From the NCBI RefSeq assembly GCF_041435095.1, contig NZ_CP108025.1:4278001-4342000 (forward strand): a stretch of 64,000 nt of DNA. Direction: 5' to 3'. Source of the DNA: Kitasatospora sp. NBC_00315. GTDB taxonomy: Bacteria > Actinomycetota > Actinomycetes > Streptomycetales > Streptomycetaceae. This document shows, one piece after another, positions 1-64,000 of this stretch; positions within the stretch are counted from its first letter, which is position 1, and every line of letters starts with the position of its first letter. A program made the position numbers and the translations under genes. The notes under the pieces are model-generated. The model made no database searches. It saw nothing but the letters and a program-made list of their open reading frames with translations, and had not been told where the DNA came from.

Positions 1-2
1 TT

Positions 3-1148
3 CTGAGTGATGTCCCCGGATCCTTCGCCTGGGGCGTCTTCCACGAGCGGCACCCGAAGCTCATCCAGCAGGTGCTCGGCGCTCTGCCGTACGGGCCGGC
101 TGAGCGGGCAGCGGTCGAGCAACTGCTCGCCGAGAGCACCAGCGGTGTGCTGGAGCCGCTGAGCGGAAGCGCCCACGATCACCAGCAGTGGCTGGAGTGG
201 GGCGAGGGCCTGTTCGGGCGGCCGTGGGGCGAGGCTCCGTTCCTATGGGCCGAGAGCTACTTCTACCGCAGGCTGCTCGAATCCACCGGCTACTTCCGGC
301 CCGGGGCTTGGCAGGGCATCGACCCGTTCGCCCCCTTCAAGAACGCCGAACTGGCCAGCCCGGCGGTGGACGACGAGCTGGCGGCTCTCCGCGATCTGCC
401 TTCCTTGTCCGCCGAGAAGCGGGCCGAGGTACTGCTGTCCTCAGCGCTCTGGGGCAACCGGGCGGACCTCGGCTTCCAGATCACCGCCACGGCCGGGGAC
501 GCCCAGTCCTCCGCCCTGATCGCGGACGACAGTCCGCTCCTCTGGTCCACGCTCACCGCGACGAACAACCCGAGGGTCTGCGTCATCGCGGACAACGCGG
601 GACGGGAGCTGCTGCCCGACCTCGTCCTGGTCGACCACCTCCTCACGAGCGGGTTGGCCTCCGAGGTCGTCCTGTACGTCAAGCCCTTCCCCTACTACGT
701 GTCGGACGCAACCACCGCCGATGTCCTCGCGACCGTCGAGCGCCTTCGCTCCGCAGCGGAGCAGGAGGCGGAACTGATCGGCCGTCGGCTCTGGCAGGCG
801 ATGAACAGCGGCACGCTCGTCGTCCGCACGCACCAGTTCTTCTGCGCACCGCTGCCGTTCCACGACCTGCCCGCCGACATGAGGGCCGAGCTCTCCGGCG
901 CCACGATCACGATCCTCAAGGGCGACCTCAACTACCGCCGCCTCGTCGGGGACCGGCTCTGGGACGCCACGACACCATTCGCAGAGACGGCCCGCCACTT
1001 TCCGTCTGCGGTGGCGGCCCTGCGTACGTTGAAGTCGGACGTCATCGTCGGTCTCGACGGACTGGTGGTCGCCGGGCTGGACGCCACTGGGGAGCCGTGG
1101 CGCACCAGCGGCAAGTACGGCCTCGTTCAGGTTCACACCCGGGCGTAG
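3..1148 (+). CDS. DUF89 / ARMT1-like damage-control phosphatase (5' end outside window)
   Basis: The frame is already open at base 3 and reads LSDVPGSFAWGVFHERHPKL before the first in-frame GTG at base 72. The true start is therefore upstream of the window and this gene is 5'-truncated only by the window edge. Signature stretches of the DUF89 (ARMT1-like) metal-binding domain are visible: IADNAGRELLPDLVLVDHLL near 583-642, KGDLNYRRLVGD near 919-954, and LKSDVIVGL near 1030-1056. The family comprises metal-dependent phosphatases that remove damaged phosphometabolites or carboxyl-methyl groups. The substrate here cannot be told from sequence. The gene stops just before a recombinase remnant, so it marks the left boundary of disturbed DNA. 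Confidence 0.85.
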   Translation: MSDVPGSFAWGVFHERHPKLIQQVLGALPYGPAERAAVEQLLAESTSGVLEPLSGSAHDHQQWLEWGEGLFGRPWGEAPFLWAESYFYRRLLESTGYFRPGAWQGIDPFAPFKNAELASPAVDDELAALRDLPSLSAEKRAEVLLSSALWGNRADLGFQITATAGDAQSSALIADDSPLLWSTLTATNNPRVCVIADNAGRELLPDLVLVDHLLTSGLASEVVLYVKPFPYYVSDATTADVLATVERLRSAAEQEAELIGRRLWQAMNSGTLVVRTHQFFCAPLPFHDLPADMRAELSGATITILKGDLNYRRLVGDRLWDATTPFAETARHFPSAVAALRTLKSDVIVGLDGLVVAGLDATGEPWRTSGKYGLVQVHTRA

Positions 1149-1299
1149 GCCGATACAGGTCTGCGGCAGCCCAGCCCTCTTCGTCCAGCACCCTGGTGGC
1201 TTGGTCGGCGGGCAGGGCCTGGCGGGTAGCTGCGGTCTGTGGGTTCGGGGCGGGCTGGGGCAGGCGCCGGCCGTGCCGGTGCAGGACCAATGCCGGTGA

Positions 1300-1756
1300 T
1301 TTTGTCCTGGGCGACCTGAAGTTCCAGGCCGGCCGGCGCCCGGTCGGCATCCCGCCCGAGATCGTCCCCGACTTCGAGCTGCGCCTGCGCCGGCACGCCG
1401 CGAAGGATGACGCCGGCCTGCTGTTCATCGGCGAACGCGGCGCCCCCTTCCGCCGCTCGACCTTCGGGCGCAAGTGGCGCAAGGCCCGCACGAAGCTCGG
1501 CATGGACGGCTTCCGCTTCTACGACCTCCGCCACACCGGCAACGTCCTCGCCGCCGGCACCGGCGCCAGCCTCAAGGACCTCATGGCCCACATGGGCCAC
1601 TCCGCCGTCCGCGCCGCCCTGATCTACCAGCACGCCACCGCCGAACAGCAGACCAAGATCCCCAACGGCATCAGCGCCGCCGTCGTCGACATCCGCACCC
1701 GCCGCCGACAACCGACCCCCACGGATACGACCGCAGATGTGCCTCGTCGGGCATAG
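1300..1756 (+). pseudogene. Tyrosine recombinase, C-terminal remnant
   Basis: This frame encodes only the second half of a tyrosine-recombinase catalytic domain. It shows FRFYDLRHTGNVLAAGTGAS (the H-x-x-R-like block, near 1510-1569), LMAHMGHSAVRAALIYQHAT (conserved His and the nucleophile Tyr, near 1582-1641), and an Arg-rich tail. The N-terminal arm-binding and core-binding domains and the first catalytic Arg box are absent. The frame runs upstream into antisense of the DUF89 gene without homology to the family. This fits a scar of a former integrated element. The region 1149-1299 contains no recognisable gene. Confidence 0.75.
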
Positions 1757-1771
1757 CGTTCCCCGACACGC

Positions 1772-1805
1772 TTGTCCCTGGATCGGCCACCCGGGCCAGG
1801 GACAA
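1772..1805. terminator. Hairpin downstream of the recombinase remnant
   Basis: TTGTCCCTGG (1772-1781) and CCAGGGACAA (1796-1805) form perfect 10-bp arms around a 14-nt loop, 15 bp after the remnant stop codon. There is no clear U-tract, so a terminator role is an inference. Confidence 0.4.
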
Positions 1806-2065
1806 ACGTGTATCGATACCGAGTCGACGCAGTGCGCCGGCCCCTCGGGAAGAGCGGAGGCAGGCGCCGACCGTGCGTGGGGTGCGGCTTACTCGGAAAC
1901 GGGAGTGCCCGGGTAAGTCATGCCTGGTGGCCTTGGAGGTGCGTGAGGCCGTTGCCCGAGAGCAAGTGGATCGTCAGGCACGTGGCATCCCCAACACCGT
2001 TGCCTTAAGCGTCGTGGGCGGGACGTCAAGCCCTGCTGAACAGCGCGGCGGGACCTCCTGGTAGA
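1806..2065. other. Non-coding stretch between recombinase remnant and EcsC gene
   Basis: No frame here looks like a real gene. The + frame running to 2064 is short and has atypical composition. It may be decayed mobile DNA. Confidence 0.4.
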
Positions 2066-3178
2066 TCAGGGAAGGTCGGGTCCGCCTGCCTTCGCGAGTT
2101 CGGCGAGGACGCTGATCGGCTTGTCAGCGGAGTCCACGTCGTCCTCGTCGGTGTCGAGGAACGAACCGGAAGTCTCCTCGTCGCTGAGGTGCGGGTACTT
2201 CTCGATGAGGAACCGGCGCCGGTAGGCCATGTCAGCGGTGTCGACGATCCGCTCCAGCATGGACCAATTGAGGGTGCTGCCCACGAGGATCCCGACTCCG
2301 GGAACGACCTTGCCGAGGCCCTTCTTGGTGAGGCGTATGCCGAATGCCCGGGCGAACTGCACGGAGACCCTGGTGACCACGGACTCGCTCAGGACATCCC
2401 ACGTCTTGCCTCGCACGAGTGCCTGGGTGAGCCGGGATATGTCGCCCATCGCGGCGGTCTTGGCGGAGGCCGACACCGCCGTACCGGCGTTGACCACGGA
2501 CATCACGAACAGCTTCTCGGCGGGCGATTCGGGGTCGTAGCCGTAGAACAGCGACACATGGCCGACCACCCGGGACGCCAGTCCGAGGACGATCGCGGCG
2601 TCGCCGGCGAGGGCGCCCACGATCATGCCTCCCGAGGGCGCTGCCGCAGCCCCTGCGGATGCGGCGACGACCAGCTCCCCGCCCGAGATCACCAGCCCCG
2701 CCGTCGCTCCCGACAGCGCTGCGGCGGCCGGGTAGTACCAACTGGCCGCGCGTCCCCGCGCCGCGTCAATCTGCTCCAGGTCGAGTCGGCGAAGGTCGAC
2801 CAGCGACGACACGTCGTGACCGCGCTTCTGATGGTGCTTCACCACCCGTGCGGGCGTCAGCCCCGCTCGCGACAGCCGCCCCACTGTCTGCCGGGTGGAC
2901 TGGACGACCGTGCCGCTCCAGTCGGGCAGTGCGTCGGTGGCACCGCGCGCGGCGGTGCCCGCCTTCTGGGCGCCCTTGGCGACGATCTCCTGTCCGCGCG
3001 TCACTGCGGAGAGGGCCCGGGGGTAGCTCTCCAGCCGTTTGACCGCGCGCCTGCCGAGTTTCGCTGCGCCGACGGCCAGTTGCTCACCGGCCTCGCCCAT
3101 CCTCCGGGATAGCGGGCGGCCCTTGAAACGCTGGATGTCACTCCACGCTTCGAGCTCGTAGTCCGAGGGTTCAGTCAC
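2066..3178 (-). CDS. EcsC family protein
   Basis: A 370-residue protein when started at GTG 3178 (VTEPSDYELEAW). The frame stays open upstream, but the additional 59 residues have no family character. It fits the EcsC family (PF12787): an N-terminal acidic-aromatic start (ELEAWSDIQRFK), a long Ala/Gly-rich hydrophobic segment at about residues 150-212, and the block GYDPESPAEK at about 213-222, followed by VNAGTAVSASAKTAA. EcsC proteins are associated with membranes and their biochemical role is poorly defined. The gene is transcribed towards the recombinase remnant. A small ORF lies divergently upstream. Confidence 0.75.
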   Translation of the reverse strand: MTEPSDYELEAWSDIQRFKGRPLSRRMGEAGEQLAVGAAKLGRRAVKRLESYPRALSAVTRGQEIVAKGAQKAGTAARGATDALPDWSGTVVQSTRQTVGRLSRAGLTPARVVKHHQKRGHDVSSLVDLRRLDLEQIDAARGRAASWYYPAAAALSGATAGLVISGGELVVAASAGAAAAPSGGMIVGALAGDAAIVLGLASRVVGHVSLFYGYDPESPAEKLFVMSVVNAGTAVSASAKTAAMGDISRLTQALVRGKTWDVLSESVVTRVSVQFARAFGIRLTKKGLGKVVPGVGILVGSTLNWSMLERIVDTADMAYRRRFLIEKYPHLSDEETSGSFLDTDEDDVDSADKPISVLAELAKAGGPDLP

Positions 3179-3268
3179 ACCGGGATCGTAGGCTCTGCCG
3201 CAGAACCGCGCGGGGGGTTGGGGAAGTTGTCCCGGGAATCGGTAAAAGTACAGGGCAGAATGGGAGCC

Positions 3269-3358
3269 ATGGCGCACACGGAACAGCACCTGCACCAGCA
3301 GATCGACGCACTGGTGGCCGCGGGCGAGCGGCGCAACGGTGTTGGTGGCATCCACTGA
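3269..3358 (+). CDS. Possible 29-residue ORF or gene fragment
   Basis: ATG 3269 is preceded by GGGAG at 3262-3266, only 2 nt away, and the frame reads MAHTEQHLHQQIDALVAAGE before stopping at 3358. It looks like the N-terminus of a longer helical protein that has been cut off. I do not recognise a function. It may simply be a random ORF. The rest of 3179-3588 shows no gene. Confidence 0.2.
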   Translation: MAHTEQHLHQQIDALVAAGERRNGVGGIH

Positions 3359-3588
3359 TGTCGATCACGATGCTGACCTCCGACGCGACTGACGTGGCTC
3401 AGCGGGGATCACGAGTCGGCGCTCCGAGGTAGCCGGTCAGTCGCGTTTGGCTTTTCTCAACCCGCCTGACCAAAGGGCAAATTGCGGGGATCACTGCCAA
3501 GTCGTGTTCAGTTTCAGAACCGACCTCGTGTTCACTCGGCCACCCGATAACCTCTCGGCAGCGTTCGGTGTCGAGGAGGGGACGGGCC

Positions 3589-5415
3589 GTGACGGAGCAA
3601 GCATTCGGGATCGACAAGATCCAGCTGGTCAAACTGCTGCGGCGGGTGGCCGAGGGCGAAGCGCAGCTGCCGGAGTTCCAACGCGGCTGGGTGTGGCCGG
3701 ACCACAACATCATCGGCCTGCTCGCCTCGATCTCTCGCGGATACCCGGTCGGCACCCTCATGTTGCTGCAGACCGGCGGTGACGTCCGTTTCAAGTGCCG
3801 CCCGGTTGAGGGCGCCACCCCGCCCCCGGGCGCCGAACCGGACACCCTGATCCTCGATGGCCAGCAGCGGATGACCTCGCTCTTCCAGTCGCTCATGCTC
3901 GGCAAGCCGGTCGAGACACAGAACCAGCGCAAGCAGCGGATCTCCGGCTGGTTCTACGTCGACATGGTCAAGGCCCTCGACCCCCAGCTGGACCGCGAGG
4001 ACGCCATCCGCCTGCTGCCGGCGGACCGGGTGGTGCGCACCTTCCGGGGCGATCCCGTCGAGGACTGCTCGACTCCGGAGAAGGAGTACGCGGCCAGGCT
4101 CTTCCCGCTCTCCCAGCTCTTCGCCAACCGCGACTGGAGCTACGGCTACGAGGACTACTGGAAGGCGCGGGGCGAGGACGGCCGCAAGTGGTGGCGGGAC
4201 TTCGAGGAGGCCTTCGTCCGCCCCTTCGAGCTCTACCAGGTACCGGTGATCGAACTCGGGAAGCAGACCGAGCGTCAGGCCGTCTGCCAGGTCTTCGAGA
4301 AGGTCAACACCGGCGGCGTCACACTCACTGTCTTCGAGCTGCTCACCGCCACCTACGCCGCCGACGAGTTCGACCTGCGCAGCCACTGGGACAACGTGGT
4401 CCGGGCCGCGTGGAAAGCGCCGGAGTACCGCGTCCTCAAGGAGGTTTCCAACACCGACTTCCTGCAGGCCGTCACGCTGATGGCGACGGCCGCCCGGCGG
4501 GTCGAGGCGGCTACCGTCGGGGTCGACGAGGAACGGATGCCCCGGATCGGCTGCAAGCGCAAGGACATGCTGGAACTGGGTCTCGACGACTACCGCCGCT
4601 TCGCGCCACTGGTCGTCCAGGGCTTCAAGGACGCCGCCAAGTTCCTTCGCCAGCAGTACCTCTTCGACACCAAGTTCCTGCCCTACGGCACCCAGCTGAT
4701 CCCGCTCGCCGCGATCCTCAGCATGCTCGGCGAGCATGCCGAGCCGGCGGGTGCACAGCTGAAGCTGGCCCGTTGGTACTGGTGCGGTGTCTTCGGCGAG
4801 TTGTACGGCGGCTCGACGGAGACCAGGTTCAGCCACGACCTCCCCGAGACCGTGGGCTGGGTGCGCGGCACGGGAGCCGAACCTCGCACCATCCGCGACG
4901 CCCGGTTCAGTGAGAGCCGCCTGCTGACATTGCGTACCCGCAACAGCGCCGCCTACAAGGGGATCTACGCCCTGCTGATGAAGGAAGGCGCCGTCGACTG
5001 GCGGACCGGTGAGAAGACCGAGATCACCGAGTACTTCGCAGAGGCCGTGGACATCCACCACATCTTCCCGCAGGCGTGGTGCGAGCGGGAGAACATCCCC
5101 AGGGGCAGCTACAACTCGATCGTCAACAAGACCCCTCTGACCGGACGCACCAACCGGATCATCGGCGGGGCAGCGCCCTCCTCCTACCTCCCCAGGCTCG
5201 CCAAGAATGCCGAGGTAGAGGCGGACACCGTGGCCGACCACATCCGTACCCACCTGGCTGATCCCGCGCTGCTCGCCAAGGATGACTTCGCGGGCTTCTT
5301 CAACGCTCGACAGCGGGCCCTGGTCGAGGCGATCGAGAAGGCCACAGGCAAGGCGGTCGTTGCCGAGGACGGGTACCCCACCACCGATCCGGTGGACGAG
5401 GGCGACGAAGACTGA
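3589..5415 (+). CDS. DUF262 and HNH (DUF1524) protein, GmrSD-type
   Basis: A 608-residue protein. GTG 3589 was chosen because GAGGAGGGG lies about 8 nt upstream; an earlier in-frame GTG at 3568 has no such site. Residues 27-36 (LPEFQRGWVW) and 88-94 (ILDGQQR) are hallmarks of the DUF262 ParB/sulfiredoxin-like fold. VFEKVNTGG appears mid-protein. The C-terminus carries an HNH nuclease signature: VDIHHIFPQAW near residue 486, followed by NSIVNKTPLT near 510. GmrS and GmrD are a two-part type IV restriction system; here both folds sit in one chain, as in many single-gene homologues. The neighbourhood (recombinase remnant, pseudogene) suggests an accessory defence gene. The target cannot be inferred. 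Confidence 0.8.
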   Translation: MTEQAFGIDKIQLVKLLRRVAEGEAQLPEFQRGWVWPDHNIIGLLASISRGYPVGTLMLLQTGGDVRFKCRPVEGATPPPGAEPDTLILDGQQRMTSLFQSLMLGKPVETQNQRKQRISGWFYVDMVKALDPQLDREDAIRLLPADRVVRTFRGDPVEDCSTPEKEYAARLFPLSQLFANRDWSYGYEDYWKARGEDGRKWWRDFEEAFVRPFELYQVPVIELGKQTERQAVCQVFEKVNTGGVTLTVFELLTATYAADEFDLRSHWDNVVRAAWKAPEYRVLKEVSNTDFLQAVTLMATAARRVEAATVGVDEERMPRIGCKRKDMLELGLDDYRRFAPLVVQGFKDAAKFLRQQYLFDTKFLPYGTQLIPLAAILSMLGEHAEPAGAQLKLARWYWCGVFGELYGGSTETRFSHDLPETVGWVRGTGAEPRTIRDARFSESRLLTLRTRNSAAYKGIYALLMKEGAVDWRTGEKTEITEYFAEAVDIHHIFPQAWCERENIPRGSYNSIVNKTPLTGRTNRIIGGAAPSSYLPRLAKNAEVEADTVADHIRTHLADPALLAKDDFAGFFNARQRALVEAIEKATGKAVVAEDGYPTTDPVDEGDED

Positions 5416-5448
5416 CCGTCGGCCAAGCGCCTTGGCGGCATCCCGCCC

Positions 5449-5479
5449 GAGCCCGGCCAGCTACTCGCCGGCCGGGCTC
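5449..5479 (+). terminator. Terminator of the DUF262/HNH gene
   Basis: GAGCCCGGCC (5449-5458) and GGCCGGGCTC (5470-5479) form perfect 10-bp arms with an 11-nt loop, 34 bp past the stop codon. Confidence 0.7.
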
Positions 5480-5487
5480 CTTGCCGT

Positions 5488-5985
5488 TCAGCCGCGGCCG
5501 ATGTGCGGACAAAGCCGGCGCTGCTGGTAGGCCCCGTTGACGCCAGCGCCGACAACAGTCCAGAAGCCCCGCGATTCGGCGAAATGGCCTCCCAGCGTGT
5601 GCCACGCGATGCCTGGGTACTCAGCACGCAGCGCGGCCAGGCCCGCGGCGGCCAACCCACAACGCTGATACTGGGGGCCACGTGTGCGGTTGCTCGACCC
5701 AGCCGAGACCGCAGCGGTGGCATACCTGGTAATCGACGGAGAGCGCGAACTTCCCGTCCAGATTGGCGGCGCGCTGACACCACCCGACCCGGTCACCCGA
5801 GACCGTGTCCTGCCACGGCGTCCCAGCTCGGGGACTACTGGTAGGCCGTACTGTCGGCCGAGCCTCCCGCGGCTGATCCACTGCAGCGCTTCGCGCCAAG
5901 GTTCCCGCCCAGATACGCGCCCGACCTCGTGCGCACGCTGAGCAAGGGTCCGAGCCGCACGCTCTCGCTCATCTGCGATGGCCAT
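5488..5985 (-). pseudogene. Acetyltransferase-like gene, frameshifted
   Basis: Two overlapping minus-strand frames together read as one GNAT-like protein. The upstream frame gives FALSVDYQVCHRCGLGWVEQ. The downstream frame continues PQYQRCGLAAAGLAALRAEY, then PGIAWHTLGGHFAESRGFW, and ends GAYQQRRLCPHIGRG at 5488. The switch falls in a run of five C (minus strand, near 5667-5671); removing one C would join the frames as ACG TGG CCC CAG TAT. The N-terminal section may carry a second shift. It resembles streptomycete proteins with a zinc-ribbon-like CxxC and a GNAT tail, recognised from memory rather than a search. Decay or an assembly error are both possible. Confidence 0.55.
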
Positions 5986-6338
5986 ACCGCCATGGTGCCC
6001 GAGTCATCGCGCGCCAGGGCAGGGCTTCGCACCGGCGTCGATCGCCGGACCGCACCCGGGGTTGGCCCCCTGTGCGGCCCCCACCGGCGAACAACTTGTC
6101 CGGCCACTACAAACAGGTGGGCTGTCGGGTCGTGCGCCGACAACTGACTCCCCGGCTTACGGGTGACCCGCACAGGGGCACTACAAGTGACCTAGATCAC
6201 CAAAAGTTGATCTCGCGATTTGGGACACTCGGCGCGCACCGCCCCTGGAGGACACGCCCCGCGACCGAAATCCGACGAATCTAACGCCGTGCCAGCGACC
6301 ATCTGGCACGACGACCCAAAATTGGTCCAGACAACAAG

Positions 6339-6367
6339 AAAGCCCCAGGCCGTTGACCTGGGGCTTT
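6339..6367 (-). terminator. Terminator of tRNA-Gly
   Basis: AAAGCCCCAGG (6339-6349) and CCTGGGGCTTT (6357-6367) form an 11-bp stem with a 7-nt loop. On the minus strand the stem is followed by a T-rich tract (TTTCTTGTTGT). It lies just downstream of the tRNA. Confidence 0.85.
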
Positions 6368-6374
6368 CCTTCCG

Positions 6375-6445
6375 AGCGGGCGACGAGAATCGAACTCGCG
6401 CTATAAGCTTGGGAAGCTCATGTTCTACCATTAAACTACGCCCGC
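6375..6445 (-). tRNA. tRNA-Gly (anticodon CCC)
   Basis: The minus strand folds as a 71-nt tRNA: acceptor GCGGGCG/CGCCCGC, D-arm with TTTAATGGTAGAAC, anticodon stem TGAGC/GCTTA with loop TTCCCAA (anticodon CCC), and T-arm GCGAG-TTCGATT-CTCGT. CCA is not encoded. Confidence 0.95.
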
Positions 6446-6825
6446 CTGATCGGCCGTCAGGAGACTGGTCGATCAGCACTCACTCTACCCCATCGCCGCA
6501 GACGCCCCTACCGATCTTCCTGGGCGGGCCGGGCGAGGTCACGGGCCTGTGGTGGTCTCGTGCGGGGGTGGTGGCTCGGGCGTGGCGCGTGGGTGCGGGG
6601 GCGTACTGTGTGGGCCGCGCGGGATGCCCGGCGGTGCTCCGGTGGGCAGTGCGGAGGCGGTCCGGCTCCGACGCTCCGGGTGTTCTCCGGTCGGCCTCGC
6701 GCGGGTCTTCGGGGCGGCGAGCCGCTGTGCGGAATGTCTGGAAGATCCCCTAATGTGACGGCTGTCCCGCGATGCAAGTCCCGTCGGGGCGCTATGAGTA
6801 CGGGGAAAGAATGGGAAGGGGATCG
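6446..6825. other. Gene-free stretch upstream of the zinc-ribbon gene
   Basis: No convincing coding frame on either strand. It contains the promoter side of tRNA-Gly and presumably that of the 6826 gene. No repeat stands out. Confidence 0.5.
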
Positions 6826-7047
6826 ATGGACCAGCGCGCCGTCGTTCGTTGTGCCGAGGGGCACCTGTTCAGCACCAGCACGTTCCCGATGCAGAATCTC
6901 GGGCCGGCCCGGCTCGGCCCCGGCCGACTGATCCGGTGTCCGCAGTGCGGACGGATGCGCAGCTCGGTGCTCGCCGATGTGCGGGCGCTGTCGGCGCCGC
7001 AACTGGCGCGGGCGATGCGGCTGGAGGCCGCGGAGTTCCTGGCCTGA
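6826..7047 (+). CDS. Small zinc-ribbon-like protein
   Basis: A 73-residue protein from ATG 6826, with GGGAAGGGG at 6813-6821 as ribosome site. It contains VRCAEGHLF near the N-terminus and RCPQCGRM in the middle, so one full CxxC plus a Cys-x3-His pair could bind one zinc. The C-terminal part is helical (LSAPQLARAMRLEAAEFLA). Function unknown. It lies 71 bp upstream of dcd in the same direction and may share its transcript. Confidence 0.65.
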   Translation: MDQRAVVRCAEGHLFSTSTFPMQNLGPARLGPGRLIRCPQCGRMRSSVLADVRALSAPQLARAMRLEAAEFLA

Positions 7048-7118
7048 GTGCTCGGGGTGTGACGGGGCGGGCGTCGGCCGATTGGGCCGGGGCCCGCCCC
7101 TGCACGTAACCTCGAAGC

Positions 7119-7694
7119 GTGCTGCTCTCTGACAAGGACATTCGTGCCGAGATCGACAAGGGCCGGGTCGTCATCGACCCCTTCGACCCTTCGATGGTCC
7201 AGCCTTCAAGCATCGACGTTCGCTTGGACCGCTTCTTCCGGGTGTTCGAGAACCACCGCTACCCGCACATCGACCCCTCGGAGGAGCAGCCGGATCTGAC
7301 CCGGCTGGTCGAGCCCGAGGGCGACGAGGCGTTCATCCTGCACCCGGGTGAGTTCGTGCTGGCGTCGACGTACGAGGTCATCACGCTGCCCGACGACGTC
7401 GCCTCCCGGCTGGAGGGCAAGTCGAGCCTCGGCCGGCTCGGGCTGCTCACGCACTCCACGGCCGGATTCATCGACCCCGGGTTCAGCGGGCACGTCACGT
7501 TGGAGCTGTCCAACGTCGCGACCCTGCCGATCAAGCTCTACCCGGGCATGAAGATCGGCCAGCTCTGCCTGGTCCGGCTCTCCTCGCCGTCCGAGCACCC
7601 GTACGGCTCCGAGCGCTACGGCTCGCGCTACCAGGGCCAGCGCGGCCCGACGGCCTCGCGCTCGCACCTGAACTTCCACCGCTCCCAGGTCTGA
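7119..7694 (+). CDS. dcd: dCTP deaminase, probably bifunctional (DCD-DUT)
   Basis: 191 residues from GTG 7119, the usual length of the family. The protein shows the trimeric dUTPase fold motifs: SSIDVRL near residue 30, [15 protein letters not shown] and [20 protein letters not shown] mid-protein (the latter holds the catalytic Glu region), and [11 protein letters not shown]. It deaminates dCTP in the pyrimidine deoxynucleotide pathway in the cytoplasm. Mycobacterial and other actinobacterial homologues of this length can also hydrolyse the product to dUMP. That second activity is inferred from family knowledge. A strong hairpin follows. Confidence 0.95.
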
Positions 7695-7719
7695 CCCGGT
7701 CCGGTCGGAGAACGCAGCA

Positions 7720-7756
7720 ACGGGCGGCCGCTCCCAGCACGGTAGCGGCCGCCCGT
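7720..7756. terminator. Bidirectional terminator between dcd and the AlaX-like gene
   Basis: ACGGGCGGCCGCT (7720-7732) and AGCGGCCGCCCGT (7744-7756) make perfect 13-bp arms with an 11-nt loop. It lies between convergent genes and can serve both. Confidence 0.8.
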
Positions 7757-7773
7757 CGGCGTGTCCGGGGGTG

Positions 7774-8664
7774 TCAGGCGCGCTTGGGACGGGTGATCGC
7801 GGTCAGCTCGCCGCCGTCCTCGGTCAGGCGCAGCTCGGTGCGGAGCTCCGCCAGTTCGCCGAGGTGGCCCAGGTGGGTGCCGCCGCAGAAGATCGTGGCG
7901 GGGCCCTCGGGCAGCTCGCAGTGCCACTGGCGGCGGGCGGTCAGCTCGGGGCCGGGGGCCTCGATGCGGACGGCGGCGTCGGCGGCGACCCAGGCGGCGA
8001 GCAGGTCGTTGACGGCCGCGGTGAGGGCGGGCAGCGCATCGGCGAGGGCGGGCAGCTCGTCGGTGGCCTCGGCCGTGAAGCCCTTCTTCCGCAGCGACTT
8101 GCCGAGCCGGTAGGTGTCGGTGCTCGCCTCGGTGTCCATCACCGAGGACGCCATCGCGAGGCTGTCGAAGTCCGGGTTGCCGAAGGCGTCGGCGCGGCCC
8201 GGATCCTTGCGCCAGCGCGGGGCGAGGGCGGCGTTGAGGGCCAGGGCGAGCAGGTGGCAGCCGCTGTGCGAGGCGCTGAGTGCGGCCCGGCGCCGGGTGT
8301 CGACGGCGAGTGCGGCCGGACGGCCGGTGATGTCGCCCGGGTCGCCGGCGAGCACGTGCAGGACCAGCCAGGCCCACTCCTCGTCGCCGCGCCGCACCGG
8401 GATGTCCGCGCCGACCAGCAGGTCGCCGCCGTCCGGGCCGACGGCGCCGGTGAGGCAGTCCACGACCGGCAGCTCGATCCCGTCGACGGTGAGCGTGCCG
8501 GTGTCGGCGGGCTGGTCGGGCCAGGTGTGGTCGAGCGGGTGGAACGGGGTGGCGCCGGTGACGACGGCGTACCGGCCGTCCGTCAGCGGGTGGACCGCGA
8601 GCACGGGTGACTCGCCGGACACCGCCCCGGACGGGAAGGTGACATGGGTGGTGGAGAGGGTCAT
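7774..8664 (-). CDS. AlaX-type alanyl-tRNA editing protein (metal-dependent hydrolase)
   Basis: 296 residues from ATG 8664. The protein carries the two metal-binding motifs of the ThrRS/AlaRS common editing domain: SHSGCHLLAL (HxxxH) and CGGTHLGHL (CxxxH). It has an N-terminal beta-rich domain (FHPLDHTWPDQP, then GIELPVVD) as in AlaX-M/L proteins. Such proteins hydrolyse Ser- or Gly-tRNA(Ala) in trans in the cytoplasm. The amino acid specificity cannot be read from sequence. It converges on dcd with a shared terminator. The frame extends far upstream without homology, so the ATG is preferred. Confidence 0.8.
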   Translation of the reverse strand: MTLSTTHVTFPSGAVSGESPVLAVHPLTDGRYAVVTGATPFHPLDHTWPDQPADTGTLTVDGIELPVVDCLTGAVGPDGGDLLVGADIPVRRGDEEWAWLVLHVLAGDPGDITGRPAALAVDTRRRAALSASHSGCHLLALALNAALAPRWRKDPGRADAFGNPDFDSLAMASSVMDTEASTDTYRLGKSLRKKGFTAEATDELPALADALPALTAAVNDLLAAWVAADAAVRIEAPGPELTARRQWHCELPEGPATIFCGGTHLGHLGELAELRTELRLTEDGGELTAITRPKRA

Positions 8665-8679
8665 TCGCTGGCTCCGAGC

Positions 8680-8737
8680 GGGTGGTACGAGGGTGGGTGG
8701 TGCGGCAGGTGGTGCGAGGACGTGGGTGGTACGAGGG
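8680..8737. repeat. Short direct repeats upstream of the AlaX-like gene
   Basis: GGGTGGTACGAGGG occurs exactly at 8680-8693 and 8724-8737, 44 bp apart, within a G-rich spacer made of related GGTGG units. It sits in the leader of the AlaX-like gene. Confidence 0.6.
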
Positions 8738-8756
8738 CGGCACGCGGGTGGGCGGC

Positions 8757-9812
8757 TCAGCCCAGCGTCGGCAGCTTGATGAGGACGAGCAGGGCCAGCA
8801 GCTGCAGCGAGGCGGCCCCGGCGGCCTTGCCCCAGGGCAGGTCGTGGACCCGGCGGACCATGGTGGTCAGCAGGACGGCGCAGAGCACCCAGGTGGCCCA
8901 GCCGACCGCCTGGACGACCACGTTGTCGGCCGGCAGGAACAGGGCGAGCAGCAGGCGGGGCGCGTCGGTGGTCCAGCCGATCAGGACGGCCAGGCCGACC
9001 GTCGACTGCCAGGGGCCGTCGCCGCCGAACTGCCGGGCCAGCCCGTAGGTGACGGCGCCCAGCATCGCGCCGGCGACGCTGAAGACGACGGCCGCGGCGG
9101 CGAGGGCGGTCAGCGCGACGGTGAAGGTCGAGTCGAGCACGTCGTCGCGGGTCAGGCCGAGGCCGAGCACGGCGAGTACGCCGTAGACCGCCGAGACCGT
9201 GAGCGCCGGCAGCCAGACCTGGTGGTCCCGGGCGCGGTCGAAGGTGGCGGACGGCGAGCGGTAGATGCCGGTCAGCAGCTCGCGCCAGCGCGGCCGGGGC
9301 CCCGAGACGTGCGGGGCGGACTGGCCGCCGGCCCGGTAGACGGCGACGTTGTCCTGGCCGTACTCGGGCGCGTAGCCGTCCTGGCCGTAGCCGCTCGGGT
9401 CGTAGCCGTCCTGGCCGTGGCCCTGCTGTGGGTACCCCTGCTGGGGGTAGCCGTCGCCGTACGGGGCGCCCTCCCCGGTCGGGAAGGCCCGGGTGTGGCC
9501 GGGCTGGTCCGAGGCGTACGGGTCGAAAGCGCCCTGCGGGGGCCCGGGCGCAGGGGTGTACGGGGCCCGGGGGTCGTACGGTCCCTGCGGCGGCCCGTAG
9601 CCGTCCGTCCCGGACGCGGCCGCACCGGCCGCGCCGTTCCCGGACGCGCCAGATCCACCGGGCGTCCCCGCGGCGGGGCCGGGGCGTTGGGGCGCCGTGA
9701 AGTACTCGGGTCCGCCCGTCTGCCCGTACTGCTGCTGCGGGTGCCCCCCAGGGGGAGCCGTCCACCCCCGGGGGTCGGCGCCCGGACCGTTGTCGTATCG
9801 ATTGCCAGCCAC
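8757..9812 (-). CDS. Yip1-family membrane protein with a Pro/Gln/Tyr-rich N-terminus
   Basis: 351 residues from ATG 9812. The first about 170 residues are low-complexity (repeats such as GYPQQGYPQQGHGQDGYD). Five hydrophobic segments follow: WLPALTVSAVYGVLAVLGL, TVALTALAAAAVVFSVAGA, TVGLAVLIGWTTDAPRLLLA, VVVQAVGWATWVLCAVLL and LQLLALLVLIKL. This layout fits the bacterial Yip1/DUF1282-like family. The role is unknown. The disordered cytoplasmic tail is typical of streptomycete membrane proteins. Confidence 0.65.
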   Translation of the reverse strand: MAGNRYDNGPGADPRGWTAPPGGHPQQQYGQTGGPEYFTAPQRPGPAAGTPGGSGASGNGAAGAAASGTDGYGPPQGPYDPRAPYTPAPGPPQGAFDPYASDQPGHTRAFPTGEGAPYGDGYPQQGYPQQGHGQDGYDPSGYGQDGYAPEYGQDNVAVYRAGGQSAPHVSGPRPRWRELLTGIYRSPSATFDRARDHQVWLPALTVSAVYGVLAVLGLGLTRDDVLDSTFTVALTALAAAAVVFSVAGAMLGAVTYGLARQFGGDGPWQSTVGLAVLIGWTTDAPRLLLALFLPADNVVVQAVGWATWVLCAVLLTTMVRRVHDLPWGKAAGAASLQLLALLVLIKLPTLG

Positions 9813-9937
9813 GTTCCGAAGGTACCGGTACCGCCGCCCGGACGGCGGTCGATCATGGGGCCCGGACCGGATTGCAGCGAGCCTGTGACGGGCGGGCGGC
9901 GCCGGCCGGTCTCCCGGAGCCGCCCGCCCCGCCGCTC

Positions 9938-11086
9938 TCAGCGCTCGGCGCCGACCCTCGGCGCGTGGATGGCGGCCGCCGCCGAGGCGCCGGCCGGGCA
10001 GCCGCCGGGGCCGGCGGTGGTCCGTACCGCGCCGACCGGCAGCAGCGTGCCGCAGGCGATCCGGATGCCGCTGGGCAGCTCGTTGTCGGCCTCCACCGTC
10101 GCGCCGTCGCCGATCACGGCGCCGTCGAGCGAGGTGCGGGCGCCGATCACCGCGTACGCGCCCACGATGGAGTCCTTCACCAGGGTGTCGGGGCCGATCG
10201 AGGCGCCCGGCAGGATCACACTGCCCTCGACGATGGCGCCGGCCTCGACGACCGAGCCCTCGGAGACCACCGTCCCGGCGCCGAGTACGGCGCCGGGGTG
10301 GACGGTGGCGCCCGGCAGCAGCAGGGCGTCACCGGTGGGGCCGGGGACGGCCGGGGAGTCGACCTTGCCGAGCACCAGGTCGGCGGAGCCGCGCACGAAG
10401 GCGGCGGGTGTGCCGAGGTCCAGCCAGTACGAGGTGTCGACCACGCCGCGCAGCAGGGCGCCGGTGGCCAGCAGCTCGGGGAAGGTCTCGCGCTCGACCG
10501 ACACCTCCCGGCCGGCCGGGATGCGGTCGATCACCGAACGGGTGAAGACGTAGCAGCCGGCGTTGATCTGGTCCGTGACGATCTGCTCGGGCGTCTCGGG
10601 CTTCTCCAGGAACTCCAGCACCCGGCCGTCCTTCGCGGTCGGCACCAGGCCGAAGGCGCGCGGGTCCTCGACCCGGGTGAGGTGCAGGGTGACGTCCGCG
10701 CCGGCGGCCACGTGGCCGTCGCGCAGCGCGGCGATGTCGACGCCGGACAGGATGTCACCGTTGAAGACCAGCACCGGGTCGTCGGGCCCGCAGGTCAGGC
10801 CCGAGGCCGCGTTGCGGATGGCGCCGCCGGTGCCGAGCGGTTCGCGCTCGGTCAGGTAGACCAGTTCGATGCCGTACGGGGTGCCGTCCTGGAAGTGGTC
10901 CTCGAACACCTCTGCCAGGTACGAGGTGGCCAGGACCACCCGGGTGACCCCGGCGGCCGCCGCGCGGGCCAGCTGGTGCGCGATGAAGGGGACGCCCGCC
11001 ACGGGGAGCATGGGCTTGGGGGTGTGGGTCGTCAACGGGCGCAGTCGCGTGCCCTTGCCGCCGACCAGCATGATCGCCTCGGTCAT
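9938..11086 (-). CDS. Sugar-1-phosphate nucleotidyltransferase (GDP-mannose pyrophosphorylase-like)
   Basis: 382 residues. The N-terminal Rossmann-type domain holds the nucleotide-binding loop VGGKGTRLRPLT at about residues 8-19, followed by TPKPMLPVAG. LGTGGAIRNA and VFNGDILSG (metal-binding Asp) follow. FLEKPETP and NAGCYVF form the sugar pocket. From about residue 245 there are hexapeptide repeats (GATVHPGAVLGAGTVVSEGS and on) of a left-handed beta-helix. The family makes NDP-sugars for cell-wall glycans and glycoconjugates. GDP-mannose is the most likely product by similarity to streptomycete ManB/ManC-type enzymes, but glucose-1-phosphate thymidylyl- or uridylyl-transfer cannot be excluded. 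Confidence 0.8.
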   Translation of the reverse strand: MTEAIMLVGGKGTRLRPLTTHTPKPMLPVAGVPFIAHQLARAAAAGVTRVVLATSYLAEVFEDHFQDGTPYGIELVYLTEREPLGTGGAIRNAASGLTCGPDDPVLVFNGDILSGVDIAALRDGHVAAGADVTLHLTRVEDPRAFGLVPTAKDGRVLEFLEKPETPEQIVTDQINAGCYVFTRSVIDRIPAGREVSVERETFPELLATGALLRGVVDTSYWLDLGTPAAFVRGSADLVLGKVDSPAVPGPTGDALLLPGATVHPGAVLGAGTVVSEGSVVEAGAIVEGSVILPGASIGPDTLVKDSIVGAYAVIGARTSLDGAVIGDGATVEADNELPSGIRIACGTLLPVGAVRTTAGPGGCPAGASAAAAIHAPRVGAER

Positions 11087-11300
11087 GGTCTGCGCTGTTC
11101 CCCTTGTGCTCCGGTGCGGCGCCGCCGCGGTGCGGCCACAGCGCCTCCGCTGTTCGGTGTGACCCTCCCGGTCGGTCTCCGGGTGCGGGCCGGACCCGCA
11201 CGGCGCGGGTCAGGCGCCTACTGTATTTCCTTCCCGTGAGAGCAGGTCCAGTCGGCTGCCCGTTCGGCGGGAGGTACGGGCCCGGTGGCCCGTCGTACGA
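11087..11300. other. Promoter region of the nucleotidyltransferase gene
   Basis: With the terminator at 11301-11340 this makes a 319-bp intergenic stretch. No gene seen. Confidence 0.4.
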
Positions 11301-11340
11301 CCGGGCCCGGCCCACGCCGAGTGGCGTGGGCCGGGCCCGG
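11301..11340 (-). terminator. Terminator of the Fe-S oxidoreductase gene
   Basis: Perfect 18-bp arms (11301-11318 and 11323-11340, ending GGGCCGGGCCCGG) around a 4-nt loop GAGT. It lies 65 bp past the stop codon at 11406. Confidence 0.85.
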
Positions 11341-11405
11341 GTTGTAGCAGAACTGTCGCGTGGCGCCGCGCGGGCGGTGCCGGGGACGAATGACCCGAAC
11401 GGGGG

Positions 11406-13646
11406 TCAGGCGTCGACGGTCTCGCTCTGCGCCTCGGCGCCCGGCAGGGCCTTGACGGAGTCCAGCAGCAGCTGGGCGACGTCGACGACCTTCAGGTGCT
11501 CCTTCACGGCGCCCTCGCCCGTGGCGCCGCCGTTCGACGCCTTCTTGCCGTTCACCGAGTCGGAGAGCATCACGAGGCAGAACGGGCAGGCGGTGGAGAC
11601 GATGTCGGGGTTGAGGGAGAGCGCCTCGTCCACCCGCTCGTTGTTGATGCGCTTGCCGATCCGCTCCTCCATCCACATCCGCGCGCCGCCCGCGCCGCAG
11701 CAGAAGCCGCGCTCCTTGTGACGGTGCATCTCCTGCTGGCGCAGACCGGGGACCTTGTCCATGATCTCGCGCGGCGGGCTGTAGACCTTGTTGTGCCGGC
11801 CCAGGTAGCAGGGGTCGTGGTAGGTGATCAGGCCCTCGACCGGGTTGACCGGCAGCAGTCGGCCCTCGTCGATCAGGTGCTGCAGCAGCTGGGTGTGGTG
11901 GATGACCTCGAAGTGGCCGCCCAGCTGCGGGTACTCGTTGGCGATGGTGTTGAAGCAGTGCGGGCAGGTGGCCACGATCCGCTTGGTCGGGGCGTCCTCC
12001 AGCGCGGCGTTCAGCGTCTCGACGTTCTGCGCGCCGAGCATCTGGAACAGGAACTCGTTGCCGAGGCGGCGGGGGGAGTCGCCGGAGCAGGTCTCCTCCT
12101 TGCCGAGGATCGCGAACTTGACGCCCGCGGTGTGCAGCAGCTCGGCGAAGGCCTTGGTGGTCTTCTTCGCGCGGTCCTCCAGGGCGCCGGCGCAGCCGAC
12201 CCAGTAGAGGTACTCGACCTCGGCGGGGTCGATGTCCTCACCGATCACCGGCACCTCGATGCCGGTCTCCTTCTTGAGCTCCTTCACCCAGTCGAGGCGG
12301 GCCTTGGTGGCCATGCCCCACGGGTTGCCCTTGTTCTCCAGGTTCTTGAGCATCGTCCCGGCCTCGGTCGGGAAGGAGCTCTCGATCATCACCTGGTACC
12401 GGCGCATGTCGACGATGTGGTCGATGTGCTCGATGTCCACCGGGCACTGCTCGACGCAGGCGCCGCAGCTGGTGCAGGACCAGAGCACGTCCGGGTCGAT
12501 GACGCCGTTCTCCTCGGCGGTGCCGACCAGCGGGCGCTCGGCCTCGGCCAGCGCGGCCGCGGGGACGTCCTTGAGCTGCTCGGCCGTGGCGATCTCGTTG
12601 CCCTCGGCGTCCTTGCCGCCGCCGGCCAGCAGGTACGGCGCCTTGGCGAAGGCGTGCTCGCGCAGGCTCATGATCAGCAGCTTGGGGGACAGCGGCTTGC
12701 CGGTGTTCCAGGCGGGGCACTGCGACTGGCAACGGCCGCACTCGGTGCAGGTGGAGAAGTCGAGGATGCCCTTCCAGGAGAAGTGCTCGACCTGGGAGAC
12801 GCCGAAGACGGCGTCGTCGGCCGGGTCCTCGAAGTCGATCGGGGCGCCCCCGCTGGTCATCGGGCGCAGCGCGCCCAGCGCCACGTCGCCGTCCTCCTCG
12901 CGCTTGAAGAAGATGTTGAAGAAGGCGAGGAAGCGGTGCCAGGCCACGCCCATCGACGGGTTGACGCCGATGGTGATCGCCCACGCGAAGGAGATGCAGA
13001 TCTTCAGCATCGCGAACAGGTAGATCAGGTTCTCCAACGTCCCGCGCGACAGGCCCCGGAAGGCCACCACCAGCGGGTAGGAGATCAGGTAGGCGGCCTC
13101 GTACGACTGGACGCCCGCGAGGGCGCCCTCCAGACCGCGCAGCACCATGATGCAGATGCCGATGCCGAGGATCGTGTACTCGACGTAGAAGGCCTGCCAG
13201 GCGATCGAGCCGGCGAAGCGCGACTTGCGGCCGGCCCGGCCGGGCAGGCTGAGCAGGCGGATCACGATCAGGGTGGCGATGCCCAGCGTGGTGAGGGCGC
13301 CGACCAGCTCGGTGAAGATCTCGAACGGCAGCCAGTGGCCGATCACCGGGATGACCCACTCGGCGTCGAAGAGCTGGCCGAAGGCGGTCACCAGGGTGCT
13401 GATCAGGGTGAAGAAGCCGACCGCGACGAACCAGTGGGCGACGCCGACGACGCCCCACCGGTTCATCCGGGTGTGGCCGAGGAACTCGACCGCCACCGTC
13501 CTGGTCCGGGCGACCGGGTTGCCGGTGCGGGTGGAGTCCGGTTGGCCGGTCTTCACCACCTGGTAGATGTACGCGGCCGCACGGGCGGCGAGCGCGGTGC
13601 CGATCACAGTGGTGACCAGCGAGATGACGATCGCTGCTAGCTGCAT
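11406..13646 (-). CDS. Membrane-anchored (Fe-S)-binding oxidoreductase, heterodisulfide reductase-like
   Basis: 746 residues from ATG 13646, chosen because GGAGA lies 6 nt upstream and the in-frame extension has no homology. The N-terminal third has about five to six membrane segments (for example LAAIVISLVTTVIGTALAAR and LIYLFAMLKICISFAWAITI). Two 4Fe-4S motifs follow, CTECGRCQSQCP and CTSCGACVEQCP. Then come two CCG-type domains with YWVGCAGA, TYHDPCYLGRH and GFCCGAGGARMW. This is the HdrD/GlpC-like layout of an electron-transfer protein working at the cytoplasmic face of the membrane. The donor and acceptor are unknown. It is transcribed divergently from the dnaK operon. Confidence 0.85.
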   Translation of the reverse strand: MQLAAIVISLVTTVIGTALAARAAAYIYQVVKTGQPDSTRTGNPVARTRTVAVEFLGHTRMNRWGVVGVAHWFVAVGFFTLISTLVTAFGQLFDAEWVIPVIGHWLPFEIFTELVGALTTLGIATLIVIRLLSLPGRAGRKSRFAGSIAWQAFYVEYTILGIGICIMVLRGLEGALAGVQSYEAAYLISYPLVVAFRGLSRGTLENLIYLFAMLKICISFAWAITIGVNPSMGVAWHRFLAFFNIFFKREEDGDVALGALRPMTSGGAPIDFEDPADDAVFGVSQVEHFSWKGILDFSTCTECGRCQSQCPAWNTGKPLSPKLLIMSLREHAFAKAPYLLAGGGKDAEGNEIATAEQLKDVPAAALAEAERPLVGTAEENGVIDPDVLWSCTSCGACVEQCPVDIEHIDHIVDMRRYQVMIESSFPTEAGTMLKNLENKGNPWGMATKARLDWVKELKKETGIEVPVIGEDIDPAEVEYLYWVGCAGALEDRAKKTTKAFAELLHTAGVKFAILGKEETCSGDSPRRLGNEFLFQMLGAQNVETLNAALEDAPTKRIVATCPHCFNTIANEYPQLGGHFEVIHHTQLLQHLIDEGRLLPVNPVEGLITYHDPCYLGRHNKVYSPPREIMDKVPGLRQQEMHRHKERGFCCGAGGARMWMEERIGKRINNERVDEALSLNPDIVSTACPFCLVMLSDSVNGKKASNGGATGEGAVKEHLKVVDVAQLLLDSVKALPGAEAQSETVDA

Positions 13647-13797
13647 CGGCTCTCCGTCTCCTGCGGCTGGGTGTGCACGGGTAGTAAGGTCCGGACCGAT
13701 TGTACTCATCGGTAACTTGCTGGGTGGACCTCGGCGGAGATTACCGCGCGTTAACCTCCGGTCAGAAGACGTGGCAGGTATGGCGGCAGTCACTTAG

Positions 13798-16739
<2,942 letters not shown>

Positions 16740-16803
16740 CACCCTGTGCGCTGCGGGGTCGTACGTCGTCCAGTACGGCGAACGGCTCCGCAGCGCCGTA
16801 TCC

Positions 16804-16827
16804 GCCGACGGTTCCGATACCGTCGGC
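16804..16827 (+). other. Hairpin between grpE and dnaJ
   Basis: GCCGACGGT (16804-16812) and ACCGTCGGC (16819-16827) enclose a 6-nt loop in the 138-bp gap. No U-tract follows. It may reduce dnaJ readthrough or stabilise the upstream mRNA. Confidence 0.4.
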
Positions 16828-16877
16828 AGCGGATCCACTGAGCACGGATCTATTGACTCTGGGAGGTGGCGGCAGCC

Positions 16878-18035
16878 ATGAGCGGCAAGGACTACGTGGA
16901 AAAGGACTACTACAAGGTCCTCGGCGTGCCCAAGGACGCCACCTCGGCGGAGATCAAGAAGACCTACCGCAAGCTGGCCCGCGAGTTCCACCCCGACGCC
17001 AACAAGGGCGACGTCAAGGCCGAGGACCGCTTCAAGGACATCTCCGAGGCCTATGACGTCCTGTCGGACGACAAGCGCCGCAAGGAGTACGACGAGGCCC
17101 GCACCCTCTTCGCCAACGGCGGCTACCGCTCCGGCGGCCCCGGCGGCGGCAACTACAGCTTCGACTTCGGCGACCTCTTCACCGGCACCCAGGGCCCCCA
17201 GGGCGGCGGTGGCGGCGGGATCGGCGACGTGTTCGGCGGCCTCTTCGGCCGGGGCGGCCGGCAGGCCCAGCCGCGCCGGGGTGCCGACGTCGAGACCGAG
17301 GTCACCCTCAGTTTCGAGGAGGCGGTGGACGGCGCGACCGTGCCGCTGCGGATGACCAGTCAGGCCCCCTGCCGTAGCTGCAGCGGTACCGGTGCCCGGG
17401 CCGGCACCACCCCGCGGGTCTGTCCGACCTGTGTCGGGGCCGGCACCGTCAGCCGTGGCCAGGGCGCCTTCGCGCTCTCCGAGCCCTGCCGGGACTGCCG
17501 GGGCCGAGGCATGATCGTCGACGACCCGTGCGCCGACTGCCACGGCAGCGGACGCGCCAGCTCCGCCCGCACCATGCAGGTCCGGATCCCGGCCGGCGTC
17601 CAGGACGCGCAGCGGATCCGGCTCAAGGGCAAGGGCGCGCAGGGCGAACGCGGCGGCCAGCCGGGCGACCTCTTCGTCCTCGTGCACGTCGACCCGCACC
17701 CGGTCTTCGGGCGCAAGGGCGACAACCTGACGGTGGCGGTGCCGGTGTCCTTCCCCGAAGCGGCGCTGGGCGGCACCATCGAGGTGCCGACACTCAAGGG
17801 CCCGTCGGTGAAGCTCAGACTGCCCGCGGGGAGTGCCAACGGCCTCACGCTGCGGGCTCGTGGAAAGGGCGCCACCCGCAAGGACGGCACCCGCGGGGAC
17901 CTGCTGGTCACCGTGGAGGTCGTGGTACCGCAGCACGTCACCGGCGACGCGCTGTCGGCCCTGGAGCAGTACCGCGAGGCCACCGCCTCGGACGACCCGC
18001 GAGCCGACCTCTTCCGGGCGGCGGAGGGAGCGTGA
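16878..18035 (+). CDS. dnaJ: Co-chaperone DnaJ (type I Hsp40)
   Basis: 385 residues from ATG 16878, with GGGAGG 11 nt upstream. A GTG at 16866 is in frame but overlaps that ribosome site. The J domain (residues 10-75) has the HPD motif in REFHPDANKG. A Gly/Phe-rich linker follows, then four zinc motifs: CRSCSGTG, CPTCVGAG, CRDCRGRG and CADCHGSG. The C-terminal peptide-binding domain starts around VRIPAGVQDAQRIRLKGKG. It stimulates DnaK ATPase and delivers substrates. Confidence 0.98.
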   Translation: MSGKDYVEKDYYKVLGVPKDATSAEIKKTYRKLAREFHPDANKGDVKAEDRFKDISEAYDVLSDDKRRKEYDEARTLFANGGYRSGGPGGGNYSFDFGDLFTGTQGPQGGGGGGIGDVFGGLFGRGGRQAQPRRGADVETEVTLSFEEAVDGATVPLRMTSQAPCRSCSGTGARAGTTPRVCPTCVGAGTVSRGQGAFALSEPCRDCRGRGMIVDDPCADCHGSGRASSARTMQVRIPAGVQDAQRIRLKGKGAQGERGGQPGDLFVLVHVDPHPVFGRKGDNLTVAVPVSFPEAALGGTIEVPTLKGPSVKLRLPAGSANGLTLRARGKGATRKDGTRGDLLVTVEVVVPQHVTGDALSALEQYREATASDDPRADLFRAAEGA

Positions 18036-18041
18036 CCCGAC

Positions 18042-18551
18042 ATGAACCGTGACTCGATCGGTGTCGGCCTCGGCGACGGCCTCCCCGGAGGCCCCCGCCC
18101 CGGCCGTGCCACCCGCAACCCGGCGGGCGTGCCCGCGTACGTGCTGACCGAGGACACCCCGGTCTACGTCATCTCGGTCGCCGCCGAGCTGTCCGGGCTG
18201 CACCCGCAGACCCTGCGCCAGTACGACCGCCTCGGCCTGGTCTGCCCCGACCGTACGGCCGGCCGTGGCCGCCGCTACTCGGCCCGGGACATCCAGCAGC
18301 TGCGCGAGGTCCAGCGGCTCTCCCAGGACGAGGGCATCAACCTGGCGGGAATCAAGCGGATCATCGAGTTGGAGAACCAGGTCGCCGCGCTGCAGTCGCG
18401 CATCACCGAACTGGCCGACTCCCTGGAGGGCGCCGCCAGCGCGCTCCAGCAGCGGGAGGCCGCCGTGCACGCCTCCTACCGGCGTGACCTGGTGCCCTAC
18501 CAGCAGGTCACGCAGTCGAGCGCGCTGGTGGTGTGGCGCCCGAAGCGCTAG
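18042..18551 (+). CDS. hspR: Heat-shock repressor HspR (MerR family)
   Basis: 169 residues, starting six bases after the dnaJ stop. The MerR-type winged helix reads YVISVAAELSGLHPQTLRQY and DRLGLVCPDRTAGRGRRYS, followed by a coiled coil (ELENQVAALQSRITELADSL). HspR binds HAIR sites together with DnaK and switches off the operon when unfolded protein is scarce. Two such sites lie upstream of dnaK here, so the operon is probably autoregulated. A strong terminator ends the operon. Confidence 0.97.
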   Translation: MNRDSIGVGLGDGLPGGPRPGRATRNPAGVPAYVLTEDTPVYVISVAAELSGLHPQTLRQYDRLGLVCPDRTAGRGRRYSARDIQQLREVQRLSQDEGINLAGIKRIIELENQVAALQSRITELADSLEGAASALQQREAAVHASYRRDLVPYQQVTQSSALVVWRPKR

Positions 18552-18567
18552 TTCCCGTTTTTCGTAT

Positions 18568-18613
18568 GACGACGCCGTGCGGCCCGGGATCCTTCCGGCC
18601 GCACGGCGTCGTC
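18568..18613 (+). terminator. Terminator of the dnaK operon
   Basis: GACGACGCCGTGCGGCC (18568-18584) and GGCCGCACGGCGTCGTC (18597-18613) form perfect 17-bp arms with a 12-nt loop, 17 bp past hspR. Confidence 0.9.
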
Positions 18614-18804
18614 ACGGAAAAAGCCTGCCCCCCGGACAGGGGGTGTCCATCGGCCCGCCGACGTGGCAGTCTGCCTCCCGCACCATCTCCCGCCGGATCC
18701 CTGTGCGATGCTCGGTCCCCCTGTGCCACAGTTGCGGCTTAGGATCGTGCAGGACTCGCTACCGGACCGGGAGCAAAGGTTCGGTCAGAGGCAAGGAGCC
18801 GCGC

Positions 18805-19830
18805 ATGGGTGGGGCTGAGGAGCCGGGTCTCACAGCCAGCGGCCTCGGCCGCCTGTCGCCCGAAGCCCGCGCTCTGTACAAGGCCGCCGTGCAGGCACAC
18901 GGTCGGCTGATTCCCGCCGAGGGCGATGTCAACGAGGACGGCCATCTGCGCGAACTGGTCGACATCGGCCTGCTCGTGCCCGACGTGGAGGATCCCGGCA
19001 CGCTGATCGCCGTCGATCCGAAACTGCTCTCCGCCGGGCTCAGCGCGGCCTGGCAGCGCAGGGCCCTGGAGCTGCTGAGCCGGGCGGTCGCGCTGCCGGC
19101 GGACTTCCAGGAGCTCAGCCAGGCGTACGGCCAGGTAGGCAGGGGTTCCGAGGCCGGTGGGCCGGTGGAGCACCTGCACGGCAAGACCGAGATCAACCAG
19201 CGGCTGGCCGAGCTGATGGAGAGCAGCGCCAAGGAGGTGCTGAGCGCCCAGCCCGGAGGCGGTGCCCGTTCCTTCCCGACCGCGGCGGCGATCGCGCTCG
19301 ACGTCGGCATGCTCCGGCGCGGTGTGTCCCGGCGGACGATCTACCAGCCGAGCACCCGTTACTCGGCGCCGACCCGTGAATACGTCGCCGCGATGACCGA
19401 GGCGGGCGGTGAGGTCCGCACTCTTGCCGAGCCCTTTACCCGCATGATCGTCGTCGACCGCGCCACGGCGATCATCCCGATCAGCGGGGACACCGAGCGG
19501 GCGGCGTTCATCCGGGACGAAGCCGTGATCGGCTTCTTCGTCAGCCTCTTCGAGAGCTGCTGGGAGCGGGCCATCCCATTTCAGGGGGGTCACGAGGTGC
19601 CGCCCGAGGTGCTCTCCAGATTGCGGGAGAACATTCTCCGAATGATGTTGCAGGGCGTCGGGCACCGTGTGATCGCGCGCAACCTCGGGCTCAGTGAGCG
19701 CACGCTGGCGAGGCACATCGCGGACCTGCGTGAGGAGTACGCCGCAGAGACGCTCTTCCAGCTCGGCTGGAAGCTGTCGGAGAGTCATCGTGCGCTGCCG
19801 TTGTTCGGCAGCGACGACGACTCCGAATAA
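18805..19830 (+). CDS. LuxR-type HTH regulator with TrmB/PLD-like sensor domain (paralogue 1)
   Basis: 341 residues from ATG 18805, with AAGGAG upstream. The N-terminal part (SPEARALYKAAVQAHGRLIP, then LRELVDIGLLVPD) resembles a TrmB-like winged helix. The central part (TIYQPSTRYSAPTREYVAAM, EVRTLAEPFTRMIVVDRATA) is the PLD-like sensor found in many streptomycete regulators. The C-terminal HTH reads VIARNLGLSERTLARHIADL, LuxR-like. It is clearly homologous along its whole length to the minus-strand gene at 21353-22330. It converges on the small peptide gene at 19839 with an 8-bp gap. Ligand unknown; a peptide or sugar phosphate is possible. Confidence 0.8.
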   Translation: MGGAEEPGLTASGLGRLSPEARALYKAAVQAHGRLIPAEGDVNEDGHLRELVDIGLLVPDVEDPGTLIAVDPKLLSAGLSAAWQRRALELLSRAVALPADFQELSQAYGQVGRGSEAGGPVEHLHGKTEINQRLAELMESSAKEVLSAQPGGGARSFPTAAAIALDVGMLRRGVSRRTIYQPSTRYSAPTREYVAAMTEAGGEVRTLAEPFTRMIVVDRATAIIPISGDTERAAFIRDEAVIGFFVSLFESCWERAIPFQGGHEVPPEVLSRLRENILRMMLQGVGHRVIARNLGLSERTLARHIADLREEYAAETLFQLGWKLSESHRALPLFGSDDDSE

Positions 19831-19838
19831 TCCGGGCC

Positions 19839-20036
19839 TCAGGTCCAGATCACGTCGGCCATCGTGGTGACGGTGGCCTTGCCTGCCACAGGGGGCGCTG
19901 CCGGTGCGGTTGCCGGCTGGGCCTGGGAGCCTTCGGCGCGGGTCCAGATCACATCAGCGTGAACCGGACCCGAACTCAAGAGGACCGCCGCGCCGGCGAG
20001 TATGACCGATGCCACGAAACGGCGCGCGTTGCGCAC
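19839..20036 (-). CDS. Small secreted peptide with duplicated DVIWT motif
   Basis: 65 residues if started at GTG 20036, which has GGGAA about 8 nt upstream. An alternative GTG at 20045 adds MVL. A basic n-region (VRNARR), a hydrophobic core (FVASVILAGAAVLLSSG) and a VHA cleavage site predict Sec export. The mature peptide would be about 38 residues. It starts DVIWTRAEGSQAQ and ends TTMADVIWT, so the same pentapeptide sits at both ends around a Pro/Ala-rich linker. The two DNA copies differ only at two synonymous positions within the ADVIWT codons. No enzyme motif is present. A promoter with good consensus lies upstream. A signalling role is an inference from its regulators next door. Confidence 0.7.
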   Translation of the reverse strand: MRNARRFVASVILAGAAVLLSSGPVHADVIWTRAEGSQAQPATAPAAPPVAGKATVTTMADVIWT

Positions 20037-20068
20037 GAGGACCACTTCCCATCAGACGAAGCTGCTCT

Positions 20069-20093
20069 CGGCTCGTTCGACCTTGTTCGAGCC
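20069..20093. promoter_or_regulatory. Short dyad in the peptide gene leader
   Basis: GGCTCG (20070-20075) and CGAGCC (20088-20093), with TTCGA units inside, between the predicted -10 and the start of the peptide gene. Possible operator. Weak evidence. Confidence 0.25.
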
Positions 20094-20102
20094 ACTGGGC
20101 CG

Positions 20103-20131
20103 ATTATGGTGCACAACCACGGGCATGTCAG
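20103..20131 (-). promoter_or_regulatory. Predicted promoter of the secreted peptide gene
   Basis: On the minus strand CTGACA (20131-20126) and CATAAT (20108-20103) are separated by exactly 17 bp. This is a good vegetative promoter match in an otherwise GC-rich background, about 65 bp upstream of the start codon. Confidence 0.65.
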
Positions 20132-20207
20132 TGACGCACTCGTCTCACCTGTTCGAGGGCGTGCTCACTCTTCCAGGATCGGGGTATCGATCGGGCGTGT
20201 TCGGCGT

Positions 20208-20236
20208 GTCATCTAACTGCCTGGCAGTGAGATGAC
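20208..20236. promoter_or_regulatory. 29-bp near-perfect palindrome, candidate operator
   Basis: GTCATCTAACTGCC (20208-20221), a central T, and GGCAGTGAGATGAC (20223-20236). The arms match at 13 of 14 positions. It lies in the 400-bp divergent region between the peptide gene and the deoxyribosyltransferase-like gene, upstream of both predicted promoters. No coding or terminator role is apparent. Confidence 0.6.
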
Positions 20237-20443
20237 ACCACGTGCCAGTGGACTCGTCACCGCGCCCGGGGACACGATCAGTGCACCGACCGATCGTTGA
20301 GCGACGAAGCGTCAGCAATCGTCATGCGCACTTCATCTTTTCCATGTTAAACCATGCCCTGTCAACCCCTGAGCATGTTCCGAACAGCCGCTTCGCCCAC
20401 TGGGATATGGCACTCACCCGGTCGGCCTTTCGACGGAGTCGAC

Positions 20444-21070
20444 ATGAATGAGCCCTACCAGCGCGACCACGCCGGCCATGCCCCCGAGGGCCGGCGAGCA
20501 CGCGTGTTCCTCGCCGCGCCGCTGATGCGACTGACCGGGCCGGCGGACAGCGTGGTGACCCTGGCCAGCCGCACCCGCCTCACGACGCTCCGCTCCACGC
20601 TCCTGCGCAGCGGCGCCGCCGTCTACAGCGCGCACCACAGCGACGCCTGGACGGTGGCCGGCCGGGTGCCGGAGCCCCGGGTCCCGTCGGACTTCCGCGC
20701 GCTGCAGACCGCCGACCTCGTCTTCGCGTACGTCGGTGCCCCGCTCAGCGCCGGCGTCAGCCTGGAGCTCGGCTGGGCCTCGGCGCTGCGCAAGCCGGTC
20801 GTCCTGCTGGTGGACGAGGCGATCACGCACAACCCGCTGATCGCCACCATCGAGCAGGTCGCCCCGGTGCTGCCGCTCGTCTTCGACGACACCTGGTCGC
20901 AGGAGGCCCTGCGGCACACCGTCGAGACGGCACTCGACTGGGCCGGCATGGCGCTGTCGCTGCGTGAGGGCTTCTGGACCGCGCCCGGCGAGCAGTTCAC
21001 CATTCCGCGCCAGCAGCCGCCGGCCGTCGGCCCGTTCGACTTCTGGACCACCGGCGCCGCGACCGGCTGA
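20444..21070 (+). CDS. Nucleoside 2-deoxyribosyltransferase-like protein
   Basis: 208 residues from ATG 20444. RVFLAAPLMRL near the N-terminus, FRALQTADLVFAYVGAPLSA and VSLELGWASALRKPVVLLVD match the deoxyribosyltransferase/nucleotide N-hydrolase fold. In that family an acidic residue in the ELG-type segment is catalytic, and ELGWA is present here. It may act on a nucleoside or nucleotide, or be a sensor-like derivative. It is transcribed divergently from the peptide gene and ends before the second regulator, pointing to membership in the same locus. The last about 35 residues are Pro-rich. Confidence 0.65.
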   Translation: MNEPYQRDHAGHAPEGRRARVFLAAPLMRLTGPADSVVTLASRTRLTTLRSTLLRSGAAVYSAHHSDAWTVAGRVPEPRVPSDFRALQTADLVFAYVGAPLSAGVSLELGWASALRKPVVLLVDEAITHNPLIATIEQVAPVLPLVFDDTWSQEALRHTVETALDWAGMALSLREGFWTAPGEQFTIPRQQPPAVGPFDFWTTGAATG

Positions 21071-21352
21071 CGCCCGCACCGGCCGTTCGCCGGGCTCCCC
21101 CCGGGCTCCCCGCACCCGACCGTCCCCCTGCCGCTCCCGTTCGGCCGGCGTACCGCCCGGGCCCCGGCCCCCGCCGCGCCCGCCACGAACGCCGTACCGC
21201 CCTCGCCCGCACCCCCGGGCGTCGCCGTGGTCCCTCGGCCGCCGGTGACGGCCGGTCCGGCGAGCAGCTCGCACCGGACGGGGACACGGCGTGTCCACCC
21301 GCGAGAGCGGAGCAGGAAGCCCGCCGCCCCGTGGCTGCCGGGGTGGTGGCGT

Positions 21353-22330
21353 TCAGTCACCGCGGCCCCCGCGCATCTGCCAGCCCAGCTGGAAGAGGGT
21401 CTGGGCGCCGTGGCGCTCGCGCAGGCGGGAGATGTGGCCGGCCACGGTGCGCTCGCTGAGGCCCATCCGGGTGGCGACGGCGCGCTGGGTGAGGCCGGAG
21501 GCCAGCAGGCGGCCGACGCGATCGGCGGCGTGGTGGGCGGAGCCCTTCACCCCGGCCGTGTCCCATTCGACGGTCTCGGCGCGGGTCCAGTCGCGTTCGA
21601 ACACGCCGACCAGGAAGGCGACCGCGGCGGGATCGGTCACGAAGGACGCCCGGGTGTGGTCGTCGGCCGCCGGGATGACCGCCACCGTACGGTCGAAGAT
21701 GATCATCCGGTGGAACGCCTCGTCCAGGACGCGGACCTGAGCCCCCTGTGCGGTGACGCGCGAGGCGTAGGCCACCACCGCGGGCTCGGCGAGCACCGAG
21801 GGCTGGTAGAGCGTGCGCAGGGCCCGTCCGCGGCCGAGCAGGGCGAGATCCTGCCGGGTGGCGATCTCCATGGCCGCCGCCGGCCGGTGGCCGGGCTGGA
21901 CGGTGAGCACTTCCTCGGTGCAGTCCGACAGCAGCTGGGTGATCCGGTGGCGGATGTGGGTGTGCCCCTCGATGAGTTCGGAGCTGCCCGGCTGGTCGAG
22001 CCGGCGCGGCACCGCGTCATAGGCCCGGGTGAGGCCGTCCAGGGCGCTGGGGAGGCTCTCGGCGCGGACCAGGAGGCGGGTGGCCTCCGTGCGGAGTTCG
22101 GCGCCCAGACGGTCGCTGACGGCCCGCGGGCTGACGGCCGTGTAGGAGGCGTCCATCGAGTTCGGCATCACCAGGCCGACGTCCACCAGCTGGCGCAGTG
22201 CCGCCTCGTCGGACTCCGTCACCGCCGTGGCCGGCAGTCGCCCGCCCTCGGCCAGGATCGCCAGGTACAGCTGCCGGGCCGTTTCGTCGGGCGTGTCGGT
22301 GCCCGGATCGGCGGTCGGATCCGCAGTCAC
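21353..22330 (-). CDS. LuxR-type HTH regulator with TrmB/PLD-like sensor domain (paralogue 2)
   Basis: 325 residues from GTG 22330, with GGGAG 8 nt upstream. The upstream in-frame extension is Cys/Arg-rich and unlikely. It aligns end to end with the 18805 regulator: LRQLVDVGLVMPN, EVLTVQPGHRPAAAMEIATR, TLYQPSVLAEPAVVAYASRV, QVRVLDEAFHRMIIFDRTVA, and the C-terminal HTH VATRMGLSERTVAGHISRLR followed by ETLFQLGW in paralogue 1 and QTLFQLGW here. Both end in the same LFQLGW segment. The pair brackets the peptide and transferase genes. A 12-bp palindrome lies just upstream (22365-22376), possibly an autoregulatory site. Confidence 0.8.
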   Translation of the reverse strand: MTADPTADPGTDTPDETARQLYLAILAEGGRLPATAVTESDEAALRQLVDVGLVMPNSMDASYTAVSPRAVSDRLGAELRTEATRLLVRAESLPSALDGLTRAYDAVPRRLDQPGSSELIEGHTHIRHRITQLLSDCTEEVLTVQPGHRPAAAMEIATRQDLALLGRGRALRTLYQPSVLAEPAVVAYASRVTAQGAQVRVLDEAFHRMIIFDRTVAVIPAADDHTRASFVTDPAAVAFLVGVFERDWTRAETVEWDTAGVKGSAHHAADRVGRLLASGLTQRAVATRMGLSERTVAGHISRLRERHGAQTLFQLGWQMRGGRGD

Positions 22331-22364
22331 CTCGAACACTCCCTGCCGGATGTACCTCAACGTT

Positions 22365-22376
22365 CGATCATGATCG
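22365..22376. promoter_or_regulatory. 12-bp palindrome upstream of regulator 2
   Basis: CGATCATGATCG, 35 bp upstream of the GTG start. Possible operator. Confidence 0.35.
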
Positions 22377-23825
22377 CAGCAGTGGCGCCGGGGCGCGATC
22401 GCGGTCGCTGCGCCGGCGGCCCCCGAGCGCCCGGGACATGCGGTCGCACGTCCCGCACCCGGGAGCCCGCCGGTGCACACCAGTGCCACAGGCGCTTCCG
22501 GTGAGGCGGAGCAGCAACGCCTCACCGGCTCCGGTTCGGTCGGCCATCACCACACATGGCCTCCCGCCGGCGCTCTCCCCCCTGTGCGCCGGCACGGACG
22601 TACCGGGCGCACCCACGTGAAGAGCAAGTCGCCGGCTTCAGGCTGCGGTTGCCTGGACGACCTGGCGTGAACCCAGCCTCACAGTGTGTCGGCCGGTGAA
22701 CAAGTGGCGTCCGATTGCATGTTTCCGCAAGTGCAGGAACTTGCAGGCGGCCGACGCGGCTTCCAGGTGCGCAATTCGCCGAATTTCAGCCCATTCCGTT
22801 GGTGGGTCCCCGGGGAGTGTCCGCCGACCAAACGGTCATTCGGTGCGGCGGGGCACGACCGACATCATCACCCCCCCTGTCGGAAATCCGCTCCGATCCG
22901 GTGTTCCGGCATCCGATTTCCCGCCGTCCGCCGACCGGGCGGGAGGGGCCGGTGCGAGTGGGCCGGGGAGGGCGGCGGCGCCGCGGTCCGGAGTGTCGCC
23001 GACCGACGGCGGCCGGGATATTCGGTCGCCCGGCCGGATATCCCGGCGGAAAGGGCGGAGGGCGAAAAGCCGTGGCGGCGCCCAGGGGCCGCCACGGCCC
23101 CCGGGCGGGGCGGGAGCAGGGCGCCGGCGCCCCGCGCGGCCGCCGGGCCGGGTCGGGGGCGGCCGGGCCCGGCGGAAGTCCGGCGGCCGGAAGGACTCCC
23201 ATGGGGCGCCCGGCTCCGAGGGTGCGGAGGAAAAGCGAGAATGTATCGGCGATGTGCAGAAATGGTGTCCGCCCAAGACTTCGAGGGTCCGCCCGGGCAT
23301 TCACCACGAGGCTGTGCGGACCGGTCGCCCGCAGCGTTTCGGGTGCTGTCGAATATCGTTCGACCGAAGGCTCTCCGAGCCCCTGCCGGAGAACGGCTCC
23401 CTCGAATCGGCCGTGCGCCGATTCGAGGGAGCCGGCGCGCCCGCTCGGAACGGGTTCGGTGATGACGGACTTCCCATACCGGGCCGCTGCCGTCGACGGA
23501 TTCGGTACCGCGGACCGTTCCGGGGCCGGTGGCCGGTTTCCGACGGACCGTTTCCGACGGACCGCCCGCGGGCCCCGCGGGCCCGCCGGTGTTCCGGGCC
23601 CGCCCGCCCGCGCTCCCGCCCGTGCTCCCGTCCGCGCTCCCGGCCCGTGACCCGGCTCGACCCCGTCACCCGTTCGGGGGAGGCCGGGGGCGACCGTCGC
23701 AACGGACGCCCCGGTGGTGTCGATGTCGCCGGCCCCCGTTCGACGTTCCGGGTAGAGGCCGGCAACGGCCGGACGCGCCGTCCGGACGCCCCGGCGGCGG
23801 ACCCGGAGACCTACGGAGACACGTC
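22377..23825. other. 1.45-kb gene-poor region
   Basis: Several long frames cross it on both strands (for example + 22684 onwards), but all are Arg/Gly/Pro-rich, overlap one another and show no domain. I see no supportable gene. Short internal repeats occur near 23535-23560 and 23600-23650. A strong hairpin lies at 23394-23434. It could hold an untranslated RNA or decayed DNA. Confidence 0.5.
23394..23434. terminator. Strong orphan hairpin
   Basis: CGGCTCCCTCGAATCGG (23394-23410) and CCGATTCGAGGGAGCCG (23418-23434) are perfect 17-bp arms with a 7-nt loop. The stem is as strong as the operon terminators in this window, yet no gene on either side is recognised as its source. Confidence 0.5.
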
Positions 23826-24254
23826 ATGCGATTCATGGTGCTGGTCAGGGCGGACGAGCGGAGCGAGGCGGGCGTGCTCCCGGCCGAGGACATGACCGAC
23901 GCGATGGACAGGTACAACGACGAACTGGTCAGGGCGGGCGTCCTGCTCGCCGGCGAGGGGCTCCGACCGAGCACCGAGGGCGCCCGGGTCACCTTCTCGG
24001 GCGGCCGGGCCACCGTCACCGAAGGTCCGTTCGCCGAGGCCGGGGAGCTGATCGCGGGCTACTGGCTGATCGAGGTGTCGTCGAAGGCGGAGGCCGTCCA
24101 GTGGGCCACCCGGATCCCGTTCGAGGACGGCGCGGTGGAGTTGCGCAGGGTCTTCGACGCGACGGACCACCCGGCCGGGACCGTCCTGCCCGGGACAGCC
24201 GGGAAGGAGCGGACACCGCGCGAGGAGCGGCCGCGGAACGCGCCGCAGGCGTAG
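23826..24254 (+). CDS. YCII-domain (DGPF-type) protein
   Basis: 142 residues from ATG 23826. It starts MRFMVLVRADERSE, as YCII/DGPF proteins do. It has MDRYNDELVRAGVLLAGEGL and ATVTEGPFAEAGELIAGYWL, where EGPF corresponds to the DGPF motif, then RIPFEDGAVELRRVFD. A polar 30-residue tail follows. In actinobacteria these proteins are encoded next to ECF42 sigma factors, exactly as here (85 bp upstream of the sigma gene). Their biochemical function is not settled. Confidence 0.85.
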   Translation: MRFMVLVRADERSEAGVLPAEDMTDAMDRYNDELVRAGVLLAGEGLRPSTEGARVTFSGGRATVTEGPFAEAGELIAGYWLIEVSSKAEAVQWATRIPFEDGAVELRRVFDATDHPAGTVLPGTAGKERTPREERPRNAPQA

Positions 24255-24339
24255 CGGTCCACGCCGCCGCGGTGGCGGGCGGGCCGGGGAGGCGGGCGCG
24301 TCGGTGGTTGTCCCCGGCCGGGCCGAGCTGCTCTGATGG

Positions 24340-25875
24340 GTGGCCGTGACATCCTCCGAGGACAGCCCGCCAGGCCCGCCCCCGACCGCCGGCGCCGGGC
24401 ACGCGGACGCGGACGCGGACGCGGACGCCGGGCAAGGGGACGCGGACGGGGCCGCCGGGCAAGGGGACGCGGCCGCCGACGCCGGACGCGCGATCGACGC
24501 GGTCTGGCGGATCGAGTCGGCACGGCTGATCGCCGGTCTGGCCCGGATCGTGCGCGACGTCGGCCTGGCCGAGGAACTGGCCCAGGACGCACTGGTCGCC
24601 GCACTGGAGCAGTGGCCGCACTCGGGTGTGCCGCGCAACCCCGGTGCCTGGCTGATGGCCACCGCGAAGCACCGGGCGGTGGACAGCCTGCGGCGCAAGG
24701 ACGTGCTCCGCCGCAAGATCGACGAACTCGGCCACCGGCTCACGGTCGAGGGGGAGGGCGCGGGGACCGGATCGGAGCTCGACGAGGCTCTCGACCGGAT
24801 GGAGGACGACATCGGGGACGACCTGCTGCGGCTGGTGTTCACCGCCTGTCACCCCGTGCTGTCCACCGAGGCCAGGGTGGCGCTCACTCTGCGCCTGCTC
24901 GGCGGCCTGACCACCAAGGAGATCGCCCGCGCCTTCCTCACCCCCGAGTCGACCGTGGCGCAGCGGATCGTCCGGGCCAAGCGGACCCTGGCCGACGCGA
25001 AGGTCCCGTTCGAGGTTCCGAAGGGCGACGAACTCGCGGTCCGGCTGGCCTCGGTGCTCGAGGTGCTCTACCTGATCTTCAACGAGGGGTACGCCGCGAC
25101 GACCGGGGACGACTGGATGCGGCCGGCGCTCTGCGCGGAGGCACTGCGGCTCGGCCGCGTGCTGGCCGAACTCGCCCCGGGGGAGCCGGAGGTGCACGGG
25201 CTGGTCGCTCTGATGGAGATCCAGGCGTCGCGTACGGGCGCGCGGACCGGCCCGTCCGGTGAGCCCGTACTGCTGCTCGACCAGGACCGCGGTCACTGGG
25301 ACCACGTCCTGATCAGGCGTGGCCTCGCGGCTCTTGAGCGCGCCGAACGGGCCGCCGCGGAGCCGGCCACCGGCTCGGAGCCGGCCACGGGTTCGGGCGG
25401 GGCGCCGGACGTAGGGCCGGACGTAGGGCCGGACGAGGGCGCGGGCGGCCCTCCGCGCCCGCCGGGGCCCTACCGGCTGCAGGCCGGGATCGCGGCCTGT
25501 CACGCCCGGGCGCGCACCGCACAGGAGACGGACTGGGTGCGCATCGCGGCGCTCTACGCGGCTCTCGCGCGGGTCGTGCCGTCCCCGGTCGTGGAGCTGA
25601 ACCGGGCGGTCGCGCTGTCGATGGCGTTCGGCCCGGCCGCCGGGCTGGCGCTGGTGGACGAGCTGGTCTCCGAGCCGGTGCTCAAGGACTACCACCTGTT
25701 GCCGAGCGTGCGCGGTGACCTGCTGGCCAAGCTGGGCCGCCACGCGGAGGCGTACGCGGAGCTCTCCCGCGCGGCCGGGCTGACCCGTAACGAGCGCGAG
25801 CGCGCACTGCTGCTGGCGCGTGCGGAGGCGAGTGCGGCAGCGGCACGCGGCGGCGCCGTGCCGGGAGGGGGTTGA
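24340..25875 (+). CDS. ECF sigma factor, ECF42 type
   Basis: 511 residues from GTG 24340. GTG 24346 is an equally possible start. A low-complexity Asp/Ala N-terminus (encoded by GCGGAC repeats near 24401-24428) precedes sigma region 2 (GLAEELAQDALVAALEQWPH, AWLMATAKHRAVDSLRR) and region 4 (LRLLGGLTTKEIARAFLTPE, then STVAQRIVRAK). The long C-terminal extension (LYLIFNEGYAAT, VVELNRAVALSMAFGPAAGL, GRHAEAYAELSRAAGLTRNE) is TPR-like and typical of ECF42, where it is needed for activity. A repetitive linker (EPATGSEPATGSGG) is inserted within it. No anti-sigma gene is adjacent, consistent with the group. Confidence 0.85.
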   Translation: MAVTSSEDSPPGPPPTAGAGHADADADADAGQGDADGAAGQGDAAADAGRAIDAVWRIESARLIAGLARIVRDVGLAEELAQDALVAALEQWPHSGVPRNPGAWLMATAKHRAVDSLRRKDVLRRKIDELGHRLTVEGEGAGTGSELDEALDRMEDDIGDDLLRLVFTACHPVLSTEARVALTLRLLGGLTTKEIARAFLTPESTVAQRIVRAKRTLADAKVPFEVPKGDELAVRLASVLEVLYLIFNEGYAATTGDDWMRPALCAEALRLGRVLAELAPGEPEVHGLVALMEIQASRTGARTGPSGEPVLLLDQDRGHWDHVLIRRGLAALERAERAAAEPATGSEPATGSGGAPDVGPDVGPDEGAGGPPRPPGPYRLQAGIAACHARARTAQETDWVRIAALYAALARVVPSPVVELNRAVALSMAFGPAAGLALVDELVSEPVLKDYHLLPSVRGDLLAKLGRHAEAYAELSRAAGLTRNERERALLLARAEASAAAARGGAVPGGG

Positions 25876-26048
25876 CCGGCGCGCGGAGCGGTCCCCCCGC
25901 GCCCGCTCCGCGCGTTCCCGCCGGGAACGCACCGGAGCGGTTCCCGCCGCCAACCTAACAAACCGCATGGTTGGTATGTCAACGGGGGCAGGTGAGGCGC
26001 CGTGTGCCCGCGTACGCCCACGCGGCGCGCGTCGGTGGTCGGTCGTGT

Positions 26049-26702
26049 TCAGCGGATCAGTCGGCGCTCCTTGGCCGCGGCGACCGCGCCGGCCCGGGTG
26101 TCGACGCCCAACTTCTCGTAGATCCGCCCCAGATGGGTCTTCACGGTGGCCTCGCTGATGAACAGGGCCCGGGCGATCTCCCGGTTGCCGAGGCCCTGGG
26201 CGAGCTGTCCGAGGATCTCCCCCTCGCGTTCGGTGAGCTGCGGCGCCGGGGTGCGCATCTGCGCCATCACCCGGGAGGCGACCGGTGGCGACAGCGTGGT
26301 GCGGCCCGCGGCGGCGGCGTGCACGGCGGCGAACAGCTCCTCCGGCCGCTCGGCCTTGAGCAGGTAGCCGGTCGCGCCGGCGCCGATGGCACGGGTGATG
26401 TCGGCGTCCGTGTCGTAGGTGGTGAGCACGAGGACGTACGGCGCGCCGGGAGCGCCGCTGATCCGTCGGGTCGCCTCCACCCCGTCGATCCCGTCACCCA
26501 GTTGAAGGTCCATCAGGACGACCTGCGGCCGCAGTCGGGCGGCCAGCGCGACGGCCTCCTCGCCGCTGCCCGCCTCGCCGACCACCTCGATGTCGCCGGC
26601 GCTGGCGAGCAGGGCGAGCAGACCGGCACGCACCACGGCGTGGTCGTCGCAGACCAGCAGGCGTACCGGCGTCGGCGCGGGCGGGCGGACGGGCGGGGTC
26701 AC
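26049..26702 (-). CDS. NarL/LuxR-type response regulator (SenR-like)
   Basis: 217 residues from GTG 26702, whose GTGA overlaps the kinase stop codon. The receiver domain has LLVCDDHAVVRAGL, phospho-acceptor Asp in VVLMDLQLGDGIDG, and YLLKAERPEEL with the conserved Lys. The C-terminal HTH is LTEREGEILGQLAQGLGNRE and EATVKTHLGRIYEKLGV. Pairing with the kinase directly upstream is clear. With the HbpS-like gene on the other side of the kinase, the trio resembles SenR-SenS-HbpS of Streptomyces reticuli, a redox/haem-responsive system. The match is inferred from gene order and families. Confidence 0.88.
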   Translation of the reverse strand: MTPPVRPPAPTPVRLLVCDDHAVVRAGLLALLASAGDIEVVGEAGSGEEAVALAARLRPQVVLMDLQLGDGIDGVEATRRISGAPGAPYVLVLTTYDTDADITRAIGAGATGYLLKAERPEELFAAVHAAAAGRTTLSPPVASRVMAQMRTPAPQLTEREGEILGQLAQGLGNREIARALFISEATVKTHLGRIYEKLGVDTRAGAVAAAKERRLIR

Positions 26703-27919
26703 GGTGCCTCCACGGGGATCGCGGCGGAGACGACGCTGCCCTCGCCGGGGGTGCTCTCGATGGTCAGGGTGCCGCCGAGCTGACGCAGCCGGGCTCGCAT
26801 CGCCGGGAGTCCGTGGCCCCGGCCGGTCTCCGGCGCGGATCCTCCCGCGATGTCCGGACCGGCGGCGCGGCCGGTCTCCGAACCGGTGGGTCCGCCGGCC
26901 GGGAACCCCCGTCCGTCGTCGGCGATGTCGAGCACGACCTGGTCGCCGAGGAAGGAGAGGGTCAGCGCCGCCGTGGTCGCACCGGAGTGTTCCCGGACGT
27001 TCGCGAGCGCGCCCTGGGCGATCCGCAGCAGGGCCGACCGGACGGGGGCCCCGAGCGGTACGGGCGCGCCGTCCAGGTGGAAGCGGACGGCCAGCCCGCT
27101 CTCGGCGCACTCGCGGGCGGCCAGCGCGTCCAGGGCCTGGTCGAGGCTGCTGCCGTCGGCGAGTTCGGCGGGGGCGAGGTCGTGCACGAAGCGGCGCGCC
27201 TCGGCGAGATTGCGGGCGGCCACCGCGCCGGCGGTGCGGACGTGCGCGCGGGCCGTCGCGGGGTCGGTTTCCCAGGTGCGGTCGGCGGCCTGGAGCAGCA
27301 TCCGCTGACTGGAGAGGCCCTGCGCGAGGGTGTCGTGGATCTCCATGGCGAGCCGGCCGCGCTCGGCGAGCATGCCCTCGCGCCGTTCGGTGGCGGCGAG
27401 TTCGCGCCGGGTGCGGACCAGGTCGTCGATCAGCGCCTGCTGCCGGGCGGTCTGCCGTTCCATGTACAGGAAGACGGCGGTGGCCAGCGCGGCCACGGCG
27501 GGTGGCAGCAGGACCAGGCCGGGATCCACGTCGTCGGCGAGTCTGGCCTGCGCCAGCACCACGAGCGCGGTGAGCGCGGCGACCAGCGGGATCGCCGCCC
27601 GGGCGGGCAGCACCCGCAGCGCGGTGTAGACGAGCGGGACGGCGCACCAGGCGAAGCTCGGTGCCAGCAGCACCAGGACCACCCAGAGCACCGTCACCGC
27701 AGCCAGCGGGGCCCGCGCGGTGCGCCCGGCGATCCGCGGGCCGACCAGTTGGACGAGGGCGAGCGTGGCGCTCAGGCCGAGCACCCACGGCGCCCTCGGG
27801 CTGCCGGGGTGATGGGAGAGGTAGCGGGTCAGCGAGACGGCGAGCAGCACCACCAGGACGGTGTCGAGCACGGCCGCCAGCCGGCCCGCGTCCGGGTCGG
27901 GGCGGCGGGGCTGCTGCAC
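26699..27919 (-). CDS. Membrane sensor histidine kinase, HisKA_3 type (SenS-like)
   Basis: 406 residues from GTG 27919, preceded by GAGGAGGA. Four to six hydrophobic segments occupy the first 165 residues (for example LAAVLDTVLVVLLAVSLTRY and PLAAVTVLWVVLVLLAPSFA) with no large extracellular loop. The phospho-acceptor His lies in LAMEIHDTLAQGLSSQRMLL. The ATP-binding part holds VREHSGATTAALTL, DIADDGRGFPAGG and GRGHGLPAMRARLRQLGGTL. An external partner such as the divergently encoded HbpS-like protein could provide sensing, as in SenS. Confidence 0.87.
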   Translation of the reverse strand: MQQPRRPDPDAGRLAAVLDTVLVVLLAVSLTRYLSHHPGSPRAPWVLGLSATLALVQLVGPRIAGRTARAPLAAVTVLWVVLVLLAPSFAWCAVPLVYTALRVLPARAAIPLVAALTALVVLAQARLADDVDPGLVLLPPAVAALATAVFLYMERQTARQQALIDDLVRTRRELAATERREGMLAERGRLAMEIHDTLAQGLSSQRMLLQAADRTWETDPATARAHVRTAGAVAARNLAEARRFVHDLAPAELADGSSLDQALDALAARECAESGLAVRFHLDGAPVPLGAPVRSALLRIAQGALANVREHSGATTAALTLSFLGDQVVLDIADDGRGFPAGGPTGSETGRAAGPDIAGGSAPETGRGHGLPAMRARLRQLGGTLTIESTPGEGSVVSAAIPVEAP

Positions 27920-27943
27920 CGGATCCTCCTCGTGCTCGGTCGG

Positions 27944-27995
27944 TTCGTGGGCCGGGTCTGCGAGCCGGCTTCGTGGGCCGGCTGTGCGCGCCGGC
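27944..27995. repeat. 26-bp tandem duplication in the divergent kinase/HbpS promoter region
   Basis: TTCGTGGGCCGG begins both units (27944-27969 and 27970-27995); 23 of 26 positions match. It lies just upstream of the kinase start within the 374-bp divergent region 27920-28293. No other gene is seen there. Confidence 0.7.
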
Positions 27996-28293
27996 TCTGT
28001 GGTCGTTCGCGCGCCTTTGTCCGAGAGGGCCGCGGGCGTCGCCCGGGGGAGCGGGGGCCCGCTCTTCGGCGGTCCGGGCGCCCTCGCCGGCACCCTGCCC
28101 GACCTGCGGCGACACCACGATCCTGACGCGCGGGGCCCGGTTGCGCATCAACCGATCGGCTGACCCGGCCGTCCTCCATCATGCCTGCGCCGACGGGCCG
28201 GACCGCCGACCCGGCCCGCCCGGATCCGGGCCGAGGATCGAAGCAGGGCAGGGGCCGCAGCGGCTCCGCCACCGATCCACCAGGAGTGGGACC

Positions 28294-28854
28294 ATGAAGA
28301 AGACCAGCGTGCGCACCCGGGTACTGACCGGCGCCGTCGCCGTCGCCGCCCTCGGAGCGGCCGGCCTCGGTGCCGTCTCCGCCAGTGCGGCCCCGAGCCC
28401 CTCCCCGGCGGCGCCCGCCGCGGTCGACGCCGAGCCCCAGAACAAGAGCCTCGTCCAGTCCACCGGCCTCAGCATCGAGGCCGCCACCAGGGCCGCTCAG
28501 GCCGCCCTGGACGCTGCCGGGAAGGACGGCCGGCACGTCTCGGTCGCGGTGGTCGACCGGGACGGCGTCACCCGGGTGCTGCTCAAGGGGGACGGCGCGG
28601 GCCCGCAGTCCCCGGAGTCCGCCGAGCGCAAGGCGTTCACCGCCGTCTCCTGGAACGCCCCTACCTCCGAGCTGGCGAAGCGCCTCGCGCAGGCCCCCGC
28701 CCTGAAGGACATCCCCGGCACGCTGTTCCTCGCGGGCGGCGCCCCGGTGCAGTCCAAGGGGGCCCCGATCGCGGCGATCGGCGTCGCGGGGGCCCCGAGC
28801 GGTGACCTGGACGAGCAGTTCGCCCAGGCGGGCGTGGCGGCGCTCGGCCGCTGA
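28294..28854 (+). CDS. Secreted GlcG/HbpS-like protein (DUF336)
   Basis: 186 residues from ATG 28294 with CAGGAG upstream. A signal peptide (MKKTSVRTRVLTGAVAVAAL, cleavage after ASA) is followed by a Pro/Ala linker. The DUF336 domain has LSIEAATRAAQAALDAAGKD, HVSVAVVDRDGVTRVLLKGD, AERKAFTAVSW and GTLFLAGGAPVQSKGAPIAA. HbpS, a secreted haem-degrading octamer, belongs to this fold and modulates SenS. This gene is divergent from the kinase. Whether it binds haem cannot be judged from sequence. Confidence 0.82.
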   Translation: MKKTSVRTRVLTGAVAVAALGAAGLGAVSASAAPSPSPAAPAAVDAEPQNKSLVQSTGLSIEAATRAAQAALDAAGKDGRHVSVAVVDRDGVTRVLLKGDGAGPQSPESAERKAFTAVSWNAPTSELAKRLAQAPALKDIPGTLFLAGGAPVQSKGAPIAAIGVAGAPSGDLDEQFAQAGVAALGR

Positions 28855-29013
28855 CCCGGGCCGGCCGCGATCCGGCTCCGGCCGAGTGGCCCGGGAGCGG
28901 GGCCCGGCCGAGAGGCACCCGGGAGAGCGGGCCCCGGGGAACACCCGTCGGGCAGCGCGGCGCACGGGGCCGGCGGCCGTCGGTTGTCGGTGCCGCGTGG
29001 CAGGCTTCCCGGT

Positions 29014-29424
29014 ATGACCCCGTGGACCCTCATCGACATCGAACGTGCGATCCGCTCCTCCTGGGGAGTCGACACCTGCGCGCCGGAGGATCTGGGCCGG
29101 TGGCACCCGGGCAATCCGGCGCGCGGCCAGTGCGGTGTGGTGGCGCTGGTGCTCAACGACCTCCTCGGCGGCGAACTGATGATGGGCGAGGTGCACGTCG
29201 ACGGCGTGCGGACGGACCTGCACTGGTGGAACCGCTTCGCGCCCGGCGTCGAGATCGACCTCACCCGGGAGCAGTTCGACGCCTCGGAGGAGGTCGGCCC
29301 GGGCCGGCCGGTGGCCAGGCCGGCGCGGCCCGGCCGACTGCAGGCGGAGTACGAGCTGCTCCGCGGGCGGGTCCTCGCCGCGCTCACGGCCGGGGTGCCG
29401 GTCCGGCGGCCGCTCGGCGTCTAG
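29014..29424 (+). CDS. YunG-like protein
   Basis: 136 residues from ATG 29014. It contains ARGQCGVVALVLNDLLGGEL, then HWWNRFAPGVEIDLTREQFD, the most conserved blocks of the YunG family, including a Cys followed later by a His, Trp and Asn cluster. This recalls a papain-like or transglutaminase-like active site, but no activity is proven for the family. It runs in the same direction as the dehydrogenase gene downstream. Confidence 0.65.
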   Translation: MTPWTLIDIERAIRSSWGVDTCAPEDLGRWHPGNPARGQCGVVALVLNDLLGGELMMGEVHVDGVRTDLHWWNRFAPGVEIDLTREQFDASEEVGPGRPVARPARPGRLQAEYELLRGRVLAALTAGVPVRRPLGV

Positions 29425-29435
29425 AGTCGGACGGG

Positions 29436-29481
29436 CCGGTCGCCGCAGCGGTGGACAGCCGGTTGCCGCAGCGGTGGACAG
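29436..29481. repeat. 23-bp tandem duplication upstream of the dehydrogenase gene
   Basis: CCGGTCGCCGCAGCGGTGG starts the first unit (29436-29458); the second (29459-29481) differs at one base. It ends inside the ribosome binding region of the downstream gene. Confidence 0.9.
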
Positions 29482-29491
29482 GGAGCACGTG

Positions 29492-30376
29492 ATGTCGGGG
29501 ATGAGCGTCGGGTTCGTCGGCCTCGGGGCGATGGGCCGGGGAATGGCCGGGAGCCTGGTCCGGGCCGGCCACCGGGTGCGGGTGTGGAACCGCTCGCCCG
29601 AACCGGTCCGGGAGCTGGTGGCCGGGGGCGCTACGGCGGCCGACGGCCCGGCGGACGTCTTCGCCTGCGACGTCGTGGTCTCCATGCTCGCCAACGACGA
29701 CGCCGTGGAGGGGCTGCTGCTCGACCCCGAACTGCTCGCGGCCGCCCGCGCGTCCGTGCACGTCAACATGGCGACGATCTCCGTCGAGCTCGCGGAGCGG
29801 GCTGCCGCGCTGCACGCCGAACACGGCGTCGGGTACGTCGCCGCGCCCGTCCTCGGCCGTCCGGAGGTGGCGGCGGCGGGTGAGCTGAACATCCTCGTCG
29901 CCGGCGAGGCGGCGCTGCTGGAGCGGGTCTCACCGCTGCTCACCGCGATGGGCCGGCGCACCTGGCACTTCGGTGACCGGCCGGTCCTGGCGAACACCGC
30001 GAAGATCAGTGCCAACTTCCTGCTGGCGTGCGCCATCGAGTCGCTCGCCGAGGCGTGCAGCCTGGCGGAGGCCAACGGGGTGCGGCCCACCGATCTGGTC
30101 GAGATGCTGGTGGGCACGCTCTTCCCCGGCCCGGTCTACTCGGGCTACGGCTCGATGGTGGCCGAACGCCGCTACGAACCGGCGGGCTTCCGCCTGCCGC
30201 TCGGTCTGAAGGACGTGAACCTCGCGCTGACGGCGGGAGCCGCCGCGAACGTCCCGCTGCCGTTCGGGAGCGTGCTGCGGGACGCCTTCCTGGACGCGCT
30301 CGCCCACGGCGACGGCGACAAGGACTGGGCCGCGGTGGCGGCGGTCTCCCGCCGCCGGGCCGGCCTGCCGGCCTGA
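29492..30376 (+). CDS. Beta-hydroxyacid dehydrogenase family NAD(P)-binding oxidoreductase
   Basis: 294 residues from ATG 29492 with GGGAG 6 nt upstream. The Rossmann fold begins VGFVGLGAMGRGMAGSLVRA, the standard signature of 6-phosphogluconate/3-hydroxyisobutyrate dehydrogenase relatives. HVNMATISVELAERAA and APVLGRPEVAAAGELNILVA follow. The catalytic Lys is expected in NTAKISANFLLACAIESLAE, where Lys and Asn are present. LPLGLKDVNLAL follows in the helical domain. The substrate is uncertain. Imine reductases share this fold, so imine reduction is an alternative. Confidence 0.85.
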   Translation: MSGMSVGFVGLGAMGRGMAGSLVRAGHRVRVWNRSPEPVRELVAGGATAADGPADVFACDVVVSMLANDDAVEGLLLDPELLAAARASVHVNMATISVELAERAAALHAEHGVGYVAAPVLGRPEVAAAGELNILVAGEAALLERVSPLLTAMGRRTWHFGDRPVLANTAKISANFLLACAIESLAEACSLAEANGVRPTDLVEMLVGTLFPGPVYSGYGSMVAERRYEPAGFRLPLGLKDVNLALTAGAAANVPLPFGSVLRDAFLDALAHGDGDKDWAAVAAVSRRRAGLPA

Positions 30377-30750
30377 GCCCGACGGGCGGCCCGACCCGGG
30401 GCGGCTCTTGACGGGAGCACGTCGGTCGCTGCTACCGTCCGGTGGAGGCCCCGGCCCCCGCCGCCGGTGAAAAAGCGTCCGTGTGCGGTGTGCTGAGATC
30501 CCGGTCAATGCGATGCGGCGTGATTTCGCCCTCCGGAATGGTGGCGACAAAAGCCGCTAATGGTGACCGAATTGACGGAACCGGACGCGAAAACCGGCCC
30601 GCAAGGACACAAGATGGTGACCGGCTACCGATCAGCCCGGGCGATTCGGTAATGTCCGTCGGACCTTCAGCTTCGCGGGGGCTCTCCTGTCACACGGCGG
30701 AGCCGTGCCGCGCTTCCGGGGCCACACCCGGACTTCTCCGTGAGGTTCCC
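30377..30750. other. Upstream region of the LAxTG surface-protein gene
   Basis: The frame of the downstream gene stays open through it, but composition and the TTG start with TGAGG argue it is untranslated. A loose promoter match (TTGACG at 30418-30423, TACCGT at 30443-30448, 19-bp spacing) is visible. Confidence 0.4.
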
Positions 30751-31902
30751 TTGACGATTCGTCGTAGCTTTGCCCTCGCGGGTGCCGTCGCGCTCGCGTC
30801 CTCCGTCGTTCTGGGCAGTGCCCAGAGCGCGCTCGCCGCGGTGAGCAGCCCGTCGGCCTCCGCCTCCGCCTCCGCCTCCGCGATCGCCAAGGCCAAGGGC
30901 GACAAGGCGGCGCACGGGGAGCTCGGCCTGTCGGTGAAGGGCGTTCCGAACGAGTTCTTCGCCGGCGCCGACGCCAGCGAGTTCACTTTCAAGATCGACA
31001 ATTCGACCGGCAACGACTTCGTCCTGATTCCGCTGCTCAAGTTCAAGGACGCCAAGGGAAAGCTGACCCGCGCCGACTTCACCGCGGAGTACCAGCTCCC
31101 CGGCGGCGCCTGGACCCCGGTCGTCGCCCCGCCCGGCACCGGCGCGGACGACGCGGCCCTGGTCGCGCTCGCCAAGCTGGACGACCGCGGTGAGCTGACC
31201 GACGACAGCATCCAGTACCTGAGCAAGGGCAAGAGCCTGACCATCAAGGTCCGGGTCGCCTTCGGCAAGGACGCGCCGCTCGGCAAGGCCGGCGTGGTGC
31301 CGGTCGTCTTCTCCGCCCCGATCGACGAGAAGACGCACGAGCCGGTCGGCGAGGGCGAGTTCTCCTGCGACAAGGTCAAGGGCGCGCCCTTCGTCATCCG
31401 CGCCCCGAAGCCGGCGCCGAGCCCCACGCCCACCAGGACGGGCAAGCCGAGCCCGAGCGCGAGCCCCAGCGTGACGGCCTCGCCGTCCCCGTCCGTCACC
31501 GCTTCGCCCTCGGCCACCGCTTCGCCCTCGGCCACGGCGTCCCCGTCCGCGAGCGCCACCACCAAGCCCTCCGAGACGCCGAGCGCCCCGGAGACCAGCC
31601 CGGCCGCCCCGACGAGCTCCGCGCCCGCGCCGACCGGCTCCACCGCCCCGGTGCCGACCACGAGCACCACCGACACCACCCAGGCGCCGATCGACTTCCC
31701 GGTGAACACCCCGACGGCCACCCCGCCGACCATCACGGACACCGCCGTCGCCAAGGCGAAGGCGGCCTCCGACGCGGCGCTGGCGCAGACCGGTGGCGGC
31801 AGCGACAGCACCCCGATCGCCATCGCGGGCGGCGCCGTCCTGGCCGCCGGCATCGGCACCCTCGTGGTGCTGCGTCGCCGCAAGGGCGCCCAGCACAGCT
31901 GA
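30751..31902 (+). CDS. Cell-wall-anchored surface protein with LAxTG sorting signal
   Basis: 383 residues from TTG 30751, preceded by TGAGG. A signal peptide (MTIRRSFALAGAVALASSVV, cleavage near ALA-AV) is followed by a beta-type domain (SEFTFKIDNSTGNDFVLIPL). A Ser/Thr/Pro/Ala stalk with imperfect TASPS repeats comes next. The C-terminus has LAQTGGGSDSTP, a hydrophobic span (IAIAGGAVLAAGIGTLVVL) and RRRKG. LAxTG is the site recognised by class E sortases of streptomycetes, so the protein is probably linked to peptidoglycan. The function of the exposed domain is unknown. Confidence 0.85.
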   Translation: MTIRRSFALAGAVALASSVVLGSAQSALAAVSSPSASASASASAIAKAKGDKAAHGELGLSVKGVPNEFFAGADASEFTFKIDNSTGNDFVLIPLLKFKDAKGKLTRADFTAEYQLPGGAWTPVVAPPGTGADDAALVALAKLDDRGELTDDSIQYLSKGKSLTIKVRVAFGKDAPLGKAGVVPVVFSAPIDEKTHEPVGEGEFSCDKVKGAPFVIRAPKPAPSPTPTRTGKPSPSASPSVTASPSPSVTASPSATASPSATASPSASATTKPSETPSAPETSPAAPTSSAPAPTGSTAPVPTTSTTDTTQAPIDFPVNTPTATPPTITDTAVAKAKAASDAALAQTGGGSDSTPIAIAGGAVLAAGIGTLVVLRRRKGAQHS

Positions 31903-31913
31903 GTGGCCGAGAT

Positions 31914-31949
31914 GCCGGTGCGGCCGCCGCGAGGCCAGGCCGCACCGGC
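31914..31949 (+). terminator. Terminator of the LAxTG gene
   Basis: GCCGGTGCGGCC (31914-31925) and GGCCGCACCGGC (31938-31949), perfect 12-bp arms with a 12-nt loop, 12 bp past the stop codon. Confidence 0.75.
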
Positions 31950-31966
31950 GTTGCGGACGCTTGAGT

Positions 31967-31985
31967 GAAGCTTTGCCGAAGCTTC
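31967..31985. repeat. Short inverted repeat between two terminators
   Basis: GAAGCTT (31967-31973) and AAGCTTC (31979-31985) around TGCCG. It lies between the two hairpins that separate this gene from the next. Confidence 0.5.
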
Positions 31986-31988
31986 AAG

Positions 31989-32033
31989 AACCCCTCGGAG
32001 ACCGGTCAACTCGCCGGTGTCCGAGGGGTTTTC
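31989..32033 (+). terminator. Second terminator with T-tract
   Basis: AACCCCTCGGA (31989-31999) and TCCGAGGGGTT (32020-32030), with CCGGT/ACCGG-like pairing inside, followed by TTTT. A good intrinsic terminator. The upstream gene therefore has a tandem pair. Confidence 0.8.
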
Positions 32034-32131
32034 CGTGCTCTGCGGGCGTCCGCGGCGGTCATCGGGCGTCCCTGGGCCTCACCTAGGATGAGCCGCCGGG
32101 AGGGACGGCGGCGGTCCGGGAAGAGGCACAG

Positions 32132-33406
32132 GTGCGAGCAGCGGTTTCGGGCAGGTCCACCACCGACTACGGCGCCGCGACGGGACGGGTCGCCGGTCTG
32201 CCGATCCGCAGACACCATCTGCTGCTGGTGGCCTGGACGGTGCTCTGGTTCCTGCTGGTCGAGCCCAGCGGCGGTGTCTCCTGGCACTACCTGCGCCAGG
32301 GCGAGCAACTGCTCTTCGACCAGCAGCCCGGGGGCGGGCTCTCGCTCTACGCCCACCACCCCGAACTCCAGATCGGTCCGGTCAGCCTGGCCGCCGCCCG
32401 CCTGTTCGCGCCCTTCTCCGACCGTACGGGTCAGGTGCTGGCGGAGGCGACGATGTCCGCGCTGGGCCTGGTGATGCTGGTGCTGGTCGGTCGCACCGCC
32501 GCCTGGCACTACCTGGGCACCGGCACCAACCACCGGCGACTGCAACAGCGCCTGCTGGTGGCCGGATCGGCCTTCATCCCGATGTGGGTCGAGGTCTCCG
32601 TCAGGTTCGCCCACCTGGACGACGTGCTGGCCCTGTTCTTCACCACGCTCGCCGCGCACGCGCTCAGCCGGGGCCGGGCGACCGCCGTCGCCGTCTACCT
32701 GGCGCTGGCGGTGGACTCCAAGCCCTGGGCCCTGTCGTTCCTGCCGCTCGTCCTCGCACTGCCCCGCCCGGCCTGGCGGCGGACGCTGCTGTGGCTGGGC
32801 GCCCTGGTGGCCGTCGCCTGGCTGCCGTTCTACGCCGGCACCTCCGGCTCCTTCGCCGCCGCGCGGTTCACCATCCCCAACCAGGCCGCCTCCTCGCTGC
32901 GCTGGCTCGGTGTCTCGGATCCGGCGACGCCCTGGTGGGACCGCCCCGCGCAGGCGGCGCTCGGTCTCGGCCTGGGCTGTCTGGCGGTTCTGCGCGGCCG
33001 CTGGCCGGCCGTCGTGCTGGTCGGCGCCGACGCCCGGATCCTGTTCGACCCCAGCGTCTACACCTACTACACCGCGTCGATCATGCTCGGCACGCTGCTC
33101 TGGGACGCGGTCGGGCAGAAGCGACTGGTGCCCTGGTGGAGCTGGATCGCGCTGGCCGCGCTGTACGGAGGCACCCTGCTGATCCCGTCGGACTCGGCCC
33201 GGGGGCTCGTCAGGCTCGCCTTCGTGGTGCTCTCCACCGCGTACGTGCTGCTCCGGCCGGCCAGGCAGCAGCGGCGAGGCCGGAGCCCGGACGACGGCGC
33301 GGGTGCCCGGCGGGCGGGCGAGCGGCGGGCGCGCCGGGCCGACGGCGTGGCGCCCGGGCAGCACCGGCACCGCCCCGGCCGCGTCCTGGCGGGCACCCGC
33401 GGCTGA
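32132..33406 (+). CDS. Polytopic membrane protein, GT-C glycosyltransferase-like
   Basis: 424 residues from GTG 32132, with AAGAGG upstream. About nine hydrophobic segments are seen (for example HHLLLVAWTVLWFLLVEPSG and LLWLGALVAVAWLPFYAG). VEVSVRFAHLDDVLALFFTT carries the acidic pair in an external loop typical of GT-C transferases that use polyprenyl-phosphate sugars, and ALAVDSKPWALSFLPLVLAL follows. The substrate is unknown. The C-terminal 60 residues are basic and disordered. It converges on the aquaporin gene. Confidence 0.6.
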   Translation: MRAAVSGRSTTDYGAATGRVAGLPIRRHHLLLVAWTVLWFLLVEPSGGVSWHYLRQGEQLLFDQQPGGGLSLYAHHPELQIGPVSLAAARLFAPFSDRTGQVLAEATMSALGLVMLVLVGRTAAWHYLGTGTNHRRLQQRLLVAGSAFIPMWVEVSVRFAHLDDVLALFFTTLAAHALSRGRATAVAVYLALAVDSKPWALSFLPLVLALPRPAWRRTLLWLGALVAVAWLPFYAGTSGSFAAARFTIPNQAASSLRWLGVSDPATPWWDRPAQAALGLGLGCLAVLRGRWPAVVLVGADARILFDPSVYTYYTASIMLGTLLWDAVGQKRLVPWWSWIALAALYGGTLLIPSDSARGLVRLAFVVLSTAYVLLRPARQQRRGRSPDDGAGARRAGERRARRADGVAPGQHRHRPGRVLAGTRG

Positions 33407-33443
33407 CCGCGCGCCAGGGCCCCGTCCGCCGGGCGGCCGCCGG

Positions 33444-34178
33444 TCAGCCCGCGATCAGCTCCCGCGCGTCGTCCGGCAGCACGGCCGTCCGGGCCGGACG
33501 GCCGAACAGGGCCGTGACCAGCGCCGACCCGGCCACCGCGCCGACCAGCTGGGCGAGGACGAAGCCGGGTACCGAGCCGGGCGCGATCCCGCCGGCGCTG
33601 TCGGTGAACATCCGTCCCAGCGTCACGGCCGGGTTCGCGAAGCCCCCCGACGAGGTGGCCCAGCAGGCCGCGCCGGTCCAGCCGCCGACCGCCGGCGGGA
33701 CGAGTGCGCCGCGCCCGCCCCTGAGCAGGCCGAACACCAGCAGGATCAGTACCCCGGTGGCCACCGCCTCGGCCAGCCGGAGCGGGAGGCCGTCCCGCCG
33801 CTGCCCGGAGAGCTCCAGCACCGGGTGCTCGAACATGGCGTTCGCCAGCCCCGTCCCGGCGACCGCTCCGGCCAGCTGGGCGGCCGCGTACGCCAGCAGG
33901 CCGCGCAGTGTCGGGCCGCCGGGGTCGCGCCGCCCGCTCCACCAGGCGGCGGCCGAGACCAGCGGGTTGAAGTGTCCGCCGGAGACCGGGCCCAGGACGG
34001 TGATCAGCACCACCAGGGCCAGTGCGGAGGCCGTCGCGCCGGCCAGCAGCCGGACCCCGCCGTCCGCATTGAGCGCGGTGGCCCGGATGCCGGTGCCGAC
34101 CACGACGGCCGTCAGCACGGCGGTACCGATCGCTTCGGCGGCCAGTCGGCGCGGCAGAGCAGGTGCGGTCGGGGTCAT
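33444..34178 (-). CDS. MIP/aquaporin-family channel
   Basis: 244 residues from ATG 34178. The protein has six hydrophobic spans, with the first pore motif as GHFNPLVSAAAWW (NPL in place of NPA) and the second as GGFANPAVTLGR (NPA). It belongs to the major intrinsic proteins, which pass water, glycerol or small uncharged solutes such as arsenite. The altered first motif could shift selectivity. It is transcribed divergently from a TipA-like regulator 195 bp away, which may control it. Confidence 0.85.
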   Translation of the reverse strand: MTPTAPALPRRLAAEAIGTAVLTAVVVGTGIRATALNADGGVRLLAGATASALALVVLITVLGPVSGGHFNPLVSAAAWWSGRRDPGGPTLRGLLAYAAAQLAGAVAGTGLANAMFEHPVLELSGQRRDGLPLRLAEAVATGVLILLVFGLLRGGRGALVPPAVGGWTGAACWATSSGGFANPAVTLGRMFTDSAGGIAPGSVPGFVLAQLVGAVAGSALVTALFGRPARTAVLPDDARELIAG

Positions 34179-34315
34179 GGCCCCATGCTCGTGGGTGGTC
34201 CTCGGCGGGACAATTGGCTGCTTCGTCCAAGCGACGGCCGCTGCCCGGCCCCGCGCTCGGAGACTCGCACGGCGCCGCGCACCCGGGAGGCGCCCGGTGC
34301 CGCCCGAAACCGGGG

Positions 34316-34346
34316 TTGACCCTGACGCGGCGTGAGGCCGCAGGGT
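34316..34346 (+). promoter_or_regulatory. MerR-type promoter/operator of the TipA-like gene
   Basis: TTGACC (34316-34321) and CAGGGT (34341-34346) are 19 bp apart, the long spacing used by MerR activators. The spacer contains the dyad GCGGC-GTGAG-GCCGC (34327-34341), and ACCCTG/CAGGGT flank it. Confidence 0.7.
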
Positions 34347-34373
34347 GGGAGCAGCACGAAGGGAGCAACCCGG

Positions 34374-35153
34374 ATGAGCACCGACTACACGGTGGGGCAG
34401 GTCGCGAAGGTCGCCGGAGTGACCGTCCGCACCCTGCACCACTACGACGGGATCGGGCTGCTGTCCCCGGGCGGCCGTACCCCGTCCGGCTACCGCCGCT
34501 ACGAGGACGCCGATCTGGACCGGCTGCAGCAGATCCTGTTCTACCGCGAGCTCGGGTTCCCCCTGGAGGAGATCGCGGCCATTCTGGACGACGGCTCGGT
34601 GAGCCCGACCGAACACCTCCGCCGGCAGCACGAGCTGCTGACGGCGCGGATCGGTCACCTCCAGGAGCTGGCCGCGGCGGTCGAACGAGCCATGGAGGCG
34701 AACACGATGGGTGTCCGGCTGACCCCCGAGGAGAAGTTCGAGATGTTCGGGAGCGACTACGACGAGAACTGGGAGGGCGAGGCGGAGCGCCGGTGGGGCG
34801 GCTCCGAGGAGTGGAAGGACGCCCAACGGCGGACCGGCGGCTACCGCAAGGCGGACTGGGAGCGGATCAAGGCCGAGGCGGACGCGATCAACGAGCGCCT
34901 CGTGCGGGCGCTCGGGGCCGGTCTGGCTGCCGACGGCGGCGAGGCGATGGATCTCGCCGAGGTCCACCGGCAGCACATCAGCGAGCACTTCTACGCCTGC
35001 GGCTACGAGATCCACCGCGGGTTGGCCGCGATGTACCTCGCCGATCCCCGCTTCACCGCCACCTACGAGAAGCTCGCCCCCGGGCTGGCCCGGTGGCTGC
35101 ACGACGCGATGATCGCCAACGCCGACCGGGCGGCCCGGACCGGTCGGCCCTGA
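34374..35153 (+). CDS. TipA-like MerR-family regulator
   Basis: 259 residues from ATG 34374, GGGAG upstream. The MerR winged helix (YTVGQVAKVAGVTVRTLHHY, DGIGLLSPGGRTPSGYRRYE) is followed by a coiled coil and a full TipAS domain: EEKFEMFGSDYDENWEGEAE, RRTGGYRKADWERIKAEADA, VHRQHISEHFYACGYEIHRG and MYLADPRFTATYEKLAPGLA. TipAS domains bind thiopeptides and other hydrophobic drugs and turn the protein into an activator. The thiopeptide-reactive Cys of TipAS has a plausible counterpart in HFYACGYE. It probably activates its own promoter. Confidence 0.9.
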   Translation: MSTDYTVGQVAKVAGVTVRTLHHYDGIGLLSPGGRTPSGYRRYEDADLDRLQQILFYRELGFPLEEIAAILDDGSVSPTEHLRRQHELLTARIGHLQELAAAVERAMEANTMGVRLTPEEKFEMFGSDYDENWEGEAERRWGGSEEWKDAQRRTGGYRKADWERIKAEADAINERLVRALGAGLAADGGEAMDLAEVHRQHISEHFYACGYEIHRGLAAMYLADPRFTATYEKLAPGLARWLHDAMIANADRAARTGRP

Positions 35154-35168
35154 GCACCTCCGGCGCCC

Positions 35169-35216
35169 GTCCGCACGCCCGCCGGTCCGCACGCCCGCCG
35201 GTCCGCACGCCCGCCG
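35169..35216. repeat. Three 16-bp tandem repeats after the TipA-like gene
   Basis: GTCCGCACGCCCGCCG three times in a row (35169-35184, 35185-35200, 35201-35216), without a mismatch. Confidence 0.95.
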
Positions 35217-35233
35217 GGCCGGCGCCGGCGGGC
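35209..35233. terminator. Hairpin between convergent TipA-like and GlxA-like genes
   Basis: GCCCGCCGG (35209-35217) and CCGGCGGGC (35225-35233). It overlaps the last tandem repeat and can serve both genes. Confidence 0.5.
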
Positions 35234-35252
35234 GGGGCGGTCGACGGGTTGG

Positions 35253-36314
35253 TCAGGCCACGCCCCGGCCGAAGGAGCGCCGGTAGGCGGTCGGCGAGCT
35301 GCGCATGGTCCGGCCGAAGTGGTGGCGGAAGGTCGCCGCGCTCTCGAAGCCGACGGCGGTGGCGATCTCCTCGACCGTGCCGGCCGGGGCTTCGAGCAGC
35401 GGGAGGCTGGCGGCGATGCGCTGGGTGATGACCCAGCGCATCGGCGTGGTGCCGTTGCGGGCGGTGAAGTGCCGTAGATAGGAGCGGTCGGACATCCGGG
35501 CGGCGCGGGCGAGCAGGGAGACCGTGAGCGGGGTGGAGAGGTGCTCCATCGCCCACCGCATGCTGCGGGCGACGCCGTCGTCCTCCTCCTCGACCGGTCC
35601 GACCGCCGCCTCGATGAACTGGGCCTGACCGCCGTCGCGGTGCGGCGGGACGACGAACCGGCGGGCGACGCTGTTGGCCACCTTGGCACCGTGGTCGCGT
35701 CGGACGATGTGCAGGCACAGGTCGATGCCGGCCGCGCTGCCGGCGCTGGTCAGCACGTCGCCGCCGTCCACGTACAGGACGTCCGGGTTGACGTCGACCA
35801 GGGGGTGGCGCCGCTGGAGCAGTTCGGCGTACCGCCAGTGGGTGGTGGCCTCCCGGCCGTCCAGCAGGCCGGCGGCGGCGAGGGCGAACGCGCCCGAGCA
35901 GATCGAGACGATCCGGGCGCCGCGCTCGTGCGCCGTGCGCAGGGCGTCGACCAGGGCGGGGGACACCTCGCCGTTGAACGCGTTGGCCACGCCGGTGACG
36001 ATGACGGTGTCGGCCGCGGCGAGTTCGTCCAGGCCGTGCGGGGCGGTGAGGGAGAAGCCCCCGACGGCGGCGAGCGCGGTGCCGGGCCGGTCGGCGCAGA
36101 CCTTCAGGCCGTACCAGGGGGCGGCCAGCAGGCCGCCGACCTCCGGCCGGGCCAGCGCGAACACCTCCACCACCACGCCGAGTTCGAACGGCGCCATGCC
36201 GTCGAAGGCGTACACGGCGACGTCGTGCACCGGCTCCGGACGCCGCCCGATGGTGACCGCCACCGGCCCGGACGAGGCGGTGGCCGGGATCCCGGACTGC
36301 TGCTGCTCGGCCAC
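35253..36314 (-). CDS. GlxA-family AraC-type regulator
   Basis: 353 residues from GTG 36314 with GGGGG just upstream; the in-frame extension has no homology. The N-terminal DJ-1/PfpI-like domain reads VAVYAFDGMAPFELGVVVEV, and its nucleophile-elbow Cys lies in RIVSICSGAFALAAAGLLDG. The C-terminal AraC HTH domain has MSDRSYLRHFTARNGTTPMR and IATAVGFESAATFRHHFGRT. Members respond to small molecules through the DJ-1-like domain. The ligand and targets are not evident. Confidence 0.88.
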   Translation of the reverse strand: MAEQQQSGIPATASSGPVAVTIGRRPEPVHDVAVYAFDGMAPFELGVVVEVFALARPEVGGLLAAPWYGLKVCADRPGTALAAVGGFSLTAPHGLDELAAADTVIVTGVANAFNGEVSPALVDALRTAHERGARIVSICSGAFALAAAGLLDGREATTHWRYAELLQRRHPLVDVNPDVLYVDGGDVLTSAGSAAGIDLCLHIVRRDHGAKVANSVARRFVVPPHRDGGQAQFIEAAVGPVEEEDDGVARSMRWAMEHLSTPLTVSLLARAARMSDRSYLRHFTARNGTTPMRWVITQRIAASLPLLEAPAGTVEEIATAVGFESAATFRHHFGRTMRSSPTAYRRSFGRGVA

Positions 36315-36662
36315 GGGACCCCCTGATCGGCTGCCTGGCGCACTGTCGGCGAGTGTAGTTGCCCGTACCGGGCCGCCGGTCCGCCGACCGTTCGTAGGCG
36401 TCCGCCCGCCTCGTTCTGTTCCACTTCCGTCCCAGTTCTGTCCTGGTTCGGCCGGATCCGTTGCGCGATGAGCGAGGGCGTGAAAAAGAAACGCCGATCC
36501 GCCTGCAACCTCCGGGGGAGATGGACGTCCATAAGGGTGAGGGGACAGGCGGAGGCGGTGTCGACGCCGCTGGCACAATCGCCTGCGATCACGAACTTGA
36601 TCAACTGTCCTGACCACGGCGGTGGGCCCACCGCCGTGGTCCCGGGGGAAAGCGGAACCTTC
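36315..36662. promoter_or_regulatory. Upstream region of the SigE-type sigma gene
   Basis: No real gene. It contains a 12-bp palindrome ATGGACGTCCAT (36521-36532) and the 30-bp palindrome listed separately. It must hold the divergent promoters of the GlxA-like and sigma genes. Confidence 0.45.
36612..36641 (+). promoter_or_regulatory. 30-bp perfect palindrome in the sigma gene leader
   Basis: GACCACGGCGGTGGG (36612-36626) is followed directly by its reverse complement (36627-36641). The RNA would form a strong stem ending 21 nt before the ATG at 36663, so it could act as an attenuator or mask translation. Alternatively it is a DNA operator. Confidence 0.55.
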
Positions 36663-37355
36663 ATGTCCATGGCCATCGGCCCGGCGCCGGCACCCGTCGG
36701 GGGACGGGGATTCACCCTCCGGAGGCTGCTGACGCTGCTCTTCGGAGCTCAGGAGGCGACGGGGGGCGACATCGGCCGCCCGGCGTCGCCACCGGTCGCG
36801 GAGCAGGAGGCCGCGCAGCGCCGGTCGGGCTTCCGGCTGCTGCGCGGGGGGCGCAAGCCGGTCGAGGACAAGCCCACCCTCACCGACCTCTACCACGCGC
36901 ACCGGCTCGGCCTGGTCCGGATGGCCGTCCTCCTGGTGGACCACCAGGACCTGGCCGAGGACGTCGTGCAGGAGGCGTTCACCGCCCTCTACCAGCGGCA
37001 CGGCGAGCAGCTGGACGACCTCGACAACGCGCTGGGCTACCTGCGCACCTCGGTGGTCAACGGCGCGCGCTCGATGCTCCGCCGCCGCAAGACGGCCCGC
37101 GAGTACGTACCGCCGCACGAGGCCGACGCGCCGTCGGCCGAGGACCACGCGGTCCTCAACGACGAGCACCGCAGGGTGCTCGTCGCACTGCAGGAACTCA
37201 CCTCGCGTCAGCGTGAGGTGCTGGTGCTGCGGTACTGGTCAGACATGTCGGAGGCGCAGATAGCCGAGACCCTGGGGCTGTCCCGGGGTGCCGTGAAGTC
37301 CACCGCGAGCCGAGCCCTGGACGCGCTGGAGAAGCAGCTGGAGAAGGTTCGATGA
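36663..37355 (+). CDS. SigE-type ECF RNA polymerase sigma factor
   Basis: 230 residues from ATG 36663. The frame is open upstream to 36468, but that would translate the 30-bp palindrome and a Lys/Arg-rich stretch, so the later ATG is preferred with moderate certainty. Sigma region 2 is LTDLYHAHRLGLVRMAVLLV and DLAEDVVQEAFTALYQRHGE; region 4 is LTSRQREVLVLRYWSDMSEA and LGLSRGAVKSTASRALDALE. The family acts without a classic extracytoplasmic stress name. Its stop overlaps the next start (ATGA), and that gene encodes a single-span membrane protein, a likely anti-sigma partner. Confidence 0.88.
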   Translation: MSMAIGPAPAPVGGRGFTLRRLLTLLFGAQEATGGDIGRPASPPVAEQEAAQRRSGFRLLRGGRKPVEDKPTLTDLYHAHRLGLVRMAVLLVDHQDLAEDVVQEAFTALYQRHGEQLDDLDNALGYLRTSVVNGARSMLRRRKTAREYVPPHEADAPSAEDHAVLNDEHRRVLVALQELTSRQREVLVLRYWSDMSEAQIAETLGLSRGAVKSTASRALDALEKQLEKVR

Positions 37356-38797
37356 CCAAGAAGCATCCCTCCCTCGGCGACGTCCGCGGTACCGGAGGTG
37401 CCGGCGGCACCGGTGGAGTCGACGGCACGGGCGGTGGGGAGAGCCCCACCGAGCGCCTGCTCCGCGAGGCGCTTGCCGCCCGGGCCGACCGGATCACCGT
37501 CCACGACCTGCGTCCGGCCGCCCCGCCGTCCCGCCGGGTCCGCCGGCTGCGGCCGGTGTACGTCGCGGCGGTGCCGCTGTTCGGGCTCGCCGCCGCGCTG
37601 GCCTTCGGCGTTCTCGGCCTGCGCGGGGACAACGTGGCCAGGCACGACCAGGTCCCGCCGGCGGCCACGCTCACCTCCACCCCGACGCCGAGCGCGACGC
37701 CGAGCGTCAGCCCCAGCGCGACCGCCCCGGTGGCCGGGGTCACCGAGAGCCTGGCGGCCCCGGGTTCGAGCGGCTCGACCTCCCCGACCGCGGCGACGCC
37801 GTACACCTTCCGCGGGGTGAAGTTCCAGCTCCCCGCGGGCTGGCGGGTGCCCGTCCAGGACCCGAACTCCACCACCCTGTGCGTGCTCAGCCCGGGGGCG
37901 CCGCAGACGCAGTCGGGTTCGTTCGAGGGCGCCTGCGGCCCGTACGGGATCGTGCTGGCGGTGTACAACACCCCCGAGGAGGTCGGCGGGGCGACCTGGC
38001 CGACGTCGGGCGCGCTCGATGCGCCCGACGGCTGGGCGCACCAGCCGTACTGCTCGGCGTGGGGGAACCCGCACGAGATCGGCCCCTCGGACACCTACAG
38101 GCAGGTCGGGAGCCCCGTCCGGACCCGCGACATCGTGGCGAGCCGGGCCGTCTACAAGACCCAGTGGCAGGTCTCCTGCAACACCCGGGAGAACTACACG
38201 GTCCAGATGTGGGGCCTGAAGGGCGATCAGGTCTTCGTCGTGGCGAGCGGCCTCAAGCCCGACTACCAGGCCGGACTGGTGTCGATCCTGGACACGCTGG
38301 ACCTGACCGGTCGCCAGGCCCCCCTGCTCATGCCGCACACCCGGGACATCGAGGTCACCACGGAGGGTCTCGGCGTCGGCCAGCAGGTGTCGAACGACGG
38401 GACGGCCGTCACGTTCTCGGTCACCTACCGCAACACCAGCCAGACCAGCTACCCCGGCGTGCAGCCGCTGCTCTTCGCCGAGCAGTACGCGGGTTCGCCG
38501 GGCCAGGTCGTCGTGGGGACCGAGGGCACGCTGGAGCGCCAGGACGGCACCACGTGGACCCAGACGGACACCTTCGGGACGGGCAGTGGGATGGACTACG
38601 CCACCCAGGGCCGGGACGCGGTGTTCCCGCTGGCCCCGGGCCAGAGTCGGACGGTGAAGTACCGGATGAAGCTGACCGCCCGGGACGGCGCCGGGGTGCT
38701 GCCGGTGACCGCCCAGGCGGTACTGCCGTACAGCGGGTCCGGCGAACTGTCCGTGCTGGGGGAGAAGAGCGTCCCGGTCCGGGTCGTCACGAAGTAG
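37352..38797 (+). CDS. Single-span membrane protein, putative anti-sigma partner
   Basis: 481 residues, translationally coupled to the sigma gene by a 4-bp overlap. The N-terminal about 70 residues are Gly-rich and cytoplasmic (SPTERLLREALAARADRITV, a motif common in proteins paired with SigE-type factors). One membrane span (VYVAAVPLFGLAAALAFGVL) is followed by a Thr/Pro linker and an extracellular domain with Cys pairs (TTLCVLSPG, EGACGPYG, QPYCSAWG, QVSCNTRE). No ZAS zinc motif is seen. The role as sigma regulator rests on gene order. Confidence 0.6.
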   Translation: MTKKHPSLGDVRGTGGAGGTGGVDGTGGGESPTERLLREALAARADRITVHDLRPAAPPSRRVRRLRPVYVAAVPLFGLAAALAFGVLGLRGDNVARHDQVPPAATLTSTPTPSATPSVSPSATAPVAGVTESLAAPGSSGSTSPTAATPYTFRGVKFQLPAGWRVPVQDPNSTTLCVLSPGAPQTQSGSFEGACGPYGIVLAVYNTPEEVGGATWPTSGALDAPDGWAHQPYCSAWGNPHEIGPSDTYRQVGSPVRTRDIVASRAVYKTQWQVSCNTRENYTVQMWGLKGDQVFVVASGLKPDYQAGLVSILDTLDLTGRQAPLLMPHTRDIEVTTEGLGVGQQVSNDGTAVTFSVTYRNTSQTSYPGVQPLLFAEQYAGSPGQVVVGTEGTLERQDGTTWTQTDTFGTGSGMDYATQGRDAVFPLAPGQSRTVKYRMKLTARDGAGVLPVTAQAVLPYSGSGELSVLGEKSVPVRVVTK

Positions 38798-38846
38798 CAC
38801 CACGACCGGCCGGTGGCCGGTGCTCCGGGCGGGTGACCCGGACGCG

Positions 38847-38883
38847 GCGCGGGCCGGCCCCCACCGAGGGGGCCGGCCCGCGC
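38847..38883 (+). terminator. Terminator of the sigma/membrane-protein operon
   Basis: GCGCGGGCCGGCCCCC (38847-38862) and GGGGGCCGGCCCGCGC (38868-38883), perfect 16-bp arms with loop ACCGA. Confidence 0.85.
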
Positions 38884-38905
38884 TGTGCTGTGCTGTGCTG
38901 TGCGC
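38882..38905. repeat. CTGTG microsatellite
   Basis: About four tandem copies of a 5-bp unit CTGTG directly after the terminator. GTGCTGTGCGCAG recurs near 38926-38938. Confidence 0.8.
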
Positions 38906-38967
38906 AGTCGGGCACGGCACGCGCCGTGCTGTGCGCAGGTGCCGAGTGGCGCCGGTCCGGGGAGCGG

Positions 38968-40461
38968 TCAGTGCGCCAGCGAGGCCATCCACGCCTCGAC
39001 GTCCTCGGCGCGCCGGGGCAGCGCGGCCGAGAGGTTCTCGTTGCCGTCCTCGGTGACCAGGATGTCGTCCTCGATCCGGACGCCGATGCCGCGGTACTCC
39101 TGCGGCACCGTCAGGTCGTCCTGCTGGAAGTACAGGCCGGGCTCGACGGTCAGCACCATGCCCGGCTCCAGCGTGGCGTCGACGTACGCCTCGCGCCGCG
39201 CCTGCGCGCAGTCGTGGACGTCCAGGCCCAGCATATGGCCGGTGCCGTGCAGGGTCCAGCGGCGCTGCAGGCCGAGCTCCAGGACCTTCTCGACGTCGTA
39301 CACGGCGGCGTCCAGCAGGCCCCAGGCGAGCAGCCGCTCGGCGAGCACCCGCTGCGAGGCGTCGTGGAAGTCGCGGAACCGGGCACCGGGGCGCACCGCC
39401 GCGATACCGGCCTCCTGGGCGTCGTGGACGGCCTGGTAGATCTTGCGCTGCAGGTCGTCGAACCGCCCGTTGATCGGCAGCGTGCGCGTGACGTCGGCCG
39501 TGTAGAGGGTGTCGGTCTCCACGCCGGCGTCGAGCAGCAGCAGCTCCCCGGGGCGGACGTCGCCGTCGTTGCGCACCCAGTGCAGGGTGGTCGCGTGCGG
39601 CCCGGCCGCGCAGATCGAGCCGTAGCCGACGTCGTTGCCCTCGACCCGGGCGCGGCGCCAGAAGGTGCCCTCGATCCAGCGCTCGGAGGTCGCCACCGCC
39701 TGGCCGAGCTCCCGGACCACGTCGGTGAAGCCCTTGACGGTGGCGGTGCAGGCGGCCCGCAGCTCGCCGATCTCCCAGGCGTCCTTGACCAGGCGCAGCC
39801 CGCTCAGGAACACCTTGAGCTCGGCGTCCTTCTCCTCGTCCACGACGCCGGCGAGCGCGGCCTCCAGGCCGGCGTCGTAGCCGCGGACGATCCGGGTCGG
39901 TGCGGGGGCGGCGGCGCCGAGCTCCTCGGCGGCCTTGCGGACGTCCCGGGCCGGCAGGCCGAGCAGCTGCTCGGCCTCGTCCAGGCTGTGCCGGCGGCCG
40001 ACCCAGAGCTCGCCGTTGCCGTCCAGCCAGAACTCGCCGTTCGCGCGGTTCGAGCGGGGCCGCAGGTAGAGCCGGAACGTGTGGCCGGTGGTACCGGTCG
40101 GTTCGGCGACCAGCACCGCGTCCTCGGTCCGGTCACCGGTGAGGTGCACGTACTCGCTGGCGGCCCGGAAGGCGTACTCGGTGTCGTTGGCCCGGACCCG
40201 CAGGTTACCGGCCGGGACGACCAGCCGCTCGCCCGGGAAGGCGGCGGAGAGCCTGGCACGGCGCTCGGCGGTGAACGGGGCCTGGGCGACCGGGGCGAGG
40301 CCGTGCAGCTCGGTGTCGGCCCAGCCGGTCTTCATCGAGGTGGCGAGTTCGTCGGAGACCTCGTCGTAGAGCCCGTTCTTGCGGCCCTTCGGGAGCTCTT
40401 CCTCATCGGTACCGGCGGCTTCGGGGTTCTCAGCCACTGCCGGGGTACGGTCCTCGGTCAC
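38968..40461 (-). CDS. Xaa-Pro aminopeptidase (aminopeptidase P, M24B)
   Basis: 497 residues from GTG 40461 with GGAGG 8 nt upstream. The C-terminal pita-bread domain carries the dinuclear metal ligands: Asp in ELLLLDAGVETDTLY, Asp in TLYTADVTRTLPING, His in LHGTGHMLGLDVHD, Glu in MVLTVEPGLYFQ and Glu in GIGVRIEDDILVTEDG. It removes an N-terminal residue preceding proline, in the cytoplasm. The N-terminal domain (FTAERRARLSAAFPGERLVV) is the usual aminopeptidase P N-domain. Confidence 0.95.
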   Translation of the reverse strand: MTEDRTPAVAENPEAAGTDEEELPKGRKNGLYDEVSDELATSMKTGWADTELHGLAPVAQAPFTAERRARLSAAFPGERLVVPAGNLRVRANDTEYAFRAASEYVHLTGDRTEDAVLVAEPTGTTGHTFRLYLRPRSNRANGEFWLDGNGELWVGRRHSLDEAEQLLGLPARDVRKAAEELGAAAPAPTRIVRGYDAGLEAALAGVVDEEKDAELKVFLSGLRLVKDAWEIGELRAACTATVKGFTDVVRELGQAVATSERWIEGTFWRRARVEGNDVGYGSICAAGPHATTLHWVRNDGDVRPGELLLLDAGVETDTLYTADVTRTLPINGRFDDLQRKIYQAVHDAQEAGIAAVRPGARFRDFHDASQRVLAERLLAWGLLDAAVYDVEKVLELGLQRRWTLHGTGHMLGLDVHDCAQARREAYVDATLEPGMVLTVEPGLYFQQDDLTVPQEYRGIGVRIEDDILVTEDGNENLSAALPRRAEDVEAWMASLAH

Positions 40462-40626
40462 GTACGTCGCCTCCTTGCGAGTAGGCCGGCCACGAAGGTC
40501 CCCCCGGCCGGAGGCCGGAGGCGCGTCGGATCGCGACACGCGTGGGCGGCCGTCGGTCCCATGGTACGGACGGCCGCCCGTTCACCCGTTCGGGGGAAGT
40601 CGCCCCTGATCCGCGGGGGCGGCCTC

Positions 40627-42165
40627 CTACTCGAAGCGGGCGGCGAGCAGCACCAGGTCGTCCGTCCCGGCCGGGGCGCACCCGCCGGCCGTCGCGGCGC
40701 GGGCCAGCAGGTGGGTGCAGAGCCGGTCCGGATCGGCCCGGACCTCGCGCGGGGCGTCCGCCGCCGCCCGCCGCAGCGCGGCCTGCCCGGCGTGCAGGGT
40801 CGGCCCGAACCGGCGGGCCAGGCCCTCGGTGTAGAGCACCAGCAGATCGCCGCGGTCCGCGTCCAGCTCGACGCCGGGGGCCTCCCAGCAGCTGAGCATG
40901 CCGAGTGGCGCGGACAGCGAGGTCTCCACGAAGTTCGCGCCGTACCCGGTGACCAGCACCGGCGGGCAGTGCCCGGCACCGGCCAGCGTGATCCGGCGCT
41001 CGGCCGGTTCCACCCAGGCGTAGGCGGCGGTGGCGCTGCGGGCGGGCTCGGTGGTCTTGAGCAGCAGCTCCAGATCGCCGAGGACGGAGACCGGGTCCTC
41101 GCCCTCCAGCACGGCGTACGCCCGCAGCGCCGCCCGGATCCTGCCCATCGCCGCGGCGGCGCCGGGGGCGGAGGCGGGCCCCGCGCCCGGGCCGTCCCCC
41201 GAGACGCTGCCGACGCTCAGCCCGAGGGTGCCGTCCGGCAGGGCGATCGCGTCGTACCAGTCGCTGCCGGACGAGCGCTCCAGGTCGGCGGGGACGCAGC
41301 GCCCGGCCAGCCGGACCCCCGGCACCCGGGGGAGGTGGCCCGGCAGCAGGCCCCGGCGCAGCGCCTCGGCGGTGCGCCGGGAGCGCTCCGCCGCCAGCTG
41401 CCCGGCCAGCAGCGGGGCCGCGAACTCGCAGTACGCCTCGGCGAGCCGCAGCCGGCGACCGTCCGGCACGGTGGGCTCGTCGAAGAACCAGACGGCGGCG
41501 GCCAGCGGGCCGTCCTCCTCGGTGGCGAGCGGCAGGCCCACACAGGCGCCGAGGCCGAGCTGGGCCGCCACCTCCCGCAGCCGGGGCCCGGTCGCGGGGC
41601 TGCCGACCAGGTCGGTGTGGACCAGCCGGCGGGGGCGGCCGTGGCCGCGCAGCAGCCCGCCGACCGGGCCCTCCCCGGTCGGGACGGTCTCCAGCGCGCC
41701 GAGCCCGGGCCGGTCCAGGCCCAGGCCGACGGGCCGGCCGGGGCCGCCCGGAGCGGCGGTGACCGTGAAGCCGCGACGGGCGCGCAGCAGGGCGGCCCCC
41801 GAGCCGAGCACCGCGGCCAGGGTGGCGTCCAGACCACGGGCGCGGCCGAGCAGCGCGGTGTGCTCGTACAGCTCGGTGAGGTCGTCGAGCTCGGTGGGGC
41901 CGCCGGGCCCCGCGGCCCGGGAGGCCCGGCCGCCGTCCGCGCTCGGGCCGCCCGGCGGGCCGCACAGGGCGGTCGCCCCGGCGGTGGGCAGTCCGAGCAC
42001 CGGCGGCCGGGTGGCCCGGACGGCCGCCGGGCGGATCCCGGCCGGCGCGCCCGGGTCGGTGCTCGTCGTGGTGGGGGTCGTCGCGCGGAGCTGCGCCGCG
42101 GACGGGTGCGTCGTGGACAGCTGCGCCGTCGGCAGCTGCGCCGCGGACGGATGGGGCTCGGTCAT
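40627..42165 (-). CDS. GAF and SpoIIE/PP2C-like protein, probably catalytically inactive
   Basis: 512 residues from ATG 42165. The N-terminus has Ser/Thr/Ala repeats (PSAAQL twice). A GAF-like domain (about 90-260: LYEHTALLGRARGLDATLAA, ACVGLPLATEEDGPLAAAVW) is followed by a SpoIIE domain: SSGSDWYDAIALPDGTLGLS, TLAGAGHCPPVLVTGYG and TDDLVLLAARFE. Two metal-binding positions are altered. The usual GDVxGHG reads VGSVSGDG, and the usual YTDG reads LYTEGL. A pseudophosphatase that binds an anti-sigma or anti-anti-sigma protein is therefore possible. Function otherwise unknown. Confidence 0.75.
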   Translation of the reverse strand: MTEPHPSAAQLPTAQLSTTHPSAAQLRATTPTTTSTDPGAPAGIRPAAVRATRPPVLGLPTAGATALCGPPGGPSADGGRASRAAGPGGPTELDDLTELYEHTALLGRARGLDATLAAVLGSGAALLRARRGFTVTAAPGGPGRPVGLGLDRPGLGALETVPTGEGPVGGLLRGHGRPRRLVHTDLVGSPATGPRLREVAAQLGLGACVGLPLATEEDGPLAAAVWFFDEPTVPDGRRLRLAEAYCEFAAPLLAGQLAAERSRRTAEALRRGLLPGHLPRVPGVRLAGRCVPADLERSSGSDWYDAIALPDGTLGLSVGSVSGDGPGAGPASAPGAAAAMGRIRAALRAYAVLEGEDPVSVLGDLELLLKTTEPARSATAAYAWVEPAERRITLAGAGHCPPVLVTGYGANFVETSLSAPLGMLSCWEAPGVELDADRGDLLVLYTEGLARRFGPTLHAGQAALRRAAADAPREVRADPDRLCTHLLARAATAGGCAPAGTDDLVLLAARFE

Positions 42166-42727
42166 GCCGCTACTCCCAGCACGGTGGTTAGGGTGATGTC
42201 TGCTCGGTGCTTCCCGGTGCTTCCCGGCGCTGTCCGTCGCCGCTGTGCGGCTCAGTACTTCCTGTCATTGATCGTCATCAACGGCACCACTTCTGGACAG
42301 GCCATTCGGGGCATTTCCGGGGCCGGGGCGCCCGCCGTGCGGCCCGGCCCGCCACGGCTGCCGGCCGCGGGGCATGGAAAGCCGGAGAGCGGGCAGAGTG
42401 CCAGGGACGGGGCTCCGCCACGGGTCGAGCCGAAGGCCGGACCGATGGCCGTCCGGATCGTATGCGTAAGCCGCCCGTAGCCCGGGCCGGTCGCGGGCCA
42501 CTCACTCGTACGGTGGAACCAGCAGCGTCTGAGCGGCGTCCATTCGGTCGCATGAGGGATTCTCGTTCCAGGGGCCGACCTGTCAGGGGCCCTTTCAAGT
42601 CCTGTTCCATGTCGTGTTCCACGTCGCGTGCGGTCCGGCGCGGCTGCGGTGATGGCCGGCCCATGAGGCCGTAACGGCTCCGGTGGGGTCGGCAAGCCCC
42701 AGCGGTCACGGAAAGGAACGAGCGCCC
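42166..42727. other. Divergent upstream region without a gene
   Basis: 562 bp between divergent genes. Frames in it are short and overlapping. A small direct repeat TGTTCCAYGTCG occurs twice near 42602-42625. No RNA gene recognised. Confidence 0.45.
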
Positions 42728-43363
42728 ATGCGTGAGACCAGGCGAGACCGACGAGAGGCCCGTTCGGCACGACTGGAGGCGGCCCTGGCGGCCGCCGTCG
42801 AGTACGGCTGGCCGGTGGTGCCCGGTGCCCGGGCCACCGGCGACCGCTGCTCCTGCCGGAACACCGAGTGTCCCGTTCCCGGAGCACACCCGGACGACCC
42901 GGAGCTGCTGGCGGCCACCACCGAGCCCCGGATGGTGCGCTGGTGGTGGGAGCGTCGCAGCCCCGACGCGCCCGTCCTGCTGGCCACCGGCCGGGCGGTC
43001 TCCGGGGTCAGCCTGCCCGCGGTGGCGGCGGCCCGGGCCCTCGCCTACTTCGCGGCGCTGCGGATGCCGCTCGGCCCGGTGCTGACCTCGCCCGGGCGGT
43101 ACACGCTGCTGGTCGCCCCGTACTCGATGGACGCGTTGGCCGAGCTGCTGGCGCAGCAGCCCTGGGTGCCGGGATCGATGCGCTACCACGGCCCCGGCGG
43201 GTACCTGGTGCTGCCGCCGGGATCGGGCCAGGGCCGGGTGCGGTGGGTGCTGCCGCCGCGGCGGGCCGAGGGCGGTGGGGTCTGGCTGCCGGAGGTGGGC
43301 CCGCTGCTGGAGGAGCTGGTCACCGCCACCGCGAAGCAGGACAGCGGTCGGCCCCGGTTCTGA
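42728..43363 (+). CDS. Prim-pol-like (AEP) domain protein lacking the catalytic Asp pair
   Basis: 211 residues from ATG 42728. The arrangement (EYGWPVVPGA, CSCRNTECPVPGAHPDDPEL, MVRWWWERRSPDAPVLLATG) follows the N-terminal half of bifunctional DNA primase/polymerase domains. Where active members have a DxD motif after the ATG segment, this protein reads AVSGVSLPAVAAARAL without acidic residues. The later part (PGSMRYHGPGGYLVLPPGSG) matches the fold's glycine-rich strand. It is therefore probably a non-catalytic relative. It is chromosomal and distinct from the element-borne enzyme at 53286. Confidence 0.65.
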   Translation: MRETRRDRREARSARLEAALAAAVEYGWPVVPGARATGDRCSCRNTECPVPGAHPDDPELLAATTEPRMVRWWWERRSPDAPVLLATGRAVSGVSLPAVAAARALAYFAALRMPLGPVLTSPGRYTLLVAPYSMDALAELLAQQPWVPGSMRYHGPGGYLVLPPGSGQGRVRWVLPPRRAEGGGVWLPEVGPLLEELVTATAKQDSGRPRF

Positions 43364-43572
43364 CGCCGCCCGGTCGCGGCCGGGCCGGTGCGACTCCGGT
43401 CACGGACAGTGATGTCCGGACATGAGAAATCCGGCCGCTGGCGACGGGGGATGCACCAGCGACCGGACTGATTGAAACAGTAACAAGAATCTGCTGCCGC
43501 GCCAATTTCCAAGACCCGGCCGCCGCCCGGAAATTGCGGGCGGCGGCCGGAATGTGACGCGTATCACAGTGC

Positions 43573-44568
43573 TCAGTTGAGCGTGACCTGACGGTTCACC
43601 AGGTTGGCACGGGCCCGACGCTCCTCGGCGGTCAGCGGGGCGTCGTCCTTCAGCGTCTCGGCGAGCCGCTCGGCGAACTCGGCGGCCGGCTTCTCGCAGT
43701 CGGCGGCGGTCATCCCGACCGGCAGGTCCCAGACCGGGACGGTCAGCCCGTGGGCCCGGAACGACCCGACCAGGCGGGTGTCCGCGCCGATGGAGGAGCG
43801 GTCGGCGGCGGTCAGCTTCGCCAGCGCGTCCAGCAGCTGCTCCTCGGGCACGGTCATCACCCAGCGCAGGTGGTTCTTGTCCGGCGTGGCGCACCAGTAC
43901 GCGGCGTCCACGCCGGCCAGCTTCTCGGTCGGGATGGCCGAGGCGTTGGCCCGCTCCAGCGAGGCGGCGACCTCGCCGGTGGCGGCCTCGGCGTCCTCCA
44001 GCCAGAACTCGAAGCCGGTGTGCACGGCCGGGGTGAACGCGGCGGCCGGGTCGAGCAGGTCCTGCAGACGGCGCCCGCCCGGGACGGTCCGGCGGGACGG
44101 CACCGGGGCACCGGGCTCGACGGACAGCGCCAGCTCCAGGGCGTCCGCCAGGTCGCGGCTCAGGTCGCCGGAGGAGGACTGGGTCTGCAGGCCCAGCAGG
44201 ATGGAGCCGTCCGCGCGGCGCAGCGCGGGCCACGCCAGCGGCAGCACGGTCGCCAGGGTCACCGAGGGGACGTCACCCGTCGCGCCGTCGGCCACCCCGG
44301 CGGCCAGCGTCAGCGGTACCGTCGCGGCCGGCACCAGCTCACGCAACGCGACCCAGTCGGCCTCGCCGGCCAGCTCTTCGAACGGACGGTGCACCAGCTC
44401 CTGGACCGCGTGCGAGGCCTCCCGGCCGTGACACGCCTTGTACCGGCGGCCCGACCCGCAGGGGCAGTCCTCCCGGGCTCCGACCACGGGGATCTCACCC
44501 GTGCCGGCGGTGGCGGTGGCGGACTGGCTGCGCTGCGGCGCCTTCTTGGCGGCGGCCTTCTTGCCCAT
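43573..44568 (-). CDS. SEC-C motif protein (DUF5926-like)
   Basis: 331 residues from ATG 44568. The N-terminus is Lys/Ala-rich (MGKKAAAKKAPQRSQS), followed by a SEC-C zinc motif, DCPCGSGRRYKACHG, at about residues 34-48. The rest (ELVHRPFEELAGEADWVALR, AVHTGFEFWLEDAEAATGEV) fits the actinobacterial DUF5926 family of unknown function. SEC-C motifs bind zinc and can mediate protein or RNA contacts. Confidence 0.8.
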   Translation of the reverse strand: MGKKAAAKKAPQRSQSATATAGTGEIPVVGAREDCPCGSGRRYKACHGREASHAVQELVHRPFEELAGEADWVALRELVPAATVPLTLAAGVADGATGDVPSVTLATVLPLAWPALRRADGSILLGLQTQSSSGDLSRDLADALELALSVEPGAPVPSRRTVPGGRRLQDLLDPAAAFTPAVHTGFEFWLEDAEAATGEVAASLERANASAIPTEKLAGVDAAYWCATPDKNHLRWVMTVPEEQLLDALAKLTAADRSSIGADTRLVGSFRAHGLTVPVWDLPVGMTAADCEKPAAEFAERLAETLKDDAPLTAEERRARANLVNRQVTLN

Positions 44569-44625
44569 GGTGCGGCTCTCCCGGAAACGGTGACGGCTTG
44601 CTCCGGGCAGCCTACTGAGGTTTCC

Positions 44626-45243
44626 TCACGCGCTTCGCGCGTCGCTCCCGCCCCGCCGGGCGTGCCGGGCCCGGGTCGGCAGACAGGCCCACACCGTGAC
44701 CTCGCCGGGGGCGTCCCGTACCCCCCAGTCGTCGGACAGCCGGCCGACGATGCTCAGGCCGCGCCCGCCGCGCGAGGTCAGCGAGGGGCTGGAGGGCAGT
44801 GGCCGGGTCGGTGCGCCGCCGTCGGTGACCTCCAGGGTCAGCATCCCGTCCGGGCGCAGCTGCCAGCGGATCAGGACACCGCCGTCCTGCTCGGCGAGGA
44901 CCGGTCGCCGGTCGCCGTCGCGGCCGTCCGGGCCGCCGTGGACCGGGCGGGCGCTCTCGCCCGTCGGGTAGCCGGAGGGCAGGCCGACCAGCACGTTGTC
45001 CACCACCTCGGCCTCGCTCCGCTCGCCCAGGTCGAGCAGCCGGCCGAGCGGTCTCGCGTAGCGGCAGGCATTGCTGAGCAGTTCGGACAGGATCAGAACC
45101 GCGTCGTCGACCACCGTCTCCGGTACTTGTCGGTCGCCCAGATCTCGACGAAGACGACGCCGCGCGACCCCGACGCTGGACGGGCCGTGCGGCACCGCCA
45201 TGGTCGATGAAGTAGGCACTTCGCGCGCCACCATCAACGCCAC
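44626..45243 (-). CDS. RsbW-like ATP-binding protein (anti-sigma regulatory factor type)
   Basis: 205 residues from GTG 45243, preceded by GGAGG with 7-nt spacing. It carries the HATPase_c boxes of stand-alone serine kinases: VVDDAVLILSELLSNACRYA (N box), LTLEVTDGGAPTRPLPS (G1) and GGRGLSIVGRLSDDWGVRDA (G2). A 35-residue insertion rich in Gly/Asp/Arg lies between the first two boxes. Such proteins are abundant in streptomycetes and bind anti-anti-sigma factors such as BldG, but the partner here is unknown. Confidence 0.85.
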   Translation of the reverse strand: MALMVAREVPTSSTMAVPHGPSSVGVARRRLRRDLGDRQVPETVVDDAVLILSELLSNACRYARPLGRLLDLGERSEAEVVDNVLVGLPSGYPTGESARPVHGGPDGRDGDRRPVLAEQDGGVLIRWQLRPDGMLTLEVTDGGAPTRPLPSSPSLTSRGGRGLSIVGRLSDDWGVRDAPGEVTVWACLPTRARHARRGGSDARSA

Positions 45244-45425
45244 CCCCGGACCTCCTTCAGCGTATGCCGAGGGATGAATGCCCCTTGGGAATGCGCCGGA
45301 AACGGTTCTGGGGCGATCCTGCGCGGACATTTCAAGCCGTCCGGTGGTCACGGTGCGAAAGGTGATTCCGCGCTCGTACCGGTGGATTCCGGAGATCGGA
45401 GCCGGCCCCGTCGAGGCGCCCGCCG

Positions 45426-46232
45426 CTACCGCCCGAGCCGGGCGAGCACCTGGGCCGGGCGGTTGGTGATGATCGCCGACACCCCGAGATCCAGGCAGAG
45501 CTCGACGTCGGCCGGTTCGTCCACGGTCCACACGTGCACCTGGTGGCCGGCCGCAAGCAGGGCCGGCACCAGCTCGGGGCGGGAGCGCACCAGGTCGATC
45601 CCCGGCCCGGCGATGCCCGCGCCGCCCGGCAGCGAGCCGCCGGGCGAAAGCCGCAGCGGCAGCATCCGGTCGAACAGGAACACCCGGGAGTACTCCGGCG
45701 CCGCCCGCCGTACCCGGCCGAGTGCCAGCGAGGAGAAGCTCATGATCCTGGCCTGCGCCCGTCCCTCGGGTCCGCCGGGGCCCTCGATGCCGAACCGCGC
45801 CAGCGCCTTCAGCAGCTCGGCCTCGACCCGGCCCCGGTACCGGACCGGGTGCTTGGTCTCGATCGCCAGGTCGACCCGGCGGCCGCAGTCGACGACCAGC
45901 TCCAGCAGGCTGTCCAGCCGCAGCACCGGGCGGGCCGTGTCGCCGTTCTTCCAGGAGCCGAAGTCGTACGCCTCCAGCTGGGCCAGCGTCATCGCGGAGA
46001 CCGCGCCGCGGCCGTTCGAGACCCGCGAGATCGTCCGGTCGTGCACGCAGACCAGCCGTCCGTCCGCGGTCAGCCGTACGTCGCACTCGAAGCCGTCCGC
46101 GCCCTCGGCGAGTGCTCGCTCGTACGCGGCCAGTGTGTGCTCCGGCAGGGCGTCCGAGGAGCCGCGGTGCGCGACCACCTGGACGGCGCAGGCGCGGCGG
46201 GCGGCGGCGGGGGAGAGGTCGGGGCTGGTCAC
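45426..46232 (-). CDS. Glycerophosphodiester phosphodiesterase (GDPD)
   Basis: 268 residues. The catalytic His of VVAHRGSSDALPEHTLAAYE, the metal-binding Glu and Asp of ADGFECDVRLTADG, the second His of LVCVHDRTISRVSNG and the Glu of VDLAIETKHPVRYRG are all present. It ends with VHVWTVDEPADVELCLDLGV, as in cytosolic GDPDs. It hydrolyses glycerophosphodiesters to glycerol-3-phosphate and an alcohol. No signal peptide is seen. Confidence 0.92.
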   Translation of the reverse strand: MTSPDLSPAAARRACAVQVVAHRGSSDALPEHTLAAYERALAEGADGFECDVRLTADGRLVCVHDRTISRVSNGRGAVSAMTLAQLEAYDFGSWKNGDTARPVLRLDSLLELVVDCGRRVDLAIETKHPVRYRGRVEAELLKALARFGIEGPGGPEGRAQARIMSFSSLALGRVRRAAPEYSRVFLFDRMLPLRLSPGGSLPGGAGIAGPGIDLVRSRPELVPALLAAGHQVHVWTVDEPADVELCLDLGVSAIITNRPAQVLARLGR

Positions 46233-46265
46233 AGGGCCAACGATAGGCCCGGTACGTGAAGCGGG

Positions 46266-46302
46266 GGCGACGGCGGTCCCAACGTGCGGGGCCGCCGTCG
46301 CC
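46266..46302 (-). terminator. Terminator of the NCS1 permease gene
   Basis: GGCGACGGCGG (46266-46276) and CCGCCGTCGCC (46292-46302), 11-bp perfect arms, just past the permease stop. Confidence 0.65.
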
Positions 46303-46310
46303 GCTCCGGC

Positions 46311-47753
46311 TCAGTCGGTCGTCGCGTCGCTCCGGTCCCGGGTCAGCGGGGTGAGGGCCCAGGTGACCAGGGCGGGCACCAGGAAGCTGAGGAGCGAGGC
46401 CGAGGTCCACGACTGCGGGGTGAAGTGCAGCCTGGTCTGTGCGGCCGTCCAGAAGTCCACCCACCAGCCGGCGACGGCGGTCGGCGCGATGAACTGGTAG
46501 GTGGCGAAGCCCAGCGCCCACGGCAGCAGCATCAGCGGTCGCGACGGCGCCCGCTCGGAGAGGTTCCAGCCGCGGCGGCCCGCGCCGAGGAAGTAGTCGA
46601 CGGCGAGCACCGCGAACAGCGGGACGAAGACCGAGCCGATCAGGTAGAGGAAGTTGTTGTACGTGTCGGTGAACTGCTTGATCTGCAGTGCCAGCACGGT
46701 GATCAGCAGGCCGATCCCGCCGGTCAGCAGCCGGCGGTCGACCCGCGGGAAGAGGTTGTGGATCGACATGGCGGTCGAGTAGACGTTGGCGAACGACTGG
46801 TCGGTCTCCCGCAGCACCAGCACCAGCAGGAACGCCCAGCCCGCCCAGACGCCGGTGAACGAGGAGAAGATCTTCTCGGTGTCACCGCCGGACTGCAGCA
46901 GCGCGATCAGGCCCAGCACGTAGCACCAGACCTGGGCGAGGGTGTAGCCGGAGAAGGTGCCCCAGAAGGAGGCCGACGGCGTCCGGGAGTGCCGTGTGTA
47001 GTCGGCGGCCAGCGGCACGAAGGAGATCGACACCGCGACGACCGCGTCGGTCGAGTGCAGGAAGCCGTGCCAGTTGCCCGCCCCCGGGTCGGGGAAGCCC
47101 TGCCGGCCCAGCTGGACGGTGAAGTACACCATCGCGATGCCCACCGCCACGGCCACGTACTTGCGCAGCACGGCGATCGCGCCGAGCGGCCAGATGGTCA
47201 GCACGGTGGTCAGCGCGCCCGCCAGGACCACGAACAGCCAGCGGTACCCGTCGGTGCCGGCCACCGTCTGGGCGCCCCCCGCGATCACGATCAGTTCGAA
47301 GACGCCCCAGCCGACGCACTGCGCGATGTTCAGCACGGTCGGGACGTAGCTCAGCCGGGTGCCGAACAGCCCGCGCAGGTTCGCCATCGCCGGCGCCCCC
47401 GTCCGGGCGCCGATCAGCGCGGCGACGGCGAGCATCGCCGTACCGATCGCCGTGCCCGCGACGATCGCGACGACGGCTGCGGCGAAGGACAGCTCCTGGC
47501 CCGCCGTGCCCAGCACGGTCGCGGCGCTGGTGAAGCCGATCAGGCTGACGCCCAGGTTCAGCCAGAGCGCGAACTGGTCCCTGAAGGACAGCGTGCGCGG
47601 CGGCTCGGTGTCGAGGACGAGCGGGGCCTCCGCGTGCCCGCTCGGTCCGGGGCGCTCCAGCACGGCGACGGACGGGTGAAGTCCGTCCTGCGGCTCGGGC
47701 AATTGCGTGGACGCGGACGCGTCCGGAGAAGAGGATGACGAAGCGGACGGCAC
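46311..47753 (-). CDS. NCS1-family permease, probable thiamine pyrimidine-precursor transporter (CytX-like)
   Basis: 480 residues from GTG 47753. Twelve or so membrane spans are visible, for example FALWLNLGVSLIGFTSAATV, YVAVAVGIAMVYFTVQLG and LLTGGIGLLITVLALQIKQF. The family motifs of cytosine/purine/hydantoin permeases are present (SFVPLAADYTRHSRTPSASF; GSVFVPLFAVLAVDYFLG). The TPP riboswitch directly upstream points to uptake of a thiamine precursor such as hydroxymethylpyrimidine, as for CytX. The assignment rests on riboswitch context plus family. Confidence 0.85.
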   Translation of the reverse strand: MPSASSSSSPDASASTQLPEPQDGLHPSVAVLERPGPSGHAEAPLVLDTEPPRTLSFRDQFALWLNLGVSLIGFTSAATVLGTAGQELSFAAAVVAIVAGTAIGTAMLAVAALIGARTGAPAMANLRGLFGTRLSYVPTVLNIAQCVGWGVFELIVIAGGAQTVAGTDGYRWLFVVLAGALTTVLTIWPLGAIAVLRKYVAVAVGIAMVYFTVQLGRQGFPDPGAGNWHGFLHSTDAVVAVSISFVPLAADYTRHSRTPSASFWGTFSGYTLAQVWCYVLGLIALLQSGGDTEKIFSSFTGVWAGWAFLLVLVLRETDQSFANVYSTAMSIHNLFPRVDRRLLTGGIGLLITVLALQIKQFTDTYNNFLYLIGSVFVPLFAVLAVDYFLGAGRRGWNLSERAPSRPLMLLPWALGFATYQFIAPTAVAGWWVDFWTAAQTRLHFTPQSWTSASLLSFLVPALVTWALTPLTRDRSDATTD

Positions 47754-47761
47754 GGCCGATA

Positions 47762-47889
47762 CTCCCTACGCCGGCATTACCCGGACAGGTTCCTGCGGTC
47801 AGCGCTCCCTCGCCCGCCCGGCCACGACTACCGTGGCGTACGGTCGACCAGCGCACTCTCAGCCCGGAATGAGGTCCAAGCTCCCGCGT
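47762..47889 (-). promoter_or_regulatory. TPP (THI-box) riboswitch
   Basis: Read on the minus strand: GCGGGAGCTTGG, then GGGCTGAGAGTGCGC, a variable P3 arm, GACCGCAGGAACCTGTC, CGGGTAATGCCGGCG and TAGGGAG. The CTGAGA, GAACCTG and ATGCCGGCG blocks are the conserved TPP-binding elements. The last element, AGGGAG, is also the ribosome binding site of the permease, 8-9 nt before its GTG, so ligand binding should block translation initiation. Confidence 0.95.
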
Positions 47890-48034
47890 GTGTCAGTTTG
47901 AAGCGACAGGCTAGCGGGGGCCGCGACGTTCGCCAAGGCCAGGGGGTCCGGCCGTCCGCATCGCGGGATGCCGGGGGGACGGTGGGGCGGGGCCCGGGCG
48001 GGCCGGGTCCCGGCGGGGCCGGGGCCGCGATCGG

Positions 48035-48077
48035 GTGTCCGGTCGGTGTCCGGTCGGTGTCCGGTCCGGTCGGTGTT
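48035..48077. repeat. Degenerate 11-bp tandem repeats upstream of the htrA-like gene
   Basis: GTGTCCGGTCG occurs twice exactly (48035-48056), followed by variants to 48077. The adjacent 48085-48175 is unusually AT-rich for this window and probably carries the htrA-like promoter. Confidence 0.7.
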
Positions 48078-48185
48078 CGGTCCGGCTAAGGATTCTTATG
48101 AGTTCTTCAGAGGGCCCCTTACGGCAATCGAATCCCGCGTAGGAAAAACTATGCTTCTTGGTTCTGTCAGCTATGGAGGTCGTCA

Positions 48186-49898
48186 GTGAGCACCGAGCGC
48201 GAGAGTGGGTCCACCGGGCCGCAGGGGGAGCAGACCTCCGGCGGTCACGGGGTGGTGGGTCCGGCGCCTGACGGTCCGGCCCAGCCGCCGCAGTCCGCTC
48301 CGGCGGGCGTCGGTACGCCGGCCGTCGCGGACTCCCCGCAGACGCTGGCCTTCGGCAAGCTGAGCGCCCCGGAGCCGGCTCCGGCGGCTCCCCCCGCCCC
48401 GCCGGCTCCGGCCGCGCCCGCCCCGCCCGCGTACCTGGACGCGCCGCCGCCGGTCCTCCCCCCGGCCCCCGCCGCGCCCGGCTACCAGGACGCGCCGCCG
48501 CCGGCCAACCCGTACGCCGCGCCCGTCGCGGCACCGGTCCACGCCGCCCACGACCCGTACGCCCCGGCGCCCGGCGCCCAGCCGGCGCCCGCCGACCCCT
48601 ACGCCGCTCCGGCGCAGGCTCCCGCCGAGCACGCCCACCACCCCTTCGGGGCCGGCCAGCCGCTCGGCGGCTGGGGCGCCCAGGACCACGCCGGCGGCAC
48701 CTTCGCCGGCTCCGGCGGACCGGGCCTGCCCGGTTACCCGGGCGAGTACCCGGGTGCCGCGCCCGGTGGCCCGCGCAAGAAGCGCGGCGGTCTGATCGCG
48801 CTGATCGCCGCCGTCGCCCTGGTCGCCGGTGTGGCCGGTGGGGTGGTGGGCGCCGCGGTCAACGACGGCGGCGACACGGTCAGCTCCGCCAGTGACAACC
48901 GCAGCACCACCGTCCAGGCCGGCAACACGCAGAAGAACGAGGCCGCCCCCGGCTCGGTCGCCGGGATCGCCCAGAAGGCGCTGCCCAGCACGGTCACCAT
49001 CAAGGCCGAGAACAGCACCGAGTCCGGCACCGGCACCGGCTTCGTCTTCGACACCGAGGGCCACATCCTCACCAACAACCACGTGGTCGCGCCGGCCGCC
49101 AGTGGCGGCAAGCTGACCGTCAAGTTCGCCGACGGCTCGTCCTACTCGGCCTCCGTGATCGGCCGCGCCGAGGGCTACGACGTCGCGGTGGTCAAGCTCG
49201 ACAACCCGCCGAAGGACAAGCTCAGCCCCCTCCCGCTCGGCGACTCGGACAAGGTCAACGTCGGCGACGCGACCATCGCGATCGGTGCTCCGTACGGCCT
49301 GGAGTCCACCGTCACCACCGGCATCATCAGCGCCAAGGACCGCCCGGTCGCCTCCGGCGACGAGACCGGCGCGCAGGCCTCGTACATGAACGCCCTGCAG
49401 ACCGACGCCTCGATCAACCCGGGCAACTCCGGCGGCCCGCTGCTCGACTCCGGCGGCGCGGTGATCGGCATCAACTCGGCGATCCAGTCCAACACCTCGG
49501 GCAGCGGCCGGGCCGGCAGCATCGGCCTCGGCTTCGCCATCCCGATCAACCAGGCCAAGTGGGTCGCCTCGACCCTGATCGAGACCAAGACCCCCGTCTA
49601 CGCGATCCTCGGCGTGCTCCGCAACGACGACTACAAGGGCGACGGCGCCCAGATCCAGACCGCCGCCGTCCAGGGCACCCCGGCCGTCACCCCCGGCGGC
49701 CCCGCCGACAAGGCCGGCCTCAAGGCGGGCGATGTCATCACCAAGCTCGGTGGCAGCCCGATCGAGAACGGTCCCGCCCTGGTCAGCAAGATCTGGACGC
49801 ACAAGCCCGGCGACACCGTCGACGTCGAGTACACCCGCGACGGCAAGACCGCCACGACCAAGGTCACCCTCGGCGAGCGCAAGGGCGACAGCAGCTGA
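48186..49898 (+). CDS. HtrA/DegP-type serine protease with PDZ domain
   Basis: 570 residues from GTG 48186, GGAGG 7-8 nt upstream. A long Pro/Ala-rich cytoplasmic tail is followed by one membrane span (GGLIALIAAVALVAGVAGGV, about residues 202-224). The extracellular trypsin-like domain has the triad His299 (TNNHVV), Asp332 (GYDVAVVKLD) and Ser415 (NPGNSGGPLLDSGG). A PDZ domain closes the protein (GPADKAGLKAGDVITKLGGS). It is expected to degrade or chaperone misfolded secreted proteins, often under CssRS control in streptomycetes. No clear operator was identified. Confidence 0.95.
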   Translation: MSTERESGSTGPQGEQTSGGHGVVGPAPDGPAQPPQSAPAGVGTPAVADSPQTLAFGKLSAPEPAPAAPPAPPAPAAPAPPAYLDAPPPVLPPAPAAPGYQDAPPPANPYAAPVAAPVHAAHDPYAPAPGAQPAPADPYAAPAQAPAEHAHHPFGAGQPLGGWGAQDHAGGTFAGSGGPGLPGYPGEYPGAAPGGPRKKRGGLIALIAAVALVAGVAGGVVGAAVNDGGDTVSSASDNRSTTVQAGNTQKNEAAPGSVAGIAQKALPSTVTIKAENSTESGTGTGFVFDTEGHILTNNHVVAPAASGGKLTVKFADGSSYSASVIGRAEGYDVAVVKLDNPPKDKLSPLPLGDSDKVNVGDATIAIGAPYGLESTVTTGIISAKDRPVASGDETGAQASYMNALQTDASINPGNSGGPLLDSGGAVIGINSAIQSNTSGSGRAGSIGLGFAIPINQAKWVASTLIETKTPVYAILGVLRNDDYKGDGAQIQTAAVQGTPAVTPGGPADKAGLKAGDVITKLGGSPIENGPALVSKIWTHKPGDTVDVEYTRDGKTATTKVTLGERKGDSS

Positions 49899-49917
49899 TC
49901 CCACCGCCGTCCGCACA

Positions 49918-49954
49918 CCGCGGGCCCCCACCCGGGGACGCACCCCGCCCGCGG
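49918..49954 (+). terminator. Possible terminator of the htrA-like gene
   Basis: CCGCGGGC (49918-49925) and GCCCGCGG (49947-49954) with a 21-nt loop. Moderate strength. Confidence 0.45.
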
Positions 49955-50003
49955 AATCCCTGTGCACCGAACCCCGCCGGACCCGTTAGGCTGACCTCCG
50001 CCT

Positions 50004-50091
50004 GGAGAGCTGCCCGAGCGGCCTAAGGGAACAGTCTTGAAAACTGTCGTGGGGTGACCCCTCACCGTGGGTTCGAATCCCACGCTCTCCG
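50004..50091 (+). tRNA. tRNA-Ser (anticodon TGA), likely attachment site of the AICE
   Basis: An 88-nt class II tRNA: acceptor GGAGAGC/GCTCTCC, anticodon stem ACAGT/ACTGT with loop CTTGAAA (anticodon TGA at 50038-50040), a long variable arm GTGGGGTGACCCCTCAC, and T-arm GTGGG-TTCGAAT-CCCAC. The integrase of the element is encoded 139 bp downstream and points towards it. AICEs usually recombine with tRNA 3' ends, so the T-arm/acceptor part is the expected attL core. Confidence 0.95.
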
Positions 50092-50112
50092 CTGGTGGGG
50101 AAAACCCTGATC

Positions 50113-50150
50113 AGAGGGGGTATCGGCCAACTGCCGATACCCCCTCTTTT
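50113..50150 (+). terminator. Terminator of tRNA-Ser
   Basis: AGAGGGGGTATCGGC (50113-50127) and GCCGATACCCCCTCT (50133-50147) form perfect 15-bp arms with loop CAACT, followed by T residues. It lies between the tRNA and the integrase and may also end int transcripts from the other strand. Confidence 0.9.
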
Positions 50151-50199
50151 CGATTGCGTCCCGGGGTGTCCCACCTGGATCCCGCCACAGGTCACCGTG

Positions 50200-50220
50200 T
50201 GTGGGCCAACTGTGGGCCAG
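50200..50220. repeat. TGTGGGCCA direct repeat next to the int 3' end
   Basis: Two copies of TGTGGGCCA lie between the tRNA and the integrase gene. Such short repeats near att could be integrase arm-binding sites; this is speculative. Confidence 0.3.
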
Positions 50221-50229
50221 AGTCGCCGC

Positions 50230-51597
50230 CTACTTCTCCAGGTCAGCGCCACCAAGAAACCGCTCGATCAGGGCATTCGCGTGATCCTCCCGCCCGGCGA
50301 CGATCTTCGCGTAGAACCGGAGAAGGACGGCCACGCTGTGCCCGGCCCGACGGGCAACCTCCACCGGGTCGACGCCGGCGACCAGCCATCCCGACACCGC
50401 GGTGGCGCGGCACGAGTACGGCACGCCGGCGATCGGCGTCTCCGCCTCCTCCGGGGTGAGCGCGAGCCTCCGGGCCTCCTTCCAGACGGCCGACCACTCC
50501 TTGCTCAGCAGCCGACCGCCCTCTGTCGCCCGGAACAGCCGGCCGTCAGTGGCCACCCCGAACTCGGCGATGTGCTCCTGGAGCAACCGAACGAGCGCCG
50601 GCGGAATCGGCACCGGTCGGGTGGCCTTGCGCGCCCGCCGCTTCAGGCCGCGCTCCTCGTGCGCCTCTCCGTCGTCGGTCCAGCGCGACCCGACCCCGGG
50701 GGAGCTTCCGGCTAGCAGCAGGGACCCCCATCCCTCATCGGGAAGCGTGCAGTTCGACAGCCGGATGTCCAGTGCCTCAGACGGCCGGGTGGCGGCATAG
50801 AGGATGCACCCGAAGAACGCCTTCAGGTGCCGTCCCCGGGGAGAGACCTTCCCCACGGCGTCGATCAGGGCACGTCCCTGCTGGGGGCTGGGCACCCAAC
50901 GGAAGTCGATTTCGTCGTCCGTCTCCGGTGGCGTCCAGTCCACGAACTGGAGAGGATTCGCCGGGAGCTTCCGGCGCTCAACCGCGTACTGGAGAGCGTT
51001 GTTGTAGACCATCCGCTTCCGGGTGATGGTGTTGTCCGCCGCGACGCTGCCGTCCAGGAGGTGGGACAGCGCCTCCAGCCCCAATCGGACGGTGTCGGAG
51101 TCCGCCAACTGACCGATCTTGACGGACTTCCTGGCGATCCATGCCAGCGCGGCTTCGACCTCCTCCGGCGGATCCGGTCGGTGATCGGAGAAGTTGAATG
51201 CCCAGCAGCTCAGAGCCTGGCGGAGCACGCGAGGGTTAGGGGCTCCCCGATGGTCCGTCACCAACCCGGGCGTGACGGTCGCCAGAGCATCGGCCCGAGC
51301 AGCACGGGCCTTGGCCGACGACCGCGACCATTTCATCTTTGCGTGCGCCACTGCGTGGTCGTACCAGGTGCCTTCCGTCTGCTTCCGCAGCTCGGAGACC
51401 GGCAGGCCGCTCTCTTGGTCGAACTCCTCGCCGTTCTTCATCGCTGTGCGGATCTCGGCGAGCCGACCGGTCGCGAGGGTCTTGGTCGCGTAGCTCTTTG
51501 AGTGGGGCTTCGACCCGACCTTCCACCGCAACTCGAACGGGAGCCGGCGGCCGGGGCGTTGGCGAATCGTGTAAAGCCGAACGTCGTATGTCAGCAA
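50230..51597 (-). CDS. Site-specific tyrosine recombinase (AICE integrase)
   Basis: 455 residues if started at TTG 51597 (LLTYDVRLYTIRQRPGRRLP), with GGGAG about 5 nt upstream. The frame is open further but would run through a hairpin and xis. The catalytic domain has ILYAATRPSEALDIRLSN (first Arg), GVPYSCRATAVSGWLVAGVD (second Arg, with YSC in place of HxL), VARRAGHSVAVLLRFYAKIV (His and the nucleophile Tyr). It integrates and, with Xis, excises the element at tRNA-Ser. The start codon is the least certain point. Confidence 0.88.
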   Translation of the reverse strand: MLTYDVRLYTIRQRPGRRLPFELRWKVGSKPHSKSYATKTLATGRLAEIRTAMKNGEEFDQESGLPVSELRKQTEGTWYDHAVAHAKMKWSRSSAKARAARADALATVTPGLVTDHRGAPNPRVLRQALSCWAFNFSDHRPDPPEEVEAALAWIARKSVKIGQLADSDTVRLGLEALSHLLDGSVAADNTITRKRMVYNNALQYAVERRKLPANPLQFVDWTPPETDDEIDFRWVPSPQQGRALIDAVGKVSPRGRHLKAFFGCILYAATRPSEALDIRLSNCTLPDEGWGSLLLAGSSPGVGSRWTDDGEAHEERGLKRRARKATRPVPIPPALVRLLQEHIAEFGVATDGRLFRATEGGRLLSKEWSAVWKEARRLALTPEEAETPIAGVPYSCRATAVSGWLVAGVDPVEVARRAGHSVAVLLRFYAKIVAGREDHANALIERFLGGADLEK

Positions 51598-51615
51598 GTG
51601 CGCTCCCAACGGAGA

Positions 51616-51639
51616 GGGCCCCGGCGATTGCCGGGGCCC
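51616..51639 (-). terminator. Hairpin between xis and int
   Basis: GGGCCCCGGC (51616-51625) and GCCGGGGCCC (51630-51639) with loop GATT, after the xis stop and 19 bp before the int start, abutting its ribosome site. It could reduce int expression from the xis promoter. Confidence 0.65.
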
Positions 51640-51656
51640 TGCGGGTCTGTGTCGTC

Positions 51657-51845
51657 CTAAGCGGCGTCCTGCTCCAGCCCGGCCCACCAGGCGTCCAGGT
51701 CGATTCGACGCACCCGGATATGACCGTTGGGGAGCTTGAGGAGCTTCGGACCCTGGCCCCGGGAGACCATCCGGTAGAAGGCGGACCGGGACATGGCGAG
51801 CTCCTCCAGGATCGCGGGGAGCTTCAGGTGTTCCTGCTTGGGCAT
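51657..51845 (-). CDS. Excisionase (Xis), MerR-like HTH
   Basis: 62 residues: LKLPAILEELAMSRSAFYRM followed by VSRGQGPKLLKLPNGHIRVR and IDLDAWWAGLEQ. This is the short winged-helix excisionase of AICEs and phages. It binds near att and directs the integrase towards excision. It lies immediately upstream of int on the same strand. Confidence 0.85.
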   Translation of the reverse strand: MPKQEHLKLPAILEELAMSRSAFYRMVSRGQGPKLLKLPNGHIRVRRIDLDAWWAGLEQDAA

Positions 51846-51909
51846 CTGCCACTCCGATCAGGAAAGCGACTGGGCCGGGGGCAGCCTTCGCCCCCTTCTT
51901 CTCTGGCAT

Positions 51910-52157
51910 CCGCTACTGCCGCTACTGCCGCTACCTCCCTGGTCAGGGGCATGTTTTTGGTAGCGGATTGGGTAGCGGTAGCGGATCGGTGCCGATCCCG
52001 TCAGGTTGGCGGGAGCGGCAGTCGGCCTACGGCAGGCTCGTTGCCGTGAGGGCCGGTTCGGGTGCGGGTAGCGGATGCGTATCCGCTACTGGGGGCGTAT
52101 CCGCTACCGGAAACAGGGCTCTGACCTGCGCGGTAGCGGCAGTAGCGGGAGTAGCGG
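51910..52157. repeat. Iteron-like array of CCGCTAC/GTAGCGG
   Basis: Twelve exact copies of the 7-mer in either orientation in 248 bp: starts at 51910, 51919, 51928 (CCGCTAC, 9-bp period); 51960, 51972, 51978, 52068 (GTAGCGG); 52083, 52101 (CCGCTAC); 52133, 52142, 52151 (GTAGCGG, 9-bp period). GTAGCGGAT-GCGT-ATCCGCTAC (52068-52089) is a perfect dyad. The array spans the gap before xis and the 3' end of the DUF3631 gene. Confidence 0.9.
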
Positions 52158-53289
52158 ATTCCTGGGAGCGGGGCGGGCAGTAGCGCAGCCAGGCGTCGGC
52201 GAGGTCGGCGGCGTAGTAGCCCTTGGCGCTGCTCTTGGGGCCGGTTTTGATGTTGCGGGGCTTGATGGGGTCGTTGTCGGCGGTGACGTAGTCGCCGAGC
52301 ATCCGGGCGAGGGCGCGGGCGGTGATGGGCTTGCCGTCGAGGTCGGCCCACGGCGCGTCGTCCAGCTCGGCGAGCTTGCTCAGCAGTTCGGCGCTGAGCA
52401 GTCGTTCGGCGCCGGCGAAGACGTCCCGCAGGTCGGCGAGGAGGCGGATGCCGATGGAGCCCTTGTCGTTGGCCTTGGAGGCGGTGACGAGCTGGACGCA
52501 GGCCGCGCGGGCCCGCTCGGGCCAGTGGCCGCCGGCGGCGTCGGCGACCGCGATGAGCGGTTCCCACACGTCGGCCGGGCGGTCGCTGATGCCGTCGGGA
52601 AGCTCGGGCCATGCGTCGTGGAGCTGGTCGCGGACCGTGCTGGCCCAGGCTGCCAGGCGGTCACGTAGGACGTGCCCTTCAGGCTTGTGGATGCGCTCCC
52701 GGTACGGCTGGACCTTCTCGTTGGGGGCGCGACGGCGCATCCGGACAATGACTGAGCGGCTCATGATGGTGTCGGGCAGGTCGCCGAGTCCGCCCATGGC
52801 GAGGGCGGCGTAGACGGGGAAGGGCTGGACGGTCTGGGTGGAGCCGTCGCCGACGCACCGCAGGACGACGCCGCTGCGGCGGTGACCGGAGTTGATGAGC
52901 CCGCGCAGGTCTTCGTTCCCGGCGGCCTTGGGACCGAAGGTGGTGTCGATCTCGTCGAACAGCATGGTGGGCCGGGCCTCGGGGTCGGACACGGAGCGGA
53001 ACAGCGCGGCCGGGCTGACGTCGGTGGTGAGCATCGGCCTCGGGGTGAGCGTTTCGATGATCTCCAGGGCGCGGGTCTTGCCGCTGCCGGGTTCCGGGGA
53101 GAGGAACGCGATGCGCGGCGTGGACTCGAAGCAGTCGAGCAGGTGGGTGTGGGCGTCCCACAGGGTCACGGCCACGTAGGCGGCTTCCGACGGGAAGACG
53201 TTGAAGCGCCGGTGGTGGGCCTCGACCGCGTCCAGCACGGCGGCGCCCTCCTGCGGGGTGGGGCTGTTCGGGCTGGGAGCTTCGGTCAT
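52027..53289 (-). CDS. DUF3631 P-loop ATPase, putative AICE replication helicase
   Basis: 420 residues from ATG 53289. The Walker A motif is FLSPEPGSGKTRALEIIE, and the Walker B motif is PTMLFDEIDTTFG; arginine-rich RSVIVRMRRRAPNEK follows. The DUF3631 region continues through DLDGKPITARALARMLGDYV. The last about 45 residues (ESATPATAATAQV, VADTPPVADTHPLP) are encoded by the iteron-like repeats. Together with the upstream prim-pol gene (ATGA overlap) it forms the replication module found in prim-pol-type AICEs. Confidence 0.82.
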   Translation of the reverse strand: MTEAPSPNSPTPQEGAAVLDAVEAHHRRFNVFPSEAAYVAVTLWDAHTHLLDCFESTPRIAFLSPEPGSGKTRALEIIETLTPRPMLTTDVSPAALFRSVSDPEARPTMLFDEIDTTFGPKAAGNEDLRGLINSGHRRSGVVLRCVGDGSTQTVQPFPVYAALAMGGLGDLPDTIMSRSVIVRMRRRAPNEKVQPYRERIHKPEGHVLRDRLAAWASTVRDQLHDAWPELPDGISDRPADVWEPLIAVADAAGGHWPERARAACVQLVTASKANDKGSIGIRLLADLRDVFAGAERLLSAELLSKLAELDDAPWADLDGKPITARALARMLGDYVTADNDPIKPRNIKTGPKSSAKGYYAADLADAWLRYCPPRSQESATPATAATAQVRALFPVADTPPVADTHPLPAPEPALTATSLP

Positions 53290-54218
53290 GCGGCCCGTCC
53301 TACGTTGGTGTTGGCGAGGCCCCAGTCGAGGCCGGAGCGGATGGTGCGCGCGGCTTCGGCGTCACCGATCCCGGCGGCGTTGGCGGCGGCGGTGAGCCGG
53401 TCCTCGACCTCGGTGCGGCTGAGGTGGCTGGTGGCGACCATCCGGGCCAGGGACCGGGCCGCGCCGACCAGTGCGTGGTTGCGTCCGCCCTCGCGGGTGG
53501 TGGCGACCTTGTCGCACTCCCGGTCCAGCGCCGTGTTCGCCCACGCGGCGGGGTCGGAGATCCGCCCCGACGTGCGCGCGGGTGCGGGCCGGGCGGTGAT
53601 GGTCTTTTCGCTGATCAGCAAAAGAGCGGGAAGTGGCAGGGGCGGCAGGTCGAGTTCCACGCGGTAGGTGGCGCCGTCCACGACCGAACCGGCGGCGACG
53701 ACGTACCCGCCGGCGGACCGGCTGTCGATCAGCCAACCCAGCCTGCCGACCGTGTTCGGCTGCACCGGCCCGCCGGGCGCCGCGAAGTACAGGTGACGCC
53801 CGTCCCGGCAGGTCCGCACTCGGAACGTCTGGTCCGGTACCGGCAGCCCGGCCCGGTGGAACAGTTCGGCCAACACGTCAGTGCCGTCCGTGATCCCCGG
53901 CTCCGCCCACTCCGCCGGCGGGTGGGCACCGTTCTTCGGGGTGTCGAGGTCGATCACGACCAGCCCCGATGGGCCGCACGCGATACCGACGTTGAACGGC
54001 CCGGCGCCCCAGCACCGCCGGATCCGCACCGGATCGGTGGTGGCTCGCTGCTCCCAGCTGGAGACGGCGGGGCGCTTGGTGTTCGGGGTGAGCGGGAAGA
54101 CGTGCCATCCGCGTGCGGCCGCGCCGAGGGCGGCGGCGAGCAGGGCGGGCTGTGCACTCGGCCGCGCGGGCAACCGTGCGGCTGCGGCGCGGGTACCGGG
54201 CAGCGCGCGGGCGTTCAC
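53286..54218 (-). CDS. Bifunctional DNA primase/polymerase (AICE prim-pol)
   Basis: 310 residues from GTG 54218. Its GTGA overlaps the stop of the gene upstream. The prim-pol core is seen in AARGWHVFPLTPNTKRPAVS, RIRRCWGAGPFNVGIACGPS and GLVVIDLDTPKNGAH with the catalytic Asp pair; RHLYFAAPGGPVQPNTVGRL and GGYVVAAGSVVDGATYRVEL follow. A C-terminal helical part (NHALVGAARSLARMVATSHL) resembles a PriCT-like region. It is expected to initiate replication of the excised element. Confidence 0.88.
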   Translation of the reverse strand: MNARALPGTRAAAARLPARPSAQPALLAAALGAAARGWHVFPLTPNTKRPAVSSWEQRATTDPVRIRRCWGAGPFNVGIACGPSGLVVIDLDTPKNGAHPPAEWAEPGITDGTDVLAELFHRAGLPVPDQTFRVRTCRDGRHLYFAAPGGPVQPNTVGRLGWLIDSRSAGGYVVAAGSVVDGATYRVELDLPPLPLPALLLISEKTITARPAPARTSGRISDPAAWANTALDRECDKVATTREGGRNHALVGAARSLARMVATSHLSRTEVEDRLTAAANAAGIGDAEAARTIRSGLDWGLANTNVGRAA

Positions 54219-54802
54219 CGACCGCTCCCGATCAGCTCGGCGACCAGGTGGGCGCTGGCGTTGGCGTGCTCCGCGACGGCCCTGACCACCTGCTTGGCCT
54301 GGCGGGTCATCGCCGGACCGGGTCGGGCGACTGAGGGTGCGGTGAGGGCGTGCCCGGGGAGGGGCACCAGGAGGGTGGCGGTCAGCAGCAGGGCCGGACG
54401 GTGCAGGCCCGGTTCGATCGCGGCGGCCCATTCGTTGCTGCTGGACCACGGGTCGCGCTCCCAGTCCTCCGGTTGTCCGGCGGGGCGGCGGGCGAGGACC
54501 CGGTGGCGCAGGGCGACGTCGATCCGGAGCGCGACCTGGTCGTAGTCGATGCCGGTCGTAACGAGGGTGACGCCCGCCAGGTCGGGGCGGATACGAACGT
54601 AGCCGGGGGACATGACGGGGCTGGTGGCGATCCGCCACACCGCGTGGGCGAAGTCGACGGCGGTGAGCGGGGCGCCGTGCTCGTGGAGGCGGCTGGCGTT
54701 GACGGCGAGGTAGGAGTGGAAGCGGGACGACCCGGCGGAGGCGTTGGCCTTGTCGTGCTCGTCGTCGATGAGGGCGAGCGTCTGGCTGGTGAACTGGGGC
54801 AT
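54215..54802 (-). CDS. AICE protein of unknown function
   Basis: 195 residues from ATG 54802. It reads MPQFTSQTLALIDDEHDKAN and VDFAHAVWRIATSPVMSPGY, and ends with a helical segment ATRQAKQVVR-like (MTRQAKQVVRAVAEHANASA). No domain recognised. It overlaps the prim-pol start by 4 bp, so it is the first gene of the replication operon and may regulate or assist it. Confidence 0.65.
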   Translation of the reverse strand: MPQFTSQTLALIDDEHDKANASAGSSRFHSYLAVNASRLHEHGAPLTAVDFAHAVWRIATSPVMSPGYVRIRPDLAGVTLVTTGIDYDQVALRIDVALRHRVLARRPAGQPEDWERDPWSSSNEWAAAIEPGLHRPALLLTATLLVPLPGHALTAPSVARPGPAMTRQAKQVVRAVAEHANASAHLVAELIGSGR

Positions 54803-54901
54803 GCTTGGTCCGATCTCGTCTTGTACGGGGTCGAGGACCCGCAGCGGCTGGGGTTTCCCGGCAAGGTGTTCCGGCTGCTGCGGGTTTCGTGCTGTCCGGG
54901 T

Positions 54902-55330
54902 TCAGCGGTTGCGGTTGGTCATGCGGTTGGAGACGTTGAGGCTGACGTTCACCGCACCTCCCCGCCCGCCCCCACCACCGGTGTTGCTGTTCTTGAGCAG
55001 CCAGGCGAGGGCGAGGACGGCGGCCAGGCAGCCGAGTCCGGTGGTCGCGGCGGCGACGGCCTGGAGCAGGAACGCGGTGCCGACGCCGGCGGCGCCGATG
55101 CCGATGCCGCCGCAGAGCAGGCGGGCGGGCCACGGGTCGCCGGTCGGGGCCGGGGTGAACTGCTGGGGCTGTGCGGGAAGGTAGGCCGGGCCGGGGTGGT
55201 GGACGACGACCGGCGCCGGGGTGGGCTGGTAGGGGACGAGCGGTGCCGTGGTGGGGGTGGTGGCGTAGAGGGGGTGGCCGTCGGCGGTGTAGAGCACCGC
55301 GGCGGTGGGCTGCTGCTGGTAGTGGTTCAC
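54902..55330 (-). CDS. Small membrane protein (Spd-like)
   Basis: 142 residues from GTG 55330 with GGAGAG upstream. A Pro/Gln/Tyr-rich cytoplasmic half (AAVLYTADGHPLYATTPTTA) is followed by two membrane spans (LLCGGIGIGAAGVGTAFLLQ and LGCLAAVLALAWLL). It ends in a Gly/Asn-rich tail (NSNTGGGGGRGGAVNVSLN). Size, topology and position between tra and rep suggest a role in intramycelial spread (Spd proteins), but no specific family is recognised. Confidence 0.6.
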   Translation of the reverse strand: MNHYQQQPTAAVLYTADGHPLYATTPTTAPLVPYQPTPAPVVVHHPGPAYLPAQPQQFTPAPTGDPWPARLLCGGIGIGAAGVGTAFLLQAVAAATTGLGCLAAVLALAWLLKNSNTGGGGGRGGAVNVSLNVSNRMTNRNR

Positions 55331-55364
55331 GGTGCTCTCCTGTCGGGGCCGTGCGCGGGAGGGG

Positions 55365-55556
55365 TCAGTTGAAGGAGGCGAGGAAGTGCGCGAGGGCGGT
55401 GAGTCCCTGGTTCACGGGCCCGGCCAGGCCCGTGCTCGCGGCGGTGAACCCGGACAACCAGATGGGCAGGGCGGTCAGGGTGGTGGTGCGCTGGGTGCGG
55501 ATGAGGATGATCGTGATGACGCCGAACACGAGGGCGGTGGAGGCGGTGATGAGCAC
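55365..55556 (-). CDS. Small two-span membrane protein
   Basis: 63 residues from GTG 55556 (VLITASTALVFGVITIILIR), preceded by GGAAGGGA about 10 nt upstream. A GTG at 55670 would add 38 residues of Ser/Asp/Thr repeats, but these are encoded by the palindromic array upstream and are less likely. The C-terminal part (AASTGLAGPVNQGLTALAHF) is amphipathic. A Spd-type spread protein is possible. Confidence 0.5.
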   Translation of the reverse strand: MLITASTALVFGVITIILIRTQRTTTLTALPIWLSGFTAASTGLAGPVNQGLTALAHFLASFN

Positions 55557-55580
55557 GGCGGAGCGGTCCCTTCCGGGGGT

Positions 55581-55738
55581 GTCAGAAGCTGAGCGGGGTG
55601 GGGTGTCAGGGCCGTCAGAAGACGCGTCAGGAGGGGTGTCAGACGCGTCTGACACCCCTCGCGCTCGCACGTCACCTGTAGAAACGGGCCGTTTGGCGTC
55701 AGACGCGTCTGACGCGTCAGGCCCGTCAGAAAACGGCC
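55581..55738. repeat. GTCAG repeat array with two palindromes next to the 3' end of the FtsK-like gene (clt candidate)
   Basis: GTCAG occurs at 55581, 55605, 55614, 55626, 55638, 55698, 55716 and 55725, and CTGAC at 55649 and 55709. A perfect 30-bp palindrome spans 55631-55660 (right half GACGCGTCTGAC and outwards); a 20-bp one, GCGTCAGACGCGTCTGACGC, spans 55696-55715. GGCCGTTT (55688-55695 region) and AAACGGCC (55731-55738) enclose the second. In streptomycete plasmids the TraB-binding clt repeats lie at this position, beside the end of the tra gene. Confidence 0.85.
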
Positions 55739-55745
55739 GGGAGGT

Positions 55746-57827
55746 TCAGGCGGCGTACTGGTTGGCGGGCACGATCTCGTACCGGCCGGCCTCTTCGGTC
55801 TCCCGCAGACGCCCGGCGAGGACCATCGCGGAGACCTCCCCGGAGACCCAGCTCCGGGAGCGGCCGAAGCGGTCGCAGTGTTCCATGAAGTCCGCCGGGG
55901 CGACCTCGGTGCGGCCCTCGTCCTCGAACTCCGCCAGCAGGTCCGTCATCGCCTGCTGGGCCTCGCCCTTGGACAGCTTGCGGGCCGGCGGCCCGGCCGG
56001 CCGGGCGCCAAGGGGCAGGATCGTGCGGACCTCCGGGAGGGCCTGCTCCGGGTCGATCCACTCCTGACCGTCGTCGTCCAGCACATCGCTGTCGTCGTCC
56101 ACGTCGTCCTCCTCGGTGAGGTAGAGCGGCCCGTCCTCCTCGTCCCACCCCTCCAGACCCGGCTGCCCGGTCTGGACCGGGGCCGCGGGTGCGGTGGGGA
56201 GGGGGTGGCGGGTGCGCTTGGTGAACGCGGGCCCGGCGGCCTTGGCGGCGGCGCCGGCGGTGACCGGGTCGCAGGCGGAGCGGACGTCGGCGAAGGTGAC
56301 GGCGGCCCAGTGCAGGTAGTCGGTGGGGGTGAGGTAGGAGCGGGCGGGGGTGGCCCAGAACGTCTCCGGGACGCCGTTGGCGACCAGGTAGGAGTAGCCG
56401 GGCTTCTTGTCCTTCCAGGTGTGCGGCGCGGCGCCTGCGTCGAGGGCTTCGTCGGGGAGGGCGAATCCGGCGTCCCGCTCGTCGCGGACTCCGAACACCC
56501 AGCTGGAGCCGAACGAGGCGCGGGAGTCGGTGGAGACCTGGGTGCCGGAGGCGCGTTGGAGGGAGATAACCAGGGAGATTCCGGCGGAGCGAGCTTCCTG
56601 GGCGATGCCGGTGAACACGTCGTCGTCGGTCTCGCGGATGGTCTTGGCGGCCTCCTCGAACCACGCGACCAGGTACGGCATCCCCGGGGAGCCGTCGGCC
56701 TGCGTCTCGGCGCAGGCGGGTTCCCACTGTTTGTAGCCGTACTTCGCGAGCCACGCCGTGCGGGCGGGGATGGAGGCGCGCAGGGCCTCGATCATGGCCT
56801 TGGTGGAGTTCATGTCGAGTGCCGCCCAATCCAGGGAGGGCAGCAGCGGGCCGAGGGTCTGTTCGGCCTTGGCGGGGTCGGACGCCCACACGATGACGTC
56901 GCGGCGGGTGACGACCTCGCCGAGGACGGTGATCCCGCCCTCGGACTTTCCCGACCCGGTCATCCCCATGACGATCAGGTGCATCGCGTTGCGCCCGGCC
57001 TGCGGGTCGCCGGGGAACCACAGCATCGCCGGGGTGCCGTCCTCGTAGATCCCGACCACGATCGGGTCCGCGATCGACCCGCCCGCGTGGGACGGCCCGG
57101 GGAAGGCGACGGTGTTCTTGAGCAGGTCGTTGGGGACGACGGTGATCGACGCCCGGGAGGAGTCGTCCGGGTCGGTGGTCATCCGCACCGCGTTCTTGGC
57201 GACCTTGAACGCCCCGGCCAGGCGGGGCAGGGCCTTGGCCACGTCGTCGGGGGTGAGTTCCCCGGGTGGGAGCTGGAGGTCGAACGTCGCCTTGTTCGGT
57301 GCGACCTTGGCACTGGTGACCATGGTCTTGGCGAGCCCGACCTTCTCCAGCAGGCCCTTGTCCGCGCTGGCGGTCTGGCCGTCGGCGTTGACCCGCAGGA
57401 TCTGGCGGATGTTCCAGGTGGCGGCGAGCGCGGGGGCGCCGATCAGGTAGAGGCTGCCGAGGGGGCCGGCGGCCGGGCCGGCGAGGGCCGCCGCCGTGAA
57501 CCACGAGGTCCCGGCGGCGACCGTGATCGCCGAGTGCAACCGCCGCTGCTGGGTGGTCGACTTCCCCGCCCACCACGTCGCGACGGTGAGGCCGACGGAG
57601 GCGAGGGTGAGTCCAGCGGACGCCGCCGCCGACCCGCCCCACATGCCGTAGGCGGGCAGGGAGAGGACACCGGTTCCGCCGGCGAGCAGCCACGGCGGCA
57701 GGTAGGGCTTGGCGCGGTCGAGCAGGTACTCACCCACCCCACCGCCGCCCCGGCCGTAAGCGCCCTGCTGGCCGGGCTGGTTGGGGTCGAGGTGGAGCGG
57801 GTGGGCCATGTTGTTGCTGCCGGACAC
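55746..57827 (-). CDS. FtsK/SpoIIIE-type DNA translocase (TraB-like transfer protein)
   Basis: 693 residues from GTG 57827 (GGAGG, 6-nt spacing). Two to four membrane spans occupy residues about 40-140. The motor domain has Walker A HLIVMGMTGSGKSEGGITVL and Walker B GMPYLVAWFEEAAKTIRETD. ARSAGISLVISLQRASGTQV and DSRASFGSSWVFGVRDERDA are characteristic FtsK segments. An acidic stretch (LTEEDDVDDDSDVLDDDG) precedes a C-terminal winged-helix-like region (FMEHCDRFGRSRSWVSGEVS), which could recognise clt repeats. It moves double-stranded element DNA between hyphae. Confidence 0.92.
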   Translation of the reverse strand: MSGSNNMAHPLHLDPNQPGQQGAYGRGGGGVGEYLLDRAKPYLPPWLLAGGTGVLSLPAYGMWGGSAAASAGLTLASVGLTVATWWAGKSTTQQRRLHSAITVAAGTSWFTAAALAGPAAGPLGSLYLIGAPALAATWNIRQILRVNADGQTASADKGLLEKVGLAKTMVTSAKVAPNKATFDLQLPPGELTPDDVAKALPRLAGAFKVAKNAVRMTTDPDDSSRASITVVPNDLLKNTVAFPGPSHAGGSIADPIVVGIYEDGTPAMLWFPGDPQAGRNAMHLIVMGMTGSGKSEGGITVLGEVVTRRDVIVWASDPAKAEQTLGPLLPSLDWAALDMNSTKAMIEALRASIPARTAWLAKYGYKQWEPACAETQADGSPGMPYLVAWFEEAAKTIRETDDDVFTGIAQEARSAGISLVISLQRASGTQVSTDSRASFGSSWVFGVRDERDAGFALPDEALDAGAAPHTWKDKKPGYSYLVANGVPETFWATPARSYLTPTDYLHWAAVTFADVRSACDPVTAGAAAKAAGPAFTKRTRHPLPTAPAAPVQTGQPGLEGWDEEDGPLYLTEEDDVDDDSDVLDDDGQEWIDPEQALPEVRTILPLGARPAGPPARKLSKGEAQQAMTDLLAEFEDEGRTEVAPADFMEHCDRFGRSRSWVSGEVSAMVLAGRLRETEEAGRYEIVPANQYAA

Positions 57828-57858
57828 GTGCGACCTCCTTCAGGTCGAGGCGGGCGGG

Positions 57859-58515
57859 TCAGCCGCCGAAGTCGAAGGACCGGCGCTGCGGGCGGGGGCG
57901 GCCGGAGCGGTTCAGCTCCGGGTCGAACTCGCGTTGGAACGAGGCGTAGGTGCGGGCCGCGTTCTTCGCGGCGTCCTTGGCGTCGTCGGCGGTCTTCTTC
58001 AGGTGCTTGGCGACCCTGCGGGCCCGCATCTGGCCGCTGAACGGGCGCCCGTCCGGGTCGGGGACCTCCTTCAGGACCGCCTGCAGCACCTCCGCGGCCA
58101 TGGCCAGTTCGAAGGAGAGCTGCAGGAACGCCGCGCGGGCGTTCTCGCAGTAGTTGCGGATGTCCGCGTTCGTGAAGAACTCCGGGTCCCCCAGCGGCGA
58201 GTGCGTGCGGCCGCCGCCGCGCTGCCCGCCGCCCTGCGCACCGGGGTTGGCCTGCCCGATGCCGCCCGGCCCGGCCGCCCGGCCGCCGCCGTCGTAGCCG
58301 CGCGGGCCGCCGGCCTTCCCGTCGCCGGAGTTGTAGTGGAAGTGGTACTGATTCCCGCTCTGCCCGCCGCCCGGCTGACGGCCACGGGAACCCTGGCCTC
58401 CGCCCTGGCCGGGGCTGGGCTGCTGCGGGGCCTGCGGCGGGCGGGCGTAGTTCTGGCCGGCCTGGAACCACTGGTCCTGCTGGTCGAACGGGTTGCTCTG
58501 CGGAGGAACACTCAC
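57859..58515 (-). CDS. AICE transfer-associated protein (TraA-like)
   Basis: 218 residues from GTG 58515. A Gln/Gly/Pro-rich disordered N-terminus (about 1-105) is followed by a helical domain: FTNADIRNYCENARAAFLQL, SFELAMAAEVLQAVLKEV and HLKKTADDAKDAAKNAARTY. It resembles proteins annotated as plasmid transfer protein in streptomycete elements. It lies between tra and a membrane protein gene with 4-bp coupling to the latter. Function unknown. Confidence 0.6.
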   Translation of the reverse strand: MSVPPQSNPFDQQDQWFQAGQNYARPPQAPQQPSPGQGGGQGSRGRQPGGGQSGNQYHFHYNSGDGKAGGPRGYDGGGRAAGPGGIGQANPGAQGGGQRGGGRTHSPLGDPEFFTNADIRNYCENARAAFLQLSFELAMAAEVLQAVLKEVPDPDGRPFSGQMRARRVAKHLKKTADDAKDAAKNAARTYASFQREFDPELNRSGRPRPQRRSFDFGG

Positions 58516-59066
58516 GTCAGATCTCCTTCAGGTGCGGTCAGGGGCTTGGCGGCGACGGTCCGGCGCGAGCGCCACCACGCGGCCTGACCGGCGGCGGTGG
58601 CAGCGGCCCAGAGGCCGAACAGCGGCCAGTTGACGGGGCCGAACAGGCACGCGGCGCCCGTCCAGAGCGCGACCGCGCCAGCGAGCAGGACCGGCAGGCG
58701 CAGGGCGCGGGCCCGGCGGCGCACCGCGGAACGCGGGTGCCAACGGCGGACGATCGCCCATCCGGCGGGGACGAGCAGGGCAGGGACGGCGAGGACGACC
58801 CCGGCGGCCGGCGCCGCGACGGACAACAGCCCGGCGGCGGCGAACAGGCCCAGCGCAACCCAGGACGGTGCCCAAGCGGCGCGGTGACGCCACAGTGCGC
58901 TGCCGGTCGCGTAGGCCAACTGCCGTGTGAGGGTCGGTCGGTCGGGGATCATGACGACCAGCGGAGTCGTGCCCCGGCCGAGGTCGATCACGTGGGCGGC
59001 CGGCGCACCGTGCCGTCCACGCTGACGGGGTATCTGTACCTTGGTGGTACGGACACGCGAACGCAT
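58512..59066 (-). CDS. AICE membrane protein
   Basis: 184 residues from ATG 59066, GGAG 6 nt upstream. It starts basic (MRSRVRTTKVQIPRQRGRHG), then has about four spans in two hairpins (WVALGLFAAAGLLSVAAPAA, GVVLAVPALLVPAGWAIV, LPVLLAGAVALWTGAACLFG, LFGLWAAATAAGQAAWW). No family name is certain. Position and coupling to the TraA-like gene indicate a role in transfer. Confidence 0.6.
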   Translation of the reverse strand: MRSRVRTTKVQIPRQRGRHGAPAAHVIDLGRGTTPLVVMIPDRPTLTRQLAYATGSALWRHRAAWAPSWVALGLFAAAGLLSVAAPAAGVVLAVPALLVPAGWAIVRRWHPRSAVRRRARALRLPVLLAGAVALWTGAACLFGPVNWPLFGLWAAATAAGQAAWWRSRRTVAAKPLTAPEGDLT

Positions 59067-59112
59067 CGGGAACTCCAAGTCGGCTGTTGGGGTGTGGTGT
59101 TGGCGCTGTTCG

Positions 59113-59562
59113 TCAGGCGGAGGCGATGACGGCGGCGGCGGTCTCGAACGCGTGGTGCCACGCCTGATCGAGGCAGTAGGCGCCGTTCATGCCGTGGTCG
59201 GCGAGGCGGACGAACGCACTCTTGCCGGTCGCGTCGGCGAGGCGCCGCAGGGGCTCGCGCCGATCCGCGACGTAGTGCGTGACGGCGGAAACGGCCAGGG
59301 CCGCCACGACCGGGCCGGGCTTCAGCCGGATGCCGAGCACGTGGGAGCCGAGCAGCAGAGCGCCGGCCTGCGTGGCGGTGTAGGCGGCGACGTGGGCGGC
59401 GCAGGCCCGGCGCCCAGCGGCGCTGGACTGGCCGTCGGTGTGGTAGTGCTGGCCCTTGACGGTGGCCTGGTGGTCGCTCTGGATCCAGTGGTCCGCCACG
59501 TCGGCGGCGGCGCGGAACAGAGCGTAGGAGGCGGCGAACCGGGCCGCGCGGGAAGTGGTCAC
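59113..59562 (-). CDS. AICE protein with DUF3307-like features
   Basis: 149 residues from GTG 59562, preceded by GGAG with 6-nt spacing. A TTG at 59574 is the alternative. It contains ADVADHWIQSDHQATVKGQH, VAAYTATQAGALLLGSHVLG, then LAVSAVTHYVADRREPLRRL and a final helix with DQAWHHAFETAAAVIA. The His/Asp pairs in hydrophobic helices resemble DUF3307 membrane proteins. The function is unknown. Confidence 0.55.
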   Translation of the reverse strand: MTTSRAARFAASYALFRAAADVADHWIQSDHQATVKGQHYHTDGQSSAAGRRACAAHVAAYTATQAGALLLGSHVLGIRLKPGPVVAALAVSAVTHYVADRREPLRRLADATGKSAFVRLADHGMNGAYCLDQAWHHAFETAAAVIASA

Positions 59563-59616
59563 GGTGTGCTCCAACCGGTCTGCAGTGAGGTGGAGTTGTC
59601 GGATTTGCGCCGTTCG

Positions 59617-59991
59617 TCAGGCTGCGGTCGGGAGGCCGTCCGCGCACGGGAGGCAGGTGCCGTACCGGGTGGGCAGGACATATCCGGCGTCGCGCCGGCA
59701 GTCGGGGCAGGTCCGCCGGGCCCGCATCGCCAGCGCGAGGGCGGCGGCCTTGGCGGGGGTCATCGGCCGGACCGGTTGGGCCAGTCCGCGGCGGTAGAGG
59801 TAGGCGGCGCGGACGCCGAGACGCCGGCTTTGCCAGAGGATCTGTGCGGCGACCGGCTGCCCGCCGGGGCGCAGGCCGACCGCGCGGAGCTGGCGGCGGG
59901 TCATGTATCCGTCCGGGGCCATCTGCCACGGGTACGTGGGGATACCCCCGTACCTCGTGCCGTCCGGGTCCCAGAAGCGCGGCAGGCTCAC
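59617..59991 (-). CDS. RRQRL-motif zinc-binding-like protein
   Basis: 124 residues from GTG 59991, coupled to the upstream DUF2637 gene by a 4-bp overlap. It reads YMTRRQLRAVGLRPGGQPVA (RRQL in place of RRQRL) and has CPDCRRDAGYVLPTRYGTCL followed by PCADG, giving four Cys for one zinc. The family is common on AICEs. Its job is unknown. Confidence 0.75.
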   Translation of the reverse strand: MSLPRFWDPDGTRYGGIPTYPWQMAPDGYMTRRQLRAVGLRPGGQPVAAQILWQSRRLGVRAAYLYRRGLAQPVRPMTPAKAAALALAMRARRTCPDCRRDAGYVLPTRYGTCLPCADGLPTAA

Positions 59992-60815
59992 ACCGTCACC
60001 TGCCCGCTCTCGGCGAGGGCCCGCAGGGCGTCGCGTACCCGCTGTGCGCGGGGCTGGCCGATGCCGTACTCGGAGCGCAGGGTACGCACGGCGGGCAGGC
60101 GTCCGGCGGCGAGTACATCGGCGTACTTCTCGGCAGCGGCTGGTGTCAGCTCGTCCGGCTCCCCGGCGTCTTCCTGCTGGTCAGGGTCGGGGTACTCGGC
60201 GTATCCGGGGTCGTCGGGTACGTACTCGCCGGCCGTGCCTGGGCGGGTGGGCTCCGGTTCGGCGGCGGGTACGGGGCGCTGGGGGAGCGGCCAGAACTCC
60301 AGCTCCGGCAGCGCCGCCGGGGCCGTCTCGGCGGGCTCGTCCACTGTCGCCGGGTACGTCTCGGGTACAGCGGATACGGCGGGTACCGGGTCCGGGTACG
60401 TCCCGGGTACAGCGGGTGCGGGGTCGGCCCACATCAGCGGGAAGTCGTCCTCCAGCAACGGTTCCGGCAGCGCTGCCGGGGCGGTGGGGGTGGTGGCGTG
60501 GAGTACGTGTACCCGCCACAGCACCAACGGCGCGATAGCGGATACGGCGACGATCAGCGGCCATCCCTGGTGGATGACGCCGGCGCCGAGCAGGTGCGCG
60601 GCGGCGTTCGTGGCGATCATTCCGAGCACCGGCGGGAACACCTCCCGTCCCGCGCGAAGCGCCCGCAGGGCGTAGGTGTCCAGCGCCAGCGGCAGGCCGG
60701 CGGCGACCGCCGACCCGAAACCGCAGTCGACCGCGAGACGCCACTCGCCATGGGCGGAGACCGTCACGGCCGCCCCCATCGCCAGCCACGCCAACAGATC
60801 CATCCGCCGCTTCAC
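59988..60815 (-). CDS. DUF2637 membrane protein (Spd-like)
   Basis: 275 residues from GTG 60815. The N-terminal third has three to four membrane spans (LLAWLAMGAAVTVSAHGEWR, AVAAGLPLALDTYALRALRA, VLGMIATNAAAHLLGAGVIH), the DUF2637 layout. A Pro/Glu/Tyr-rich linker follows, with repeats encoded by GGGTAC-containing DNA. A C-terminal helical HTH-like domain (EKYADVLAAGRLPAVRTLRS, EYGIGQPRAQRVRDALRALA) ends the protein. That combination of membrane part and DNA-binding-like tail suggests linkage of element DNA to the membrane during transfer. This is an inference. Confidence 0.7.
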   Translation of the reverse strand: MKRRMDLLAWLAMGAAVTVSAHGEWRLAVDCGFGSAVAAGLPLALDTYALRALRAGREVFPPVLGMIATNAAAHLLGAGVIHQGWPLIVAVSAIAPLVLWRVHVLHATTPTAPAALPEPLLEDDFPLMWADPAPAVPGTYPDPVPAVSAVPETYPATVDEPAETAPAALPELEFWPLPQRPVPAAEPEPTRPGTAGEYVPDDPGYAEYPDPDQQEDAGEPDELTPAAAEKYADVLAAGRLPAVRTLRSEYGIGQPRAQRVRDALRALAESGQVTV

Positions 60816-61258
60816 CGGCCACCCCCGGCGGCGGAGTGCAGCCGGCGGGCCTGCTGGGTGAGGTCCGCGACGAACGTGCGAAGCGCGTCGGTGACCGCCT
60901 CCGGCACCCGGACCACGGGGGCGGGGCGGTCACTCTCGCGGATTTCCCTCCAGCGGGGCATGCCGCGCTCCGTCTCGGTCAGGCCACCGAAGATGCCGAC
61001 CGGCTCGCCGCGGTCGATCGCGCCAGTCAGGCAGGCGGTGCGGACGGGGCAGGCGGCGCAGATGGCCTTGGCGCGGCGCTCGGCAAAGGTGTCGCCGTCC
61101 TCGGGGAAGAACAGGTCCGGGTCGGCGGTCGTGCACGCGGCGCCGCTCAGGCCCTGGTCGGGGGCGGTGCGCAGGTCGGCGATCGTGAGGACGGCCGGGC
61201 GGCCGGTCAGGTGCGGGGTGATGGTGCCGGCGAGCCGGCGGACCGGGACAACGCTCAT
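60812..61258 (-). CDS. WhiB-family Fe-S regulator on the AICE
   Basis: 148 residues from ATG 61258. The four cluster Cys are in GLSGAACTTADPDLFFPEDG and AKAICAACPVRTACLTGAID; the turn motif EPVGIFGGLTETER follows (F in place of the usual W). A C-terminal helix with basic residues is present. WhiB-like proteins bind a 4Fe-4S cluster and sigma factor region 4. An element-borne copy may tie transfer genes to host physiology. Its start overlaps the stop of the upstream gene by one base. Confidence 0.88.
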   Translation of the reverse strand: MSVVPVRRLAGTITPHLTGRPAVLTIADLRTAPDQGLSGAACTTADPDLFFPEDGDTFAERRAKAICAACPVRTACLTGAIDRGEPVGIFGGLTETERGMPRWREIRESDRPAPVVRVPEAVTDALRTFVADLTQQARRLHSAAGGGR

Positions 61259-61500
61259 CAGGCGGCCCTCCAGGTGAGGACCCGGCGGCGCTCGGCCGCG
61301 TTGCGCATCAGGGCCTTGGCGTAGCGGGCGGCCTCCGGGGCCAGGTCCCGCAGAACCTCGGTGGCGACCGCGAGCCGGGTCCGCCGGTCGAGGTCGTCCT
61401 CCTCGTCGGTGCCGGCGAACAGCTCCACGTCGATGCCGAGGGCCAACTCGGCGAACTCGGAAGCCGTAGCGGCTTCCTGGCCTGCGACAATCAGTTTCAC
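61258..61500 (-). CDS. Small acidic AICE protein
   Basis: 80 residues from GTG 61500 (AGAGGTAG upstream): VKLIVAGQEAATASEFAELA, then LFAGTDEEDDLDRRTRLAVA and a basic C-terminus (MRNAAERRRVLTW). Not recognised. First gene of a coupled series running 61500 to 59617, so probably co-regulated with the WhiB-like gene. Confidence 0.55.
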   Translation of the reverse strand: MKLIVAGQEAATASEFAELALGIDVELFAGTDEEDDLDRRTRLAVATEVLRDLAPEAARYAKALMRNAAERRRVLTWRAA

Positions 61501-61674
61501 GGGTCTACCTCTTCTAGGGGTGTGTGGGCCCGCAGGGGCTGTCGCGCTCCGGCCAAGGAAGGCGCGGCGGCCCCGACTCATGGGCCCGGGGCAACACGTC
61601 GGATGACGAGAAGCCATGGACCGCGACTCGCCCGAGCAGGGCGGATCGAGGGTCAAAGTCACTCGTCAAGCAGT

Positions 61675-61717
61675 GCGGGCCCCGCACCGCCGGGAAATCG
61701 GCCGGTGCGGGGCCCGC
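61675..61717. terminator. Strong hairpin upstream of the coupled AICE operon
   Basis: GCGGGCCCCGCACCG (61675-61689) and CGGTGCGGGGCCCGC (61703-61717), 15-bp perfect arms, 13-nt loop. It lies in the gene-free 61501-62024 between divergent transcription units, so it may be a leader attenuator for the minus-strand operon. Confidence 0.6.
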
Positions 61718-61956
61718 GTGTGTCGTCACGTTGGGGAGCGAGCTCCCGGTGAGGTATGACGACGTGATCTTTCGATCTCGAACCCTCCGGACTGACCAGG
61801 CGCCGGGTGCCTCAGCCCCATCTGTCCGGGGCTCCTTCATCCCGTGAGCTGCATTTCAGCTGCTCGCGGGACGCATTTATGCAGGTCAGAGCAGCCTTAA
61901 GAAGGCCCCTCTTATCGCTTCCGCTTCTCTCGGTGGCGACATGCTCAACATAGACA

Positions 61957-61972
61957 ACCTGCCTAGGCAGGT
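61957..61972. promoter_or_regulatory. 16-bp perfect palindrome, candidate GntR/KorSA operator
   Basis: ACCTGCCTAGGCAGGT, 53 bp upstream of the GntR-type gene, in the divergent region. Size and symmetry fit a GntR-family operator, likely for autoregulation. Confidence 0.7.
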
Positions 61973-62024
61973 CAAGAGAGTTGGGTCTCTCGCCTCTGTT
62001 GGGCATGCCGACTACGATGGGCAC

Positions 62025-62873
62025 ATGAGCCTTGACCCGGATGACCCCCGCCCCCCGTATCAGCAGGTCAGCAGCTCACTTCGGGCTGCGATCCTCACCA
62101 AGAAGGAGGGGTTCGAGGCGGGCGACAAACTCCCCTCCGGCCCCGAGTTGGCCAAGCACTACGGCGTGGCGCGAGGCACCGTGGACAAGGCCCTTGACCT
62201 GCTCAGGGGGGAAGGGCTGATCGTGACCCGGCAGGGAAGCGGGTCCTTCGTCCGGGAGCGGACCGAACGGCCTGTCGGCCTTCGGCCCCACATCGAAACG
62301 GCCTTCGCGCAGCCGCACGTGACCATCGACTTCGCGGGGTTCTCCAGCGAGACCCTGTACAACGCGATGCAAGAGCCGCTGGACAAGATCCGGTCCGGGC
62401 GACTTGCCCCGGAGAGCATCGCGGTCCGCCTGTTGCTGCCGGACACCTCAGCGCCGATGGCTGTACCCGTGCTGGTCGACGGCCTGCGGGATGAGGTCGC
62501 GCTGCGGGACCGCGCGCGGAACATCGCACTCACCAACGCCGGCGGCATCGCGCACTCCGTGGGGGTGCTCGCCGAACTCGGGCTCGTCCAGTCCGCCACG
62601 GTCGAGGTGAAGGTGCACCGGGCGTCGAGCCTCTTCAAGCTCTACATCTTGAACCGCTCCGAAGCGTTTTTCGGGTTCTACCCGCTACGCGAGCGGTCCG
62701 TGACGGTCGAGGGCGACTCTCACACCTTCTACGACGTGACGGGGAAAGACACCACCCTGTTCCACCACTCCGCCGGCCCGGACGATGCCTCACTGGGATC
62801 GCAGTACGTGCAGCAGTCGCAGACGTGGTTCGACAGCGTGTGGTCCACCATCGCGTACGAGCGTCAGCCATGA
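62025..62873 (+). CDS. GntR/UTRA-family repressor (KorSA-like)
   Basis: 282 residues from ATG 62025; an earlier in-frame start at 61941 would translate the palindrome. The winged helix reads PPYQQVSSSLRAAILTKKEG, LPSGPELAKHYGVARGTVDK and LDLLRGEGLIVTRQGSGSFV. The C-terminal part (SLFKLYILNRSEAFFGFYPL, VTGKDTTLFHHSAGPDDAS) is a ligand-binding domain of the UTRA or related type. In pSAM2-like elements KorSA represses the replication activator and keeps the element integrated; an equivalent role is likely. Confidence 0.85.
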   Translation: MSLDPDDPRPPYQQVSSSLRAAILTKKEGFEAGDKLPSGPELAKHYGVARGTVDKALDLLRGEGLIVTRQGSGSFVRERTERPVGLRPHIETAFAQPHVTIDFAGFSSETLYNAMQEPLDKIRSGRLAPESIAVRLLLPDTSAPMAVPVLVDGLRDEVALRDRARNIALTNAGGIAHSVGVLAELGLVQSATVEVKVHRASSLFKLYILNRSEAFFGFYPLRERSVTVEGDSHTFYDVTGKDTTLFHHSAGPDDASLGSQYVQQSQTWFDSVWSTIAYERQP

Positions 62874-63556
62874 GCGCGGCGCCGCAGTCGCTCGCGGACG
62901 TGCTCCGGCCGGTGAAGCACGTCCTACTCGACTTCGACGGTCCGGTGTGCTCCGTTTTCGCGGGGCTGCCAGCCCATGAGGTGGCGCAACGACTCCGTGA
63001 GGGCCTGCTCGCTACTGGTGAGCAGGCCCTTCCGGGAGGCGAGGACGAGGTGGATCCGCTTGCACTGCTTCGTTTGATCTCGGACGCCCGACCGGATCTC
63101 ACCGGCATTTCGGACAGCATGCTGGCAGCGCTGGAGAGCGAAGCGGTCCGTGTCGGTCGGCCGACCCCGGGAGGAGAATCGGTCCTGCTTGCCTGCGCAC
63201 ACTCGGGCCGGACGGTATCGGTGGTCAGCAACAACGCGGGCGTGGCAATCGAGACTTACCTAGCCGATCACGGTCTGAGCGGCTACGTGAGTGGAGTCTT
63301 CGGCCGTGCCCCGGGCGACCCGTCATCCATGAAACCGAACCCGCGTCTCCTGCTGGAAGCCATGGAAGCCGCGGGCACCCGGCCGGAGGAGTGCGTATTC
63401 ATCGGTGACGCGGCTCGGGACGTGGAAGCCGGAGACGCCGCCAGCGTCCCCACCATCGGCTACGCGAACAAGCCGGGGAAGGACGCCAGGCTAGCCGCCG
63501 CTGGTGCCATTGCCATCGTGGACTCAATGCAGGTGATTGCAGATGCCCTGCTCTGA
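62870..63556 (+). CDS. HAD-superfamily hydrolase
   Basis: 228 residues from ATG 62870, overlapping the repressor stop by 4 bp (ATGA). HAD motif I is HVLLDFDGPVCSVF, with the nucleophile Asp; motif II is TVSVVSNN; motif III/IV is SSMKPNPRLLLEAMEAAG and ECVFIGDAARDVEAGDAAS. The cap is alpha-helical. A phosphatase on a small phosphorylated metabolite is likely. HAD or Nudix hydrolases often accompany the KorSA-type gene in AICEs, possibly making or removing its ligand. Confidence 0.88.
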   Translation: MSAAPQSLADVLRPVKHVLLDFDGPVCSVFAGLPAHEVAQRLREGLLATGEQALPGGEDEVDPLALLRLISDARPDLTGISDSMLAALESEAVRVGRPTPGGESVLLACAHSGRTVSVVSNNAGVAIETYLADHGLSGYVSGVFGRAPGDPSSMKPNPRLLLEAMEAAGTRPEECVFIGDAARDVEAGDAASVPTIGYANKPGKDARLAAAGAIAIVDSMQVIADALL

Positions 63557-64000
63557 GTTACTTGGGCCAGCGGCACAGGCGTTGGGACGGGCAACGTTGG
63601 ACGCGTAAAAGTCTTCCCTACGGGTTCAAGGCTCGCTGCGCTCGCGGCGCTGGCCCGCCGCTCGCCGTCGCTCCTGTCTGCGCCCCGCTTCGGCGGCGCC
63701 TGGCCGCGCCACGGAAGTGGACGGGAACGGGTGACCGGCCGAGGGGGCGGTGAGCGCAAGAACCATGGGGCTCCGCCCCAGACCCCGGCCCTCCTCAGAG
63801 GGGACCAGAGGTAGGTGCACGGGTGCACCAGCGTCGTGGTGATCGTGATGGGTCGCGGGACGGCCCCCTCCTCGATCGGACACCCAAGGGCGTACCCGGA
63901 ACCTCCAGGGGCCGCCAAGGCCAGGCGCAAGCGTCACGATTTGAGCCTTGGCGGCCCCTGGAGAACCCGGGTGGCGGCGAAGCTGCCCGATCGAGGAGGG
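63557..64000. other. Non-coding region rich in inverted repeats at the window end
   Basis: No gene seen. It contains TGGGGC-TCC-GCCCCA near 63764, GGTGCAC-GG-GTGCACC (63814-63829), 19-bp arms at 63903-63921 and 63945-63963 (TCCAGGGGCCGCCAAGGC and complement), and outer arms CCCTCCTCGATCGG (63866-63879) and CCGATCGAGGAGGG (63987-64000). The outer arm may continue beyond the window. Confidence 0.85.

Follow-up and report, generated by a model that had tools for sequence, protein, structure and literature searches.

The window (the whole 64-kb stretch of DNA that we analysed) holds a small gene for a secreted-type peptide that converges on a regulator gene and diverges from a nucleotide N-glycosidase-like gene, with a palindrome in the divergent interval. 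A sequence-only reading had pointed to a 65-residue ORF at the position of the peptide gene; the ORF is real, though it lies on the minus strand, which that reading left unsaid, and frame 1 of the plus strand at 19839-20036 does not encode the peptide. The features of the locus, by position in the window, are as follows.

18805..19830, plus strand: regulator 1, TrmB-like with a C-terminal LuxR/NarL-type HTH, the proposed receptor (from sequence, structure model and fold search)
19839..20036, minus strand: precursor peptide gene, 65 aa from GTG 20036, with an orthologous ORF at 73/73 loci
19842..19856, minus strand: C-terminal DVIWT copy, the candidate mature signal, with this C-terminal placing at 68/73 loci
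19857..19940, minus strand: Pro/Ala-rich linker, read from the sequence
19941..19955, minus strand: N-terminal DVIWT copy; N-terminal copies occur in many, not all, relatives
19956..20036, minus strand: predicted Sec signal sequence VRNARRFVASVILAGAAVLLSSGPVHA, with cleavage expected ahead of DVIWT
20103..20131, minus strand: promoter-like site CTGACA-17-CATAAT for the peptide gene, a consensus match only (1 found against 0.1 expected from shuffles)
20207..20237, no strand: 31-bp palindrome TGTCATCTAACTGCCTGGCAGTGAGATGACA, a candidate operator in the interval from which the peptide and N-glycosidase-like genes diverge
20444..21070, plus strand: nucleotide N-glycosidase-like gene, divergent from the peptide gene, at 72/73 loci
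21353..22525 (start tentative), minus strand: regulator 2, a paralogue of regulator 1, with a relative at 20/20 loci

Translation of the minus strand gives VRNARRFVASVILAGAAVLLSSGPVHA, then DVIWT, the linker and ADVIWT before the stop codon, and this bears out the earlier statement that the mature form would open and close with DVIWT. GTG 20036 fits as the start codon by eye, with a GGGAAG ending 8 nt upstream of it, and the alternative in-frame start, GTG 20045, would give 68 aa. The signal sequence has a charged n-region, a hydrophobic stretch and VHA preceding the D; signal peptides were called by eye and by a script rule (charge, hydrophobic stretch, small-X-Ala), and both agree with the one proposed before. 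The two ADVIWT-coding stretches, GCTGATGTGATCTGGACC and GCCGACGTGATCTGGACC, show 2 differences, both synonymous, exactly as the sequence-only reading had it. Among all stop-to-stop segments of 31-159 codons in the 64-kb window, the precursor alone closes with D..W followed by no more than one residue. Its third-position G+C is 0.78, and that of its neighbours 0.87 and 0.96. The peptide has no Pfam or NCBIfam match, in line with the remark that no described family was recognised.

To follow the ORF in other genomes, 61 genomes were searched first. The matches were weak, and six of the loci (L002-L006 and L008) showed small ORFs of like layout with other letters, such as DLIWT, DSVWE, DSAWT and DSHW. 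A wider search took regulator 1 as the anchor in 297 genomes of the family at E below 1e-90. Every one of the 70 Kitasatospora genomes had a match of this level (in one, G188, confined to positions 143-332 of the regulator), as did 3 genomes of a group labelled g25 and 1 Streptomyces genome, G265 (E 4.5e-92). Because a g25 locus (L051) and a Streptacidiphilus sp. locus (L032) share one identical peptide, g25, the sister genus, is probably Streptacidiphilus. A small secreted-type ORF with D-x-x-W, convergent with the regulator gene, was present in 73/73 loci (70 Kitasatospora and 3 of the sister genus); D..W was itself a search criterion for this count, and the control with other residues covered 66 non-Kitasatospora loci only. 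Among eight loci without a first-pass match that were checked by hand, six had the ORF and the remaining two were Streptomyces; regulator 1's two best matches in Streptomyces, that of G265 included, had no D-x-x-W ORF alongside. In a second locus set the ORF was found in 20/20, a set that is not independent of the 73-locus genome set because the two overlap. Recurring in 73/73 orthologous loci, the precursor is a feature beyond chance. Absence of the ORF from related genomes had been named beforehand as evidence against it; the ORF is kept, with its motif, at every one of these 73 loci.

The motif itself was then compared between and within precursors. Of the 73 precursors, 32 have one copy, 27 two, 8 three, 1 four, 1 five, 3 six and 1 seven (the count of L076 takes in one overlapping match, and the motif of L095 was assigned by hand). 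The last copy lies at most 2 residues from the C-terminus in 68/73 precursors, and in the other 5/73 there are 7-28 residues beyond it. Across 71 loci, motif residues 2 and 3 form 40 different combinations. Among the 41 distinct multi-copy precursors, copies of one precursor share both residues in 73.7% of 133 pairs, against 3.5% of 6083 pairs that join copies of different precursors; in a homogeneity test the observed mean was reached in 0/2000 permutations. Comparing copies codon by codon, 414 codons were identical, 73 differed synonymously and 53 non-synonymously. Moreover, of 14 close pairs picked by hand, 13 had dN below dS and in the remaining one the two were about equal. These sequence comparisons identify D-x-x-W, and not DVIWT, as the conserved core of the peptide. 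Thus the motif claimed earlier stands as to D-x-x-W and falls as to its letters, since DVIWT is private to the window species among the sequences read; likewise a motif at both ends describes the window precursor, but some relatives have the C-terminal copy alone and others up to seven. The suggestion of selection on the peptide holds: copies within a precursor agree, species differ, and D-x-x-W is kept at all orthologous loci.

Regulator 1 (341 aa) is convergent with the peptide gene, the two stop codons being 8 bp apart in the window, and the two genes are adjacent with small gaps in 73/73 loci. Sequence comparison matches its positions 43-256 to TrmBL2 (E 2e-4) and 274-311 to a NarL HTH (E 0.013); no TrmB Pfam model was matched at E 0.001. 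The AlphaFold2 model (94-sequence alignment, pLDDT 86.3, pTM 0.66) has a winged helix at 19-69, a helix at 72-112, a PLD-like domain at 121-256 and a C-terminal HTH at 267-328, and shows no membrane segment. Foldseek placed TrmBL2 first (E 1e-13, the global TM being low since the domains are arranged differently), followed by the PLD nuclease Nuc and then by the TrmB sugar-binding domain (E 6e-6); VIA-align of the PLD domain gave Z 14-17. Regulator 2 adjoins the N-glycosidase-like gene, and a D-x-x-W ORF of its own was not found in the window; in several relatives two or three such regulators stand in tandem. The same peptide may thus have a further receptor in regulator 2.

The palindrome was found in 72/73 loci against 0/73 reversed sequences, with 88 sites in total and two sites in 16 loci. 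These 16 (L062, L064, L076, L086, L089-L091, L093-L095, L097, L098 and L100-L103) belong to one group, their paired palindromes are ~70-85 bp apart, and they mostly accompany multi-copy precursors. For 68 of the 73 loci the distance from the palindrome to the annotated start has a median of 132 bp and a range of 87-529 (left out were L059, L063, L072 and L092, with a doubtful start, and L105, without a site). The sigma-70-like promoter stands between the palindrome and the peptide-gene start in the window. At up to 2 mismatches all 70 Kitasatospora genomes have at least one match, and the reversed pattern is matched in 1/70; the window's own genome has a single match at up to 3 mismatches. These counts, taken at thresholds at which weaker sites would escape, do not support a large regulon; among the matches listed, nine genomes have a further site elsewhere. 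The sequence data suggest that the palindrome is an operator, to which regulator 1 would bind. At least 9 Kitasatospora genomes have a second, less exact palindrome next to the gene of another LuxR-type regulator and to an ORF that ends in TWGWG (as in L149-L152, at about base 3000), possibly a sister system with another motif.

The N-glycosidase-like protein matches BlsM (E 2.3e-16) and a CMP/hydroxymethyl-CMP hydrolase (E 6.3e-15), and by these similarities it is classed as a putative BlsM/MilB relative. It may be the output of the system, perhaps adjusting nucleotide pools, which is a guess from the sequence. The gene also adjoins D-x-x-W systems in five other loci (L135, L141, L143, L167 and L168). 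Upstream of regulator 1 lies dnaK-grpE-dnaJ-hspR, and hspR, dnaJ, a regulator 2 relative and the N-glycosidase-like gene are all present in 20/20 loci. We do not claim a role in defence, because PADLOC matched the regulators only weakly and through their HTH, and the N-glycosidase-like protein not at all.

Changes of the motif were then compared with those of the regulator. Parsimony assigned the changes to the branches of a 71-regulator tree (71/73 loci, leaving out L104, whose regulator is truncated or broken, and L105, whose score was below the cut), a tree that was built from the same regulator, and domain-level tests were run with three nulls and six control labels. On branches where residue 2 of the motif changes, the PLD share of regulator changes was 0.474 versus 0.411 expected, a value reached in 0/4000 permutations that were made within strata of branch type and amount of change. 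Under this stratified null the PLD excess also appeared for residue 5 (P 0.005), residue 3 (P 0.04) and any residue (0/4000), and no domain besides PLD was enriched. The earlier null gave P 0.0005 for residue 2, 0.08 for residue 3, 0.004 for residue 5 and 0.001 for residue 2 or 3; here the absolute PLD share on residue-2 branches was 0.235 versus a null mean of 0.243, so the excess is relative to the other domains. Among the controls, the residue directly before the motif gave P 0.97, operator consensus positions P 0.46, the operator spacer P 0.09 and another precursor residue P 0.39, and two were near threshold, namely copy number (P 0.048) and precursor residue 12 (P 0.05). Operator changes showed no coupling with either HTH. 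No single regulator column was significant after correction, and we claim no contact residue because the best column had P 0.002 among 660 tests. The co-variation lends moderate support to the PLD domain as the peptide-binding part of the regulator.

Related systems were also seen elsewhere. Seven relatives of the regulator are encoded in the window's own genome, and besides the window 2 of them neighbour a small D..W ORF: at ~7.73 Mb (L112, G000:C1, 1400-2930) there is a divergent secreted-type ORF MRYTRH...LLPGDPGWG with DPGWG at its C-terminus, and at ~3.98 Mb (L111, G000:C1, 960-1170) there is a divergent secreted-type ORF ending ...DTSWGGGCELPLCKPLN, in which DTSW is followed by GGGCELPLCKPLN. 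From 30 other Streptomycetaceae genomes, 66 loci around related regulators were chosen by hand from those with good scores; two of them, L115 and L181, overlap. D..W occurred in a small secreted-type ORF in 40 of the 66, with at least two copies in 21 and a C-terminal copy in 17; when D was replaced by another residue the counts were at most 13 (any), 2 (multi-copy) and 3 (C-terminal). In 26 of these 66 non-Kitasatospora loci a D..W ORF was not found, and part of the 40 matches, among the single-copy ones, look spurious by eye. Repeats at the related loci include DTGWG, DSGWG, DSTWV, DPGWG and DPVWD, and one Streptomyces locus has about ten DSTW copies. Across 296 genomes of the phylum, the regulator was matched at 1e-30 in 14, of which five lie outside the family, and one of these five had a D..W ORF. 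This one, L191 of G589 from another class of the phylum, matches the regulator at E 9e-88, and its small ORF closes with DTGWD.

Conservation, copy homogeneity, gene linkage, the palindrome, the receptor fold and the domain-level co-variation are sequence-based observations, and what we infer beside them concerns export, trimming, re-import, binding, DNA binding, the sign of the regulation and the output. We consider it probable that the D-x-x-W peptide is an exported, trimmed and re-imported pheromone bound by the adjacent regulator. The small precursor would be exported via Sec, leaving a peptide with a C-terminal D-x-x-W-x and often further copies, and extracellular proteolysis would free a short peptide of about D-x-x-W-x, which would be DVIWT in the window species. 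An oligopeptide permease would bring the freed peptide back into the cell, where it would bind the PLD-like (TrmB-type) domain of regulator 1, with Asp and Trp as common anchors and the middle and last residues as a private code. The liganded regulator would then act at the 31-bp palindrome through its LuxR-type HTH, controlling the peptide gene as feedback and perhaps the divergent N-glycosidase-like gene. A pheromone-receptor pair fits because private, repeated, C-terminal peptides are tied to a regulator with a co-varying ligand domain. The precursor of a short extracellular signal that had been proposed from the window alone is thus supported by conservation, copy homogeneity and co-variation with the sensor domain of the regulator, and the peptide is a putative extracellular signal.

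Other explanations have to be weighed. The peptide could be an extracellular effector (an antimicrobial, a protease inhibitor or a surface or developmental factor), with the regulator answering another ligand. TrmB relatives of known ligand are sugar binders, and a secreted-type precursor with an adjoining regulator and a palindrome upstream of its gene would serve an effector as well; but the motif residues co-vary with the PLD domain of the regulator while the residue before the motif does not, and copies so short and so private to each species do not resemble a conserved effector surface, so that we regard an effector as unlikely. Alternatively, the peptide might not have to leave and re-enter the producer: the regulator could read it inside the cell, monitoring secretion or precursor build-up, for instance. 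The absence of a membrane segment from the regulator 1 model and the adjacent, convergent genes with small gaps agree with such reading, but the repeats lie in the mature part and not in the signal sequence, and the up to seven copies among the 73 precursors and about ten in one Streptomyces locus are hard to explain without proteolytic release; we think it quite unlikely. Multi-core RiPP precursors carry short repeated cores, and cores with a conserved Trp recall them, so the D-x-x-W segment might be a core that is modified to a natural product. We judge this very improbable, as the leader is Sec-type, a modifying-enzyme family was not found among the seven window proteins scanned, and the neighbours that were tested, namely hspR, dnaJ, regulator 2 and the N-glycosidase-like gene, are conserved in 20/20 loci. 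Finally, a chance ORF overlapping regulatory DNA, to which its small size and its third-position G+C below that of the neighbours might point, is in practice refuted by conservation of D..W at 73/73 loci, together with dN below dS in 13/14 pairs and motif homogeneity.

The proposed pheromone system can be compared with those described. The RRNPP(A) members of Firmicutes include Rap-Phr, NprR-NprX, PlcR-PapR and AimR-AimP, and excerpts of two papers (PMC10075063, PMC9765709) supplied the criteria. Like them, the present locus has a small secreted-type propeptide gene adjoining a gene for a cytoplasmic-type regulator of 250-500 aa with a DNA-binding domain, a candidate mature peptide at the extreme C-terminus and private variants that would pair with their own receptor. 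The precursor length (65 aa) is within the propeptide range of 10-100 aa, some relatives being longer, gene adjacency and receptor length (341 aa versus 250-500 aa) also agree; secretion (by Sec or PptAB) is likely. Unlike them, the AlphaFold2 model has a TrmB-type winged helix, a long helix, a PLD-like domain and a LuxR-type HTH, and TPR repeats were not found in it; the D-x-x-W system also occurs in Actinomycetota, its genes are convergent and its D-x-x-W core is fixed. By analogy the system would function like RRNPP quorum sensing, yet it would be no member, because its receptor is TrmB/PLD-type and falls outside the TPR criterion. With the archaeal TrmB/TrmBL2 regulators (3qph, 2f5t, 5box-5bqt) regulator 1 shares the winged helix, the coiled-coil helix and the PLD-like ligand domain. 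It differs from them in an added C-terminal LuxR/NarL HTH and in the proposed ligand, a peptide and not a sugar. Gamma-butyrolactone signalling of Streptomyces is likewise autoregulatory and in the same bacterial family, but its signal is an enzyme-made small molecule and its receptors are TetR-type.

In Streptomyces coelicolor, as described in excerpts of one paper (PMC9640686), BldK imports an oligopeptide and the signal is of 655 Da; an imported oligopeptide is presumed there to signal in Streptomycetaceae, as proposed here. Communication signals of Actinomycetota are typically enzyme-made small molecules in the excerpts of a 2023 survey (PMC10075063), cyclic or modified peptides and gamma-butyrolactones in those of a 2016 review (PMC4748050), and gamma-butyrolactones alone are mentioned for Streptomyces in excerpts of a 2026 review. 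In the open-licence PubMed Central literature we found no description of D-x-x-W peptides or of TrmB-type peptide receptors in Streptomyces, and from its sequence the D-x-x-W system looks like undescribed peptide signalling. Whether it extends to a peptide language of the whole family Streptomycetaceae, with several TrmB/LuxR-type receptors per genome, each with its own D-x-x-W-x pheromone that would be cut from a single- or multi-copy secreted precursor, seems to us evenly balanced.

If true, the proposed pheromone would be encoded, linear and species-private, with a receptor identifiable by sequence, in antibiotic producers, and would define a peptide-sensing role for the TrmB/PLD fold. Its receptors would form a class of peptide-pheromone receptors with no relation to RRNPP, in bacteria for which most known signals are small molecules, and D-x-x-W peptides would be candidates for the oligopeptide signals that are imported via permeases such as BldK. 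Because the ligands can be read from genomes and synthesized, signalling in antibiotic producers would then become directly testable.
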